From an uncultured Porphyromonadaceae bacterium (GTDB lineage: Bacteria > Bacteroidota > Bacteroidia > Bacteroidales > Muribaculaceae), in contig CANPGB010000024.1 of assembly GCA_947573485.1 (NCBI GenBank), positions 1-48,626 of the forward strand: a stretch of 48,626 nucleotides of DNA, written 5' to 3'. Of this stretch, positions 1-48,626 are shown piece after piece. Each line of letters opens with the position of its first letter. The stretch's first letter is position 1. Position numbers and translations under genes: made by a program. The notes beneath the pieces were generated by a model. It searched no databases and had not been told where the DNA came from. It saw only the letters and a list, made by a program, of their open reading frames with translations.

Positions 1-504
1 TGCAACCAGAACGCCTACGACTGCATCCAGATTCACGGCGGCTCGGGCTTCATGAAAGATTATGCCTGCGAACGCATCTACCGCGACGCCCGCATCACAT
101 CGATTTATGAAGGTACTACCCAGCTTCAGGTTGTTGCGGCTATCCGCCACGTGACCACCGGCACCTATGCAGCGCTCATCGACAGCTACGCCCAGGCCGG
201 TTATCCCGCCGAACTCGAGCCCATGGCCGCTATCCTCAAGGAGCTCACCGCCAAATACACCGCTGCCGTAGCCAAGGTTACCGAGGCCAACGACCCCGCT
301 TACCTCGACTTCATGGCCCGTCGCCTTGTAGAAATGGCCGGTGACATCATCATGGCTTACCTCCTGCTTCAGGATGCCAAGACCACAGAGTCGTTCCGCG
401 GCACCGCACTTGTCTACACCAAGCTTGCACAGGCCGAGGTAGCCCGTCACTGCGAGTTTATCGACAACTTCGCCCTCGACCAGCTCAAAGCTTACCAGTA
501 CTAA
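1..504 (+). CDS. Acyl-CoA dehydrogenase, C-terminal part (5' truncated by window edge)
   Basis: The reading frame is open from base 1 to a TAA at 502-504 and gives about 167 residues without a start, so the gene begins outside the window. The visible part contains the acyl-CoA dehydrogenase C-terminal helical signature: QIHGGSGF, then [17 protein letters not shown], the segment near the flavin and active site in this fold. A further helical extension follows, as in the long acyl-CoA dehydrogenases of Bacteroidales. The family oxidises acyl-CoA thioesters to enoyl-CoA using FAD and passes electrons to electron-transfer flavoprotein; etfAB genes often lie beside it but would be off the left edge. 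The substrate cannot be told from this part. A hairpin terminator follows the stop. Confidence 0.88.
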
Positions 505-527
505 TCAACTGATACGACAAACTCAAG

Positions 528-563
528 GAGGGCGAGTCAATAATTGGCTCGCCCTCTTTTGTT
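528..563 (+). terminator. Rho-independent terminator after acyl-CoA dehydrogenase
   Basis: Perfect 9-bp stem GAGGGCGAG (528-536) / CTCGCCCTC (548-556), 11-nt loop, followed by a T-rich run (TTTTGTTTTT). It lies 24 bp after the stop codon and only 14 bp before the next start codon. Confidence 0.85.
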
Positions 564-576
564 TTTCTTCCACACT

Positions 577-1188
577 ATGAAAACTATTACAATCCTTTTA
601 TCCGCAATTCTACTATCGCTTATTCCGGCAAGAGCACAAGATGCAGTCGAGTACTACAGCGTAGGCGGAGATATCAAATACAACGGCAATACATACAAGC
701 TCGCCTGGAGCTCTCACCCGACAGCTGACTATTACATACAGGAGTATTTGCCCGAGGGCGAGAATTTCGACAACTACAAGTCGATGTTCACCGTGAGCAT
801 CCACTTTTCAGATTTCACAGCAAGAGACCTCGCAGGCCTCAAGGTGCAGGAGCTTGAAAAGAGAAAGCAAACAGATTTGGTATGCAATTATCTTGCGTTT
901 GAGAAAAACGATACGCATATGCTTGAATTTCTCGTAAGCGATATGGCAGAGGCAAAAGCCGAGGGCAGAGAGGGCCTAAGCGTTGTAGAACTTGACCTCC
1001 ATTACTATACCAACATAAAGATCAACGGGCGTACGGGCACAATGCTTCTATTCTATTCCGGGCGCGCATATGGCGATGATATTACAGCTTTCATAAAGGC
1101 GATTCCCGATAACAGGGTGCGTCTCATAACCGAAATGGAGGCGTTAGACATACGGCCGATATTCACAAAACAGGTCAGTGGCAATTAA
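577..1188 (+). CDS. Exported hypothetical protein
   Basis: A 203-residue protein I do not recognise. I chose the ATG at 577 because it opens a clear signal peptide: MKT, a hydrophobic run ILLSAILLSLIP and an AxA-type cleavage site at ARAQ. An upstream in-frame start at 544 would put 11 odd residues before the signal and would lie inside the terminator. The mature part is charged and mixed alpha/beta, with no cysteine cluster, membrane segment or enzyme motif. Its ending (residues EMEALDIRPIFTKQ) resembles small exported Bacteroidales proteins of unknown role. The gene stands alone: a terminator lies immediately upstream and a 300-bp gap follows. Confidence 0.7.
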   Translation: MKTITILLSAILLSLIPARAQDAVEYYSVGGDIKYNGNTYKLAWSSHPTADYYIQEYLPEGENFDNYKSMFTVSIHFSDFTARDLAGLKVQELEKRKQTDLVCNYLAFEKNDTHMLEFLVSDMAEAKAEGREGLSVVELDLHYYTNIKINGRTGTMLLFYSGRAYGDDITAFIKAIPDNRVRLITEMEALDIRPIFTKQVSGN

Positions 1189-1488
1189 TACTTTAGAATC
1201 AACGAGCAGCGATGCAATGGATAAGATCGGGTAGCCACTTTCCAGCACGTTACTCGGGCTTTCCGCCCTCGCACAACACCAAAGCAGTGATGGGGCGGTA
1301 TGCGGTGGCTGAAGCCCCCTTGCTTGAACAAATAAAGTGAGAAGGGCTTGGAGGGCGGGGAGCGAGTTGCATGCTATGTGAGGGCGAACATTATGGAGGT
1401 GGTTAATGATTGTTAATTGGCGGTGTATTCGCTTCGCCAATGAAAATTTTTGCGTATTTTTGTAAGCATAACCAATCAACCGACCATT
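1189..1488. other. Intergenic region with no gene; promoter-proximal inverted repeat
   Basis: About 300 bp without a credible coding region; short open frames lack ribosome-binding context and domain content. It holds an inverted repeat ATTGGCG (1416-1422) / CGCCAAT (1435-1441) with a 12-nt loop, then the promoter-like TATTTTTG at 1455-1462. The rest has no feature I can interpret. Confidence 0.5.
1455..1462 (+). promoter_or_regulatory. Promoter -7 element for the CotH gene
   Basis: TATTTTTG fits the Bacteroidota -7 consensus TAnnTTTG and lies 26 bp before the ATG at 1489. No clear TTG -33 element is seen at 19-20 bp upstream, so the call rests on the -7 box alone. Confidence 0.5.
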
Positions 1489-3075
1489 ATGACGAGATTA
1501 CTTTACATTATCACTTTTCTTGTATCTGTTTTTGGCATAGCTACGCCTGTTTTTGCAAGCGAGGCCGAAGCAGAAACTCCCACCACCCCCGAAGATCCGG
1601 AACCTGAAGAGGTTGTCTATAAGGCCTCGGGCACCCTGCCGGTGCTCTACATCAACGTATATGGCGAGGAGGGCTTTGATAATGAGATTATCAGATACGA
1701 CCTGGAACACAAAGATTATTTTGATGGCGAGTACTATCTCGACACCAATGGCTGCGAGTGGCTTGAGGCCCTCGGGGCAGAAAATATAGGAAGTGCCGAT
1801 GAGCCTCTCCCGCTGGAAATAAAGGCCCGCGGCAATTTCACGCGCAAGGCTTACTCGAAGAAGCCTTTCAAGCTCAAACTCGGCAAGAAGCAGAGTCTTC
1901 TCGGAATGACCAAGAGCAAGCATTTCGCCCTGCTACCCCACGCCGACGACCCGTTTGCATGGCTGCGCAACTTTACGGCCTTTAATCTTGGCAAGCGCAT
2001 AGGTTTGCCGTGGACACCATGGCAGCAGCCTGTCGAGCTTGTAATCAACAATGACTACCGCGGACTATATATGCTCACCGAGAGCATACGCGTGGACTCC
2101 GATCGCATTGACATCGCCGAGCTTGACGACAACGAAGAGGATCCCGAGCTTGTCACGGGAGGCTACATAGTGGAAATCGACAATTATATCGAGGAAAACC
2201 AGATATGTATAGCAGAGAAATCGTGTGTTCCGGACGCGAAACCGATGAAAATGTATGTTACCTATGATACTCCCGAGGAGTACTCGCCCATACAAAAGAG
2301 CTTTGTATCGCACCAACTCAATGCCATGAACGATGCCATAGGTGCGTGCAACGACAGCTTATGGAGCTATATGGATCTTGACGATGCCGCGCGTTACTAT
2401 CTTGTGGTAGAAATGGTAGGGCATACCGAGGCATACAGCGGTTCGACCTATCTTTTCCGTGACCGCGGCGAAGGTCAGAAGTGGCATTTCTCGCCCTTGT
2501 GGGACTGCGGCCACGCGTTTGACGCCGTTGCAGGCAAGCGCCTGTTTGCCGACGGCAAGTATTCCAATCACTGGATAGCATCGATTTGCATGAACCCGAC
2601 CTTCCAGTCGAAAGTCGAGGAGACCTGGCTTTGGTTTATGAGCAACTGTTTCGACGGGCTTTATGAAGAAATGGAGCTGTTCACAAGCCGTATTTCCGAG
2701 GGTGCCAAATGCGATGCCGAGCGTTGGCGTCAGGTTCCTTCGCTTGAGGGCTACGAGGCTTTCTATATCGCCGACAACAGCGACGTAGCAAGAGGCTATA
2801 CGCGAGCAAGCAATATCTTGAAAACGCGCCTTGAGAGCCTGAAGGAGCTGTTCGGCGATTATTCGTCGCTCTCCGAGCCCTATGCCGAACCGCTTCGCGA
2901 CAGCACGCCTGCAGCGGCGCTTCCCGACCTCAAAGGCGAGTTGTCGGGCGTCGCAATGCCCACGCCTCCGGCCGAGAGGGAAGAAGTTCTCTTCGACCTT
3001 CAGGGACGCCGTGTGACCAAGCCTGCCCGAGGGGGTATCTACATCTCTCCCGGTGTCGGGAAAGTGGTGCTCTGA
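1489..3075 (+). CDS. CotH kinase family exported protein
   Basis: A 528-residue protein. The ATG at 1489 starts a signal peptide (cleavage near VFA-SEA, residue 23); the in-frame TTG 39 bp earlier overlaps the promoter. An acidic linker (residues 24-40) leads to a CotH-like kinase domain, about 50-400. It shows KARGNFTRK (122-130), a following basic KK/K cluster, FALLPHADD, the WLRNFTAFNLG segment, VELVINNDYRGLYML and the late metal/active-site-like LWDCGHAFD (347-355). CotH proteins are atypical kinases that phosphorylate extracytoplasmic proteins; the substrate here is unknown. The C-terminus (about 499-528: FDLQGRRVTKPARGGIYI) is a short beta-rich tail common on exported Bacteroidales proteins and resembles the tail of the protein ending at 20444. 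It has its own promoter. Confidence 0.85.
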   Translation: MTRLLYIITFLVSVFGIATPVFASEAEAETPTTPEDPEPEEVVYKASGTLPVLYINVYGEEGFDNEIIRYDLEHKDYFDGEYYLDTNGCEWLEALGAENIGSADEPLPLEIKARGNFTRKAYSKKPFKLKLGKKQSLLGMTKSKHFALLPHADDPFAWLRNFTAFNLGKRIGLPWTPWQQPVELVINNDYRGLYMLTESIRVDSDRIDIAELDDNEEDPELVTGGYIVEIDNYIEENQICIAEKSCVPDAKPMKMYVTYDTPEEYSPIQKSFVSHQLNAMNDAIGACNDSLWSYMDLDDAARYYLVVEMVGHTEAYSGSTYLFRDRGEGQKWHFSPLWDCGHAFDAVAGKRLFADGKYSNHWIASICMNPTFQSKVEETWLWFMSNCFDGLYEEMELFTSRISEGAKCDAERWRQVPSLEGYEAFYIADNSDVARGYTRASNILKTRLESLKELFGDYSSLSEPYAEPLRDSTPAAALPDLKGELSGVAMPTPPAEREEVLFDLQGRRVTKPARGGIYISPGVGKVVL

Positions 3076-3123
3076 GCCCTATACAATAAACGTTAAAAGA
3101 AAGGAGGCGGGAGGGGGGAAATA

Positions 3124-3154
3124 TTGCGGCAGCGGCAGATATTTCGTAATTTTG
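3124..3154 (+). promoter_or_regulatory. Promoter of the CHU_C gene
   Basis: TTG at 3124-3126, 20-bp spacer, TAATTTTG at 3147-3154: both elements of the Bacteroidota promoter. It is 21 bp before the start at 3176 and supports that start over an upstream in-frame one. Confidence 0.75.
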
Positions 3155-3175
3155 TATGTTATATATCATGGCATA

Positions 3176-4525
3176 ATGAGAGGAATATTACGAATAATAA
3201 TTGCAACAGCGGCGCTGTGCCCGGCTTATGTATCACAAGCAATAAGTTTCGAGGGCACCGAGGCTGCCGCCGTGCGTGTTGAGGCTGGCGCCTCGACAGG
3301 TCTTGAGGGCGTGTATGTTATTCCTGCTACTGCGGGAGTGACTATCGTTGCCGAGGCCGGGTCGGCTTCGTCGCAGGTCACGGTGTCGCGTTTCAGCAAT
3401 CTCGGTGGCGCCTATGGCGAGCCTATAGCTTTCAGCCGCGAGGGCGCGACGGTGAAGTTCGCTGCCTCGGCGGGCGATATGGGTTATATCGTTGAGGAGA
3501 GCGGACGTCAGACGGCTTTCTGGGTTGTGGACTATTCGCAGCACACTTTTGAGGCGGGAGCTCTCGGTTTCGCCGCCGAGCAGGACTGCGACCGCGCCAC
3601 GCTGACTTTCAGCGGCAAGGCAGCCGAGATACCTTACTACAGCATCAACGGGCGCCGACTTGTGCTCTCGCGCGAGCTTGAGGTTGAAAACAGCACCCTG
3701 CGCTACGACGAGGGGAGCTTCGGCTATGTGCAGGGGAACACCAGCGAGACCCTGCAGGCTATCAACGGCGGCACGATAAATGTTTCGGCACCGCTGTGCA
3801 ACACCATATTCACGCTCACGGGCGACCGCTTCCTGCGTGCGTGGGGCCGTGAGGAGAGCGTTCACTCCGACACCTACACAGCCGTTGCGGTTGCGGCCGA
3901 GAGCCGCGCCACCCAGAGCGTGCGCGAGAACGACAATGAGCAGGGCTCCGACAATATGGACGGGCTCGGGGGCTCAGCACCGTGCGAGATTCATTTCGAG
4001 GCATGCGTGAGCGATGCGGCAATTTTCAGGGAGTGGCAGATATCGCGCGACCCCGATTTCGGTATTCCCGAGCTTACTTTCAACGAGCTTGACTTCGACT
4101 ACACCTTTACGGAGAACGGCACCACCTATGTGCGCTTCGTGGCCAACAACAACGACGGCACCTGCGAGTATGCGGGCGAAACCTACAGCATTTTCATAGG
4201 CGAGTCGAAACTGCTTATCCCCAACGCTTTCTCGCCGCAGGGTTCGCCAGGCGTTAACGACGAGTGGAAAGTAAGCTACAAGTCGCTCGTGCGCTATGAG
4301 TGCCACATTTTCAACCGTTTAGGCAAGGAGCTCTTTTCGAGCACCGACCCCGGTCAGGGGTGGGACGGCAAATACGGCGGGAAATTTGTGCCCGCAGGTG
4401 TTTATTTCTATGTGATAACAGCCGAGGGCGCCGACGGCGTGAAATATAAACGCTCGGGCGACATCAACATAATCAACTACAAACAAGGCAGCACCTCTTC
4501 AGGCGGAGGGGAAGCTACAGAATAA
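3176..4525 (+). CDS. Exported protein with C-terminal gliding-motility-type (CHU_C, T9SS type B) sorting domain
   Basis: A 449-residue protein. ATG 3176 gives a signal peptide (ILRIIIATAALCPAYVSQA) and sits just after a good promoter; an in-frame start at 3053 would run into the previous gene. The first ~250 residues are beta-rich, low in cysteine and unassigned. Residues about 343-440 match the CHU_C domain: LLIPNAFSPQG, NDEWKV, YECHIFNRLGKELF, GWDGKYGGKFVPAGVYFYVI and a final KRSGDINII. This domain is the type B signal for export by the type IX secretion system and usually leads to cell-surface attachment or release. It implies that the organism has a T9SS, whose core genes are not in the window. 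The next gene starts 9 bp downstream, so the two are probably co-transcribed. Confidence 0.83.
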   Translation: MRGILRIIIATAALCPAYVSQAISFEGTEAAAVRVEAGASTGLEGVYVIPATAGVTIVAEAGSASSQVTVSRFSNLGGAYGEPIAFSREGATVKFAASAGDMGYIVEESGRQTAFWVVDYSQHTFEAGALGFAAEQDCDRATLTFSGKAAEIPYYSINGRRLVLSRELEVENSTLRYDEGSFGYVQGNTSETLQAINGGTINVSAPLCNTIFTLTGDRFLRAWGREESVHSDTYTAVAVAAESRATQSVRENDNEQGSDNMDGLGGSAPCEIHFEACVSDAAIFREWQISRDPDFGIPELTFNELDFDYTFTENGTTYVRFVANNNDGTCEYAGETYSIFIGESKLLIPNAFSPQGSPGVNDEWKVSYKSLVRYECHIFNRLGKELFSSTDPGQGWDGKYGGKFVPAGVYFYVITAEGADGVKYKRSGDINIINYKQGSTSSGGGEATE

Positions 4526-4534
4526 GACTTAACA

Positions 4535-5461
4535 ATGCGCAAGACACTACTATACATCATACTCTCGATAGCAGCGGCGGGGGCTTCGGCTCAGAGCGCG
4601 TCGCGGTTCAGCGATGTTTATTCGCCCGTGATACCCACCTCTGTAGAGCTTTGCGGCAAGAGCATAGACCTTGACCGCGCCGACCGCTACGAGGCTTTCG
4701 ACCGCGAGCTCACCTCGCTTGCCTACACCCACGGCAATACGATGCTCATAATCAAGCGTGCCAACCGCTATTTTCCTGAGTTGGCACCCTTACTGCGTGC
4801 CAACGGCGTGCCCGAAGACCTCCTCTACCTTGCGTGTGTGGAGTCGTCGCTCAACCCGCGCGCCTATTCGCCTGCCAAGGCAGCGGGTCTGTGGCAGTTC
4901 ATAGCCTCCGCCGCCAAGGAATACGGGCTTGAGGTGAGCGATGAAATCGACGAGCGCTATAACCTTGAGAAAGCCACCGCCGCAGCCTGCCGCTACCTCA
5001 AGAAAGCGTATGCGCGCTATGGCGACTGGCCCACGGCCATGGCCTCGTATAACGGCGGCCAGACGCGCATAAGCCGCGCCCTCGACAAGCAGGGTCAGAA
5101 CACCTCGCTCGACCTTTTCCTTGCCGAGGAGACCACACGCTACCCCTACCGCGTGGCAGCGATGAAGACCATAATGGAGAACCCGCAGGCCTACGGATTC
5201 CACCTTCGCGACAGCCAGCTCTACCAGCCGCGCAAATACCGCACGGTAGAGGTGAACGGCCCCGTTGAGAGCTGGGCCGACTGGGCCAAGGCGCAGGGTA
5301 TAAGCTACGCCACACTGCGCGAGGAGAACCCGTGGATACGCTCGCTCTCGCTGACCAACAAGGCCGGCAAGACATACAAGGTGCGTATACCGACGTCCGA
5401 TTCACTTTCGCGCAAGAAAGCGGGCACGAAAACCTATAACTCAAAGTGGACAGAACGCTGA
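4535..5461 (+). CDS. Lytic transglycosylase (SLT domain)
   Basis: A 308-residue exported protein with a signal peptide cleaved near ASAQ (residue 20). The transglycosylase domain spans about 90-190: catalytic glutamate E103 in [13 protein letters not shown], then AAGLWQFI (116-123) and [11 protein letters not shown] (169-179), the usual SLT motif order. It cleaves the MurNAc-GlcNAc bond of peptidoglycan, forming 1,6-anhydro ends. A weak LysM-like segment (about 240-290: [20 protein letters not shown], then YKVRIP) ends the protein. It is a shorter, MltD-like relative of the enzyme at 23124-24851. Its TGA overlaps the uvrA ATG by one base, so the two are probably translationally coupled even though their functions are unrelated. 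Confidence 0.88.
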
Positions 5462-8322
5462 TGAGCGAACAGAAGAAGGGCGGCGTGCCCCAGGTGGCCG
5501 ACGACGGCACCACCAACAAGATAGTGGTGACCGGGGCACGCGTGAACAATCTTAAGAATATCGACGTAGAGATACCGCACAACGAGCTTACGGTAATCAC
5601 CGGCCTCAGCGGGTCGGGGAAATCGTCGCTTGCTTTCGACACCATATTTGCCGAAGGCCAGCGCCGCTATATAGAGACCTTCTCGGCCTACGCGCGCAAT
5701 ATGCTCGGCAACCTCGAGCGCCCCGATGTAGACAGCATAAGCGGACTCTGCCCCGTGATTGCCATAGAGCAGAAAACGGTTAACCGCAACCCTCGAAGCA
5801 CCATAGGCACCACGACGGAGGTTTACGACTTCCTTCGCCTGCTCTTTGCGCGCATCGGTCATGCCATAAGCTACCTCTCGGGGCAGGAAATGGTGAAATA
5901 TACCGACGAAAAAATTGTGAGTCTGATACTCGAGAAGTATGCCGACCGCAAGATTTATATCCTGGCACCGCTCGTAAAGAACCGCAAGGGTCACTACAAA
6001 GACCTCTTCGAGCAACTCACGAAAAAAGGCTTCCTCAACGTGCGCGTCGACGGCGAGCTAATGGAGATAAGCCGCGGTATGAAGCTCGACCGCTACCGCA
6101 ACCACTCGATAGAGCTTGTAATAGACAGGCTAAAAGTATCAGACAAAGACTCCGAGCGGCTGTTGGCGTCGGTGGAGAACGCCCTCGCACAGGGCGACAA
6201 AGAGCTTGTGGTATATGACGTAGAGGCCGACAGCGTGGCCTACTACAGCCAGGAGCTCATGGACCCGGCCACGGGCATCTCGTATCACGACCCGGCACCG
6301 CACAACTTCTCGTTCAACTCGCCTCAGGGCGCGTGCCCCCGCTGCAAGGGACTCGGCTACGTGAACCTCATTGACCGCGCCAAAATGGTGCCCGACGAAA
6401 GCCTGTCGATATACGGCGGCGCGCTCGTGCCCGTGGGTAAATACCGCGACAACGTGCTCTTCATGCAGCTCCGCGCCATAGTTGAGAAGCACGGTTTCAC
6501 GCTCAAGACACCTTTCCGCGACCTACCCGACGAGTGCGTCGATGAGATATTCAACGGCACTACCGAAATGGCGGGTATGAGCACGGGCGAGAACGTGAGC
6601 ATGAGTTTTTTCAGCTCGTTCGACGGCATAGTGAAGTTCATAGAGAACCAGACCGACGAGGATGCGGGCTACCGCGAGAAAAAATGGAGCGGTCAATTTT
6701 TCAGCCGCTGCACCTGCCCCGAGTGCAATGGCGACCGCCTGAACCGCGAGGCCCTGCACTTCTTTGTAGACGGCAAAAACATTGCCGAGCTCTCGCGGCT
6801 CGACATCTCGGAGCTCGCCTCTTGGGCCGACAGCGTTCAGGAGCGTCTCAGCGAGCGCGACCGCCGCATAGCCACCGAAATCATAAAAGAAATATCGACG
6901 CGCCTGCACTTCCTTGTAGATGTTGGCCTCGACTACCTGCAACTCAACCGCAACTCCGCCACCCTCTCGGGCGGCGAGAGCCAACGCATACGCCTTGCCA
7001 CCCAGTTAGGCTCCGAGCTTGTGAATGTGCTCTATATACTCGACGAGCCCTCGATAGGGCTGCATCAGCGCGACAACCACCGCCTTATAGAGTCGCTCAA
7101 ACGTCTGCGCGATGCCTCGAACACCATAGTTGTTGTAGAGCATGACAAAGACATGATGCTGCAGGCCGACTACATTGTAGACATAGGTCCCGGCGCCGGC
7201 CGCAAGGGCGGCAAAGTGGTATTCCAGGGCACACCCGGCGACATGCTCAAATGCGACACCGTGACGGCGCGCTACCTCAACGGCGCCGAGAGCATAGCCG
7301 TGCCCGAGCAGCGCCGTGCGGGCTCAGGCAAGAGCATCACACTGCGGGGCGCCACCGGGCACAACCTGAAAAAGGTGGATTTCACCCTGCCACTGGGCAC
7401 ACTCACCGTTATCGCGGGTGTGTCGGGCAGCGGCAAATCGTCGCTCGTCAACGGCACCTTGCAGCCAATTCTGAGCAAACACTTCTACCGCTCCGAGACT
7501 GCTCCCCTGCCCTACGAAGGCATAGAAGGGATAGAGAACATAGACAAAGTGGTGACCGTTGACCAGTCGCCATTAGGGCGCACACCGCGCTCCAACCCCG
7601 CGACATATACGGGCGTTTTCACCGACATCCGCAACCTCTTCGTCAACCTCCCCGAGGCCAAGATACGCGGCTACAAACCCGGGCGCTTCTCGTTCAACGT
7701 AGCCGGGGGGCGCTGCGAGGCCTGCTCCGGCAACGGTTACAAGACCATAGAGATGAACTTCCTGCCCGACGTACTCATACCCTGCGAGGAGTGCCACGGC
7801 AAGCGCTACAACCGCGAGACCCTTGAGGTGCGCTTCAAGGGCAAGTCGATAGCCGACGTTCTCGACATGACTATCAACCAGGCCGTCGAGTTTTTCTCGG
7901 GTGTGCCTTCGATATACAAGAAAATCAAGGTGCTGCAGGAGATAGGCCTGGGGTATATCAAACTCGGGCAGCCGTCGTCGACCCTCTCCGGCGGCGAGAA
8001 CCAGCGCGTGAAGCTCGCCACCGAGCTTGCCAAGCGCGACACCGGGCGCACGCTCTTCATACTCGACGAGCCCACCACGGGGCTGCACTTCGACGACATA
8101 CGCACGCTTTTAGGAATCCTGAACCGGCTTGTAGACCGAGGCAACACCGTGCTCGTGATAGAGCATAACCTCGATGTTGTGAAAGCTGCCGACTATATAG
8201 TGGATATGGGACCTGACGGCGGTGCAGGAGGCGGCAGGATAATAGCGCAAGGCACTCCCGAGGAAGTTGCCGCCACCGACTCGCCCACCGCCCCCTTCCT
8301 CCGCGAAGAACTCGGGCTCTGA
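5461..8322 (+). CDS. uvrA: Excinuclease ABC subunit A
   Basis: A 953-residue protein of normal UvrA length. It is the damage-sensing ATPase of nucleotide excision repair, which loads UvrB on distorted DNA. Two ABC modules are visible: Walker [10 protein letters not shown] (about 46-54) and GVSGSGKSS (about 659-667); signatures [11 protein letters not shown] and [11 protein letters not shown]; Walker B segments [10 protein letters not shown] and [10 protein letters not shown]. Zinc-binding cysteine pairs occur at CPRCKGLG with CTCPECNG in the first half, and at CEACSGNGY with [10 protein letters not shown] in the second. I chose ATG 5461 (TGATG overlap with the preceding stop) over the in-frame GTG at 5446, which lies inside the previous gene. 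uvrB and uvrC are not nearby. Confidence 0.97.
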
Positions 8323-8358
8323 TACAGAATACTTTTATTTTTTATCATACTACTACGC

Positions 8359-10368
8359 ATGAACTTTAAATTATGTACAGCTATCGCGCTCGGCACGCTT
8401 GCAGGCGTACCGGCGCTCAATGCGCAGACCACCATGGAAAGCAGTTACGCAGAATGGCCGTCGTACAAGGGCGACGACCTCGAGCTCGTTGTTGACAAGA
8501 CGGGCACCCACTTCACCCTCTGGTCGCCGAAGGCCGATGCCGCCGAGGTACTCCTCTTCAACAGCGACCGCAACACCCCCGCCACCGATACCTTGGCGAT
8601 GAAACGGAGCGAGAACGGCACGTGGCGCGTGTCGGTACCCGAGCAGCTCTACGGCAAATTCTACACCTTTGTAGTTACCGCCGACGGCAAGCGCCTTGCC
8701 GAGACCCCGGGCATATGGGCCAAGGCCGTGGGCACCAACGGTCAGCGCGCCGCTATCATAGACTTCGCCACCACCAACCCCGAGGGTTGGGAAGCCGACC
8801 GCGGCCCCGTGGTGGAGAACATCACCGACGCCATAATATATGAGATGCACCACCGCGACATGAGCATGCACCCGAGTTCGGGCATAGTACACAAGGGCAA
8901 GTTCCTTGCGCTTACCGAGCCCGGCACCAAGACCCCGGCGGGGGCGAGCACGGGCATAGACCACCTCAAGGAGTTAGGCATAACGCACGTGCATATCCTG
9001 CCCTCGTATGACTACAACTCGGTAGACGAGGCAAATCTGCCCTCCAACCAGTATAACTGGGGCTACGACCCATACAACTACAACGCGCCCGAGGGCTCGT
9101 ACTCCACCGACCCTGCCAACCCCGCCACCCGTGTGCGCGAGATGAAAGAAATGGTTAAGGCACTGCATGATGCGGGCATTGGCGTTGTAATGGACGTGGT
9201 ATATAACCACACGGCCAATAACGACGACTCCAACTTCTCGCTGACGGCACCCGGCTACTTCTACCGCCACCGCGAGGACGGCAGCTACAGCGATGCCTCG
9301 GGCTGCGGCAACGAGACAGCCTCGGAGCGGCAGCAGATGCGCGACTTCATTGTGAACTCGGTGAAGTACTGGGCCGACGAATACCACATCGACGGCTTCC
9401 GCTTCGACCTTATGGCCATACACGACATAGAGACGATGAACGAGGTAGCCGCCGAGCTGAAGAAAATCAACCCGTCGATATTCGTATACGGCGAGGGCTG
9501 GACTGCCGGCGCCTCTCCTCTGCCCTCCGAGCAGCAGGCTCTGAAGGTTAACGTAGACAAGATGAAGGGCATCGCAGTGTTCTCCGACGACATCCGCGAC
9601 GCCGTGAAGGGCCACTACTCCGACGCCCGTGACCGCGGTTTCGCCACCGGCAAGCCCGGGAACGAGGAAACTGTGAAGATAGGTATCGTGGCCTCGACCG
9701 CCCACCCGCAGGTAGACTACAGCAAGGGCAACAACGCCAAGGCACCCTATGCGGGCGCACCTACAGAGATTATAAACTATGTGTCGTGCCACGACGACCT
9801 GACGCTTACCGACAAACTGGCCGCCTCGATGCCCGGCTCTACCGAAGCCGAGCGGCAGCGTGCTGCGCGTCTTGCCCAGACGATAGTGTTCACCTCGCAG
9901 GGCACGCCTTTCATGTTTGCGGGCGAGGAGGTTTTCCGCGATAAGAAGGGTGTACACAATTCCTATAAGTCGCCCGACTCAATCAATGCCATCGACTGGA
10001 ACCTCAAGACTGCCAATGCCGGGCAGTTTGATTACTACCGCAATCTGATACGCCTGCGCAAGGAGCACCCCGCTTTCCGCATGACTACCGCCGAGGATAT
10101 TGCCCGTAATATCGTGTTCGACAAGGTAACGGCCGACAATGTGGTGTCGTACTCGATAAAGAACAATGCCAACGGCGACGCGTGGAAAGAGATAAAACTG
10201 GTGTTCAACGGCGGCACTGAGCCTTACACGGCCTCGATACCGCGCGGCGAGTGGACGGTGATAGCCCGCGACGGCCAGATCGACCCCGACGGCGGTCTGG
10301 GCACCATAAAGGGCGGCAAGACCGTGGTGGTGCCTTGCTCGGCGCTGATACTCGCTAAAGACAAATAG
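8359..10368 (+). CDS. Exported type I pullulanase (GH13)
   Basis: A 669-residue enzyme that hydrolyses alpha-1,6 branch points of pullulan, glycogen or starch. Signal peptide 1-22 (cleavage near LNAQ), no lipobox, so probably periplasmic. A CBM48-like N-terminal domain (about 45-135, HFTLWSPKADAAEVLLF) precedes the catalytic barrel. The pullulanase motif YNWGYDP is at about residue 232; then GH13 regions I (DVVYNH), II (GFRFDLMAI, nucleophile D350), III (YGEGW, acid/base E379) and IV (YVSCHDD, D479). A small beta-domain closes the protein. It starts 36 bp after uvrA with no terminator between, so it may be read partly from uvrA. There is no SusC/D beside it, and the PUL downstream is of a different substrate type. 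Confidence 0.92.
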   Translation: MNFKLCTAIALGTLAGVPALNAQTTMESSYAEWPSYKGDDLELVVDKTGTHFTLWSPKADAAEVLLFNSDRNTPATDTLAMKRSENGTWRVSVPEQLYGKFYTFVVTADGKRLAETPGIWAKAVGTNGQRAAIIDFATTNPEGWEADRGPVVENITDAIIYEMHHRDMSMHPSSGIVHKGKFLALTEPGTKTPAGASTGIDHLKELGITHVHILPSYDYNSVDEANLPSNQYNWGYDPYNYNAPEGSYSTDPANPATRVREMKEMVKALHDAGIGVVMDVVYNHTANNDDSNFSLTAPGYFYRHREDGSYSDASGCGNETASERQQMRDFIVNSVKYWADEYHIDGFRFDLMAIHDIETMNEVAAELKKINPSIFVYGEGWTAGASPLPSEQQALKVNVDKMKGIAVFSDDIRDAVKGHYSDARDRGFATGKPGNEETVKIGIVASTAHPQVDYSKGNNAKAPYAGAPTEIINYVSCHDDLTLTDKLAASMPGSTEAERQRAARLAQTIVFTSQGTPFMFAGEEVFRDKKGVHNSYKSPDSINAIDWNLKTANAGQFDYYRNLIRLRKEHPAFRMTTAEDIARNIVFDKVTADNVVSYSIKNNANGDAWKEIKLVFNGGTEPYTASIPRGEWTVIARDGQIDPDGGLGTIKGGKTVVVPCSALILAKDK

Positions 10369-10383
10369 CCTGGAGATGCCCGT

Positions 10384-10472
10384 GTACCGTACCTCCGGCA
10401 CGGCCTTAATTCTTTGCTTTACAGCCCCGGGCGCATGCGCCCGGGGTTAACCATATGGAGCCCCTCCGGGGC
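10384..10472 (+). repeat. Dispersed three-hairpin intergenic repeat, copy 1
   Basis: Three hairpins in fixed order: ACCGTACCTCCGGCACGG (10386-10403); a GC stem CCCCGGGCGC / GCGCCCGGGG (10425-10446) followed by TTAACC (10447-10452); and CCCCTCCGGGG (10461-10471). The same order and boundaries recur at 34935 and 43726. It starts 15 bp after the pullulanase stop, resembles REP-type palindromic elements and may act as a transcript end. Confidence 0.85.
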
Positions 10473-10522
10473 ACTCTGCGCCCATTGTGGTGCTGAAGAG
10501 CACGGTGGACGCCGTGAGAAGT

Positions 10523-10615
10523 GAGGGTGGGCGGTGCTCGCCCTCTCTGTTTAGACAGAAAGACATAAATAACAGAAAGGACATAAAGAGGGTGGGCGAT
10601 GCTCACCCTTTTTTA
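10523..10615 (+). terminator. Pair of near-identical hairpins, the second with a T-tract (terminator)
   Basis: GAGGGTGGGCGGTGCTCGCC (10523-10542, continuing to 10545) and GAGGGTGGGCGATGCTCACC (10588-10607, followed by CTTTTTT) differ at few positions. Each folds with G-U pairs in RNA. The second has a proper poly-T run and is the likely terminator before aqpZ; the first looks like a duplicated copy. Confidence 0.65.
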
Positions 10616-10632
10616 TGGAATTGTTAAAAATA

Positions 10633-10662
10633 TTGCGGATTGGCGATTAATTGTTAACTTTA
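10633..10662 (+). promoter_or_regulatory. Promoter of aqpZ
   Basis: TTG at 10633-10635, 19-bp spacer, TAACTTTA at 10655-10662 (one mismatch to TAnnTTTG). The predicted start near 10669 gives a leader of about 58 nt. Confidence 0.6.
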
Positions 10663-10726
10663 CGGGCGTAACATTGTTATAAATACGTTCAATCACCAAC
10701 CTACTACTTATCAAACTATTTATTTT

Positions 10727-11443
10727 ATGAGAAAGTACTTGTCAGAAATGCTGGGCACCTTCGTGCTCACTCTCATGGGTTGCGGCAGCGCAATCTTCGC
10801 CGGTATCGGTCTGGGCACCACAGGCTACGGCATCAGCACGCTCGGAGTAGCGTTTGCCTTCGGCCTCTCGGTAGTTGCCATGGCTTACACCATAGGCAAT
10901 ATCTCGGGCTGCCACATCAACCCCGCCATTACCCTCGGCGTGTGGGCCAACGGTCGCATGAAGAGCGGCGAGGCCTTAGGCTACATGCTCTTCCAGGTAA
11001 TAGGCGCCATCATAGCGTCGGCAGTGCTCTATGTGCTTGTTCACACAGGCAATGAGGCGGGCGTAGAGGCCGTGTTCAACAACACGACGACTACGGGAGC
11101 GAACTCCTTTATGGAGGGCAACATTGTGCCCGCGTTCATCGCCGAGACTATCTTCACCTTTATCTTTGTTCTCGTGGTTCTCGGCACTACCGACAGCCGC
11201 AAGGGAGCGGGCAACTTCGCCGGACTTGCAATCGGTCTTACCCTGGTGCTCGTTCACATAGCATGTATTCCTATCACTGGAACATCTGTCAACCCCGCCC
11301 GTTCTATCGGTCCGGCTATCTTCGCCGCTATCGAGGGCAACGCCACTCCGCTGTCGCAGCTGTGGCTGTTCATCGTGGCACCCTTCCTTGGCGCACTCTG
11401 CAGCGCGGGAGTATGGCGCGCGATAGCTCCTGCCAAGGACTAA
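10727..11443 (+). CDS. aqpZ: Aquaporin Z-type water channel
   Basis: A 238-residue inner-membrane protein with six hydrophobic spans and two NPA half-helices: HINPAITLG (NPA 65-67) and TSVNPARSIGP (NPA 189-191). Residues of the aromatic/arginine filter have the AqpZ spacing: a phenylalanine at about 43-45, H177, T186 and R192, i.e. the small-pore, water-selective type rather than a glycerol facilitator, which has glycine and a wider filter. This supports osmotic water flow as the role. The gene is monocistronic, with its own promoter upstream and a hairpin downstream. Confidence 0.93.
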   Translation: MRKYLSEMLGTFVLTLMGCGSAIFAGIGLGTTGYGISTLGVAFAFGLSVVAMAYTIGNISGCHINPAITLGVWANGRMKSGEALGYMLFQVIGAIIASAVLYVLVHTGNEAGVEAVFNNTTTTGANSFMEGNIVPAFIAETIFTFIFVLVVLGTTDSRKGAGNFAGLAIGLTLVLVHIACIPITGTSVNPARSIGPAIFAAIEGNATPLSQLWLFIVAPFLGALCSAGVWRAIAPAKD

Positions 11444-11466
11444 ACTTCGCATAACAAAATAATATC

Positions 11467-11497
11467 GGCCGACTGCCCACAGTATGGGGAGTCGGCC
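11467..11497 (+). terminator. Hairpin after aqpZ
   Basis: GGCCGACT (11467-11474) / AGTCGGCC (11490-11497), extended by GCCC/GGGG inside, 24 bp after the aqpZ stop. There is only a weak T-run afterwards, so termination may be partial. Confidence 0.6.
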
Positions 11498-11536
11498 AAT
11501 TCTGTGTTAATTAACGAGTGTAAAAGGCTGCGGGTG

Positions 11537-11567
11537 TTGTGAATCTACAGAGCAAGCGCTATTTTTG
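11537..11567 (+). promoter_or_regulatory. Main promoter candidate of the PUL
   Basis: TTG at 11537-11539, 20-bp spacer, TATTTTTG at 11560-11567. Predicted leader to susC is about 155 nt. A second -7-like box, TAATTTTG at 11677-11684, lies 43 bp before the start but lacks a convincing -33 partner. Confidence 0.65.
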
Positions 11568-11620
11568 CATGAGGCGAAGGAGCATGATTGTGTCATTGAA
11601 TATCGAAAATGTGTACTTGC

Positions 11621-11632
11621 ATCAAATTTGAT
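11621..11632. promoter_or_regulatory. Perfect 12-bp palindrome in the PUL leader
   Basis: ATCAAATTTGAT is self-complementary and lies between the two promoter candidates upstream of susC. A regulator binding site is possible, but nothing else supports it. Confidence 0.3.
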
Positions 11633-11727
11633 ATGCGGTGCAACATGCGTTATAGAGCTGAAAAAGGCGCAGTTTATAATTTTGCGTCAGAAATTAATAA
11701 AAATCACGCAAACCAATAAATCCAATC

Positions 11728-14700
11728 ATGAAACAAATTACCCTATGCGCGCTAATGATGCTGTTTGCAGGCCTGCGCATGATCGGCGGTAATATCACGG
11801 TGCAGGGCACCGTAGTATCGGCCACCGACGGCGAGCCTCTCATAGGCGCGAGTGTCGTTGCCGAGGGAGGAGCGTCGCTTGGCGCGGCAGCCACCGACTA
11901 CGACGGCAATTTCACCCTCACCGTTGCCGAAGGCACCCGCTTAGTATTCTCTTATATCGGTTACCGCAGCACAACGCTTGAGGCTGCCGCCACCATGAAC
12001 GTGAGACTCGAGGAAGACAGCAAGCTCCTTGATGAGGTTGTGGTGGTAGGCTACACCACTCAGCGCAAGGTTGATGTCACGGGCGCCATTACGGCCGTAG
12101 ACATGAACGAGCTTGCCAAGCAGAACGAGAACAACCCTATCAAGGCACTCCAGGGACGCGTGCCTGGCATGAATATCTCGGCCGACGGCAATCCTTCGGG
12201 CGCCTCTACGGTGCGCATACGCGGTATCGGTACGCTCAACAACAACGACCCTCTTTATATTATCGACGGTGTTCCCACCAAGGGCGGCATGCACGAGCTC
12301 AACCCCGGCGATATAGAGAGCATACAGATTCTTAAAGACGCGGCTTCGGCCTCTATCTACGGTTCGCGCGCCGCCAACGGTGTGATAATCATCACCACCA
12401 AGCGCGGCAATGACCTGCGCATAAGCTTCGATGCCTCGCTGGCGGCTCAGTTCTACACCCGCCGCATGAAGGTTCTCGACGCCGACGGCTACGGCCGCGC
12501 CATGTGGCAGGCTTATGTGAACGACGGTCAGGACCCCAACACCAACGCCCTCGGCTACCGCTACAACTGGGGCTATGACGCCTCCGGCGTTCCTGTGCTG
12601 CACTCGCTGAGCATGAACAAGTACCTCGACAGCGCGGGCAAGACTCCGGCAGCCGACACCGACTGGTTCGACGAGACCACCCGCACGGGTTTCATACAGA
12701 ATTACAATTTCTCGGTGAGCGGATCTACCGAGAAGATGAGTTCTTTCTTCTCATTAGGCTATTACAAGAACCTCGGCGTAATCAAGACATCAGACTTCGA
12801 GCGCCTCTCGGCCCGCGTGAACACCGAGTTCAAGCCCTTTGGCGACGTTGTCACCATAGGCGAGCACTTCACCGTAAACCGCACCAACGAGGCTGCAGCT
12901 CCCGGCGGCTTCCTTGAAAATGTACTTCAGGCCAACCCCTCGCTGCCCGTCTACACCACCGACGGCGAGTATGCCTGACCGGTTGGCGGCTATCCCGACC
13001 GCGAGAATCCCGTAGCTCGCCTTGAGCGCAACAAAGACAACCGCTACACCTACTGGCGAATTTTCGGCGACGCATATGTCAACATCAACCCCTTCAAAGG
13101 CTTCAACATACGCACCACTTTCGGCCTCGACTACTCGCAGAAGCAGCAGAGGATATTCACCTACCCCATTACCGAAGGCAATGTTGCCAACAATACCAAT
13201 GCCGTAGAGGCCAAGCAGGAACACTGGACCCGCTGGATGTGGAACGCCGTGGCGAGCTACAACATAGACTTCGGCCGCAGCCACTTCGACGTACTTGCAG
13301 GCGTTGAGCTCAACCGCGAGAACTCATCGTGGTTCTCGGGTTACAAGACCGATTTCTCGGTTCTCAACCCCGACTTCATGTGGCCCGATGCCGGTGCAGG
13401 CACAGCGCAGGCCTACGGCTCGGGCGACGGCTTCTCACTCGCCTCGTTCTTCGGCAAAGCCAACTACTCGTGGGATGAGCGCTACCTCATTGGCGTTACC
13501 GTACGCCACGACGGCTCCTCGCGCTTCGGTGCCAACAACCGCTGGGCTACTTTCCCCTCGGTGTCGCTCGGCTGGCGAATCAACAATGAATCGTTCCTCC
13601 GCAACGCCACATGGCTCAACGACCTTAAACTGCGCCTCTCGTGGGGCCAGACCGGTAACCAGGAGATCAGCAACCTCGCCCGCTACTTTGTGTATGTACC
13701 CAACTACGGCGTGAGCGAGTCGGGCGGTCAGAGCTACGGCACCTCGTACGACATCGGTGGCACCAACGGCGGCTCTATCCTCGCCTCCGGCTTCAAGCGC
13801 AACCAGATAGGCAACCCCGACATCAAGTGGGAGACCACCACACAATATAATATAGGTGTTGACTGGAGCATGTTCAACTCGCGCTTCTACGGCTCACTCG
13901 ACCTCTACTACAAAAAGACCTCCGACATCCTCGTTGAAATGGTTGGCATCGCCGCTATGGGCGAGGGCTCCAACCAGTGGATCAACGCCGGTGAGATGAG
14001 CAACAAGGGTGTTGAACTCAACCTCGGCTACCGCAACACCACTTCGGGCGGTTTCCGCTACGAAATCACCGGCAATATCTCGGCATACCGCAACAAAATC
14101 ACCGCTATCCCTGCCACCGTGGCAGCCAACGGCACCTTCGGCGGCAACGGCGTTTACAGCGTTGTCGGTCATACCTTCGGTGCGCAGGCGGGCTATGTTG
14201 CCGACGGCATTTTCCAAAACCAGGCCGAGGTAGAGAGCCATGCCATACAGGAGGGTGCCGCTCCCGGCCGCATACGCTGGCGCGACCTCGACGGCGACGG
14301 CCGCATCACTGTTGCCGACCAGCAGTGGATCTACGACCCGACACCCGATTTCAGCTACGGTCTGAACGTGTACCTGCAGTATAAAGACTTCGACTTCACA
14401 ATGTTCTGGCAAGGAGCCCAGGGGCAGGACGTAATCTCCGACCTCAAAAAAGAGACAGACCTCTGGAGCGGCCTGAACATAGGCTTCCTCAACAAGGGCG
14501 AGCGCCTGCTCGACGCGTGGACACCGAGCAACCCGAACTCCACAATCCCTGCGCTTACACGCAGCGACGCCAACAACGAGAAACGCGTATCGACCTACTT
14601 CGTGGAGAACGGTTCCTACCTCAAGCTACGCAACGTGCAGCTTGGTTATACCCTTCCGCGCCACCTGAGCGAGAAGATACGCATGCAGAAACTGCGCTTC

Positions 14701-14826
14701 TATGTGAGCGGGCAGAACCTGCTGTGCATCCACAGCAAGAACTTCACGGGCGTTGACCCCGAGAACCCCAACTTCGGCTACCCCATTGCCGCCAACGTAA
14801 CATTCGGACTTAACGTAACCTTCTGA
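11728..14826 (+). pseudogene. susC: SusC/RagA TonB-dependent outer-membrane transporter, interrupted by an in-frame TGA
   Basis: The reading frame of 1033 codons is intact except for TGA at 12976-12978 (codon 417). Before it: signal peptide, carboxypeptidase-D-regulatory-like domain (about 23-105: VQGTVVSATDGEPLIGASV), TonB-box region (DEVVVVGYTT) and plug domain (RVPGMNISADGNPSG, IRGIGTLNNNDPLYIIDGVP, SIYGSRAANGVIIITTKRG). After it the same frame continues at once with PVGGYPDRENPVARL, a normal SusC segment, and ends in a beta-barrel C-terminus ANVTFGLNVTF. Related proteins usually have glycine at this place (A-G-PVGG), so GGA to TGA is the simplest change. An internal ATG at 13237 could not make a working porin. 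SusC with SusD imports oligosaccharides across the outer membrane; this allele should be non-functional unless the stop is read through or is a sequence error. Confidence 0.85.
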
Positions 14827-14834
14827 TACCAACA

Positions 14835-16556
14835 ATGAAACGAATAATATATCCTGCAGCCGTGGCCCTTATGCTCGGCGCCACCGCCTGCAACGACTTC
14901 CTCGACAATCCGCGCCCGCAGGGTGTGCTCGACCAGGAGCAGGTGCTCGACGGCGAGAACGTGGATAACCTTGTAATCTCGGCCTACGCCGTGTGGATTT
15001 CGGCCGAGGACATCAACTCGTCGTTCTCGATGTGGAACTTCGACGTACGCTCCGACGACGCCTACAAGGGCGGCAACGGTACGGAGGACGGCGATGTGTT
15101 CCATGCCCTTGAGATAGAGCAAGGCGTGATGAGCACCAACTGGAATATCTCCGACATGTGGCAGCGCCTCTACAACGGCATATCGCGCGCCAACGCCGCC
15201 CTCGCGGTGCTCTACGAAATGGACAGTAAGGCCTACCCCGAGCGCGACAGCCGTATTGCCGAGATGCGCTTCCTGCGCGGCCACGGTCACTTCCTGCTCA
15301 AACGCCTCTACAAAAACATACCTTTCGCCACCGACCACACCCTCACCCCCTCGCAGTACAACGAGCTTGAGAACACGGCCTACACCAACGACGAAGGATG
15401 GCAGCTCATTGCCGATGACTTCAAATATGCCTTCGACACCCTGCCCGAGATTCAGAGCGAGGTTGGTCGCCCGACCCGTGCCGCCGCTGCCGCATATCTT
15501 GCCAAGACTTACCTCTACAAAGCATTCCACCAGGATGACCCCGAATCGCACCGCGTGACTTCGGTAAACAATGCCGACCTTGAGGAGGTGCTGCGCTACA
15601 CCGAACCCGCAATCTACAGCGCCGCAGGTTTTGGTCTTGACGGCGACTTCCACAACAATTTCCGCCCCGAGCCCGAGTTTGAGAACGGTCCTGAGTCGAT
15701 ATGGGCGATGCAGTACTCTTTCAACGACGGCACCACTCACGGCAACTGCAACTGGTCGTATGGCCTTATCGTGCCCAACATCCCCGGCGTTACCGACGGC
15801 GGCTGCGACTTCTACAAGCCCTCGCAGAACATAGTCAACGCTTTCCGCACGGACGCCGACGGTCTGCCCTACCTCGACACCTTCAATGACAAGGACTATG
15901 ACATGGCTTCGGACTATGCCGACCCTCGCCTCTTCCTCACCGTGGGCATGCCGGGCACACCTTATATGTTCAACTCCAACTATATAATGGACCGCACGGC
16001 GGTGTGGAGCCGCTCCAACGGGCTCTATGGCTACTACGTGTCGCTGAAACATAACGTAGACCCCGACGGCAGCTACCTCGTGAAGGGTTCGTGGTGGGAT
16101 TCGCCGATGAACCGCATAGTGCTCCGCTACGCCGATGTGATGCTCACACGAGCCGAGGCACTTGCCCAGCTCGGTCGTGACGGCGCCATTGCCATAGTCA
16201 ACGAACTGCGCAACCGCGCACGCCAGAGCACTGCGGCAATATCGGGCTACGAGCAGCTTTACGGCGTGCGTCTGCGCGTGCTCCCCTACACCGGCAGCTA
16301 TACCCCCGAGGAGGCCCTGAAGATAGTGAAGCATGAGCGCCGCATAGAGCTTGCTATGGAGAGCGAGCGCTTCTTCGACCTCGTTCGTCGTGGCGAGGCC
16401 GAGAGCACCCTCAACCGCTACTTTGCCGATGAGGCTGACAACTGCGCCATCTACAGCTCGGCCCACTTCACCGCCGACAAGAACGAATACCTACCCATAC
16501 CTTTTGCCCAGATCAGCGCATCGAACGGGCATTACAAACAGAACATAGGCTTCTAA
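14835..16556 (+). CDS. susD: SusD/RagB family nutrient-binding lipoprotein
   Basis: A 573-residue lipoprotein; the lipobox ends at C19 (MLGATAC), followed by NDFLDNPRPQG, typical of SusD proteins. The N-terminal tetratricopeptide-like part contains EMRFLRGHGHFLLKRLYKNIPF, and the C-terminal RagB part contains IVLRYADVMLTRAEALAQLG, IVKHERRIELAMESERFFDL and a final EYLPIPFAQI. SusD forms a lid on the SusC porin and captures glycans at the surface. It starts 8 bp after susC. It has no damage of its own, so loss of the transporter, if real, is recent. Confidence 0.95.
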   Translation: MKRIIYPAAVALMLGATACNDFLDNPRPQGVLDQEQVLDGENVDNLVISAYAVWISAEDINSSFSMWNFDVRSDDAYKGGNGTEDGDVFHALEIEQGVMSTNWNISDMWQRLYNGISRANAALAVLYEMDSKAYPERDSRIAEMRFLRGHGHFLLKRLYKNIPFATDHTLTPSQYNELENTAYTNDEGWQLIADDFKYAFDTLPEIQSEVGRPTRAAAAAYLAKTYLYKAFHQDDPESHRVTSVNNADLEEVLRYTEPAIYSAAGFGLDGDFHNNFRPEPEFENGPESIWAMQYSFNDGTTHGNCNWSYGLIVPNIPGVTDGGCDFYKPSQNIVNAFRTDADGLPYLDTFNDKDYDMASDYADPRLFLTVGMPGTPYMFNSNYIMDRTAVWSRSNGLYGYYVSLKHNVDPDGSYLVKGSWWDSPMNRIVLRYADVMLTRAEALAQLGRDGAIAIVNELRNRARQSTAAISGYEQLYGVRLRVLPYTGSYTPEEALKIVKHERRIELAMESERFFDLVRRGEAESTLNRYFADEADNCAIYSSAHFTADKNEYLPIPFAQISASNGHYKQNIGF

Positions 16557-16558
16557 CC

Positions 16559-17920
16559 ATGAAACAGTTGATAAAATATCCGCTTCTTGCTGCGGCCCTC
16601 CTGCTTGCCTCGTGCAGCGACAGCAAGACCTCTACCCTCTCTCTTGAGGGCGATACCCGCGTCGAGGCCATAACGGTGAGCGGCTACGAAGGTGTTATTG
16701 ACCACACACCGCGCACCATAAGCGTAAACGTACCCGCAGACTTCGACCTCAGTGTTATGAAAGTCGATGCCATAAGCCTCAGCGAGGGAGCCTCGTGCTC
16801 GCTGCCTGCAGGCACGGTGTTCAATGCCACCGTACCGCGCTCGATAACCGTTACCAACGGCGATGTACAGAGCGTATACACCATGAGCGTGGTGCATGAC
16901 AACGTTGAATTTCTGAGCTTTACGCTCGACGGGCAGTATCATGGCACTATCGACAACAGCGCCCGCACGATACTCGTATTCGTGCCTCTCGACGCCTATG
17001 TGAGCGCCATGCAGGCCACTTTCACCGTCAATGCGGGGGCTGTTGTTACCCCCGGCAGCGGTGCCGTGCTCGATTTCAGCGAGCCTGTGGTGCTCAAGGC
17101 CGTCTGCCGTACCGCTACCGCCGACTATACCGTTACGGTTGTCAAAGACGAGATGTCGCAGGCTCCGAAGGCCTTTGTGGGCACCGCCTCCGACGCCTAC
17201 TCTCTCGGCGACGAAGCCTCTGCCGCCTGCCGCTGGATGCTTGAGAATGTGCCCAACAGCCGCTATGTGTCGGTTCAGCAGATTATCGACGGCGACGTCA
17301 AGCTCGATGACTTCACTATGGTTTGGTGCCACTTCGACTTCACCGACTGGCCCGGACAAATGTGGGACTCTCGCGACCACTTCAACGCCTACTGGCTGCG
17401 CGGCGGCAATATCCTGGCCTCTCGCGACGGCGCCCGCTATATCAACGACGTATGGCGCATAGCCCGCGACCAGCAGAGCCCCAACAACATGTTCGGCGGC
17501 GACAGCTACGAGACTCTGGCCTACGACCTTGGCTTCACTATCACCGGGCATGAGGACCATGCGATCTACGCCGGACTGCCTACCGATGCCGACGGCCGCG
17601 TGCTGCTCGTGGGCGCAGGCTGCGCAAACTCGAACCGCACCCTGCAGTGGGGCGCCGACTGGGACCCCTACGGTTCGCCCGAAGGCTGGGCCGAACGCAC
17701 GGGAGCCAAGGCTCTCGCCTCGGGTCATGACTACGACGTAAACCGAGTGACAATCGCCGAGTTCGAACCTTACGAAGCCCTTAAAGGCTATCAGTCGGGC
17801 ACGGTAATCACAATAGGCACACCGGCTTACGAGTGGTACAATCCCAACGGTGTACCCAACCCCTACTACGAGAATATAGTGGCTCTGACCAAAAACTCAA
17901 TCAACTACCTCTGCAAATAA
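16559..17920 (+). CDS. DUF4960-like surface glycan-binding lipoprotein of the PUL
   Basis: A 453-residue lipoprotein (lipobox LLASC, C19) starting 2 bp after susD. Two related beta-domains open it, about 30-110 and 115-195. Each follows the pattern hydrophobic stretch, (ID)H/N-(ST)ARTI-x-V-(FN)VP, xxxGAxxxPxSGxxxxF and a closing YTVTVV/YTMSVV strand, as in Ig-like modules of surface glycan-binding proteins. The remaining ~250 residues (AFVGTASDAYSLGDEASAAC, FTMVWCHFDFTDWPG, YWLRGGNILASRDGARYI, AYEWYNPNG) match my recollection of the DUF4960 type. In fructan PULs of Bacteroides a lipoprotein in this position binds levan on the cell surface; that role here is by position. It is not an obvious enzyme. 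Confidence 0.75.
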   Translation: MKQLIKYPLLAAALLLASCSDSKTSTLSLEGDTRVEAITVSGYEGVIDHTPRTISVNVPADFDLSVMKVDAISLSEGASCSLPAGTVFNATVPRSITVTNGDVQSVYTMSVVHDNVEFLSFTLDGQYHGTIDNSARTILVFVPLDAYVSAMQATFTVNAGAVVTPGSGAVLDFSEPVVLKAVCRTATADYTVTVVKDEMSQAPKAFVGTASDAYSLGDEASAACRWMLENVPNSRYVSVQQIIDGDVKLDDFTMVWCHFDFTDWPGQMWDSRDHFNAYWLRGGNILASRDGARYINDVWRIARDQQSPNNMFGGDSYETLAYDLGFTITGHEDHAIYAGLPTDADGRVLLVGAGCANSNRTLQWGADWDPYGSPEGWAERTGAKALASGHDYDVNRVTIAEFEPYEALKGYQSGTVITIGTPAYEWYNPNGVPNPYYENIVALTKNSINYLCK

Positions 17921-17927
17921 TACCACG

Positions 17928-19469
17928 ATGAAAACAATGATATACAGCGTCATAGCAGTGGCATTGGCAAGTCTGGCCACCACTTCGTGCAGCGACAGCG
18001 ACAGCCCCGCGGTCGGCAATATCGACCTTGATTCGAGCAGCACTTTCTACAATGCTCCCGATCAGGCTTCGGCCAACATATACTATAAACCTGCCGTTGG
18101 CTATGTGGGCGACCCCATGCCTTTCTACGACCCCGTTGCAGGCGACTTCAAGATACTGTACCTTCAGGACTACCGCCCGAACCAACCCCTGACTTATCAC
18201 CCGATATGGGGTGTGAGCACTGCCGACGGTGCGAGCTACCGCTCCTTAGGCGAACTTATACCCTGTGGAGCCGAGACCGACCTCGACGCCGCTCTCGGCA
18301 CGGGCTCGACGGTGTACGACGGCAGCCTCTACCACACTTTCTACACCGCCCACTCGCCTAATGCCGCCAGCACCGCAGGCATCAACGAGGCCGTCATGGT
18401 GGCTACGTCGAGCGACTTCGTGACGTGGCATAAAGACCCCGCCTTTATACTGAGCGGCGCCACTGAGGGCTACAGCACGCAGGACTACCGCGACCCCTTT
18501 GTGTTCAAGGGCGACGACGGCAAGTGGCATATGCTCGTAGCCACCAAGCGCGAGGGCAAGGGCGTGCTTGCCGAATATACCTCGGCCGACCTGCGCGCAT
18601 GGGAGAGTGCCGGCGTGTTCATGACCATGATGTGGGACCGTTTCTACGAGTGCCCCGACCTCTTCAAAATTGGCGAGTGGTGGTATCTTATCTACTCGGA
18701 GCAGCACGATGCCGTGCGCCGCGTGCAGTACTTCAAAGGCCGCAGCCTCGATGAGCTCAAAGCTTGCACGGCAGGCGACGCCGGACTCTGGCCCGATTCG
18801 CGCGAGGGCATGCTCGACAGCCGCGCCCTCTATGCCGGAAAGACGGCCTCCGACGGCACCAACCGCTACCTGTGGGGCTGGAGCGCCACCCGCGCCGGCG
18901 GCAGCAATACCGGCAATATGGACTGGGCGGGCGCTCTCGTTGCCCACCGCCTGGTGCAGCAGCCCGACGGTACCCTCCTTTTAGGTGAAGTTCCCGCCAT
19001 AGCCGCCCGCTTCGGGCAGGGCACGGCGGAGGCAGCTTTTACCCTTGATGCCGACAGCCAGCGCTCTTTCGGACGTCTTGGCTATGAAAACCGCATAAGC
19101 TTTACCGTGAAATGCGGTGGCGACGCACGCTTCGGAGTGTCGTTTGGCCGCGGCAGCGACTCCACCTCCTACCCCACCCTCGTTGTAAATCCAGAGGGCG
19201 AAGGCCACCGCAAAATAAACTATGAGGAAGAAGGCGCTGACAGTGCCGGATTCATAGGCGGTGCAGACGGATATGTGTTCGGCGCCCCTGCCGACGGTGT
19301 CTATAACATCAGCATCGTGACAGACAACTCCGTTGCCACGATGTATATCGACGGCTGTGCCGCAATCACGGCGCGCGTGTACGGCGCAGCCCGCAACTGC
19401 TGGAGCATAAACAGCTACAACTCCACAATCGAGGTATCAAACCTCACCATAGCAAAAGCCGACAACTAA
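17928..19469 (+). CDS. GH32 family glycoside hydrolase lipoprotein (fructan-active)
   Basis: A 513-residue lipoprotein (lipobox ATTSC, C21), so probably anchored in a membrane and possibly surface-exposed. The five-bladed propeller of GH32 is recognised by GDPMPFYDP (nucleophile probably D62, in a variant of the WMNDPNG motif), DYRDPFVF (R188-D189-P190) and YECPDLFK (acid/base E241). A beta-sandwich follows from about residue 355 to the end (FTLDADSQRSFGR, ISIVTDNSVATMYIDG). GH32 enzymes cleave beta-2,1 or beta-2,6 fructosyl bonds in inulin, levan or sucrose, and this gene is what marks the PUL as fructan type. Linkage and endo/exo mode cannot be read from the sequence. A strong hairpin lies between it and the last PUL gene. 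Confidence 0.88.
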   Translation: MKTMIYSVIAVALASLATTSCSDSDSPAVGNIDLDSSSTFYNAPDQASANIYYKPAVGYVGDPMPFYDPVAGDFKILYLQDYRPNQPLTYHPIWGVSTADGASYRSLGELIPCGAETDLDAALGTGSTVYDGSLYHTFYTAHSPNAASTAGINEAVMVATSSDFVTWHKDPAFILSGATEGYSTQDYRDPFVFKGDDGKWHMLVATKREGKGVLAEYTSADLRAWESAGVFMTMMWDRFYECPDLFKIGEWWYLIYSEQHDAVRRVQYFKGRSLDELKACTAGDAGLWPDSREGMLDSRALYAGKTASDGTNRYLWGWSATRAGGSNTGNMDWAGALVAHRLVQQPDGTLLLGEVPAIAARFGQGTAEAAFTLDADSQRSFGRLGYENRISFTVKCGGDARFGVSFGRGSDSTSYPTLVVNPEGEGHRKINYEEEGADSAGFIGGADGYVFGAPADGVYNISIVTDNSVATMYIDGCAAITARVYGAARNCWSINSYNSTIEVSNLTIAKADN

Positions 19470-19486
19470 CACTCAATATCAACCGG

Positions 19487-19520
19487 CGGGAGGCCGCCAA
19501 AGCAAGAGGCAGCCTCCCGC
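19487..19520 (+). promoter_or_regulatory. Intercistronic hairpin without T-tract
   Basis: Perfect 9-bp arms GCGGGAGGC (19487-19495) / GCCTCCCGC (19512-19520) in the 66-bp gap after the GH32 gene. No poly-T follows, so it is more likely to stabilise or process the mRNA, or to reduce read-through, than to end it. Confidence 0.5.
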
Positions 19521-19535
19521 AAAACACTGAAACAC

Positions 19536-20444
19536 ATGCTTAAACAATTACTCATGGCAGGTGCCGTCCTGGCGCTTGCAGGCTCTCTCCATGCCCAGGA
19601 ACTCGTGAAAAACCTCTACAGCGGCGATGCCGTGGCCGTAACGTGGGAAAACACCCTCACTATCGGTGCCGAGAACTTCGAGGACGTAAACGCCGGTAAC
19701 TATATACAGGTAAACCTCGCCGACGCCACCGACGTTATCGAGTTCAAGGCCGACGGCGCATGGCTGCCCGGCTCTATCCTCAGCAACATCGCAGGCAAGA
19801 GCGAAGCCAAACTTTACCTCACCGAAGCCGGAGTGCAGAGCCTGCGCAGCTACGGACTCGAACTCTGCGGAGCCTCCTTTACCGTGACCTCGGTGGAGGT
19901 TTACAACGACGGCTTTGCAATGCCCGAGGGAGCAATCTGGGGCGGCTATTTCTGGGTTGACAACTGGAACACCATGGATCTCTACAAGACTGCGTTCGAC
20001 AACTACGACAACCAGCGCTACCTCGAAATCTACCTCAGCGACGACAACGGAGACAACACCTCATATGTGATGAACGTGATGACGGCTTTCGACAATCCTG
20101 CCGCCGTGTGGGGCGACGCCTCCAAGAATCTCGTGCGCGAGAGCAAGCGCGCCATTGTCGACCTCGAGAACATCGACGTAAAGGCAGCCCTGGCCGATGT
20201 CAATGCCCTGCTCATCCAGAGCAATCCTGAGGGCGGGAATTCCTACAACATCACCGCCGTAGCCCTCACCGGCAAGAAAACATCGACCTCGGCAGCCGCA
20301 CTCGAGACAGCCGAAGATACGCTTGTCGACGTCTATAACCTGCAGGGTATGGCAGTGCGCCGTGGCGTGACAGCCTCTGAGGCCGTCGCCGGCCTTCCTG
20401 CCGGTATCTACATTGCCGGTGGCCGCAAATTTGTGGTACGCTGA
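19536..20444 (+). CDS. Exported PUL protein with two tandem carbohydrate-binding-like domains
   Basis: A 302-residue protein with a signal peptide (MLKQLLMAGAVLALAGSLHA, cleavage near residue 20) and no lipobox. Two related beta-domains follow. Domain 1 (about 22-126) runs from LYSGDAVAVTWENTLTI to ASFTVTSVEVYND; domain 2 (about 133-247) runs from IWGGYFWVDNWNTMDLYKTA to NSYNITAVALTGKK. Each ends in a strand of the form (I/V)TxVxL/V, and the pattern resembles beta-sandwich sugar-binding repeats on exported Bacteroidales proteins. The C-terminal tail (about 265-302: VDVYNLQGMAVRR, AGIYIAGGRKFVVR) is the short sorting-like tail also seen on the CotH protein. No catalytic motif is visible. As the last gene of the PUL it may bind fructan, which is inference. 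Confidence 0.65.
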   Translation: MLKQLLMAGAVLALAGSLHAQELVKNLYSGDAVAVTWENTLTIGAENFEDVNAGNYIQVNLADATDVIEFKADGAWLPGSILSNIAGKSEAKLYLTEAGVQSLRSYGLELCGASFTVTSVEVYNDGFAMPEGAIWGGYFWVDNWNTMDLYKTAFDNYDNQRYLEIYLSDDNGDNTSYVMNVMTAFDNPAAVWGDASKNLVRESKRAIVDLENIDVKAALADVNALLIQSNPEGGNSYNITAVALTGKKTSTSAAALETAEDTLVDVYNLQGMAVRRGVTASEAVAGLPAGIYIAGGRKFVVR

Positions 20445-20464
20445 AAACACCCGATAGAAACTTA

Positions 20465-20499
20465 CAGCCCGGCGAGAGAGCTTTTCTCACACCGGGCTG
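20465..20499 (+). terminator. Hairpin terminator at the end of the PUL
   Basis: CAGCCCGG (20465-20472) / CCGGGCTG (20492-20499) with an inner GAGAG/CTC extension, 20 bp after the last PUL gene. The trailing sequence is AT-rich but not a clean T-run. Confidence 0.6.
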
Positions 20500-20537
20500 C
20501 GTTATATAAAAAAGGAATAGCTCTCTCAGTGGGTCAC

Positions 20538-20566
20538 TTATCAACATCGGGGGCTTGTTATCAACA
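20538..20566 (+). promoter_or_regulatory. Two DnaA-box-like 9-mers upstream of parA
   Basis: TTATCAACA occurs at 20538-20546 and again at 20558-20566 in the same orientation, 20 bp apart. It differs from the DnaA box TTATCCACA at one position. An AT-rich stretch follows. Confidence 0.35.
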
Positions 20567-20577
20567 GGAAAATTATT

Positions 20578-20608
20578 TTCGTGGAACAAAATTTTGGCGT
20601 TTCACGAA
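20578..20608. promoter_or_regulatory. Inverted repeat around the parA -33 element
   Basis: TTCGTGGAAC (20578-20587) and GTTTCACGAA (20599-20608) are reverse complements except at one base. They resemble the two halves of the ParB site parS (TGTTTCAC and GTGAAACA) but in outward order. The -33 TTTG of the parA promoter lies between them. Binding by ParB or another regulator is a guess. Confidence 0.35.
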
Positions 20609-20623
20609 TTATTCGTTACTTTG
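20593..20623 (+). promoter_or_regulatory. Promoter of the parA operon
   Basis: TTTG at 20593-20596, 19-bp spacer, TTACTTTG at 20616-20623 (one mismatch to TAnnTTTG), 29 bp before the parA start. Confidence 0.65.
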
Positions 20624-20652
20624 CGCACTAATCTCTCACATAACCGATTGAA

Positions 20653-21438
20653 ATGGGTAAGATAATCGCAATAGCTAACCAGAAAGGGGGCGTCGGCAAG
20701 ACTACCACCACAATCAACCTTGCTGCCTCGCTTGCGGCTGAGGGCAAGAAAGTGCTGATAATCGACGCCGACCCGCAGGCCAACGCCACCTCGGGTTACG
20801 GGATAGAGCCCCGGAGCATGACATCGTCGATTTACGAATGTATGGTCGACAGCTATCCTCTTGCCGGAGCCGAGGTGCCCACATGCATGGACGGGCTCTA
20901 CCTAATAGGGTCGCGCATCGACCTTGCCGGAGCAGAAATAGAGCTCATCAGCAAGCCCGACCGCGAGAAAGTGCTGCTCAAGCTGCTTGCTCCTGTAAAA
21001 GACAGCTATGATTTCATAATCATAGACTGCTCGCCCTCTTTAGGTCTCATTACCGTCAACGCCCTTACGGCAGCCGACTCGGTGATAATCCCTGTACAGG
21101 CCGAGTATTTTGCCCTCGAAGGCATCAGCAAGCTGCTCAACACCATACGCATAATAAAATCGCGCCTTAACCCGCAGCTCGAAATCGAAGGCTTCCTGCT
21201 TACGATGTACGACGCGCGCCTTCGCCTTGCCAACCAGATTTACGAGGAGCTCAAGGGGCATTTTGCCGAAATGGTGTTCGACACGGTGATACCGCGCAAC
21301 ATACGCCTCAGCGAGGCTCCGAGCCACGGGCTGCCCGCCCTGCTCTACGATGCCGAAAGCCGCGGAGCCACCAGTCATGTGCTTCTCGCAAAAGAACTTA
21401 TTGCCAAAAACTCGCGCCGCAAGCGCCAGGCAAGCTAA
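20653..21438 (+). CDS. parA: Chromosome-partitioning ATPase ParA (Soj)
   Basis: A 261-residue cytoplasmic ATPase that forms a nucleotide-dependent gradient on the nucleoid and moves ParB-parS complexes. The deviant Walker A motif KGGVGKTT (11-18) with its signature lysine is followed by [15 protein letters not shown] (switch I region) and IIDCSPSLG (switch II), then [15 protein letters not shown]. The length and lack of an N-terminal HTH domain fit the chromosomal Soj type, not the long plasmid ParA. It is followed after 16 bp by parB. The operon carries the organism's chromosome-segregation module, often close to the replication origin in bacteria. Confidence 0.96.
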
Positions 21439-21454
21439 CACATAAAACTATAAA

Positions 21455-22339
21455 ATGGCTTTGAAACGCAGTGCCCTCGGACGTGGGCTCGACTCCCTGA
21501 TTTCGATGGACGATGTGCCTGCAAGCGGCTCATCGGCAATCAACGACATACCTCTCTCTTCGATAACCCCCAACCCCGACCAGCCTCGCAAGCTTTTCGA
21601 CGATGTGTCGCTCGAGGAGCTGGCGGCCTCGATACGGCAGCTCGGCATCATACAGCCACTGTCGCTGCGCAAGACCGGCCCCGACACCTACCAGATAATA
21701 GCCGGAGAGCGCCGCTACCGCGCTGCCCTCATGGCAGGCCTGGGCTCGGTGCCGGCCTACATACGCACGGCCAACGACGCCGAGCTCACGGAAATGGCTC
21801 TCATAGAGAACATACAGCGCGAGGACCTCAACGCTATAGAAATCGCCCTCACATTCCGCAAGCTCATCGAGCAGTATAACCTCACGCAGGAGCGGCTTAG
21901 CGAGCGCATAGGCAAGAAGCGCGCGACTATAGCCAACTTCCTGCGCCTGCTCAAACTGCCCGCCGAGGTTCAGTTGGGTCTGCGTGACAAGCGTGTCGAT
22001 ATGGGTCATGCGCGAGCCCTCCTCACCATAAGCGACCCCGCGCTGCAGCTGAAGCTCTACAACGAGATTCTGAAGCAGGGGCTCTCTGTGCGCCGCGTGG
22101 AGGAACTTGCCAAGCTCTATGAGAACGGCGCCGCCAAGGAAGCTCCCAAGGCGCGCAATAAAATGGATGCGGGCGACTTTGATGTGCTCAAGAAACACCT
22201 CTCGGCCACTTTCCGCACCCCCGTGCAGTTTGCCTGCGACAAGCAGGGCCGCGGCCGCATTACTTTCCCGTTCAAGAACGAAGATGAGCTCGAGCGGCTG
22301 ATAACACTCTTCGACTCACTCAAACACCAAGATGACTGA
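21455..22339 (+). CDS. parB: Chromosome-partitioning protein ParB (Spo0J)
   Basis: A 294-residue DNA-binding CTPase that loads at parS and spreads. The N-terminal ParB/Srx fold contains NPDQPRKLFDD, ELAASIRQLGIIQPL and the CTP-binding GERRYRAA motif (84-91), followed by ENIQREDLN (118-126). The central HTH contains LSERIGKKRATIANFLRLL and MGHARALL. The C-terminal dimerisation part is short (RITFPFKNEDELERLITLFD). No canonical full parS site was found by eye in the window. Its last 8 bp overlap the start of the next gene. Confidence 0.96.
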   Translation: MALKRSALGRGLDSLISMDDVPASGSSAINDIPLSSITPNPDQPRKLFDDVSLEELAASIRQLGIIQPLSLRKTGPDTYQIIAGERRYRAALMAGLGSVPAYIRTANDAELTEMALIENIQREDLNAIEIALTFRKLIEQYNLTQERLSERIGKKRATIANFLRLLKLPAEVQLGLRDKRVDMGHARALLTISDPALQLKLYNEILKQGLSVRRVEELAKLYENGAAKEAPKARNKMDAGDFDVLKKHLSATFRTPVQFACDKQGRGRITFPFKNEDELERLITLFDSLKHQDD

Positions 22340-23096
22340 GGCCCGGGTAGTGATATATAGAATTGTGAGGCCGCTGTGCGTGGCTCTCGCCCTTGCGGGA
22401 GCGTGCCTGTGCCATGCCCAGAGCAAACACCTGCCGGTGAAGCAGCACCGCAATACCACCGACACCATTGCCGCCGCGCCCGACAGCGTTCGCGTTGTGC
22501 TCGGAGAGGCTGAGCTTACCGGCGAGATAGTGCCCGGCGACGAGGGGGTTGCCGAAACGCCAGCAATCTCGGAGTTCGACCGCTGGGAGGAGCGCGAAAT
22601 GGTGTTCAACCCCGACCCCACGCGTGCCGTGTGGATGTCGGCTCTTTTCCCGGGGCTCGGTCAGCTCTACAACCGCCGCTACTGGAAACTGCCTATAGTG
22701 ATAGGCGCGTACATGGGGCTCGGTTATGCAACGTCGTGGAACAACGGCATGCTCAACGACTACACCAAGGCGTACCGCGACATTATGGACTCCGACCCCT
22801 CGACGAACTCATACATGAATTTCTTCCCGCCCAACACTCAGGAAAGCGACCTCGACCGCACGTGGCTTACCAACGTGCTTCAGTCACGCAAGAACTTCTA
22901 CCGCCGCAACCGCGACCTTTGCATCATAGCCATGGTCGGGGTTTATCTTGTGGCTATGGTCGATGCCTATGTCGATGCCTCTCTCTCGCACTTCGATATC
23001 TCGCCCGAACTCTCGATGGACGTGGCGCCCGTGCTTTTCCAGGAAACGCGCGGGCTTAAACCTGCCGTGGGTTTATGTTGGGCACTAAACTTCTGA
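22332..23096 (+). CDS. DUF5683 family membrane protein
   Basis: A 254-residue protein beginning inside the end of parB (8-nt overlap), so probably translationally coupled. It has an N-terminal signal or membrane segment (VVIYRIVRPLCVALALAGACLC), a polar linker, then the family core RAVWMSALFPGLGQLYNRRYWKLPIVIGAYMGLG. A tandem of polar and hydrophobic segments ends in NRDLCIIAMVGVYLVAMVDAYVDASL. DUF5683 proteins are regularly found next to parAB in Bacteroidota; their function is unknown. Two or three membrane segments suggest an envelope location. Confidence 0.82.
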   Translation: MTEARVVIYRIVRPLCVALALAGACLCHAQSKHLPVKQHRNTTDTIAAAPDSVRVVLGEAELTGEIVPGDEGVAETPAISEFDRWEEREMVFNPDPTRAVWMSALFPGLGQLYNRRYWKLPIVIGAYMGLGYATSWNNGMLNDYTKAYRDIMDSDPSTNSYMNFFPPNTQESDLDRTWLTNVLQSRKNFYRRNRDLCIIAMVGVYLVAMVDAYVDASLSHFDISPELSMDVAPVLFQETRGLKPAVGLCWALNF

Positions 23097-23123
23097 AAAT
23101 CAACGACGATTATACTATAAACC

Positions 23124-24851
23124 ATGACTATAATACGCAAACTTCTTGCAGGGGCCTTTGCCGTCGCCCTGGCCTTTCCGGCCGAAGCACAGCAGTCGGT
23201 GCTCTCGGTATCCGACAGTTCAATGGACCCCACTGTAGTAATGCCTCAGAGCTTCGAGACCGACACCCGCAAAATGCTCGAGGACTGGTATTTGCAGAAC
23301 TATATAGTACTCGACTATGAGGCCGATAAACGCGACTCGCAGGACTTCTCGGACGAGGTATTGCTCGAGCGCCTGGCGGCTCTGCCCACCGAGATAGAGA
23401 TGCCTCTTAACTCGGTGGTGAAGAACATGATACAGTTCTACGCCAACCGCAAGAAACAGCTTGTAGAGAACATGCTCGGTCTGAGCATATATTACATGCC
23501 GATTTTTGAGGAAGCCCTTGAGCGCCACGGACTCCCGCACGAGCTCAAATATCTGCCCGTGATAGAATCAGCCCTCGTGCCTACCGCCACCTCGCGCGTG
23601 GGAGCGGGCGGCCTGTGGCAGTTCATGCCCGCCACCGCCAAGGGGCTCGGTCTGGAGGTTAACACCATAATCGACCAGCGCCGCGACCCTTACCTCTCGT
23701 CGGACGCCGGAGCCCGCTACCTCAAGCAGCTCTACAACACATATAACGACTGGTCGCTTGCCATTGCCGCCTACAACTGCGGCCCGGGCAACGTGAACAA
23801 GGCTCTGCGCCGTGCCGGAGAGGGCAAACACGACTTCTGGGATATCTATCCTTTCCTTCCCAAGGAGACCCGCGGCTATGTGCCCGCGTTTATCGCCGCC
23901 AACTATATAATGACCTATCATAAAGACCATAACATATCGCCTGCCCTTGCCCGCCGCCCAATAGTGACCGACACCGTTCATGTGAGTCGCCGCGTGCATT
24001 TCGAGCAGATCTCGCAGGTTATGGACATACCCATGGCCGAGCTACGCGCCCTCAACCCCCAGTTCCGCAAGGACTATATCCCCGGAGACATCCGCCCCTA
24101 CTCGCTCGTGCTTCCGTCGCTTCAGGCCTATGCCTATGTTGCGAGCGAGGACTCCATAGTCAACCACAACGCAAGCGCCTATGCCCGCCGAGGTATAGTA
24201 GAGCCTGCGTCGGGTGCCACCGTAGGCCGCGACTCACGAGGCGAGTACTACGACGAAGAGACTACCGTATACCACAAGGTACGCAAGGGCGAGACGCTTG
24301 CGAAAATCGCTGCTAAATACGGTGTTACGGTTCGCGCCATACGCAAGCAGAACAAGGTTGGTAAGACTGTGAAGGCCGGCCGCACCCTGAAAATCACCAC
24401 CGTACAGCGCCGCTACAAGCCTCAGCCCGAGCCTGTGAAAGAGCCCGAAACCATTGAAAACAACGTGATTGCGCCTGCCGACAGCACTGCCGCGCCCGTG
24501 CTCACCGACAGCATAGCAGCCCCGACAGCACCCGCCGACAGCACCGCAACCGTGAGCGATGGTGTGGCCGCCGCCTTTGCCGTGCATGAGGCCGAGCAGG
24601 AAGTTGAAGAACAGAGCGCTCCCGAGCCCGAAGTCAAACAGGAAACGCGCAAGGCCGCCCCGGCAAAGGAGAAAGCCGCCAAGAAGGCAACGACACAGGC
24701 CAAGCCCAAATACCACACCGTGCGTCGCGGCGAGAATCTCTCCAAGATAGCCAAGCGCTATGGCGTTACGGTGCAGGCCATTAAGAAAGCCAACAATTTT
24801 GCAGGCGACAACATCCAGGCCGGCCAGAAAATAAAAATACCCGTAAAATAA
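23124..24851 (+). CDS. Membrane-bound-type lytic transglycosylase with two LysM domains (MltD-like)
   Basis: A 575-residue exported enzyme; signal peptide cleaved near EAQ (residue 22). The SLT domain spans about 135-250: catalytic E148 in [28 protein letters not shown] (160-172) and [16 protein letters not shown]. It cleaves peptidoglycan glycan strands to anhydro products. The first LysM is at about 375-420 ([18 protein letters not shown]). A low-complexity Pro/Glu/Ala linker (about 430-530) leads to the second at about 530-575 ([18 protein letters not shown]), which ends the protein. The LysM modules tether it to the wall. Its place after parAB and DUF5683 suggests a link between segregation and wall growth, but that is inference from gene order. 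Confidence 0.93.
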
Positions 24852-24867
24852 ATACCTATAAACCAAC

Positions 24868-26859
24868 ATGAAATCAGAGAAACTGCCTAAGGACATTCCG
24901 GCAGCTGACGTCGACCCTATCGACCTCCCGGAGAACGCCTTTGTGGAGCTTGGCGAAGACGAGGAGTACCGCCCGGTGATGCACCCGGCGCGGAAGTACG
25001 CCGAGGTAACGCCCTACTCCGTGATTACCGGTCTTGTGCTGTGCATAATATTCAGTGCGGCAGCCGCTTACCTTGGCCTTAAAGTAGGTCAGGTGTTTGA
25101 AGCCGCCATCCCCATTGCCATTATCGCCGTTGGCCTTTCGGGCTGGCTCAAGAAGAAAGACCCGCTCGGGCAGAACGTTATCATACAGTCGATAGGCGCC
25201 TGCTCGGGCGTTATCGTGGCCGGTACAATTTTCACCCTTCCGGCACTCTACATCCTTCAGTCGTCGCACCCCGAGATAACGGTGAACTTCCTTGAGGTAT
25301 TCCTGAGCTCGCTCTTCGGCGGTGTGTTAGGTATACTCTTCTTCATACCTTTCCGCAAGTACTTCGTGAAGGATATGCACGGCAAATACCCCTTCCCCGA
25401 GGCTACCGCCACCACACAGGTGCTTATCAGCGGCCAGAGCGCCAAGGCATCGGAGGCCGAGGGCGGCTCGCAGGCAAAACTGCTTGTTGCGGCCTCGCTC
25501 ATCGGCGGTCTCTACGACTATATCGTTGCCACCTTCGGGTGGTGGACCGAGGTAGTGACAACCACGGCATACTCGTGGGGCCAGGCTCTTGCCGACAAGA
25601 CCAAGTTTGTGTTCTCGTGCAACACCGGCGCAGCCGTGCTCGGTCTCGGTTACATCGTTGGCCTGAAATATGCCTTCGTTATATTTGCCGGTTCGATTTT
25701 CGTATGGTGGTTCATCATACCTCTTATGGGCGCTTACGGCTCGCCTGAGATAGCGTCGATGAGCGCTGCACAGATTTTTGCCGACTATGCGCGCATGATA
25801 GGTATAGGCGGCATCGCCATGGCCGGTATCATAGGCATTGTGAAGTCGCGCGGCATCATCGGTCAGGCCGTAGGTCTTGCCGCCCGCGAGCTCAAAGGAG
25901 CCCAGGCACAGGGTAGCACCCCGCGCTGGCAGACCGACATCTCGATGAAGCACATAGCCTATTTCAGCGGCATAGCCCTCATCGGTGTGCTACTCTTCTT
26001 CTGGTTCGGCGTCATACACGTGTTCTGGCAGGCTCTCGTTGCATGGATAGTGGTGACTATCATCGCTTTCCTCTTCACCACCGTAGCAGCCAACGCCATA
26101 GCCATTGTGGGCAGCAACCCCGTGAGCGGCATGACCCTCATGACCCTTATCATAGCCTCAGGCGTGTTTGTGGCAATCGGCCTCAACGGCACTTCGGGCA
26201 TAGTTGCCGCCATGGTTCTTGGCGGCGTAGTGTGCACGGCGCTCTCCATGGCCGGCGGCTTCGTTACCGACCTTAAGATTGGCTACTGGCTTGGCTCGAC
26301 ACCCAAAAAGCAGGAGACATGGAAGTTCCTGGGCACCCTGGTGTCGGCAGCTACCGTAGGCGGTGTAATGCTCATGCTCAACAAGGTGTACGGCTTCACC
26401 GGCCCTGATGCCATGGCCGCACCGCAGGCCAACGCCATGGCCAAGGTTATAGAGCCCATGATGATGGGCGGCGCCACCCCTTGGACACTTTATATAATAG
26501 GAGCTATCCTTGCCCTTATACTCAACTGGTTAGGCGTACCGGCACTTGCTTTCTGCCTTGGTATGTTCCTGCCCCTGCACCTGAATACGCCTATGCTTGT
26601 GGGCGGTCTTGTAAACCACTTCGTAAGCCACAGCTCGCGTAACCCCGAGGTATGCCGTGCACGCACCGACCGCGGTACCCTTATCTCGTCGGGCCTCATA
26701 GCAGGCGGCGCCCTCTTCGGCGTCTTTGCCGCAATCACCATTTTCTGCGGGGTGAAAGTGCCTTCTAACGGCGGCGAGTTCGTGCCCCAGATTCTTGGCC
26801 TCGTAGCTTACGCAGCCCTTATCGGATACCTCTACTTTGCATCGCGCAAAGCCAAATAA
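24868..26859 (+). CDS. Oligopeptide transporter, OPT family
   Basis: A 663-residue inner-membrane protein with some 14-16 hydrophobic segments. A soluble acidic N-terminus (1-45) precedes VITGLVLCIIFSAAAAYLGL. Typical OPT features follow: LGLKVGQVFEAAIPIAIIAVG, QSIGACSGVIVAGTIFTLPA and the long loop GKYPFPEATATTQVLISGQ, plus a late LGVPALAFCLGMFLPLHLNTPMLVGGL segment. OPT members carry oligopeptides or metal chelates driven by the proton gradient; the substrate is not predictable here. It starts 16 bp after the transglycosylase and its 3' end overlaps the MATE gene. Confidence 0.9.
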   Translation: MKSEKLPKDIPAADVDPIDLPENAFVELGEDEEYRPVMHPARKYAEVTPYSVITGLVLCIIFSAAAAYLGLKVGQVFEAAIPIAIIAVGLSGWLKKKDPLGQNVIIQSIGACSGVIVAGTIFTLPALYILQSSHPEITVNFLEVFLSSLFGGVLGILFFIPFRKYFVKDMHGKYPFPEATATTQVLISGQSAKASEAEGGSQAKLLVAASLIGGLYDYIVATFGWWTEVVTTTAYSWGQALADKTKFVFSCNTGAAVLGLGYIVGLKYAFVIFAGSIFVWWFIIPLMGAYGSPEIASMSAAQIFADYARMIGIGGIAMAGIIGIVKSRGIIGQAVGLAARELKGAQAQGSTPRWQTDISMKHIAYFSGIALIGVLLFFWFGVIHVFWQALVAWIVVTIIAFLFTTVAANAIAIVGSNPVSGMTLMTLIIASGVFVAIGLNGTSGIVAAMVLGGVVCTALSMAGGFVTDLKIGYWLGSTPKKQETWKFLGTLVSAATVGGVMLMLNKVYGFTGPDAMAAPQANAMAKVIEPMMMGGATPWTLYIIGAILALILNWLGVPALAFCLGMFLPLHLNTPMLVGGLVNHFVSHSSRNPEVCRARTDRGTLISSGLIAGGALFGVFAAITIFCGVKVPSNGGEFVPQILGLVAYAALIGYLYFASRKAK

Positions 26860-28150
26860 TCACCGGCGGGAGATTCTCGCCATAGCATTGCCGGCGATAG
26901 TGTCGAATCTCACTACGCCCTTGCTCAGTCTCGTCGATGTGGCCGTCACCGGCCACATCGGCGCTCCTGTTTATATAGCAGCGATAGCCGTGGGGGGAAC
27001 GATGTTCAATATGCTCTACTGGCTGTTCAACTTCCTGCGCATGGGCACGAGCGGCCTCACGGCGCAGGCCTACGGGGCGAGGTCGGAGCGGCGATGCGCA
27101 GTGACACTCTGGCGCGCACTTGCCATAGCCCTCGGCCTTGGCATTGCCATGATAGCCCTCGGGAGGCCTATATGCACTCTTGTGCTCGGGTTTATGGATG
27201 CCGACGGGCCGACGGCGGCCTTGGCGGCACGGTACTTCGACATCTGCATATGGGGCGCCCCGGCGGTAATGGCAGGCTACGCCATGGCGGGGTGGTTTGT
27301 GGGTATGCAGAACTCGCGGGCAGCTCTGTGGGTGGCCATTGCCACCAACCTCGTGAATATCTCGGTGAGCCTCGGACTTGTGTTTGGCCTCGGGTGGAAA
27401 ATCGAGGGCGTGGCCACGGGAACAACTGTGGCGCAATGGGCAGGCTCGGCAATGGCTTTTGTGATAGTACTTTGGCGCTTCAAGCCCGAACGTGTGCCAT
27501 TGCGGGAGGTATTCGAGCGCGGTGCCCTGCTCTCTTTTTTCAGGCTCAATGTGGATATTTTTCTGCGCACGTGTTGCCTTGTGGCTGTCACTGTGTGGTT
27601 TACGCACGCCGGAGCGCTCTGCGGTTCCGACATATTAGCGGCCAATGCCTTGCTGCTGCAGCTCTTTATGCTCTTCTCCTTTTTCATGGACGGCTTCGCT
27701 TATGCAGGGGAGGCTCTTGCAGGGAAATATGCGGGGGCTGCAGATGAAAGTCGGCTTGGTAGCCTGGTTCGTGCGCTTATGAAAACGGGCGTAGGCTGCG
27801 CTCTTGTTTTCGCGCTGCTCTACGCCCTTGCCGGTGAGTGGTTTATGGGTATTCTTGCCGAAGACCCTCATGTGGTGTCGGTAGCGCGCAGCTACCTTTG
27901 GTGGGCAGTAGCGCTGCCCTTGTGCGGTTTTGCCGCTTTTGTGTGGGACGGGATTTTTGTGGGGCTCGTTGCGCCCCGCGCCATGCTGCTTGCCCTTGCC
28001 GCCGCCCTTGTGGTGTTTTTCGCGCTCTATTTCGCGCTTCGCCATGCCATGGGCAATTCGGGTTTGTGGCTTGCGTTCAACGCCTATCTGCTCACGCGCG
28101 GCCTTGTAGAGCACATGCTGTGGCGTCGCCGTCAAGGCCTTCGTCGCTGA
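26837..28150 (+). CDS. MATE family efflux transporter (DinF-like)
   Basis: A 437-residue membrane protein with about 12 spans in two homologous halves. The start motif NHRREILAIALPAIVSNLTT, then LLSLVDVAVTGHIG and YWLFNFLRMGTSGLTAQAYG, match MATE proteins of the DinF branch. The only reasonable start is TTG at 26837, which overlaps the OPT stop by 23 bp; no ATG occurs in frame before the first membrane helix, so translation is probably coupled to OPT. Substrates cannot be inferred; the family exports drugs or metabolites using sodium or protons. The 3' end overlaps the convergent hypothetical gene by 59 bp. Confidence 0.88.
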   Translation: MHRAKPNNHRREILAIALPAIVSNLTTPLLSLVDVAVTGHIGAPVYIAAIAVGGTMFNMLYWLFNFLRMGTSGLTAQAYGARSERRCAVTLWRALAIALGLGIAMIALGRPICTLVLGFMDADGPTAALAARYFDICIWGAPAVMAGYAMAGWFVGMQNSRAALWVAIATNLVNISVSLGLVFGLGWKIEGVATGTTVAQWAGSAMAFVIVLWRFKPERVPLREVFERGALLSFFRLNVDIFLRTCCLVAVTVWFTHAGALCGSDILAANALLLQLFMLFSFFMDGFAYAGEALAGKYAGAADESRLGSLVRALMKTGVGCALVFALLYALAGEWFMGILAEDPHVVSVARSYLWWAVALPLCGFAAFVWDGIFVGLVAPRAMLLALAAALVVFFALYFALRHAMGNSGLWLAFNAYLLTRGLVEHMLWRRRQGLRR

Positions 28151-28499
28151 GGCCGGGGTTGTCGAGCGACAGTTCTATGCAGGCGCATAATTCGCTGAAA
28201 GCTTCGTGAAGTGCGCCCTCGCCCCTTGCTGCCGCAGCTGAGAGAGCTATGGCAACCTCAATGTCGCGCCTGAGCCAGAAGCGGCCCGAGGGGAAGGGTT
28301 CGGCGATAAACAACAAATATGCCAGTTCGCTCTTATCATGCAGCTTGACAATGCGTTGGCTGCAGAGGCGCCCGGCCATGCGGGAGCAGAAACTTCGGTA
28401 AGCCGCCCTTACATCGCTTATGCGGGTACCGGGGCTTAACTCACGTGCAATGCGGCGTATGCGGCCAAAGTCGATGGCCACAAGCATTTCATATTCCAT
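28092..28499 (-). CDS. Hypothetical protein, convergent and overlapping the MATE gene
   Basis: A 135-residue cytoplasmic-looking protein (starting MEYEMLVAIDFGRIRRIARE) that I do not recognise. It is alpha-helical by composition, without signal peptide or membrane span; the first ~60 residues are basic and the end acidic (CIELSLDNPGLSDEGLDGD). Support for a real gene: a -7 promoter match (TAACTTTG, minus strand, 28530 to 28523) 24 bp before the start, and about 350 bp of frame outside any other gene. Against: its last 59 bp are antisense to the MATE gene. A shorter start exists at 28487 (MLVAIDF). Confidence 0.6.
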   Translation of the reverse strand: MEYEMLVAIDFGRIRRIARELSPGTRISDVRAAYRSFCSRMAGRLCSQRIVKLHDKSELAYLLFIAEPFPSGRFWLRRDIEVAIALSAAAARGEGALHEAFSELCACIELSLDNPGLSDEGLDGDATACALQGRA

Positions 28500-28522
28500 A
28501 ACTTACGATTGATTTACGGAGG

Positions 28523-28530
28523 CAAAGTTA
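28523..28530 (-). promoter_or_regulatory. Promoter -7 element for the hypothetical gene at 28499
   Basis: On the minus strand TAACTTTG, an exact match to TAnnTTTG. A -33 TTG is not found at the right distance. Confidence 0.4.
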
Positions 28531-28581
28531 AGACGGAGGCAAAAGAAACGGGCCTGAAAAATCCCGAACAAGAAAAATCTA

Positions 28582-28612
28582 TTGGCTGTTTGGCGAATTT
28601 TTAGTAATTTTG
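28582..28612 (+). promoter_or_regulatory. Promoter of the RsmI-like methyltransferase gene
   Basis: TTG at 28582-28584, 20-bp spacer, TAATTTTG at 28605-28612. Only 8 bp separate it from the ATG at 28621, so the leader should be about 0-4 nt. Confidence 0.7.
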
Positions 28613-28620
28613 TAACCGTT

Positions 28621-29331
28621 ATGCCCACAGGAAAAATATATCTCTTTCCGTCGCTAATGGCACCGTGTGCGCCGAGCGATGTGTTGCCGCAGAAGAATAT
28701 CGAGCTGATTTCTGCGGTGAAATTTTTCGTTGTGGAAGAACTTCGCACCGCGCGCCGCTTCCTTAAAGCCTGCAACCGCGCCATTGACATCGACAGCCTC
28801 CACTTCGAGGTTCTCAACGAGCACACCCCTGCCGAAGCTGTCGACGCCATGCTCGCCCCAGCCCTCGAGGGTCACGACATAGGCATAATAAGCGAGGCGG
28901 GCTGCCCTGCCGTGGCCGACCCCGGAGCCGACCTTGTGGCTGCCGCCCAGCGCCGCGGAATAGAGGTGGTGCCTTTGGTGGGCCCTTCGAGCATACTTAT
29001 GTCGCTCATGGGCTCGGGCTTCAACGGGCAGTCGTTCAGCTTCTCGGGCTATCTGCCGATTGATGCCGGACGTCGCTCGGCCACGCTCAAGCAAATGGAG
29101 CGCGATATACGCAGCCGCCACCAGACACAGATTTTCATAGAGACACCCTACCGCAACAACAAACTCATAGCCGAGCTCGCATCGACGCTGCCCGGCGACC
29201 TGTTGCTGTGCGTGGCCGCCGACATCAGCGGCGAGTCGCAATCTATAATCACCAAACCCGTAAAAGCATGGAAGACGTCGAGCTACGACTATGCGAAGCG
29301 TCCGGCAATCTTCCTTCTCTATAAACAATGA
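28621..29331 (+). CDS. SAM-dependent methyltransferase, RsmI/tetrapyrrole-methylase family
   Basis: A 236-residue protein. ATG 28621 gives the family's standard beginning MPTGKIYLFPSLM, and the upstream in-frame start (28582) lies inside the promoter. Conserved features: VEELRTARRFLK, HTPAEAVDAML, then GIISEAGCPAVADPGADLV (SAM-binding region), VPLVGPSSILMSLMGSGFNGQ and IFIETPYRNNKLI. RsmI methylates the 2'-O of C1402 in 16S rRNA. This Bacteroidota subtype is divergent and short, so rRNA methylation is probable but not certain. Its stop overlaps the next start (ATGA), so it is coupled to the metallo-hydrolase and possibly to mutL. Confidence 0.87.
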   Translation: MPTGKIYLFPSLMAPCAPSDVLPQKNIELISAVKFFVVEELRTARRFLKACNRAIDIDSLHFEVLNEHTPAEAVDAMLAPALEGHDIGIISEAGCPAVADPGADLVAAAQRRGIEVVPLVGPSSILMSLMGSGFNGQSFSFSGYLPIDAGRRSATLKQMERDIRSRHQTQIFIETPYRNNKLIAELASTLPGDLLLCVAADISGESQSIITKPVKAWKTSSYDYAKRPAIFLLYKQ

Positions 29332-30284
29332 CGCGCCGCCGCCAAAAACGCAATCAGGAGGCTTTCTGGGCCTCGCATCCCGGACTCTTCGATGCCCCCG
29401 CGGCCCCGGAGAGCGAGTCGGGGCTTGAGGCGCTGCCCGACGAAGCCCTTGCCATTCCCGAGCGAGTGCGTTTCATGTCGTTCGGCAGCGGCAGCAGCGG
29501 CAATTGCTCGTATATAGGCACCCCCTCGTGCGGTCTGCTCATTGACGCCGGAGTCGACAACAACTACGTAATGGCCGAGCTTGCCGCCAACAGCATAGAC
29601 CCGCTCACAATCCAGGGCATACTGCTCACGCACGACCACAGCGACCACGTGCGCTATGCCTACGCCATACTGCGCTACAACCGCCACATGCGACTCTATG
29701 CCACGATGAAGGCTTTCAACGGTCTGCTCAGGCGCCACAGCATGTCGCGCCGCATAAAAGACTATCACACACCGATATACAAAGAGTTTCCGTTTACCGT
29801 GGGGGCTTTCAGCGTAACGGCATTCGAGACCAGCCACGACGGCACCGACAATGCCGGTTTTGCCATAGACTGCGGCGACACCCACTTTGTGGTGACCACC
29901 GACACGGGCACAATCACCGCGCGCGCCGACCACTACATAAGGCAGGCCACGCACCTGATGATAGAGAGCAACTACGATGCAGAGATGCTCCGCACGGGTC
30001 GCTACCCGCAGCACCTCAAGGCGCGCATCGCCTCCACGATAGGGCACCTCGACAATGCCGACACCGCGCGCTACCTGGCTGCCATAGCGCCCGGCATGGA
30101 CCTGCGCCGCATATTCCTGTGCCACCTCAGCCAGGATAACAACACCCCGCAGACGGCGCTCAACACTATCCGCACGGCGCTTGAGGGAGCCGGGGTTGCC
30201 ATTGCCACAACGCCCTTCCAGACCGACAAGCTCAGCGTGGAGGTGCTTCCGCGCCTGCAATCGTCTCCTTTAGTCACATTTTAA
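29328..30284 (+). CDS. MBL-fold metallo-hydrolase, WalJ/YycJ-like
   Basis: A 318-residue protein. The beta-lactamase-fold core begins near residue 48 (RFMSFGSGSSGNC) and contains the metal-binding LLTHDHSDHV (H102, H104, D106, H107), followed by AFETSHDGTDNAGF, TTDTGTI and FLCHLSQDNNTP (histidine of the last motif). The WalJ family is thought to act in DNA or cell-cycle/wall coordination; the biochemical role is unsettled. An N-terminal extension of about 45 residues (Arg-rich, then acidic/Pro) precedes the normal start of the family. If this is genuine it could bind a partner or nucleic acid. ATG 29328 overlaps the previous stop by 4 bp. Confidence 0.88.
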   Translation: MTRRRQKRNQEAFWASHPGLFDAPAAPESESGLEALPDEALAIPERVRFMSFGSGSSGNCSYIGTPSCGLLIDAGVDNNYVMAELAANSIDPLTIQGILLTHDHSDHVRYAYAILRYNRHMRLYATMKAFNGLLRRHSMSRRIKDYHTPIYKEFPFTVGAFSVTAFETSHDGTDNAGFAIDCGDTHFVVTTDTGTITARADHYIRQATHLMIESNYDAEMLRTGRYPQHLKARIASTIGHLDNADTARYLAAIAPGMDLRRIFLCHLSQDNNTPQTALNTIRTALEGAGVAIATTPFQTDKLSVEVLPRLQSSPLVTF

Positions 30285-30290
30285 TTTCTT

Positions 30291-32159
30291 ATGAACAGCG
30301 ACGTAATACGTCTCCTGCCCGACTCCGTAGCCAACCAGATAGCCGCGGGCGAGGTTATCCAGCGCCCGGCCTCAGTAATCAAAGAGCTTGTTGAGAATGC
30401 TGTCGATGCCGGAGCCACCTCCATACAGATTATATTGAAAGACGCCGGGCGCACCCTGATACAGGTTGTGGATAACGGTTGCGGCATGTCGCCCACCGAC
30501 GCCCGCATGGCCTTCGAGCGCCACGCTACCAGCAAGATAGCGGCCGCCACCGACCTCTACAGCCTGCACACCATGGGCTTCAGAGGCGAGGCTCTGCCCT
30601 CGGTGGCAGCGGTCGCTCAGATAGACCTGCGCACCATGCGTCACGGCGACAGCATAGGCACGCGTCTGCTTATCTCAGAGTCGAAATTCGAGAGTCAGGA
30701 GCCGGCCTCCTGCGTGCCGGGCACCAATCTTATGGTGAAGAACATCTTCTTCCACATGCCCGCGCGCCGCAAGTTCCTGAAAAAAGACAGCATAGAGCTC
30801 AGCCACATACTGCGGGAGTTCGAGCGGCTCGCCCTTGTTAACACCAACATAGATTTCACGCTGATACACAACGATGTAACCCTGCACCAATTCCGTGCGG
30901 GTACCCTCAAGCAGCGCATCGGCGCCCTCTTCGGCAAGAACCTCGAGAGCCAGGTGGCGGCAGTTGGCACCGAGACATCGCTGGTGAAAATCAGCGGCTT
31001 CGTGGGGCTGCCCCGCTTTGCCAAGAAGCGCGGGGCGCAGCAGTTTCTCTTCGTGAACGGCCGCAACATGCGTCACCCCTTCTTCCACAAGGCGGTGATG
31101 AAATGCTACGAGCAGCTCATAGCACCCGACGCCCAGCCCTCCTACTTCATAAACTTCGAGGTAGACCCCGCGACTATCGACGTGAACATACACCCGCAGA
31201 AGCACGAGATAAAATTCGAGCACGAGCAGGCCATATGGCAGATACTTGAAGCGGCAGTGCGCGAGACCCTCGGCAAGAGTCAGGCTGCCGGAGCGCTCGA
31301 TTTCGACCTTGAGGACGCTCCCGAGATACCGGTTTTCGACCCTGCTGCCGAGGCCGGTATGCCCGCCGAGAGCTTCGATGACACCTACAACCCCTTTGCC
31401 GGAGCGCCGTCGTCGGGGCACAGTTCGGAGGGTATCAGCTGGAGGCCGTCGTCGTCGAACCGCCCGTCGCAGGATTGGGAGAAGCTCTACGAGAACTTCA
31501 ACAACAAGCGCGAGAGCGCCTACAACAGCGCTCCTGCCGCCTCGACGTTCTTCGACAACGACCCCATAGAGGGCGCGAGCGCCGCCGCCAACGCCCCCAC
31601 TTGCCTGCAGTGGCAGAACAGCTATATAATAACCGGCTCTCACTCAGGGCTTATGGTGATTATGCAGCGCCGTGCTCACATACGCATACTCTTCGAGCGC
31701 TACACGGCGTCGCTCGCCGAAGGGAGCATTGCCTCGCAAGCTCTGCTTTTCGACGAGCTTATCGAGCTTGCACCCTCGCAGAGCGCCCTTCTGCCCGAGC
31801 TTATGCCTCAGCTCGAGCGACTCGGCTTCAAACTCAGCGCCGTCGACTCTACCCGCTGGAATATCAGCGCCGTACCCGCGCCCCTCAGCGGAGGGAACCC
31901 CGGCGAGGCCCTGCTTTCAATACTCGCCGAAGCAGAATCGCAGCCCGGCGCCGGTGATGCCATTATCCGCCCGCTGGCCAACGCCATGGCGCGGTCAGGA
32001 GCAGTTAAAAGCGTGCAGGCGCTGTCGTCGGAAGAAATGGAAACGCTCGTTGCCGACCTCTTCCGCTGCTCCGAGCCCTCGTTCACACCCGACGGACTGC
32101 CCGTGCTCACCATTATAAATAACGACGAGCTTGCAGCCCGCTTTGACCCGGCACAATAA
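30291..32159 (+). CDS. mutL: DNA mismatch repair protein MutL
   Basis: A 622-residue protein. The GHKL ATPase domain (about 1-330) contains the motifs VANQIAAGEVIQRPASVIKE, ELVENAVDAGAT (Asn-Asp pair), VVDNGCGM, HATSKI and GFRGEALPS. Next come a Pro/Ser-rich linker (about 345-430) and the C-terminal dimerisation domain. MutL links MutS mismatch recognition to strand nicking. The site that aligns with the endonuclease motif DQHA(x)2E(x)4E reads MQRRAHIRILFE (458-469): Asp, His and the first Glu are missing and only the last Glu remains. Either this MutL lacks nicking activity or it uses other residues. Its stop is followed directly by the next ATG. Confidence 0.96.
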   Translation: MNSDVIRLLPDSVANQIAAGEVIQRPASVIKELVENAVDAGATSIQIILKDAGRTLIQVVDNGCGMSPTDARMAFERHATSKIAAATDLYSLHTMGFRGEALPSVAAVAQIDLRTMRHGDSIGTRLLISESKFESQEPASCVPGTNLMVKNIFFHMPARRKFLKKDSIELSHILREFERLALVNTNIDFTLIHNDVTLHQFRAGTLKQRIGALFGKNLESQVAAVGTETSLVKISGFVGLPRFAKKRGAQQFLFVNGRNMRHPFFHKAVMKCYEQLIAPDAQPSYFINFEVDPATIDVNIHPQKHEIKFEHEQAIWQILEAAVRETLGKSQAAGALDFDLEDAPEIPVFDPAAEAGMPAESFDDTYNPFAGAPSSGHSSEGISWRPSSSNRPSQDWEKLYENFNNKRESAYNSAPAASTFFDNDPIEGASAAANAPTCLQWQNSYIITGSHSGLMVIMQRRAHIRILFERYTASLAEGSIASQALLFDELIELAPSQSALLPELMPQLERLGFKLSAVDSTRWNISAVPAPLSGGNPGEALLSILAEAESQPGAGDAIIRPLANAMARSGAVKSVQALSSEEMETLVADLFRCSEPSFTPDGLPVLTIINNDELAARFDPAQ

Positions 32160-33701
32160 ATGCGCTACTTACTGACAGTCATACTACTGCTATGCTTTGG
32201 CACCTCGCAGGCAGCCAATGCCAAAGATGTGGAGAATATCCTTTCTGACCTCAGCGGGATGCTCGACAAACGCAGCGGCTTTATCGAGACACGCCAGGCG
32301 GCTATCGACAGCCTCGTGACCGAAGGGCGGCGCAACGGCTTCTCGTCGGAACTTCTCATGAAGATTTCCGACGGCTATACATCGTTCAACAACGACTCGG
32401 CGCTCTACTACCTGGGGCGGGGCATAGAGAGCGCCACAGGTCCTGTAAAAATGCAGTTCATATGGAAACGCGCGGCGCTCCTGCCCTTGGCGGGATTCTC
32501 CGACATGGCCGTGCGCGAGTTCAACTCCATAAACCCCGACAGCATACCGGCACAGCTGCTGCCCTCGTACTACGAGGAAGGGCGCCAGATGCACAGCTAC
32601 ATCAGCGCCTTCTTCCAAAGTTATCCCGAGGTCAGCGAGCCGCATCAGCGAGCTGCCCTCGACCTTCAGGAAAAGCTCATAAGCATACTGCCACCCGACA
32701 GCCCCGCCTACAAATACAACCTCGGCGAGTACAACCTGCTCACCGGACGCAAAGAAACAGCGAGAGTACTGCTTGAGGAAGTGGTTGACAATGAGCCGCT
32801 GACAAGCAACCTCATGGCGCGTGCCGCCCACCACCTCTCCACCATAGCCAACACCAAGGGCGACAAAGACCTCTACACCTATTACCTTGCGCTCTCGGCC
32901 ATGGCCGACCTTACGGCTGCCACCCGCGAGGTGGTTTCGCTGCAGGAGTTAGGCAACATACTCTATGCCCACGGAGATGTGAACACGGCCCACAAGTTCC
33001 TGTCGAACGCGCTTGCCAATGCCGTGGAGTGCGGTGCACCGCTGCGAATGTTGGAGTCGTCGCGCTCGCTGCCTATCATCGAGCGAGCCCACTCGGCTCT
33101 GATAGCGAGCTGGCGCTCAACAATGTACTGGATTCTTGCCATAATATCGTGCCTGGTGGTGGGGCTCGTAGCCACCATGATAATACTTCACCGCGAGATG
33201 CGCAAAATGGAGCGGCTGCAGGCCAGCCTCAAGGCAGCCAACACGGCAAAAGAGGTGTATATCAGCCAGTTCCTGCAGCTGTGCTCGATATATATGGATA
33301 AGCTGAACCAGTTCTGCAAGATAGCTACCCGCAAATTGGCCGCGGGGCAGTCCGACGAGCTTTACCGCATGACAAAATCGGGCAAATTCGTCGAAGAACA
33401 GAGTCGCGAATTTTACGAAGTGTTCGACAACGCCTTCCTACATATCTACCCCGACTTCGTGTCGCAGGTCAACGCCCTTCTTCTGCCCGACCAGAAAATA
33501 GAGGTACGCCCCGACCAGCTCAACACCGACCTTCGCATCTTAGCTTTCATGCGCCTCGGTATTGAAGAAAGCTCGCGTATAGCCCAGGTGCTCAACTACT
33601 CGCTCAACACAATCTACGCCTACCGTAACAGGCTTAAAGCGAGAGCGGTTGACCGCGATAATTTCGAGGATAATATCATGAAAATTACCTCCACTTTCTG
33701 A
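32160..33701 (+). CDS. DUF6377-like membrane-bound TPR regulator
   Basis: A 513-residue protein starting on the base after the mutL stop. It has a signal peptide (about 1-19), a periplasmic helical-repeat region (about 25-315) with TPR-like units such as AYKYNLGEYNLLTGRKETARVLLEEV and TRFVVSLQELGNILYAHGDV-like segments, and a single membrane span at 322-343 (MYWILAIISCLVVGLVATMI). A coiled coil follows (about 345-370). The cytoplasmic part ends in an HTH-like region (about 470-500: MRLGIEESSRIAQVLNYSLN, then TIYAYRNRLKARA). This layout matches Bacteroidota one-component membrane regulators of the DUF6377 group. Targets are unknown; in the family they often sit near PULs, but here the neighbours are mutL and crp. 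Confidence 0.75.
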   Translation: MRYLLTVILLLCFGTSQAANAKDVENILSDLSGMLDKRSGFIETRQAAIDSLVTEGRRNGFSSELLMKISDGYTSFNNDSALYYLGRGIESATGPVKMQFIWKRAALLPLAGFSDMAVREFNSINPDSIPAQLLPSYYEEGRQMHSYISAFFQSYPEVSEPHQRAALDLQEKLISILPPDSPAYKYNLGEYNLLTGRKETARVLLEEVVDNEPLTSNLMARAAHHLSTIANTKGDKDLYTYYLALSAMADLTAATREVVSLQELGNILYAHGDVNTAHKFLSNALANAVECGAPLRMLESSRSLPIIERAHSALIASWRSTMYWILAIISCLVVGLVATMIILHREMRKMERLQASLKAANTAKEVYISQFLQLCSIYMDKLNQFCKIATRKLAAGQSDELYRMTKSGKFVEEQSREFYEVFDNAFLHIYPDFVSQVNALLLPDQKIEVRPDQLNTDLRILAFMRLGIEESSRIAQVLNYSLNTIYAYRNRLKARAVDRDNFEDNIMKITSTF

Positions 33702-33831
33702 TATTATAATTTATATTCACTCGAAAACAATCGCACTATACATTACTAATAATCAATGTATTAAAAATATAATCAGTTATAAACAGTTTATATTAGCTTA
33801 GTATCGCGCGGCAAAACCCGATTTTTGATTG

Positions 33832-33839
33832 TAACTTTG
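33832..33839 (+). promoter_or_regulatory. Promoter -7 element of the candidate small RNA
   Basis: TAACTTTG, exact to TAnnTTTG. No good -33 TTG lies 19-20 bp upstream, so the call is modest. Confidence 0.45.
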
Positions 33840-33939
33840 CAGTGCAAAAGAAAGATACACGATTATATTCAGTTTTAGGGTTAGTATAGATTGTTAGTAC
33901 TTAATGGACTCATTTTGATTTTCAGTAAACACCTGCTTA

Positions 33940-33958
33940 CCGGTCAGCCGCTGACCGG
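33940..33958. repeat. Perfect palindrome within the candidate small RNA
   Basis: CCGGTCAGC, one central base, GCTGACCGG. GC-rich in an AT-rich region, so it stands out; as RNA it can form a 7-bp stem with a GCCGC loop. Confidence 0.8.
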
Positions 33959-34045
33959 CGAGGGGTTTGCTGATTATCATCTCTCCCACGAATAAAAATG
34001 TGTTTTATGTTAGTTATGTAATTGTTTTAAGTCAATTAAAACGCA

Positions 34046-34083
34046 GCAGGATGTCCTCGTGAGAAGACATCCTGTCTTGTTTT
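34046..34083 (+). terminator. Rho-independent terminator upstream of crp
   Basis: Perfect 9-bp stem CAGGATGTC (34047-34055) / GACATCCTG (34066-34074), 10-nt loop, then TCTTGTTTT. Nothing coding lies in the 340 bp before it, which implies a non-coding transcript, or slow decay of the long DUF6377 transcript. Confidence 0.85.
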
Positions 34084-34106
34084 CCGGCAGAATATTCGTA
34101 CCTTTG
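34077..34106 (+). promoter_or_regulatory. Promoter of the Crp/Fnr gene
   Basis: TTG at 34077-34079 (within the terminator T-run), 19-bp spacer, TACCTTTG at 34099-34106. The leader is about 90 nt. Confidence 0.7.
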
Positions 34107-34202
34107 TTGTTTCGAAAGCCACCGCAGGCTGAACCAAAGGCCGTGCCGCGACGTTAAAATAATGATTATTTAACACATAAAGCACACAAAGGAATAAAAA
34201 CC

Positions 34203-34892
34203 ATGGCAAGCATGTTTGAACTTCTGATGGAGCTGCCGCTTTTCCGCGGAGTCTCACACCAGCGTCTGTCGAAGACCGTCGGCGAGTCGAAGTTTCATTT
34301 TCTGAAATTTCCGGCCGGAGAAACCATAATAAGGTCAGGAGAAGCATGCACGCATCTCACCTTCGTCATCTCGGGTTCAGTCCGCACCACCATAGTCAAC
34401 GCCAACGGGCGCTTTGCGGTGTCGCAGACACTTAAAGCTCCTGCGGTTATAGCTCCCGACTTCCTTTTCGGGCGCTTCACCACGTATCCGTGCACCGTGG
34501 AGGCACTCGAGACAACGGGAATACTTCAAATCGACAAACAGGACTACCTCAATATACTCTACAGCGACCCTGTGTTCATGTTCAACTACCTGAACACCCT
34601 CTCGGCCAACGCACAGAAAGCGATGCAGGGAGTGCTCTCGCTCACCACGGGCGAGATTGACGAGCGCATAGCGTTCTGGATAGCGGCGCTGAGTCAGCCC
34701 GGCGGCACCGACATAGTGCTCACGTGCCGCACGCGCGACCTCTGCTCGCTGTTCGGCGTTCAGAGAGCGACCTTCGAGGCCGGCCTCGACTCAATGAAGG
34801 AGCGCGGGCTCATAGAGTATACCAACAAGGAACTGCGCGTGCTCGACCGCTCTGCCCTGCTCGCCCTGCTGCAGCACAACCACGAGAGTTAG
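34203..34892 (+). CDS. Crp/Fnr family transcriptional regulator
   Basis: A 229-residue cytoplasmic regulator. An N-terminal cyclic-nucleotide-binding-like beta-barrel (about 10-115: LFRGVSHQRLSKTV, FPAGETIIRSGEACTHLTFVI, GSVRTTIVNANGRFAV) is joined by a long helix to a C-terminal winged helix (about 165-215: TRDLCSLFGVQRATFEAGLD). There is no Fnr-type cysteine cluster and the phosphate-binding RxSR-like signature of true Crp is absent, so the effector is unknown. It is monocistronic and followed by repeat copy 2 and a convergent kinase gene. Confidence 0.88.
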   Translation: MASMFELLMELPLFRGVSHQRLSKTVGESKFHFLKFPAGETIIRSGEACTHLTFVISGSVRTTIVNANGRFAVSQTLKAPAVIAPDFLFGRFTTYPCTVEALETTGILQIDKQDYLNILYSDPVFMFNYLNTLSANAQKAMQGVLSLTTGEIDERIAFWIAALSQPGGTDIVLTCRTRDLCSLFGVQRATFEAGLDSMKERGLIEYTNKELRVLDRSALLALLQHNHES

Positions 34893-34934
34893 GCGCCCGC
34901 CGCAACGATTATACTTAAACTTAAAACAACCCCA

Positions 34935-35020
34935 GTACCGTACCTCCGGCACGGCATTACACAGCCATAGCCCCACCCCCGGCTGCGCCGGGGGTTAACC
35001 AGCTTTACCCCCTCCGGGGG
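34935..35020 (+). repeat. Dispersed three-hairpin intergenic repeat, copy 2
   Basis: Same architecture as copy 1: ACCGTACCTCCGGCACGG (34937-34954); CCCCCGGC / GCGCCGGGGG (34976-34994) then TTAACC (34995-35000); CCCCCTCCGGGGG (35008-35020). It lies 42 bp after the Crp/Fnr stop, between convergent genes. Confidence 0.87.
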
Positions 35021-35082
35021 AATTTGGTGTAACCACGCAAAGAGATGCACACAGAGGGAACGCGGGCACAATGTAGGACGCC

Positions 35083-36285
35083 TTACTGGGCTTTGGGGAG
35101 GTCGATGCGGAAAGTAGTGCCTACGCCGGGCGCCGACTGCTTTACGTAGATCCGGCCGCGGTGGTATTCCTCTATAATTCGTTTGGCGAGAGTAAGGCCG
35201 AGACCCCAGCCGCGGCTTTTTGTGGTGTAGCCCGGGTTGAATACCGTTTTATGGTTCTTGCGGCTTATGCCCTTGCCTGTGTCGGCCACCTCGATGAAGT
35301 CGTTGACGGGCGTCGAGCCGAGGGTGACGGTAATAGAACCGGCGCCTTCCATGGCGTCAACAGCATTTTTTATAAGGTTTTCAATTACCCACTCGAGCAG
35401 CGGGGTGCAGGCTTTTACGGGCATAGGTGCAGGCCATGGCTCACAGGAGAGCGAGATGCGCCCCGAGATGCGCGTTTTCATATATGCCACGGCCTCGCCT
35501 ACCACGCCGTTGAGGTCCACACAATCCATTTTCGGCTCAGAGCCTATTTTTGAGAATCGCGAGGCGATAGTGCTGAGGCGGTTGACGTCCTTGTTCATTT
35601 CGGCGAGGGTGTCGGGGTCTACGCCGAGGTCGGGGAGGAGTTCCATCCAAGCCATAAGCGACGAGATAGGGGTGCCCAGCTGGTGGGCAGTCTCTTTTGA
35701 GAGGCCTACCCATACCTTGTTCTGCTCGGCCTTTTTGGTGGAGAGCACGGCAAAGTAGACCACCGCTATAAAAGCAAGCATCACAAGCAGTTGTATATAA
35801 GGGAAAACGCTTATACGCTTTAGGAGCGTGGAATCTTCATAATAAAGATACTGGTATGTGCCGTCGGCGATTTCGATTCCTATCACGTTGGTGCCGTTGC
35901 GCAGGTCGGCGAGCCTTTTGTCGAGGAACTCGATGTTGCGAGGGTCGGCCGGGACTCCGAAGGTGTTGTCGTCTTCCTCGACTGGGAGTTTGAAATTTCG
36001 CTGGTTTATGAGCCTGCCGTCGGCGTCGGTGAGGAGCACCGGGATTGTGGTGTTGCTCTGGATTATGCCGAGGAGGAAGTCGATGTCGGCGGCCTCACCG
36101 TCGCCCGTAGAAGCGTCGGCGAGCTCCTTGGTAGCGTCGGCCCATATCTGCATTCTCTCGCGCTCGACAGCCGAGAGGTCGCGGATGAGGCTATCGGAGA
36201 AGTAAAGGAAGAGAGCCACCACCGCCGCCGAAGCGACGAGGAAAGCGAGTTTGCCGTAGCGGCGGATATCGTAAATATCAGACAT
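35083..36285 (-). CDS. Orphan membrane sensor histidine kinase
   Basis: A 400-residue kinase. Two membrane spans (12-30 and 160-181) flank a periplasmic sensor region of about 130 residues (31-159) with no domain I recognise. The dimerisation/phosphoacceptor region contains GLSKETAHQLGTPISSLMAW with phospho-site H201. The catalytic domain has the N-box VIENLIKNAVDAM (300-312), G1 DTGKGI (335-340) and G2 GWGLGL (359-364). There is no HAMP domain. No response regulator gene adjoins it, and its own promoter and the convergent crp show that it is transcribed alone. The partner must be encoded elsewhere. Confidence 0.9.
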   Translation of the reverse strand: MSDIYDIRRYGKLAFLVASAAVVALFLYFSDSLIRDLSAVERERMQIWADATKELADASTGDGEAADIDFLLGIIQSNTTIPVLLTDADGRLINQRNFKLPVEEDDNTFGVPADPRNIEFLDKRLADLRNGTNVIGIEIADGTYQYLYYEDSTLLKRISVFPYIQLLVMLAFIAVVYFAVLSTKKAEQNKVWVGLSKETAHQLGTPISSLMAWMELLPDLGVDPDTLAEMNKDVNRLSTIASRFSKIGSEPKMDCVDLNGVVGEAVAYMKTRISGRISLSCEPWPAPMPVKACTPLLEWVIENLIKNAVDAMEGAGSITVTLGSTPVNDFIEVADTGKGISRKNHKTVFNPGYTTKSRGWGLGLTLAKRIIEEYHRGRIYVKQSAPGVGTTFRIDLPKAQ

Positions 36286-36312
36286 TTTGCTGCTTCAAAA
36301 ATCAATGAGGCA

Positions 36313-36343
36313 CAAAATTAAGCAATTAATGCGATATTTACAA
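36313..36343 (-). promoter_or_regulatory. Promoter of the histidine kinase gene
   Basis: Minus strand: TTG (36343 to 36341), 20-bp spacer, TAATTTTG (36320 to 36313), 27 bp before the ATG at 36285. Confidence 0.7.
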
Positions 36344-36414
36344 ATAGCGCATACAAGCACTGATATACAGCAAATTAGAACTTTCAAAACAAAAATAGCC
36401 TAAAAATTGTTATA

Positions 36415-36426
36415 CAAGTATACTTG
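36415..36426. promoter_or_regulatory. Perfect palindrome overlapping the -33 element of the DUF2582 promoter
   Basis: CAAGTATACTTG, self-complementary over 12 bp, includes the TTG -33 element (36424-36426). This is the place where a repressor would block initiation. Confidence 0.45.
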
Positions 36427-36453
36427 GAGATTAGGCAAATTATGTTAATTTTG
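36424..36453 (+). promoter_or_regulatory. Promoter of the DUF2582 gene
   Basis: TTG at 36424-36426, 19-bp spacer, TAATTTTG at 36446-36453. The leader is about 65 nt. Confidence 0.75.
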
Positions 36454-36525
36454 CAGCGCAAGACGAGCAAAATCTCCACGAAGACAACCAAAATAATGTC
36501 TAACTATAACTAAAAACATTCAACA

Positions 36526-36741
36526 ATGAACACAGAGACAATCGGCGCATATGCCGGCACAGTATGGGTGGCGCTCAACGGCGCTGACGCTCTTGGCGTA
36601 AAGCAGCTTAAAAAGATTACCAAGCTCAAAGACAAGGAAGTCTTCGCTGCTATAGGCTGGCTCGCCCGCGAAGGCAAAGTACAGCTCGCCCAGGATCCCG
36701 AAGACGAGAAAGAACTCATCGTATCGCTCGTGCAGGAATAA
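36526..36741 (+). CDS. DUF2582-type winged-helix protein
   Basis: A 71-residue protein, the usual length of the family. Nearly the whole chain is a winged helix-turn-helix: GAYAGTVWVALNG (helix 1), GVKQLKKITKLKDKEVFAAI (helices 2-3), GWLAREGKVQLAQDPEDEKE (wing). The family is of unknown function, abundant in Bacteroidota, and presumably binds DNA or is a protein-interaction version of the fold. It has its own strong promoter with a palindrome over the -33 box and a strong terminator, so it is monocistronic. Small size and strong signals suggest high expression. Confidence 0.85.
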   Translation: MNTETIGAYAGTVWVALNGADALGVKQLKKITKLKDKEVFAAIGWLAREGKVQLAQDPEDEKELIVSLVQE

Positions 36742-36790
36742 TCTGCCCGTCAGAAAAAAAACTGCGTAAGCGATACTCAACCTGTATACC

Positions 36791-36836
36791 GCGCCTGCGG
36801 CCGGCCCTCCGGGGTCAGCCGCGGGCGCTTTCTTTA
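36791..36836 (+). terminator. Rho-independent terminator after the DUF2582 gene
   Basis: GCGCCTGCGGC (36791-36801) / GCCGCGGGCGC (36818-36828), 10 of 11 pairs, followed by TTTCTTTATT. The loop contains CCCTCCGGGG, the same core as the third hairpin of the dispersed repeat. Confidence 0.85.
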
Positions 36837-36867
36837 TTCAGAGGGCGTTTGGCTGAAAAAAAATTTG

Positions 36868-36875
36868 TAATTTTG
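36868..36875 (+). promoter_or_regulatory. Promoter -7 element of the cvpA-suf operon
   Basis: TAATTTTG, 21 bp before the cvpA start; a TTG at 36849-36851 is 16 bp upstream, shorter than usual. Confidence 0.55.
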
Positions 36876-36896
36876 CAGTTCAAAACCAATCAAAAG

Positions 36897-37382
36897 ATGG
36901 GTACACTCGACATTATTATAATAGCCATATCCGTGATTGCCGCCGTAGTTGGTGCCATGAAGGGTTTCGTGCACCAGATAGGCACCATTGCCGGGGTTAT
37001 TCTCGGCATAGTTGTATGCCGCCTTTTCGGTGATGATGTATGCCGCTGGCTCATAAGCCCCGGTTCAGAACATGCCGCCGCGTTCAAGGTAGCGGTCTAC
37101 CTGCTTGTGTTCATCGCCGTGTTCCTGGTGGTGCGCATCATAGCCGGGCTTTTCACCCGCGTGCTCGGCGCACTGCACATACGCCTTGCCGACCGTATTG
37201 CGGGGGCACTCTTCACCATGGGCATGTGGCTGCTTGCGGCGAGCATTGCCGTGAACATATACCTCGTAGTGGTGCCCTCCGACAAAGCATGGTTTTCGGT
37301 GCCCGGCAAACCCTGGCGCACGGCGCTTGCCACATTCGCGCCCTCGCTCATGGGTTATATCGCAACCGGAGACAACAATTGA
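36897..37382 (+). CDS. CvpA family membrane protein
   Basis: A 161-residue inner-membrane protein with four hydrophobic segments. It starts MGTLDIIIIAISVIAAVVGA followed by MKGFVHQIGTIAGVILGIVV, the family pattern. ATG 36897 is preferred over an in-frame GTG-region start at 36849, which lies in the promoter. CvpA proteins were first linked to colicin V production and are now mostly tied to envelope homeostasis. The gene heads a probable operon with sufBCDS: the gap to sufB is 14 bp. No functional link to iron-sulfur assembly is known to me. Confidence 0.8.
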   Translation: MGTLDIIIIAISVIAAVVGAMKGFVHQIGTIAGVILGIVVCRLFGDDVCRWLISPGSEHAAAFKVAVYLLVFIAVFLVVRIIAGLFTRVLGALHIRLADRIAGALFTMGMWLLAASIAVNIYLVVVPSDKAWFSVPGKPWRTALATFAPSLMGYIATGDNN

Positions 37383-37396
37383 TTGTTATCTAAACA

Positions 37397-38869
<1,473 letters not shown>

Positions 38870-38891
38870 TAAAGAAGCAGACCAAGAAGAT

Positions 38892-39656
38892 ATGGAAGAA
38901 TTACTTAAAGTAAGCGACTTACGCGCCGGTATCGACGGCAAAGAAATACTCCGCGGCATAAACCTCACCGTTCGCCCCGGTGAAGTACACGCGATAATGG
39001 GCCCCAACGGTTCGGGCAAGAGCACCCTCTCGGGCGTCCTCGCCGGCGACCCTCGATTCACAGTAACGGGCGGCACGGCGAGCCTCAACGGCGTAGACCT
39101 CCTCGCCCTCTCGCCCGAAGACCGCAGCCACGAGGGGCTCTTCCTCTCGTTCCAGTACCCGGTGGAGATTCCCGGCGTGACAATGGTGAACTTCATGCGC
39201 GCCGCCGTAAACGCCAAGCGCAAATACTTCAACGAGCCGCCGATGTCGGCTGCCGACTTCCTCAAACTCATGCGCCAGAAGCGTGCCATAGTTGAGCTCG
39301 ACAACAAACTCGCCTCGCGCTCGGTGAACGAAGGATTCTCGGGCGGCGAGAAGAAGCGCAACGAAATTTTCCAGATGGCGGTGCTCGAGCCCAAGCTCTC
39401 GATACTCGACGAAACCGACTCCGGTCTTGACATCGACGCCCTGCGCATAGTGGCAGGCGGCGTGAACAAGCTTCGCACCGACCGCAACGCCACCATAGTC
39501 ATAACCCACTACCAGCGCCTGCTCGACTATATCAAACCCGACTTCGTGCACATCCTCTACAAGGGGCGCATAGTATACTCCGGCGGCCCCGAGCTCGCCC
39601 TCGAGCTCGAAGAGAAGGGCTACGACTGGATTAAAGAACAAGTAGACAAGGAATGA
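38892..39656 (+). CDS. sufC: Fe-S cluster assembly ATPase SufC
   Basis: A 254-residue ABC-type ATPase that drives the SufB-SufD interface. Walker A GPNGSGKST (37-45), the Q-loop at FLSFQYPVEIPGV, the signature NEGFSGGEKKRNEIFQM, Walker B LSILDETDSGLDIDAL and the switch histidine in VITHYQRLLDYI are all intact. It starts 22 bp after sufB and overlaps sufD by 4 bp (ATGA). Confidence 0.97.
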   Translation: MEELLKVSDLRAGIDGKEILRGINLTVRPGEVHAIMGPNGSGKSTLSGVLAGDPRFTVTGGTASLNGVDLLALSPEDRSHEGLFLSFQYPVEIPGVTMVNFMRAAVNAKRKYFNEPPMSAADFLKLMRQKRAIVELDNKLASRSVNEGFSGGEKKRNEIFQMAVLEPKLSILDETDSGLDIDALRIVAGGVNKLRTDRNATIVITHYQRLLDYIKPDFVHILYKGRIVYSGGPELALELEEKGYDWIKEQVDKE

Positions 39657-41008
39657 TGAAGCCCCGCGAGACATTCACCCAATATACCACCCTCTGGCAG
39701 GAGCACGCCGCAGCGCGCAAGGTGTCGTCTTTCATAGGCGAAATCAACCGCCGCGGCTATGAGAGCACCCTCGCTGCCGCCGCAGCCTACCGCCCCGACC
39801 CCATGGGAGTGGCCGCCGCAGCACCCCATGCCCTCCTCGCCCCCGACTACGGTGTGAACATCTTCGGCGTGGCTACTCCCGCCGATGTCAGCGCCGCCCT
39901 TCGCTGCGGCATGACCACCATAAACAGTCTTCCGGCAATCTTTGCCAACGACACTTTCCTGCCCTCCGACGAGCTTGAGAGCAACCTGCCCGCAGGCGTC
40001 ACCGTGTGCCCCTTGACCGAGGTGCCCGCGCATCTCGAAGAGGCCGTGCGCAAGGCTCTGAGCACCGACAGCCCCGCTGCCGCCCTCAACGCCATGCTGC
40101 TCACCGGCGGCGTGCTCGTGCATATCGCCGAGGGCGCCGAGCTCGAAAGGCCTCTGCAACTCGTGAATATAGCGAGCGCTGCCACCCCCATGCTCTCGGC
40201 GCGCCGCATGATAGTGATCGCCGAAAAATCGGCCAAGGGAAAACTGCTCCTGTGCGACCACTCCATGCCCGACACGCCCGAGCACCTCAACCTTGAGGTG
40301 ATAGACGTGCATGTGGCCGAGAGCGCCGACATAGAGCTTTACGATATAGAAGAAGGTACGGCCGCCGCACGCCGCTGGTGGCACCTCAACGTGCACCAGG
40401 ACTCGCACTCGCGCTTCAGCGCCGCCACAATATTCCTGCACGGAGGCGTGACACGCAACGAGTACAACATAGACGTCGACGGCGACTACGCCGAGACCTC
40501 GCTCTGCGGCCTTGCCATATGCGCCGAGACGCAAACGGTAGACAATCAGGTTACCCTCCGCCACCACGGCAAGCACTGCAGCAGCCGTCAGCTCTTCAAG
40601 AACGCGCTCTACGACGCTTCGCGCGGCGGTTTCGGTGGCAAGATTATCGTTGAGGAGGGCGCGGTGTTCACCGACGCCGTCCAGACCAACCGCAATCTGC
40701 TCATAGGCAGCGACGCCCGCATGACCGCCGCCCCTCAGCTCGAGATTTACTGCGACGAGGTTAAGTGCGGCCACGGCGCCACTACCGGTCAGCTCGACGA
40801 GCGCGCCCTCTTCTACATGCAGAGCCGCGGCATACCCGCCGCCGAAGCGCGCAACATGCTCACCCAGGCTTTCATGGCTGATGTCATCGACAATATATCT
40901 TACGAAGTGCTGCGGCAGCGCCTGCACGTGCTCGTTGAGAAGCGCCTCTCGGGAGCCGCCGCCTCGTGCGACGCCTGCACCGCCGGGTGCCACACTCTTA
41001 AACAGTGA
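39653..41008 (+). CDS. sufD: Fe-S cluster assembly protein SufD
   Basis: A 451-residue partner of SufB. The beta-helix domain carries VHIAEGAELERPLQLVNI, YNIDVDGDYAETSLCGLAI, VDNQVTLRHHGKHCSSRQLF, NALYDASRGGFGGKIIVEEG and IYCDEVKCGHGATTGQLDER, ending with FYMQSRGIPAAEARNMLTQAF and an IDNISYEVLRQRLHVLVEKRL helix. The extreme C-terminus is Cys-rich (CDACTAGCH), a tail I have seen on Bacteroidota SufD proteins. Start: two consecutive ATGs; the first (39653) overlaps the sufC stop. Confidence 0.95.
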   Translation: MMKPRETFTQYTTLWQEHAAARKVSSFIGEINRRGYESTLAAAAAYRPDPMGVAAAAPHALLAPDYGVNIFGVATPADVSAALRCGMTTINSLPAIFANDTFLPSDELESNLPAGVTVCPLTEVPAHLEEAVRKALSTDSPAAALNAMLLTGGVLVHIAEGAELERPLQLVNIASAATPMLSARRMIVIAEKSAKGKLLLCDHSMPDTPEHLNLEVIDVHVAESADIELYDIEEGTAAARRWWHLNVHQDSHSRFSAATIFLHGGVTRNEYNIDVDGDYAETSLCGLAICAETQTVDNQVTLRHHGKHCSSRQLFKNALYDASRGGFGGKIIVEEGAVFTDAVQTNRNLLIGSDARMTAAPQLEIYCDEVKCGHGATTGQLDERALFYMQSRGIPAAEARNMLTQAFMADVIDNISYEVLRQRLHVLVEKRLSGAAASCDACTAGCHTLKQ

Positions 41009-41013
41009 AAGCT

Positions 41014-42234
41014 ATGGCCGAACTTGATGTCAATGCCGTGCGCGCCGATTTCCCCATACTGACGCGCGAAGTGAACGGTCGCCCCTTGGTGTACCTCGAC
41101 AATGCCGCCTCGACGCAGACGCCCCGCGCCGTTGTCGACGACATCGAACACATATACTACACCTCCAAGGCCAACGTTCACCGCGGCGTGCACTGCCTAT
41201 CGCAGGAGGCGACCTCGGCAATGGAGGCCTCGCGCGAGCGTGTGCGCCGGTTTATAGGTGCCGAGTCGACCGACGAGATTATCTTCACCCGTGGCACCAC
41301 CGAGGCCATAAACCTCGTGGCCTCGAGCTACGGCGAGCTCCTCGAAGACGGCGACGAGATCATTCTCACCGTCATGGAGCACCACTCCAACATCGTGCCC
41401 TGGCAGTTACTGCAGGCGCGCAAGAAAATCGCCATAAAAGTGGTGCCGATTCTTGCCGACGGCAGTCTCGACCTCGACACCTACCGCAGCCTCTTCACAG
41501 AGCGCACACGCCTGGTGGCTGTAACCCAGGTGTCGAACGTGCTCGGCACTGTCAACCCCATAGCCGAAATCACGGCTTACGCCCATGAGCGCGGCGCCCT
41601 CGTGCTCGTCGACGGCGCACAGGGGGTGGCACACCTCAAAGTTGATGTCAAGGAGTTGGGCGCCGACTTCTACGCATTCTCATCGCACAAGATGTATGGC
41701 CCCACCGGCGTGGGCATACTCTACGGTCGCCGCGAGCTGCTCGAAGCCATGCCGCCCTACCAGGGTGGCGGCGAAATGATTGGTCATGTGAGCTTTACAG
41801 GCACCACATGGGCCGACCTTCCCTATAAATTTGAAGCCGGAACGCCCGACTACGTAGGCGCCGCCGCCCTCGGTCGTGCCATTGACTACATGGAGGGGCT
41901 CGGCATCGACGCCATCGCCGCCCACGAGCACGCCCTGCTCGAATATGCAACAAAACGCATGCTCGAGATTCCGGGCATGCGTATCTTCGGCACGGCGCCA
42001 GGCAAGAGCGCCGTAATATCTTTTCTCCTCGGCGACGCCCACCACTACGACACCGGTATTCTTCTCGACCAGCTCGGCATAGCCGTGCGCACGGGTCACC
42101 ATTGCGCCCAGCCGCTAATGGAGACGCTCGGCATCGAAGGTACCGTACGCGCCGCTTTCGCCGCTTACAATACCTTCGAGGAGGTTGACGCCTTCATCGC
42201 CGCCCTCAAGCGCATACAGCCGCTGTTGAGCTAA
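41014..42234 (+). CDS. sufS: Cysteine desulfurase SufS
   Basis: A 406-residue class-V aminotransferase-fold enzyme that takes sulfur from cysteine for cluster assembly. PLP-binding lysine K226 in FSSHKMYGPTG, N-terminal YLDNAASTQTP, the histidine-rich TVMEHHSNIVPWQ, GAQGVAHL, and the persulfide cysteine C364 in RTGHHCAQP, the SufS (group II) form. ATG 41014 is used; an in-frame GTG at 41005 would overlap the sufD stop and is possible. No sufE/sufU follows, so the sulfur acceptor is elsewhere. The 3' end overlaps the convergent lipoprotein by 4 bp. Confidence 0.96.
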   Translation: MAELDVNAVRADFPILTREVNGRPLVYLDNAASTQTPRAVVDDIEHIYYTSKANVHRGVHCLSQEATSAMEASRERVRRFIGAESTDEIIFTRGTTEAINLVASSYGELLEDGDEIILTVMEHHSNIVPWQLLQARKKIAIKVVPILADGSLDLDTYRSLFTERTRLVAVTQVSNVLGTVNPIAEITAYAHERGALVLVDGAQGVAHLKVDVKELGADFYAFSSHKMYGPTGVGILYGRRELLEAMPPYQGGGEMIGHVSFTGTTWADLPYKFEAGTPDYVGAAALGRAIDYMEGLGIDAIAAHEHALLEYATKRMLEIPGMRIFGTAPGKSAVISFLLGDAHHYDTGILLDQLGIAVRTGHHCAQPLMETLGIEGTVRAAFAAYNTFEEVDAFIAALKRIQPLLS

Positions 42235-42656
42235 CGCCTTGCGGCGTTGTTCGACACCGGTCGCGCCGTGGGCACGCTCGGCGGGTTCTGCACGTTCGAG
42301 GGGTTGGGCAGGCCACCGTTGCCGGGGCGCTGGATGCCACCTACAGTATTGGGCACACCCCCGTTCATGCCGGGGTTGACATTAACCTGTGGCGGACGCG
42401 GAGCCTGCACGGGAGGCTGAGGTATAACCGGGCCGGGACCACCGCCAATCAGAGGTGGACGCGGAGGCCGCGGATTATATATAGGGCCGTAGTTCCACAC
42501 CGGAGTATTCCAATAAGTGTCGCCTATATATCCCGAGCCATACCAGTACGGATTCACCCCCGACGAATCGAGGTCTACGCCCAGACCGAGGTCGGCGCAG
42601 GCGGCGACACCAAGCGAAACCAGTACTATTGCGGCAGCTGCATAAATCTTTTTCAT
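42231..42656 (-). CDS. Proline/glycine/asparagine-rich lipoprotein
   Basis: A 141-residue lipoprotein: signal MKKIYAAAAIVLVSLGVAAC with the acylated C20. The mature part has a Tyr/Trp/Pro-rich segment (YWYGSGYIGDTYWNTPVW) and then a low-complexity tail of PRPP, QPP, GGVPN and GNGG. It looks like an unstructured surface or periplasmic tether; no domain or partner is recognised. It is convergent with sufS with a 4-bp overlap and has no clear own promoter match; a weak box (TTTATTTG) lies about 40 bp upstream. Confidence 0.75.
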   Translation of the reverse strand: MKKIYAAAAIVLVSLGVAACADLGLGVDLDSSGVNPYWYGSGYIGDTYWNTPVWNYGPIYNPRPPRPPLIGGGPGPVIPQPPVQAPRPPQVNVNPGMNGGVPNTVGGIQRPGNGGLPNPSNVQNPPSVPTARPVSNNAARR

Positions 42657-42730
42657 AGCTGTAAAACGTTATATTATACAGATAAAACAAATAAAGCAAG
42701 AAAAAGACAGCGTAAACGGCGATTTTTCGC

Positions 42731-42738
42731 TAATTTTG
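42731..42738 (+). promoter_or_regulatory. Promoter -7 element of rsgA
   Basis: TAATTTTG, exact. Only 4 bp separate it from the ATG at 42743, so transcription should start at or inside the start codon region. A -33 TTG is not found at the right distance. Confidence 0.55.
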
Positions 42739-42742
42739 GCAT

Positions 42743-43696
42743 ATGAAAATTCAAGGCACCATAATACGCAACACCGGCGCACACTACGTGGCCGAGACGG
42801 CGGCAGGCGAGGAGATACCCTGCCTTGCCAAGGGCAACTTCCGAATCAAAGGGCTCCGCACCACCAACCCCGTGGCTGTGGGCGACCATGTGGAGCTCTC
42901 CGACAAGGGTCCCGACGGCACCGCCTTCATCACCACAGTACTGCCACGCACCAACTATATAATAAGGCGCTCGAGCAACCTCTCGAAGGCCGCTCACATA
43001 ATAGCCGCCAACGTAGACTGCGCCGTGCTCGTAGCCACGCTCGCCCACCCCACTACCTCCACAACATTTATCGACCGCTTCCTTGCCTCGGCCGAAGCCT
43101 ACGGCGTGCCCGCGGCGATAGTTATAAATAAAATCGACCTCCTCGACGAGCCCGAAGACCGCGAGTTGCTCGAAGCCGTGCTCTACCTCTACCGCTCGAT
43201 AGGCTACCCTGCCTTGGCCGTATCGGCAGAGACAGGCGAGGGGCTCGACGAGCTCACCGACTTCCTGCGCGACAAAGTCACGCTCTTCTCGGGCAACTCA
43301 GGCGTGGGTAAATCGTCGCTAATCAACGTCTTGATTCCGGGCCTCGACCTCCGCACAGGCGAGATTTCGGCCACCCACGACACGGGCATGCACACCACCA
43401 CCTTCTCGGAGATGTACCCGCTGCCCGGCGGCGGCCGCATTATCGACACCCCCGGCCTGCGCGGCTTCGGCGTGGTGGAGTTCGACACCACCGAGGTCGG
43501 CCACTACTTCCCCGAAATCTTCAAGACCTCGGCAGAGTGCCGCTTCGGCAACTGCACACACACCCACGAGCCCGGATGCGCCGTGCTCGAGGCCGTTGAA
43601 GAAAATAGGATAGCACAGTCGCGCTACACCTCCTACCTCAGTATACTCGAAGAGGCAGCCGAGGGTGCAGCCGACAAATACCGCAAGGGGTACTAA
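42743..43696 (+). CDS. rsgA: Ribosome small-subunit maturation GTPase RsgA
   Basis: A 317-residue circularly permuted GTPase that binds the 30S subunit late in assembly. An N-terminal OB domain (about 1-75: KGNFRIKGLRTTNPVAVGD) precedes the permuted G domain: G4 NKID (129-132), G5 VSAETGEG, G1 GNSGVGKSS (184-192), G2 HTTTF, G3 DTPG (235-238). The C-terminal zinc motif is C266, C271, H273, C279 (CRFGNCTHTHEPGC). The start is fixed by family alignment at MKIQGTIIRN; the promoter lies only 4 bp upstream. The gene is monocistronic. Confidence 0.95.
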   Translation: MKIQGTIIRNTGAHYVAETAAGEEIPCLAKGNFRIKGLRTTNPVAVGDHVELSDKGPDGTAFITTVLPRTNYIIRRSSNLSKAAHIIAANVDCAVLVATLAHPTTSTTFIDRFLASAEAYGVPAAIVINKIDLLDEPEDRELLEAVLYLYRSIGYPALAVSAETGEGLDELTDFLRDKVTLFSGNSGVGKSSLINVLIPGLDLRTGEISATHDTGMHTTTFSEMYPLPGGGRIIDTPGLRGFGVVEFDTTEVGHYFPEIFKTSAECRFGNCTHTHEPGCAVLEAVEENRIAQSRYTSYLSILEEAAEGAADKYRKGY

Positions 43697-43766
43697 GCGA
43701 CATCTACCGAGGGACTTGTGCGGGGGTACCGTACCTCCGGCACGGCTTTGTCACATCACATAGCTG

Positions 43767-43953
43767 CCCCGAGGGTGTTGCAGAACTTCGTGTGATACGT
43801 CTATATTTTCTAAAATTCGAAAACTGTAGGGACATGCCTTTGGCATGTAAAGGTCAGGAAATCAAAGCAGAATCAATCAAACATGCCAAAGGCATGTCCC
43901 TACATAGACCCTCGAGATTTTGCAATGTTTGATGTTCTGCAACAGCCTCGGGG
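43767..43953. repeat. Outer inverted repeat of the expanded middle hairpin
   Basis: Arms CCCCGAGGGTGTTGCAGAAC (43767-43786) and GTTCTGCAACAGCCTCGGGG (43934-43953) pair at 19 of 20 positions. They enclose the inner 23-bp inverted repeat at 43825-43904. Confidence 0.9.
43825..43904. repeat. Inner 23-bp perfect inverted repeat (MITE- or REP-like)
   Basis: Arms at 43825-43847 and 43882-43904 are perfect reverse complements (23 bp each), 34 bp apart. Each arm starts or ends with TGTAGGGACATGCC and contains its own small palindrome CATGCC-TTT-GGCATG. No target-site duplication is visible. Confidence 0.92.
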
Positions 43954-44014
43954 TTAACCAAATAATCCCCCTCCGGGGGAGCCTCGAGCCCCTCAGTGTC
44001 GACCGAGGAGTTGC

Positions 44015-44773
44015 TTAAAACTTGCGGTAGATGAAGCGGGCGAGGCCGTAGATATGACGACGGAAGCCCGGTCGGTAGGCGAGCAGGCGGTCGAACCAGC
44101 CGAGGTGTGCCGAGAAGAATTTGACGGCGAGCCCCACATAAAGCATGGCGAAGAGCGTGCCGGGACCAACGACATTCCACATCCAGCGGCCAAAGAAAAT
44201 GTAGCACGACACCACTGCGAGCACCACAAGAGTGATGTCGACGTTAATCTTTATCTTGGCAAAAGCCTTGCCCGTAACACGGCTGATTGCCACGGGGAAG
44301 CCCTCGCCGGGCATTGTCACGGAGCCGCAGCGCACCTCGAAGGCAACGCCGAGAGCCAGGAGCGTGCATCCTGCAAACTGCACGGCGCCCTGCATGGGCA
44401 AGGTGTCGCAAACAAGAGCCGAGGTTGCAGCCATATTGACGTCGATAAGCACGCCGAAAACACAGCCCACCGCGAGCTGCAGCAGCTGCACGGCCTCGAA
44501 GCGGCGGCGGAGCACCACAACCTGCCCCACCACGAGGAGCACATTAAGAATATTGGTATAGTCGCCCAAGGTGAGCGCAGGCACCAACCCCTCGGCACCG
44601 GCAAGCGTGAAGGCCAACGGCACCGACGATATAACACTGCTGCCCATATTGGAGCGCACGCACAACGCCACCCCGGCAGTCATTATAAAGAGAGAGACAA
44701 GAAGCAGCAGGTGCTGCCATACGAGCATACGGAACTTATCGAAGGCCGATGCTCCCGAAACGTTTTCACTCAT
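44015..44773 (-). CDS. YitT/YczE-like multi-pass membrane protein
   Basis: A 252-residue inner-membrane protein with about five or six spans (LLLLVSLFIMTAGVALCVRS, LTLGDYTNILNVLLVVGQVVV, LAVGCVFGVLIDVNM, INVDITLVVLAVVSCYIFFG). SNMGSSVISSVPLAFTLAGA and VTMPGEGFPVAISRVTGKAF match the YczE/YitT family. The function of the family is unknown. It starts 10 bp after hsdR on the same strand, so it may be transcribed with the restriction genes, but no functional tie is apparent. Codon use looks like the chromosome average. Confidence 0.78.
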   Translation of the reverse strand: MSENVSGASAFDKFRMLVWQHLLLLVSLFIMTAGVALCVRSNMGSSVISSVPLAFTLAGAEGLVPALTLGDYTNILNVLLVVGQVVVLRRRFEAVQLLQLAVGCVFGVLIDVNMAATSALVCDTLPMQGAVQFAGCTLLALGVAFEVRCGSVTMPGEGFPVAISRVTGKAFAKIKINVDITLVVLAVVSCYIFFGRWMWNVVGPGTLFAMLYVGLAVKFFSAHLGWFDRLLAYRPGFRRHIYGLARFIYRKF

Positions 44774-44783
44774 TGTCTGTTAT

Positions 44784-47700
44784 TTATGGTCTAAAAAACT
44801 CGCCGCCGGAGATATCGTAGAAACGGTCGAAAAACTCCCGCAGGCGGCCGATAACATTTTTCTTTTTCTCAGCGCGGCGCGCCCCGGCGCCACCGAAGAG
44901 CCCCATGGGCGGCAGGATGTCGGCAATGGCTGTGCCGCTTTCCTTAACCTCGCCGTCGCGGAAACATTGGCTCACGAAGTCGAGGGCCTTTTCGCGGCGC
45001 AGGTTCTCAGAGGAGATTATTTCCTCAATCTGCTCCTGCTGGGCGCGGTGCACAAACTCCTTCCATTTGGCGTGGACGTCGTCGCCGGGAGTATGACCGG
45101 CGATAAAATCTTCGATAAGCTCCTTCTTGTTTCGCAGTGCGGGCGAGGCCTCTATTGCCTTGATTGCCTTTATTATAATCTCGCGGTCGTGAGGCTCGTC
45201 GCCGTCGAGCTGCCCCACGAGGAAGAGAATATAGTCGATGTTGATTTCTATGCTCTTCATGAGCTCCATTTCAAACACGAGGTCGTCGTTGATGTTTGTG
45301 AGAGTCCCTTTCTGCGGGCGATATTTATCGTGCAGTTCGTTGTAGAAACCACGGTAATCCACGAAATCATCGTCGGAGATTATCTTGTTTGCGGCAAACT
45401 CATCGAAAGTCATGAGAATATTGTGAGCGCGGAGAATGGTGCCGAAGAGCCTGATGAACTCTTTCTCGGCTTTCTCGCCCACAATTTCAGAGCCAAGGGG
45501 AAATTTAGCGAAGAGTTCGGCAATAAGCTCCTGCCAGCCGGGGACGTGGCGCCCACGCTCATCGTCGTAGCCGTAGAAATAGTCGTTGAAAGTCTTTAGC
45601 AAAATGAGGCCTGCGGCTTTCTTGTTGCCGAAGAGCTTAAGGCAATCGTTTGTGGCTTTCTCGAGGTTGCGGAAGCATACAATATTGCCATGGTCCTTAA
45701 TGGAGTTGAGTATGCGGTTGGTGCGCGAGTAGGCCTGCAGCAGGCCGTGGTAACGCAGGTTCTTGTCGACCCACAGGGTGTTGAGGGTTGTGGCATCGAA
45801 GCCTGTGAGGAACATATTGACAACTATAAGGAGGTCGACCTCGCGGTTTTTCATTCTGAGAGATAGATCCTTGTAGTAGTTCTGGAATTTCTCGGCCGAG
45901 GTATCGTAGCTTGTACCGAACATTGCGTTATAATCTTTTATGCAGGCGTCGAGGAACTCGCGTGACGATTGATCGAGCCCGTCGGTATCTTCGGGGGTTT
46001 CATCGTCGGTGTCTACATTTGGAGCGTAGCTGAATATTGTGGCTATGCGCAGACGTTTGGCCGGCGGAAGGAGTGCGTTCTGCTTCTGCAGCTCAGTGTA
46101 GTAGAGCTTTACAAAAGGAATTGAGGCAACGGCGAATATAGAGTTGAAGCCGGTGAGGCGGGTGCGCGCCTTGAGCTCGTTTACTTTGCCGCGGTCTTTG
46201 GCCGAGGCCACCTCGCTCACATTGGTAAGGCGCGAGAAAGAGTAGCTGCGGGCGTCGCGGCGGGTTTTCTGTTCGAAATGCTCCAGGATATACTTAGAAA
46301 TCAGGGCGATTCGCTCAGGAGCCATAAGAGCACGCTCGCGGTCGATGTTGTTTACTTTCTCATCGAGGATCTCCTCCTCTTCACGCATGGTGCGTATGTA
46401 GTCGACTTTGAAAGGCAGCACATTACAGTCGCGGATAGCATCGACAATGGTATAGCTGTGCAGGCGATTGCCAAAGGCGCCCTCAGTGGTGGTGAACTCC
46501 ACGTTGCGTATTGCTCCGGCGTTATCGGGGAAAATAGGAGTGCCGGTAAAGCCGAACATGTGATAGTTGCGGAACTTGCGTGTAATGGCACGGTGCATGT
46601 CGCCAAACTGCGAACGGTGGCACTCGTCGAAAATCAGTACCGTATGACTGTTATAGACGGCATGCTGCGGGTTACGTGCAATGAAGTTGGAGAGCTTCTG
46701 TATGGTGGTGATAATGATACGTGCGGCCGGGTCGTCGAGCTGCTTCTTGAGCACTGCTGTAGAGCCGTTTGAGTTGGCGGATCCGCGCTCGAAGCGGTCG
46801 TACTCCTTCATGGTCTGATAGTCGAGGTCTTTACGGTCGACCACAAAAAGCACTTTGTCGATTTCGGGCAGGCGCGATGCCAGGCGCGCCGTCTTGAACG
46901 ATGTGAGAGTCTTGCCCGAGCCCGTGGTGTGCCATATGTAGCCTCCTGCCTCGATTGTTCCGCAGGTGCGGGCGTTGGTCGAGGTTTTAATGCGTAGCAG
47001 AATCTCTTCGGTGGCAGCTATCTGATAGGGGCGCATGACCAGCAGGAGGTTCTCGGAGGTGAACACACAGTAGCGGGTGAGGATGTTGAGAAGGGTGTGT
47101 TTTGAGAAGAATGTGCAGGTGAAGTCGACGAGGTCGTAGATAGGCGTGTTGCTGCGGTTTGCCCAGTAAGAGGTAAACTCGAAGGAGTTAGAGGTCTGTT
47201 TCTTGCCTTTGGCCGGGCCGTTGTTCTGATTTGCGCGGCACACGGCGTCGCGGGTAGTATTGCTATAGTACTTTGTGAGCGTGCCGTTTGAGATAACGAA
47301 AATCTGTATAAACTCAAAGAGACCGCTTCCGGCCCAGAAAGAGTCGCGCTGATAGCGGTCGATTTGGTTGAAGGCATCCTTAATGCTCACGCCACGGCGT
47401 TTGAGCTCGACATGCACCAGCGGCAGCCCGTTGACGAGGATAGTCACGTCGTAGCGATTCTCATAAGCTCCGCCCTCGGGCACATATTGGTTGATAACCT
47501 GGAGGGAGTTGTTGTGGATATTGTTTTTGTCAATCAAGGCGATATTGACCAGCGAGCCGTCGGGGCGCTCCCAAGCCTTTACGTGGTCTTCCTGGATAGT
47601 GCGTGTTTTCTCCTCTATGCCCATGTTGGGGTTGCCTATATATTTGGCAAAGAAGTCGGCCCACTCGGCGTCGGCGAAAACAATGCCGTTGAGGCGCTCG

Positions 47701-47900
47701 AGTTGCCGCCGCAGATTTGCTATAAGCTCGCTCTCGCCGGTCAAAGGAAGGTATTCATAGGCCTGACGGGTGAGGCGGTCGATGAAATCTTTTTCAAGCT
47801 CTGCCTCGCTTTGGTATTGTGCGGCGCTGTAGTAGCCGGGCTCAAACTCGGCTACCACCGTCGACTCGGGATTTTGGCTTATAAGGTCGTATTCAGTCAT
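44784..47900 (-). CDS. hsdR: Type I restriction enzyme, restriction subunit HsdR
   Basis: A 1038-residue protein of normal length. It combines an N-terminal PD-(D/E)xK nuclease (D151 with E165-x-K167 in YDVTILVNGLPLVHVELKRR) with an SF2 translocase: Walker A TTGSGKT (325-331), motif II DECHRSQFG (425-433), motif III FGFTGTPIF, and a C-terminal helicase lobe with LIVVNMFLTGFDATTLNTLW and LLQAYSRTNR. It cuts unmodified DNA away from the target after ATP-driven translocation and requires HsdM and HsdS. The C-terminal part, after about residue 800, is the helical region that docks on the methylase. ATG 47900 is 11 bp after the hsdS stop. Confidence 0.95.
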   Translation of the reverse strand: MTEYDLISQNPESTVVAEFEPGYYSAAQYQSEAELEKDFIDRLTRQAYEYLPLTGESELIANLRRQLERLNGIVFADAEWADFFAKYIGNPNMGIEEKTRTIQEDHVKAWERPDGSLVNIALIDKNNIHNNSLQVINQYVPEGGAYENRYDVTILVNGLPLVHVELKRRGVSIKDAFNQIDRYQRDSFWAGSGLFEFIQIFVISNGTLTKYYSNTTRDAVCRANQNNGPAKGKKQTSNSFEFTSYWANRSNTPIYDLVDFTCTFFSKHTLLNILTRYCVFTSENLLLVMRPYQIAATEEILLRIKTSTNARTCGTIEAGGYIWHTTGSGKTLTSFKTARLASRLPEIDKVLFVVDRKDLDYQTMKEYDRFERGSANSNGSTAVLKKQLDDPAARIIITTIQKLSNFIARNPQHAVYNSHTVLIFDECHRSQFGDMHRAITRKFRNYHMFGFTGTPIFPDNAGAIRNVEFTTTEGAFGNRLHSYTIVDAIRDCNVLPFKVDYIRTMREEEEILDEKVNNIDRERALMAPERIALISKYILEHFEQKTRRDARSYSFSRLTNVSEVASAKDRGKVNELKARTRLTGFNSIFAVASIPFVKLYYTELQKQNALLPPAKRLRIATIFSYAPNVDTDDETPEDTDGLDQSSREFLDACIKDYNAMFGTSYDTSAEKFQNYYKDLSLRMKNREVDLLIVVNMFLTGFDATTLNTLWVDKNLRYHGLLQAYSRTNRILNSIKDHGNIVCFRNLEKATNDCLKLFGNKKAAGLILLKTFNDYFYGYDDERGRHVPGWQELIAELFAKFPLGSEIVGEKAEKEFIRLFGTILRAHNILMTFDEFAANKIISDDDFVDYRGFYNELHDKYRPQKGTLTNINDDLVFEMELMKSIEINIDYILFLVGQLDGDEPHDREIIIKAIKAIEASPALRNKKELIEDFIAGHTPGDDVHAKWKEFVHRAQQEQIEEIISSENLRREKALDFVSQCFRDGEVKESGTAIADILPPMGLFGGAGARRAEKKKNVIGRLREFFDRFYDISGGEFFRP

Positions 47901-47911
47901 AGTAGAATTGT

Positions 47912-48626
47912 TTATGCCTCCAGGGGTGTGAAGGTCAATAAGGAGTTACGGTAGTATTCGTAGCGCTCGCGTACGGCTGCAATTTCGGCAGGCAGCCCTG
48001 CGGTGAGGTCGTTGACAAGGGTGTCGAAACGGTCGAGGATGCCTACGATTTTTTCTTGCACGGGGAGTGGTGGGATTGGGAACGGCATGCTTTTGAGCTT
48101 GCCCATATCAACAGAAGCAAAACCCGACACATTGGTATTGTTCTTACAAAATGCATCAACGACAAACATATAGTAGTAGATAAACTTCGTTAGAAGTTTA
48201 TCTCTCAGCGATTTACTAACTTTTAAGTTAGTAAATCGCTGATTCGCAAGCGAATCAGCAATTAGGAGCGCATGCTCCCCGATTGTTGCTGTGGTTGCCA
48301 AAATAAACGTATTTGCCTCAAACAAACCTTTGCCTTTTATTGCTGCCGGTGTTATGTGCTGAATGGAATCGGAAAGGATTCTTCCGTTTTCTCTAATATC
48401 TTCCATTCTGAACCATGGAATTGTACCACCCTCCCAAAAAGCAGGATTATTCTTTGAGGGGGTATAACCATTACGCATTTCAAAGACTTCTTCCATTGAC
48501 TTCCATAAAACCTCGTAACTACGCCCCCCCCAGGTAGTTACACCTTCGGAGTCAAAGGACAGCAGCGCGTTGCGGTAGTACTCGTATTGTTGTTTACGCG
48601 CTTGCAGCTCCGCTTGCAGCTCCGCT
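47912..48626 (-). CDS. hsdS: Type I restriction specificity subunit HsdS, 3' part (5' end beyond window)
   Basis: The frame is open on the minus strand from the window end to a TAA at 47914-47912, giving about 237 residues without the start. The apparent ATG at 48496 is internal, because the same frame continues upstream with ELQARKQQYEYYRNALLSFD. This is the conserved inter-domain coiled coil that follows the first target-recognition domain. It is followed by the second recognition domain (EEVFEMRNGYTPSKNN, WFRMEDIRE, NQRFTNLKVSKSL, CKNNTNVSGFASVDM, FPIPPLPVQEKIV) and a second coiled coil ending RYEYYRNSLLTF, a repeat of the first. HsdS decides the DNA sequence recognised. GC content falls over the recognition domain. 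hsdM is expected beyond the right edge. Confidence 0.9.
   Translation of the reverse strand, partial: AELQAELQARKQQYEYYRNALLSFDSEGVTTWGGRSYEVLWKSMEEVFEMRNGYTPSKNNPAFWEGGTIPWFRMEDIRENGRILSDSIQHITPAAIKGKGLFEANTFILATTATIGEHALLIADSLANQRFTNLKVSKSLRDKLLTKFIYYYMFVVDAFCKNNTNVSGFASVDMGKLKSMPFPIPPLPVQEKIVGILDRFDTLVNDLTAGLPAEIAAVRERYEYYRNSLLTFTPLEA
48178..48259. repeat. Three consecutive perfect palindromes inside hsdS
   Basis: Palindrome A: 11-bp arms 48178-48188 and 48193-48203. B: 18-bp arms 48205-48222 and 48225-48242. C: 10-bp arms 48238-48247 and 48250-48259, sharing five bases with B. All three are perfect and each has a 2-4 nt centre. Confidence 0.9.

Follow-up and report, generated by a model that had tools for sequence, protein, structure and literature searches.

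Overlapping palindromes within the coding sequence of a Type I HsdS recognition domain keep their symmetry while their letters change

How can a conserved protein-coding segment consist of palindromes laid end to end, and what keeps them perfect? The question is raised by the hsdS gene at the end of the window, the stretch of 48,626 bases analysed here, which is an entire contig (C24). The preliminary description had reported three palindromes with arms of 11, 18 and 10 bp at 48178–48259, the third sharing bases with the second, and all three were confirmed in the sequence. All lie on the minus strand, as does the gene, and the peptide encoded across the array is IADSLANQRFTNLKVSKSLRDKLLTKFIY. 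P1 (48234–48263) codes for ADSLANQRF and has 14-nt arms (48234–48247 and 48250–48263) separated by a 2-nt loop, with an arm match of 93% and a single T.G pair; its perfect core, spanning 48238–48259, is a pair of 10-nt arms (48238–48247 and 48250–48259). P2 (48205–48242) encodes NQRFTNLKVSKSLR and has perfect 18-nt arms (48205–48222 and 48225–48242), also with a 2-nt loop. P1 and P2 overlap at 48234–48242, with 48238–48242 common to the P1 core and the 18-nt pair. P3 (48178–48203) has perfect 11-nt arms (48178–48188 and 48193–48203) and a 4-nt loop, and appears to be lineage-specific because it is clear only in the window and in one relative (L117, 10-nt arms).

Five palindromes with arms of at least 10 nt and a loop of at most 4 nt were found in the window, and three of the five make up the array. 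In 200 dinucleotide shuffles of the window the mean number of such palindromes was 0.23 and the longest arm was 13, and no shuffle contained three within 100 bp, bearing out the earlier statement that the array is far beyond chance. Folded as RNA, the 101-nt stretch that includes the array gave −41.2 kcal/mol, compared with −15.05 (sd 2.87) for shuffled versions (z = −9.1). An assembly artefact is an unlikely source, because the feature is also present in homologs from other genomes.

The gene itself (47912–48625, minus strand) is missing its 5′ part, as the contig end cuts it, and is followed by hsdR (44784–47900, minus strand). The array lies inside a recognition domain (PF01420, E = 1.3e-30) at 47981–48499 (minus strand, residues 43–215), the second of two in an EcoR124-like HsdS. 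The protein had been described as normal-looking HsdS, and assignment to the EcoR124-like Type I proteins agrees with the PF01420 match, the hsdM and hsdR partners, a relative of solved structure (7bst, E = 1.2e-40) and the linker repeat. The first half of hsdS was found at the start of contig C13 (locus L113), together with hsdM and a small ORF that we take to encode a four-helix-bundle protein. Both C24 and C13 end within DNA coding for AELQ-type repeats, which in the window is a 12-bp tandem repeat of AELQ linker units (48599–48626, minus strand); the assembly splits hsdS in this repeat, in the linker joining its two recognition domains.

When homologs were aligned across the segment there was no clean gap. 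Homologs from Bacillota, from gammaproteobacterial and actinobacterial plasmids and from other Bacteroidota aligned gap-free, most of them without long palindromes, so the earlier view that this is no simple in-frame insertion held, and in 18 of the domains compared the symmetry was kept with changed letters. The comparison used 38 domains drawn from 187 loci (tblastn E ≤ 1e-15, at least 44% identity, the NQ motif and a distinct segment); many of the genomes are metagenome-assembled and the compared rows are related. An NQ(R/Q) anchor is common to all 38 domains, while the neighbouring residues vary. P1 and P2 were both found in 18 of the 38, one per genome, 17 of these genomes belonging to the family of the window and one to another family of the same order. 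Perfect arms of P1 measure 10 to 15 nt in 17 of the 18, with 7 nt in L169. Those of P2 measure 11 to 18 nt in 15 and 6 or 7 nt in L154, L151 and L172, where one A.C mismatch breaks the stem. Among the other 20 domains, L122 has a P1 with entirely different arms (AACCGTTGATTAC) and no P2, and L156, which is not among the 38 and comes from a different class of the phylum, has P1 without P2. In the family of the window, both palindromes were present in 17 of the 18 genomes with a match at E ≤ 1e-25, and the exception (G006, with a domain outside the set of 38) was the weakest match among them. In these palindromic domains both arms of a perfect inverted repeat are translated within a conserved protein. 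When codons were shuffled synonymously with the protein fixed, the observed P2 arm was reached in at most 0.1% of trials for 10 of the 18 members and in 0.25 to 10% for the remaining 8.

Covariation between the arms was assessed in 14 of the 18 palindromic rows, the four with other loop lengths having been dropped. In these 14 sequences 98.1% of pairing cells were paired and changes on both sides (compensated changes) were seen at 9 pairs, both values higher than in any of 500 shuffles. The covariation score was 0.247, compared with 0.115 in the shuffles, and was reached by none of the 500. Of the five measures, the count of additional pair types was unexceptional (200 of 500 shuffles). Across all 18 domains Watson–Crick pairs made up 243 of 252 cells in P1 and 294 of 324 in P2, and the exchanges include swaps that are impossible via a wobble pair (C-G to G-C, G-C to T-A and A-T to T-A). 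Three columns (8, 27 and 60) vary jointly, in the same 5 of the 18 sequences, the variants being GCTGATT..AATCAGC..CGCTG and GTTGATT..AATCAAC..CGTTG, so that the middle copy matches both outer copies.

The reading frame and the codons give way to this symmetry. In L179, L180, L182 and L153 the span between the CGA/CAA codon and the right-hand TCG measures 29 or 32 bases instead of 30, which shifts the reading of the right arm by one base; in these 4 of 18 domains it codes for N R W and not K S L, with the symmetry still kept. The residues DS precede LANQ in all 18 palindromic domains and in none of the 20 others. The serine of this DS is always TCG and the alanine always GCG in the palindromic domains, while elsewhere in the same domains TCG makes up 11% of serine codons and GCG 18% of alanine codons. 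On these counts, codon choice is dictated by pairing, with residues that are free in the wider protein family frozen. Because the arms covary, the right arm is used in two frames and pairing fixes DS, TCG and GCG, we conclude from the alignments that the symmetry is kept at the level of nucleic acid, overriding the peptide.

Palindromes at the same level in other hsdS genes would have counted against the preliminary description, but outside this domain family they were scattered, bar one conserved linker motif. In many Bacillota hsdS (e.g. L044, L060, L066, L076 and L095) one palindrome or two adjacent ones, with arms TGTACCTCCA and GTGAAATTGTCC, encode the conserved linker PVPPLEVQ-REIVRILDNFT. 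A different recognition domain, the other one of the hsdS in L040, has a palindrome with 14-nt arms TTTCACATTTACTT just ahead of its KFLYY segment, a placement similar to that in the focal domain, and in L176 (2656–2724) tandem palindromes with 12- and 19-nt arms were found near the HsdS N-terminus, VTNCNHLKK..THVQIGEPVTNCHGL.

A scan of the loci also detected coding palindromes in genes adjoining the hsd loci, and the RhuM (PF13310) and DUF1016 (PF17761) families were searched in Bacteroidales, the families having been chosen partly after palindromes had been seen in them. The members examined were L231–L260 for RhuM, L261–L290 for DUF1016, L291–L320 and L010 for ORF6N, and L321–L350 and L202 for pth. 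Each family has one fixed site. A perfect arm of at least 8 nt was found there in 24 of 37 RhuM genes and 40 of 48 DUF1016 genes (3 of 51 DUF1016 genes were excluded from this count as the site was too short), leaving 13 and 8 genes, respectively, with a shorter perfect arm; with mismatches allowed the counts were 35 of 37 and 44 of 48. In 21 of 37 RhuM and 21 of 48 DUF1016 genes at least one of 50 synonymous shuffles gave an arm of 8, which implies that the peptides themselves favour weak palindromes. Some DUF1016 genes (L009 3333–3446, L164 1554–1704, L175 3059–3175 and L288) contain two similar in-frame palindromes with a spacer, resembling a repeat-spacer-repeat insert at the fixed site.

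Shared sites were then counted after thinning the genes to under about 75% identity, with ten synonymous shuffles of each. A single site was shared by 20 of 32 RhuM, 35 of 46 DUF1016 and 16 of 25 ORF6N genes, with at most 3 in the shuffles. The focal hsdS domain, for which 37 of the 38 domains were used, gave 19 of 37 at one of its sites and 14 of 37 at the other (shuffles no higher than 5). No comparable shared site was found in hsdM (2 of 43 at most, shuffles up to 4) or hsdR (2 of 44 at most, shuffles up to 3). The palindrome arms vary widely from gene to gene within RhuM, DUF1016 and ORF6N, and conservation at the RhuM site is below that of its flanks (identity 0.30 versus 0.49). Single members recorded as Bacillota, Rickettsiales and Elusimicrobia also have a palindrome at the fixed site. 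The pattern, with one fixed site per family, is not that of palindromes scattered over the protein genes of a genome with frequent gain and loss.

Among the ORFs of 716 kb of background sequence 14 coding palindromes with arms of at least 12 nt were found, several in short or shadow ORFs. One lay in the housekeeping gene pth, which was picked for that reason and is not a blind control; 14 of 29 pth genes have a palindrome at a single shared site, at VLDALAKASN. In the 19 of 31 rows with the motif [VI]LDAxAxASN (the other 12 lack it and were not counted), the Asp codon and the later Ala codon are coupled at their third positions in 19 of 19. C occurs with G in 12 and T with A in 7, with no intermediate, and the differences are purely synonymous. 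The probability of this coupling would be 1 in 50,388 if the rows were independent, though they are related. As in the hsdS domains, arm identity has been maintained through sequence change. Because pth is also positive, fixed-site coding palindromes are not special to defence genes, which weakens a defence-specific reading, and a general arm-homogenising process seems to explain most of the observations.

On balance we favour a reading in which the coding palindromes of the array overlap one another and stay perfect because their arms evolve in concert through template switching, with protein-constrained codons as the anchor. The anchor would be the codons of the NQ(R/Q)F motif, held by protein selection, with their reverse complement on both sides, P1 supplying the left-hand copy and P2 the right-hand one. 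A mutation in one arm would be carried across by DNA synthesis on the other, through a template switch at the hairpin, a process also called quasipalindrome correction, on which there is older work in bacterial genomes. The arms would move together, the peptide would follow where it is tolerant, and no dedicated function would be required; each copying event could alter several codons at once and could in this way diversify a recognition loop. An in-frame palindromic scar, as put forward at the outset, comes nearest to this explanation, but such a scar would not be passive because the symmetry is renewed while the letters change. Copying between arms rather than selection for structure is probably what maintains the symmetry, and replication probably the step at which it happens, judging from the end states seen in a comparison of related rows. 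The A.C mismatch that persists in 3 of the 18 P2 stems counts against copying. As a shared site is lacking in the hsdM and hsdR genes of these loci, copying alone fails to explain why some families have one, and the palindromes may have a selected role.

It is because hsdM and hsdR lack such a site that the main rival is a selected DNA element, either a dyad operator within the gene's own coding sequence, a cruciform or a mutation hotspot that diversifies the DNA-recognition loop, to which we give some tentative weight. The single fixed sites in RhuM, DUF1016 and ORF6N, set against their lack in hsdM and hsdR, are consistent with it, as are the variability of the RhuM site relative to its flanks and the retention of both palindromes in 17 of the 18 window-family genomes that have the domain. 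The same pattern in housekeeping pth argues against it, however, and arm letters that are nearly free are ill suited to an operator read by its sequence. A more specific proposal, which we regard as doubtful, is that DNA-recognising genes adjacent to Type I systems (HsdS domains, RhuM, DUF1016 and ORF6N) carry a fixed-site palindrome with free letters and selected symmetry that would act as a frame-safe engine for rewriting several codons at once, or as the protein's own operator.

A selected mRNA hairpin, of which the earlier suggestion of an mRNA structure limiting HsdS is one form, is possible but unlikely. The hairpin might be an attenuator-like switch in which P1 and an extended P2 compete for the middle segment. 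The strong folding, the three-way covariation, which fits two alternative stems, and the fact that the one imperfection in P1 of the window is a T.G pair in the sense strand are in keeping with it. On the premise that a selected mRNA stem would give more sense G.U than A.C among imperfect pairs, an excess would be expected, but the cells numbered 16 G.U and 13 A.C in hsdS and 6 G.U and 8 A.C in RhuM and DUF1016 together, counts that are small and not independent. They hint, weakly in number, at a process at the DNA level. Neither intermediate occurs in the 19 pth genes, the distance of the array from the gene start varies between genes, and an Rfam search of the array gave no match at E up to 1.

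The preliminary description had also suggested a hotspot for domain exchange, and a recombination site serving to swap recognition domains or their halves, or for inversion, would be one form of this; we consider it very improbable. HsdS genes are known to recombine, according to a survey (PMC7394358), and some palindromic domains have quite different C-terminal halves. With the palindrome columns omitted, the trait must change four times on the free tree and at least two changes are forced by well-supported branches, but a single palindromic clade was not rejected (p-AU 0.107); exchange inside the recognition domain may occur. No second hsdS was found near that of the window in a search of its own genome, the other hsdS matches being its own first half on C13 and a distant gene on contig C30. 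The arms are 0–6 nt apart within a single recognition domain, which leaves nothing to invert, and the palindromes accompany the domain in either position, first or second, within the gene. RhuM, DUF1016, ORF6N and pth have such palindromes too.

The idea that a mobile palindromic element (REP, MITE or Rickettsia-type) landed in the gene is scarcely credible. An ORF between hsdS and hsdR in the close relative L164 (7408–8028), a putative Y1 (RAYT-like) transposase gene, is the point in its favour, but no dispersed copies of the kind that REP, MITE or Rickettsia palindromic elements form in a genome were found, palindrome-free homologs have no gap and the arms differ between relatives. P1 specified at 19 letters was found in 3 of 61 genomes, all in hsdS, and in a second set in 2 of 395, again within hsdS each time. 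Relaxing the query to 12 specified letters brought up a few further sites in 10 genomes, in other genes or non-coding DNA. A structure-model search of 247 genomes with strict filters found its own locus alone, and a DNA search of plasmids and phages for the palindrome gave no match. Recent insertion of a mobile element is refuted by these data, and an ancient origin alone would remain. Three contigs in a viral collection encode relatives that lack the palindromes. A series of non-coding REP-like hairpins in L161, around 1088 (contig C7 of G036), contains GTGTTGATTCGCGCGCGAATCAACAC, a sequence with the same core letters as P1. Chance or codon coincidence is just as hard to credit: one exact 19-base copy of P1 in the viral collection, in an unrelated tape-measure-like gene where it encodes DSLANQQ, does look like chance, but the P2 arm is rare in synonymous shuffles, and the covariation, with a score that none of the 500 shuffles reached, refutes chance for the domain family.

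Compensatory changes are usually taken as proof of a selected RNA structure. Here they lie inside protein genes, among them pth, where all of them are silent, and look more like arm-to-arm copying. If copying is the cause, some covariation-supported structures in genes would be mutational, the complement of an adjacent stretch would determine parts of proteins, and template switching could be measured at many natural sites in bacterial gene families. Selection for the symmetry would mean, in contrast, that several DNA-recognising gene families share an unknown cis element. In a literature search that covered few subscription journals and no bioRxiv preprints, no title among the matches listed dealt with coding palindromes at a fixed site in any of hsdS, RhuM, DUF1016, ORF6N and pth.

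Among known systems, the operators of RptR (PMC12255303) are also palindromes linked to a Type I restriction locus, but they are 6-bp promoter sites with fixed letters that are read by a repressor. Phase-variable hsdS (PMC7394358) likewise involve inverted repeats in hsdS; those repeats, of at least 20 bp in that survey, are in separate hsdS copies that recombine, whereas the repeats here face each other inside one domain, and the search of the own genome found no nearby second hsdS with matching inverted repeats. The Rickettsia palindromic elements (PMC4316617; also treated in PMC6649704) are in-frame palindromes that leave the reading frame intact, but are inserts of 100–150 nt in many genes with a symmetry that fades with time, while here there is no insertion, no dispersal and a renewed symmetry. 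Closer to our reading, template switching has been proposed as both maker and keeper of RNA hairpins (PMC8794818) and has been described at inverted repeats in yeast genes, with an effect on yeast proteins (PMC8604942). As in those cases, the arms would be homogenised in multi-base steps, giving compensatory changes without selection for each step, though the published cases are RNA genes and young yeast strains and not a deeply diverged bacterial protein family. The mitochondria of Nematomorpha have perfect inverted repeats in conserved coding genes, for which template switching and a parasitic, self-maintaining character have been proposed (PMC6649704). There too both arms are translated, some palindromes overlap with competing hairpins, and conversion of the arms by template switching has been suggested. 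The Nematomorpha palindromes are long (to 284 bp), scattered and often gained or lost, in contrast to those described here, which are bacterial and short, occupy one fixed site per family across many genera and have had their compensatory and synonymous changes counted.
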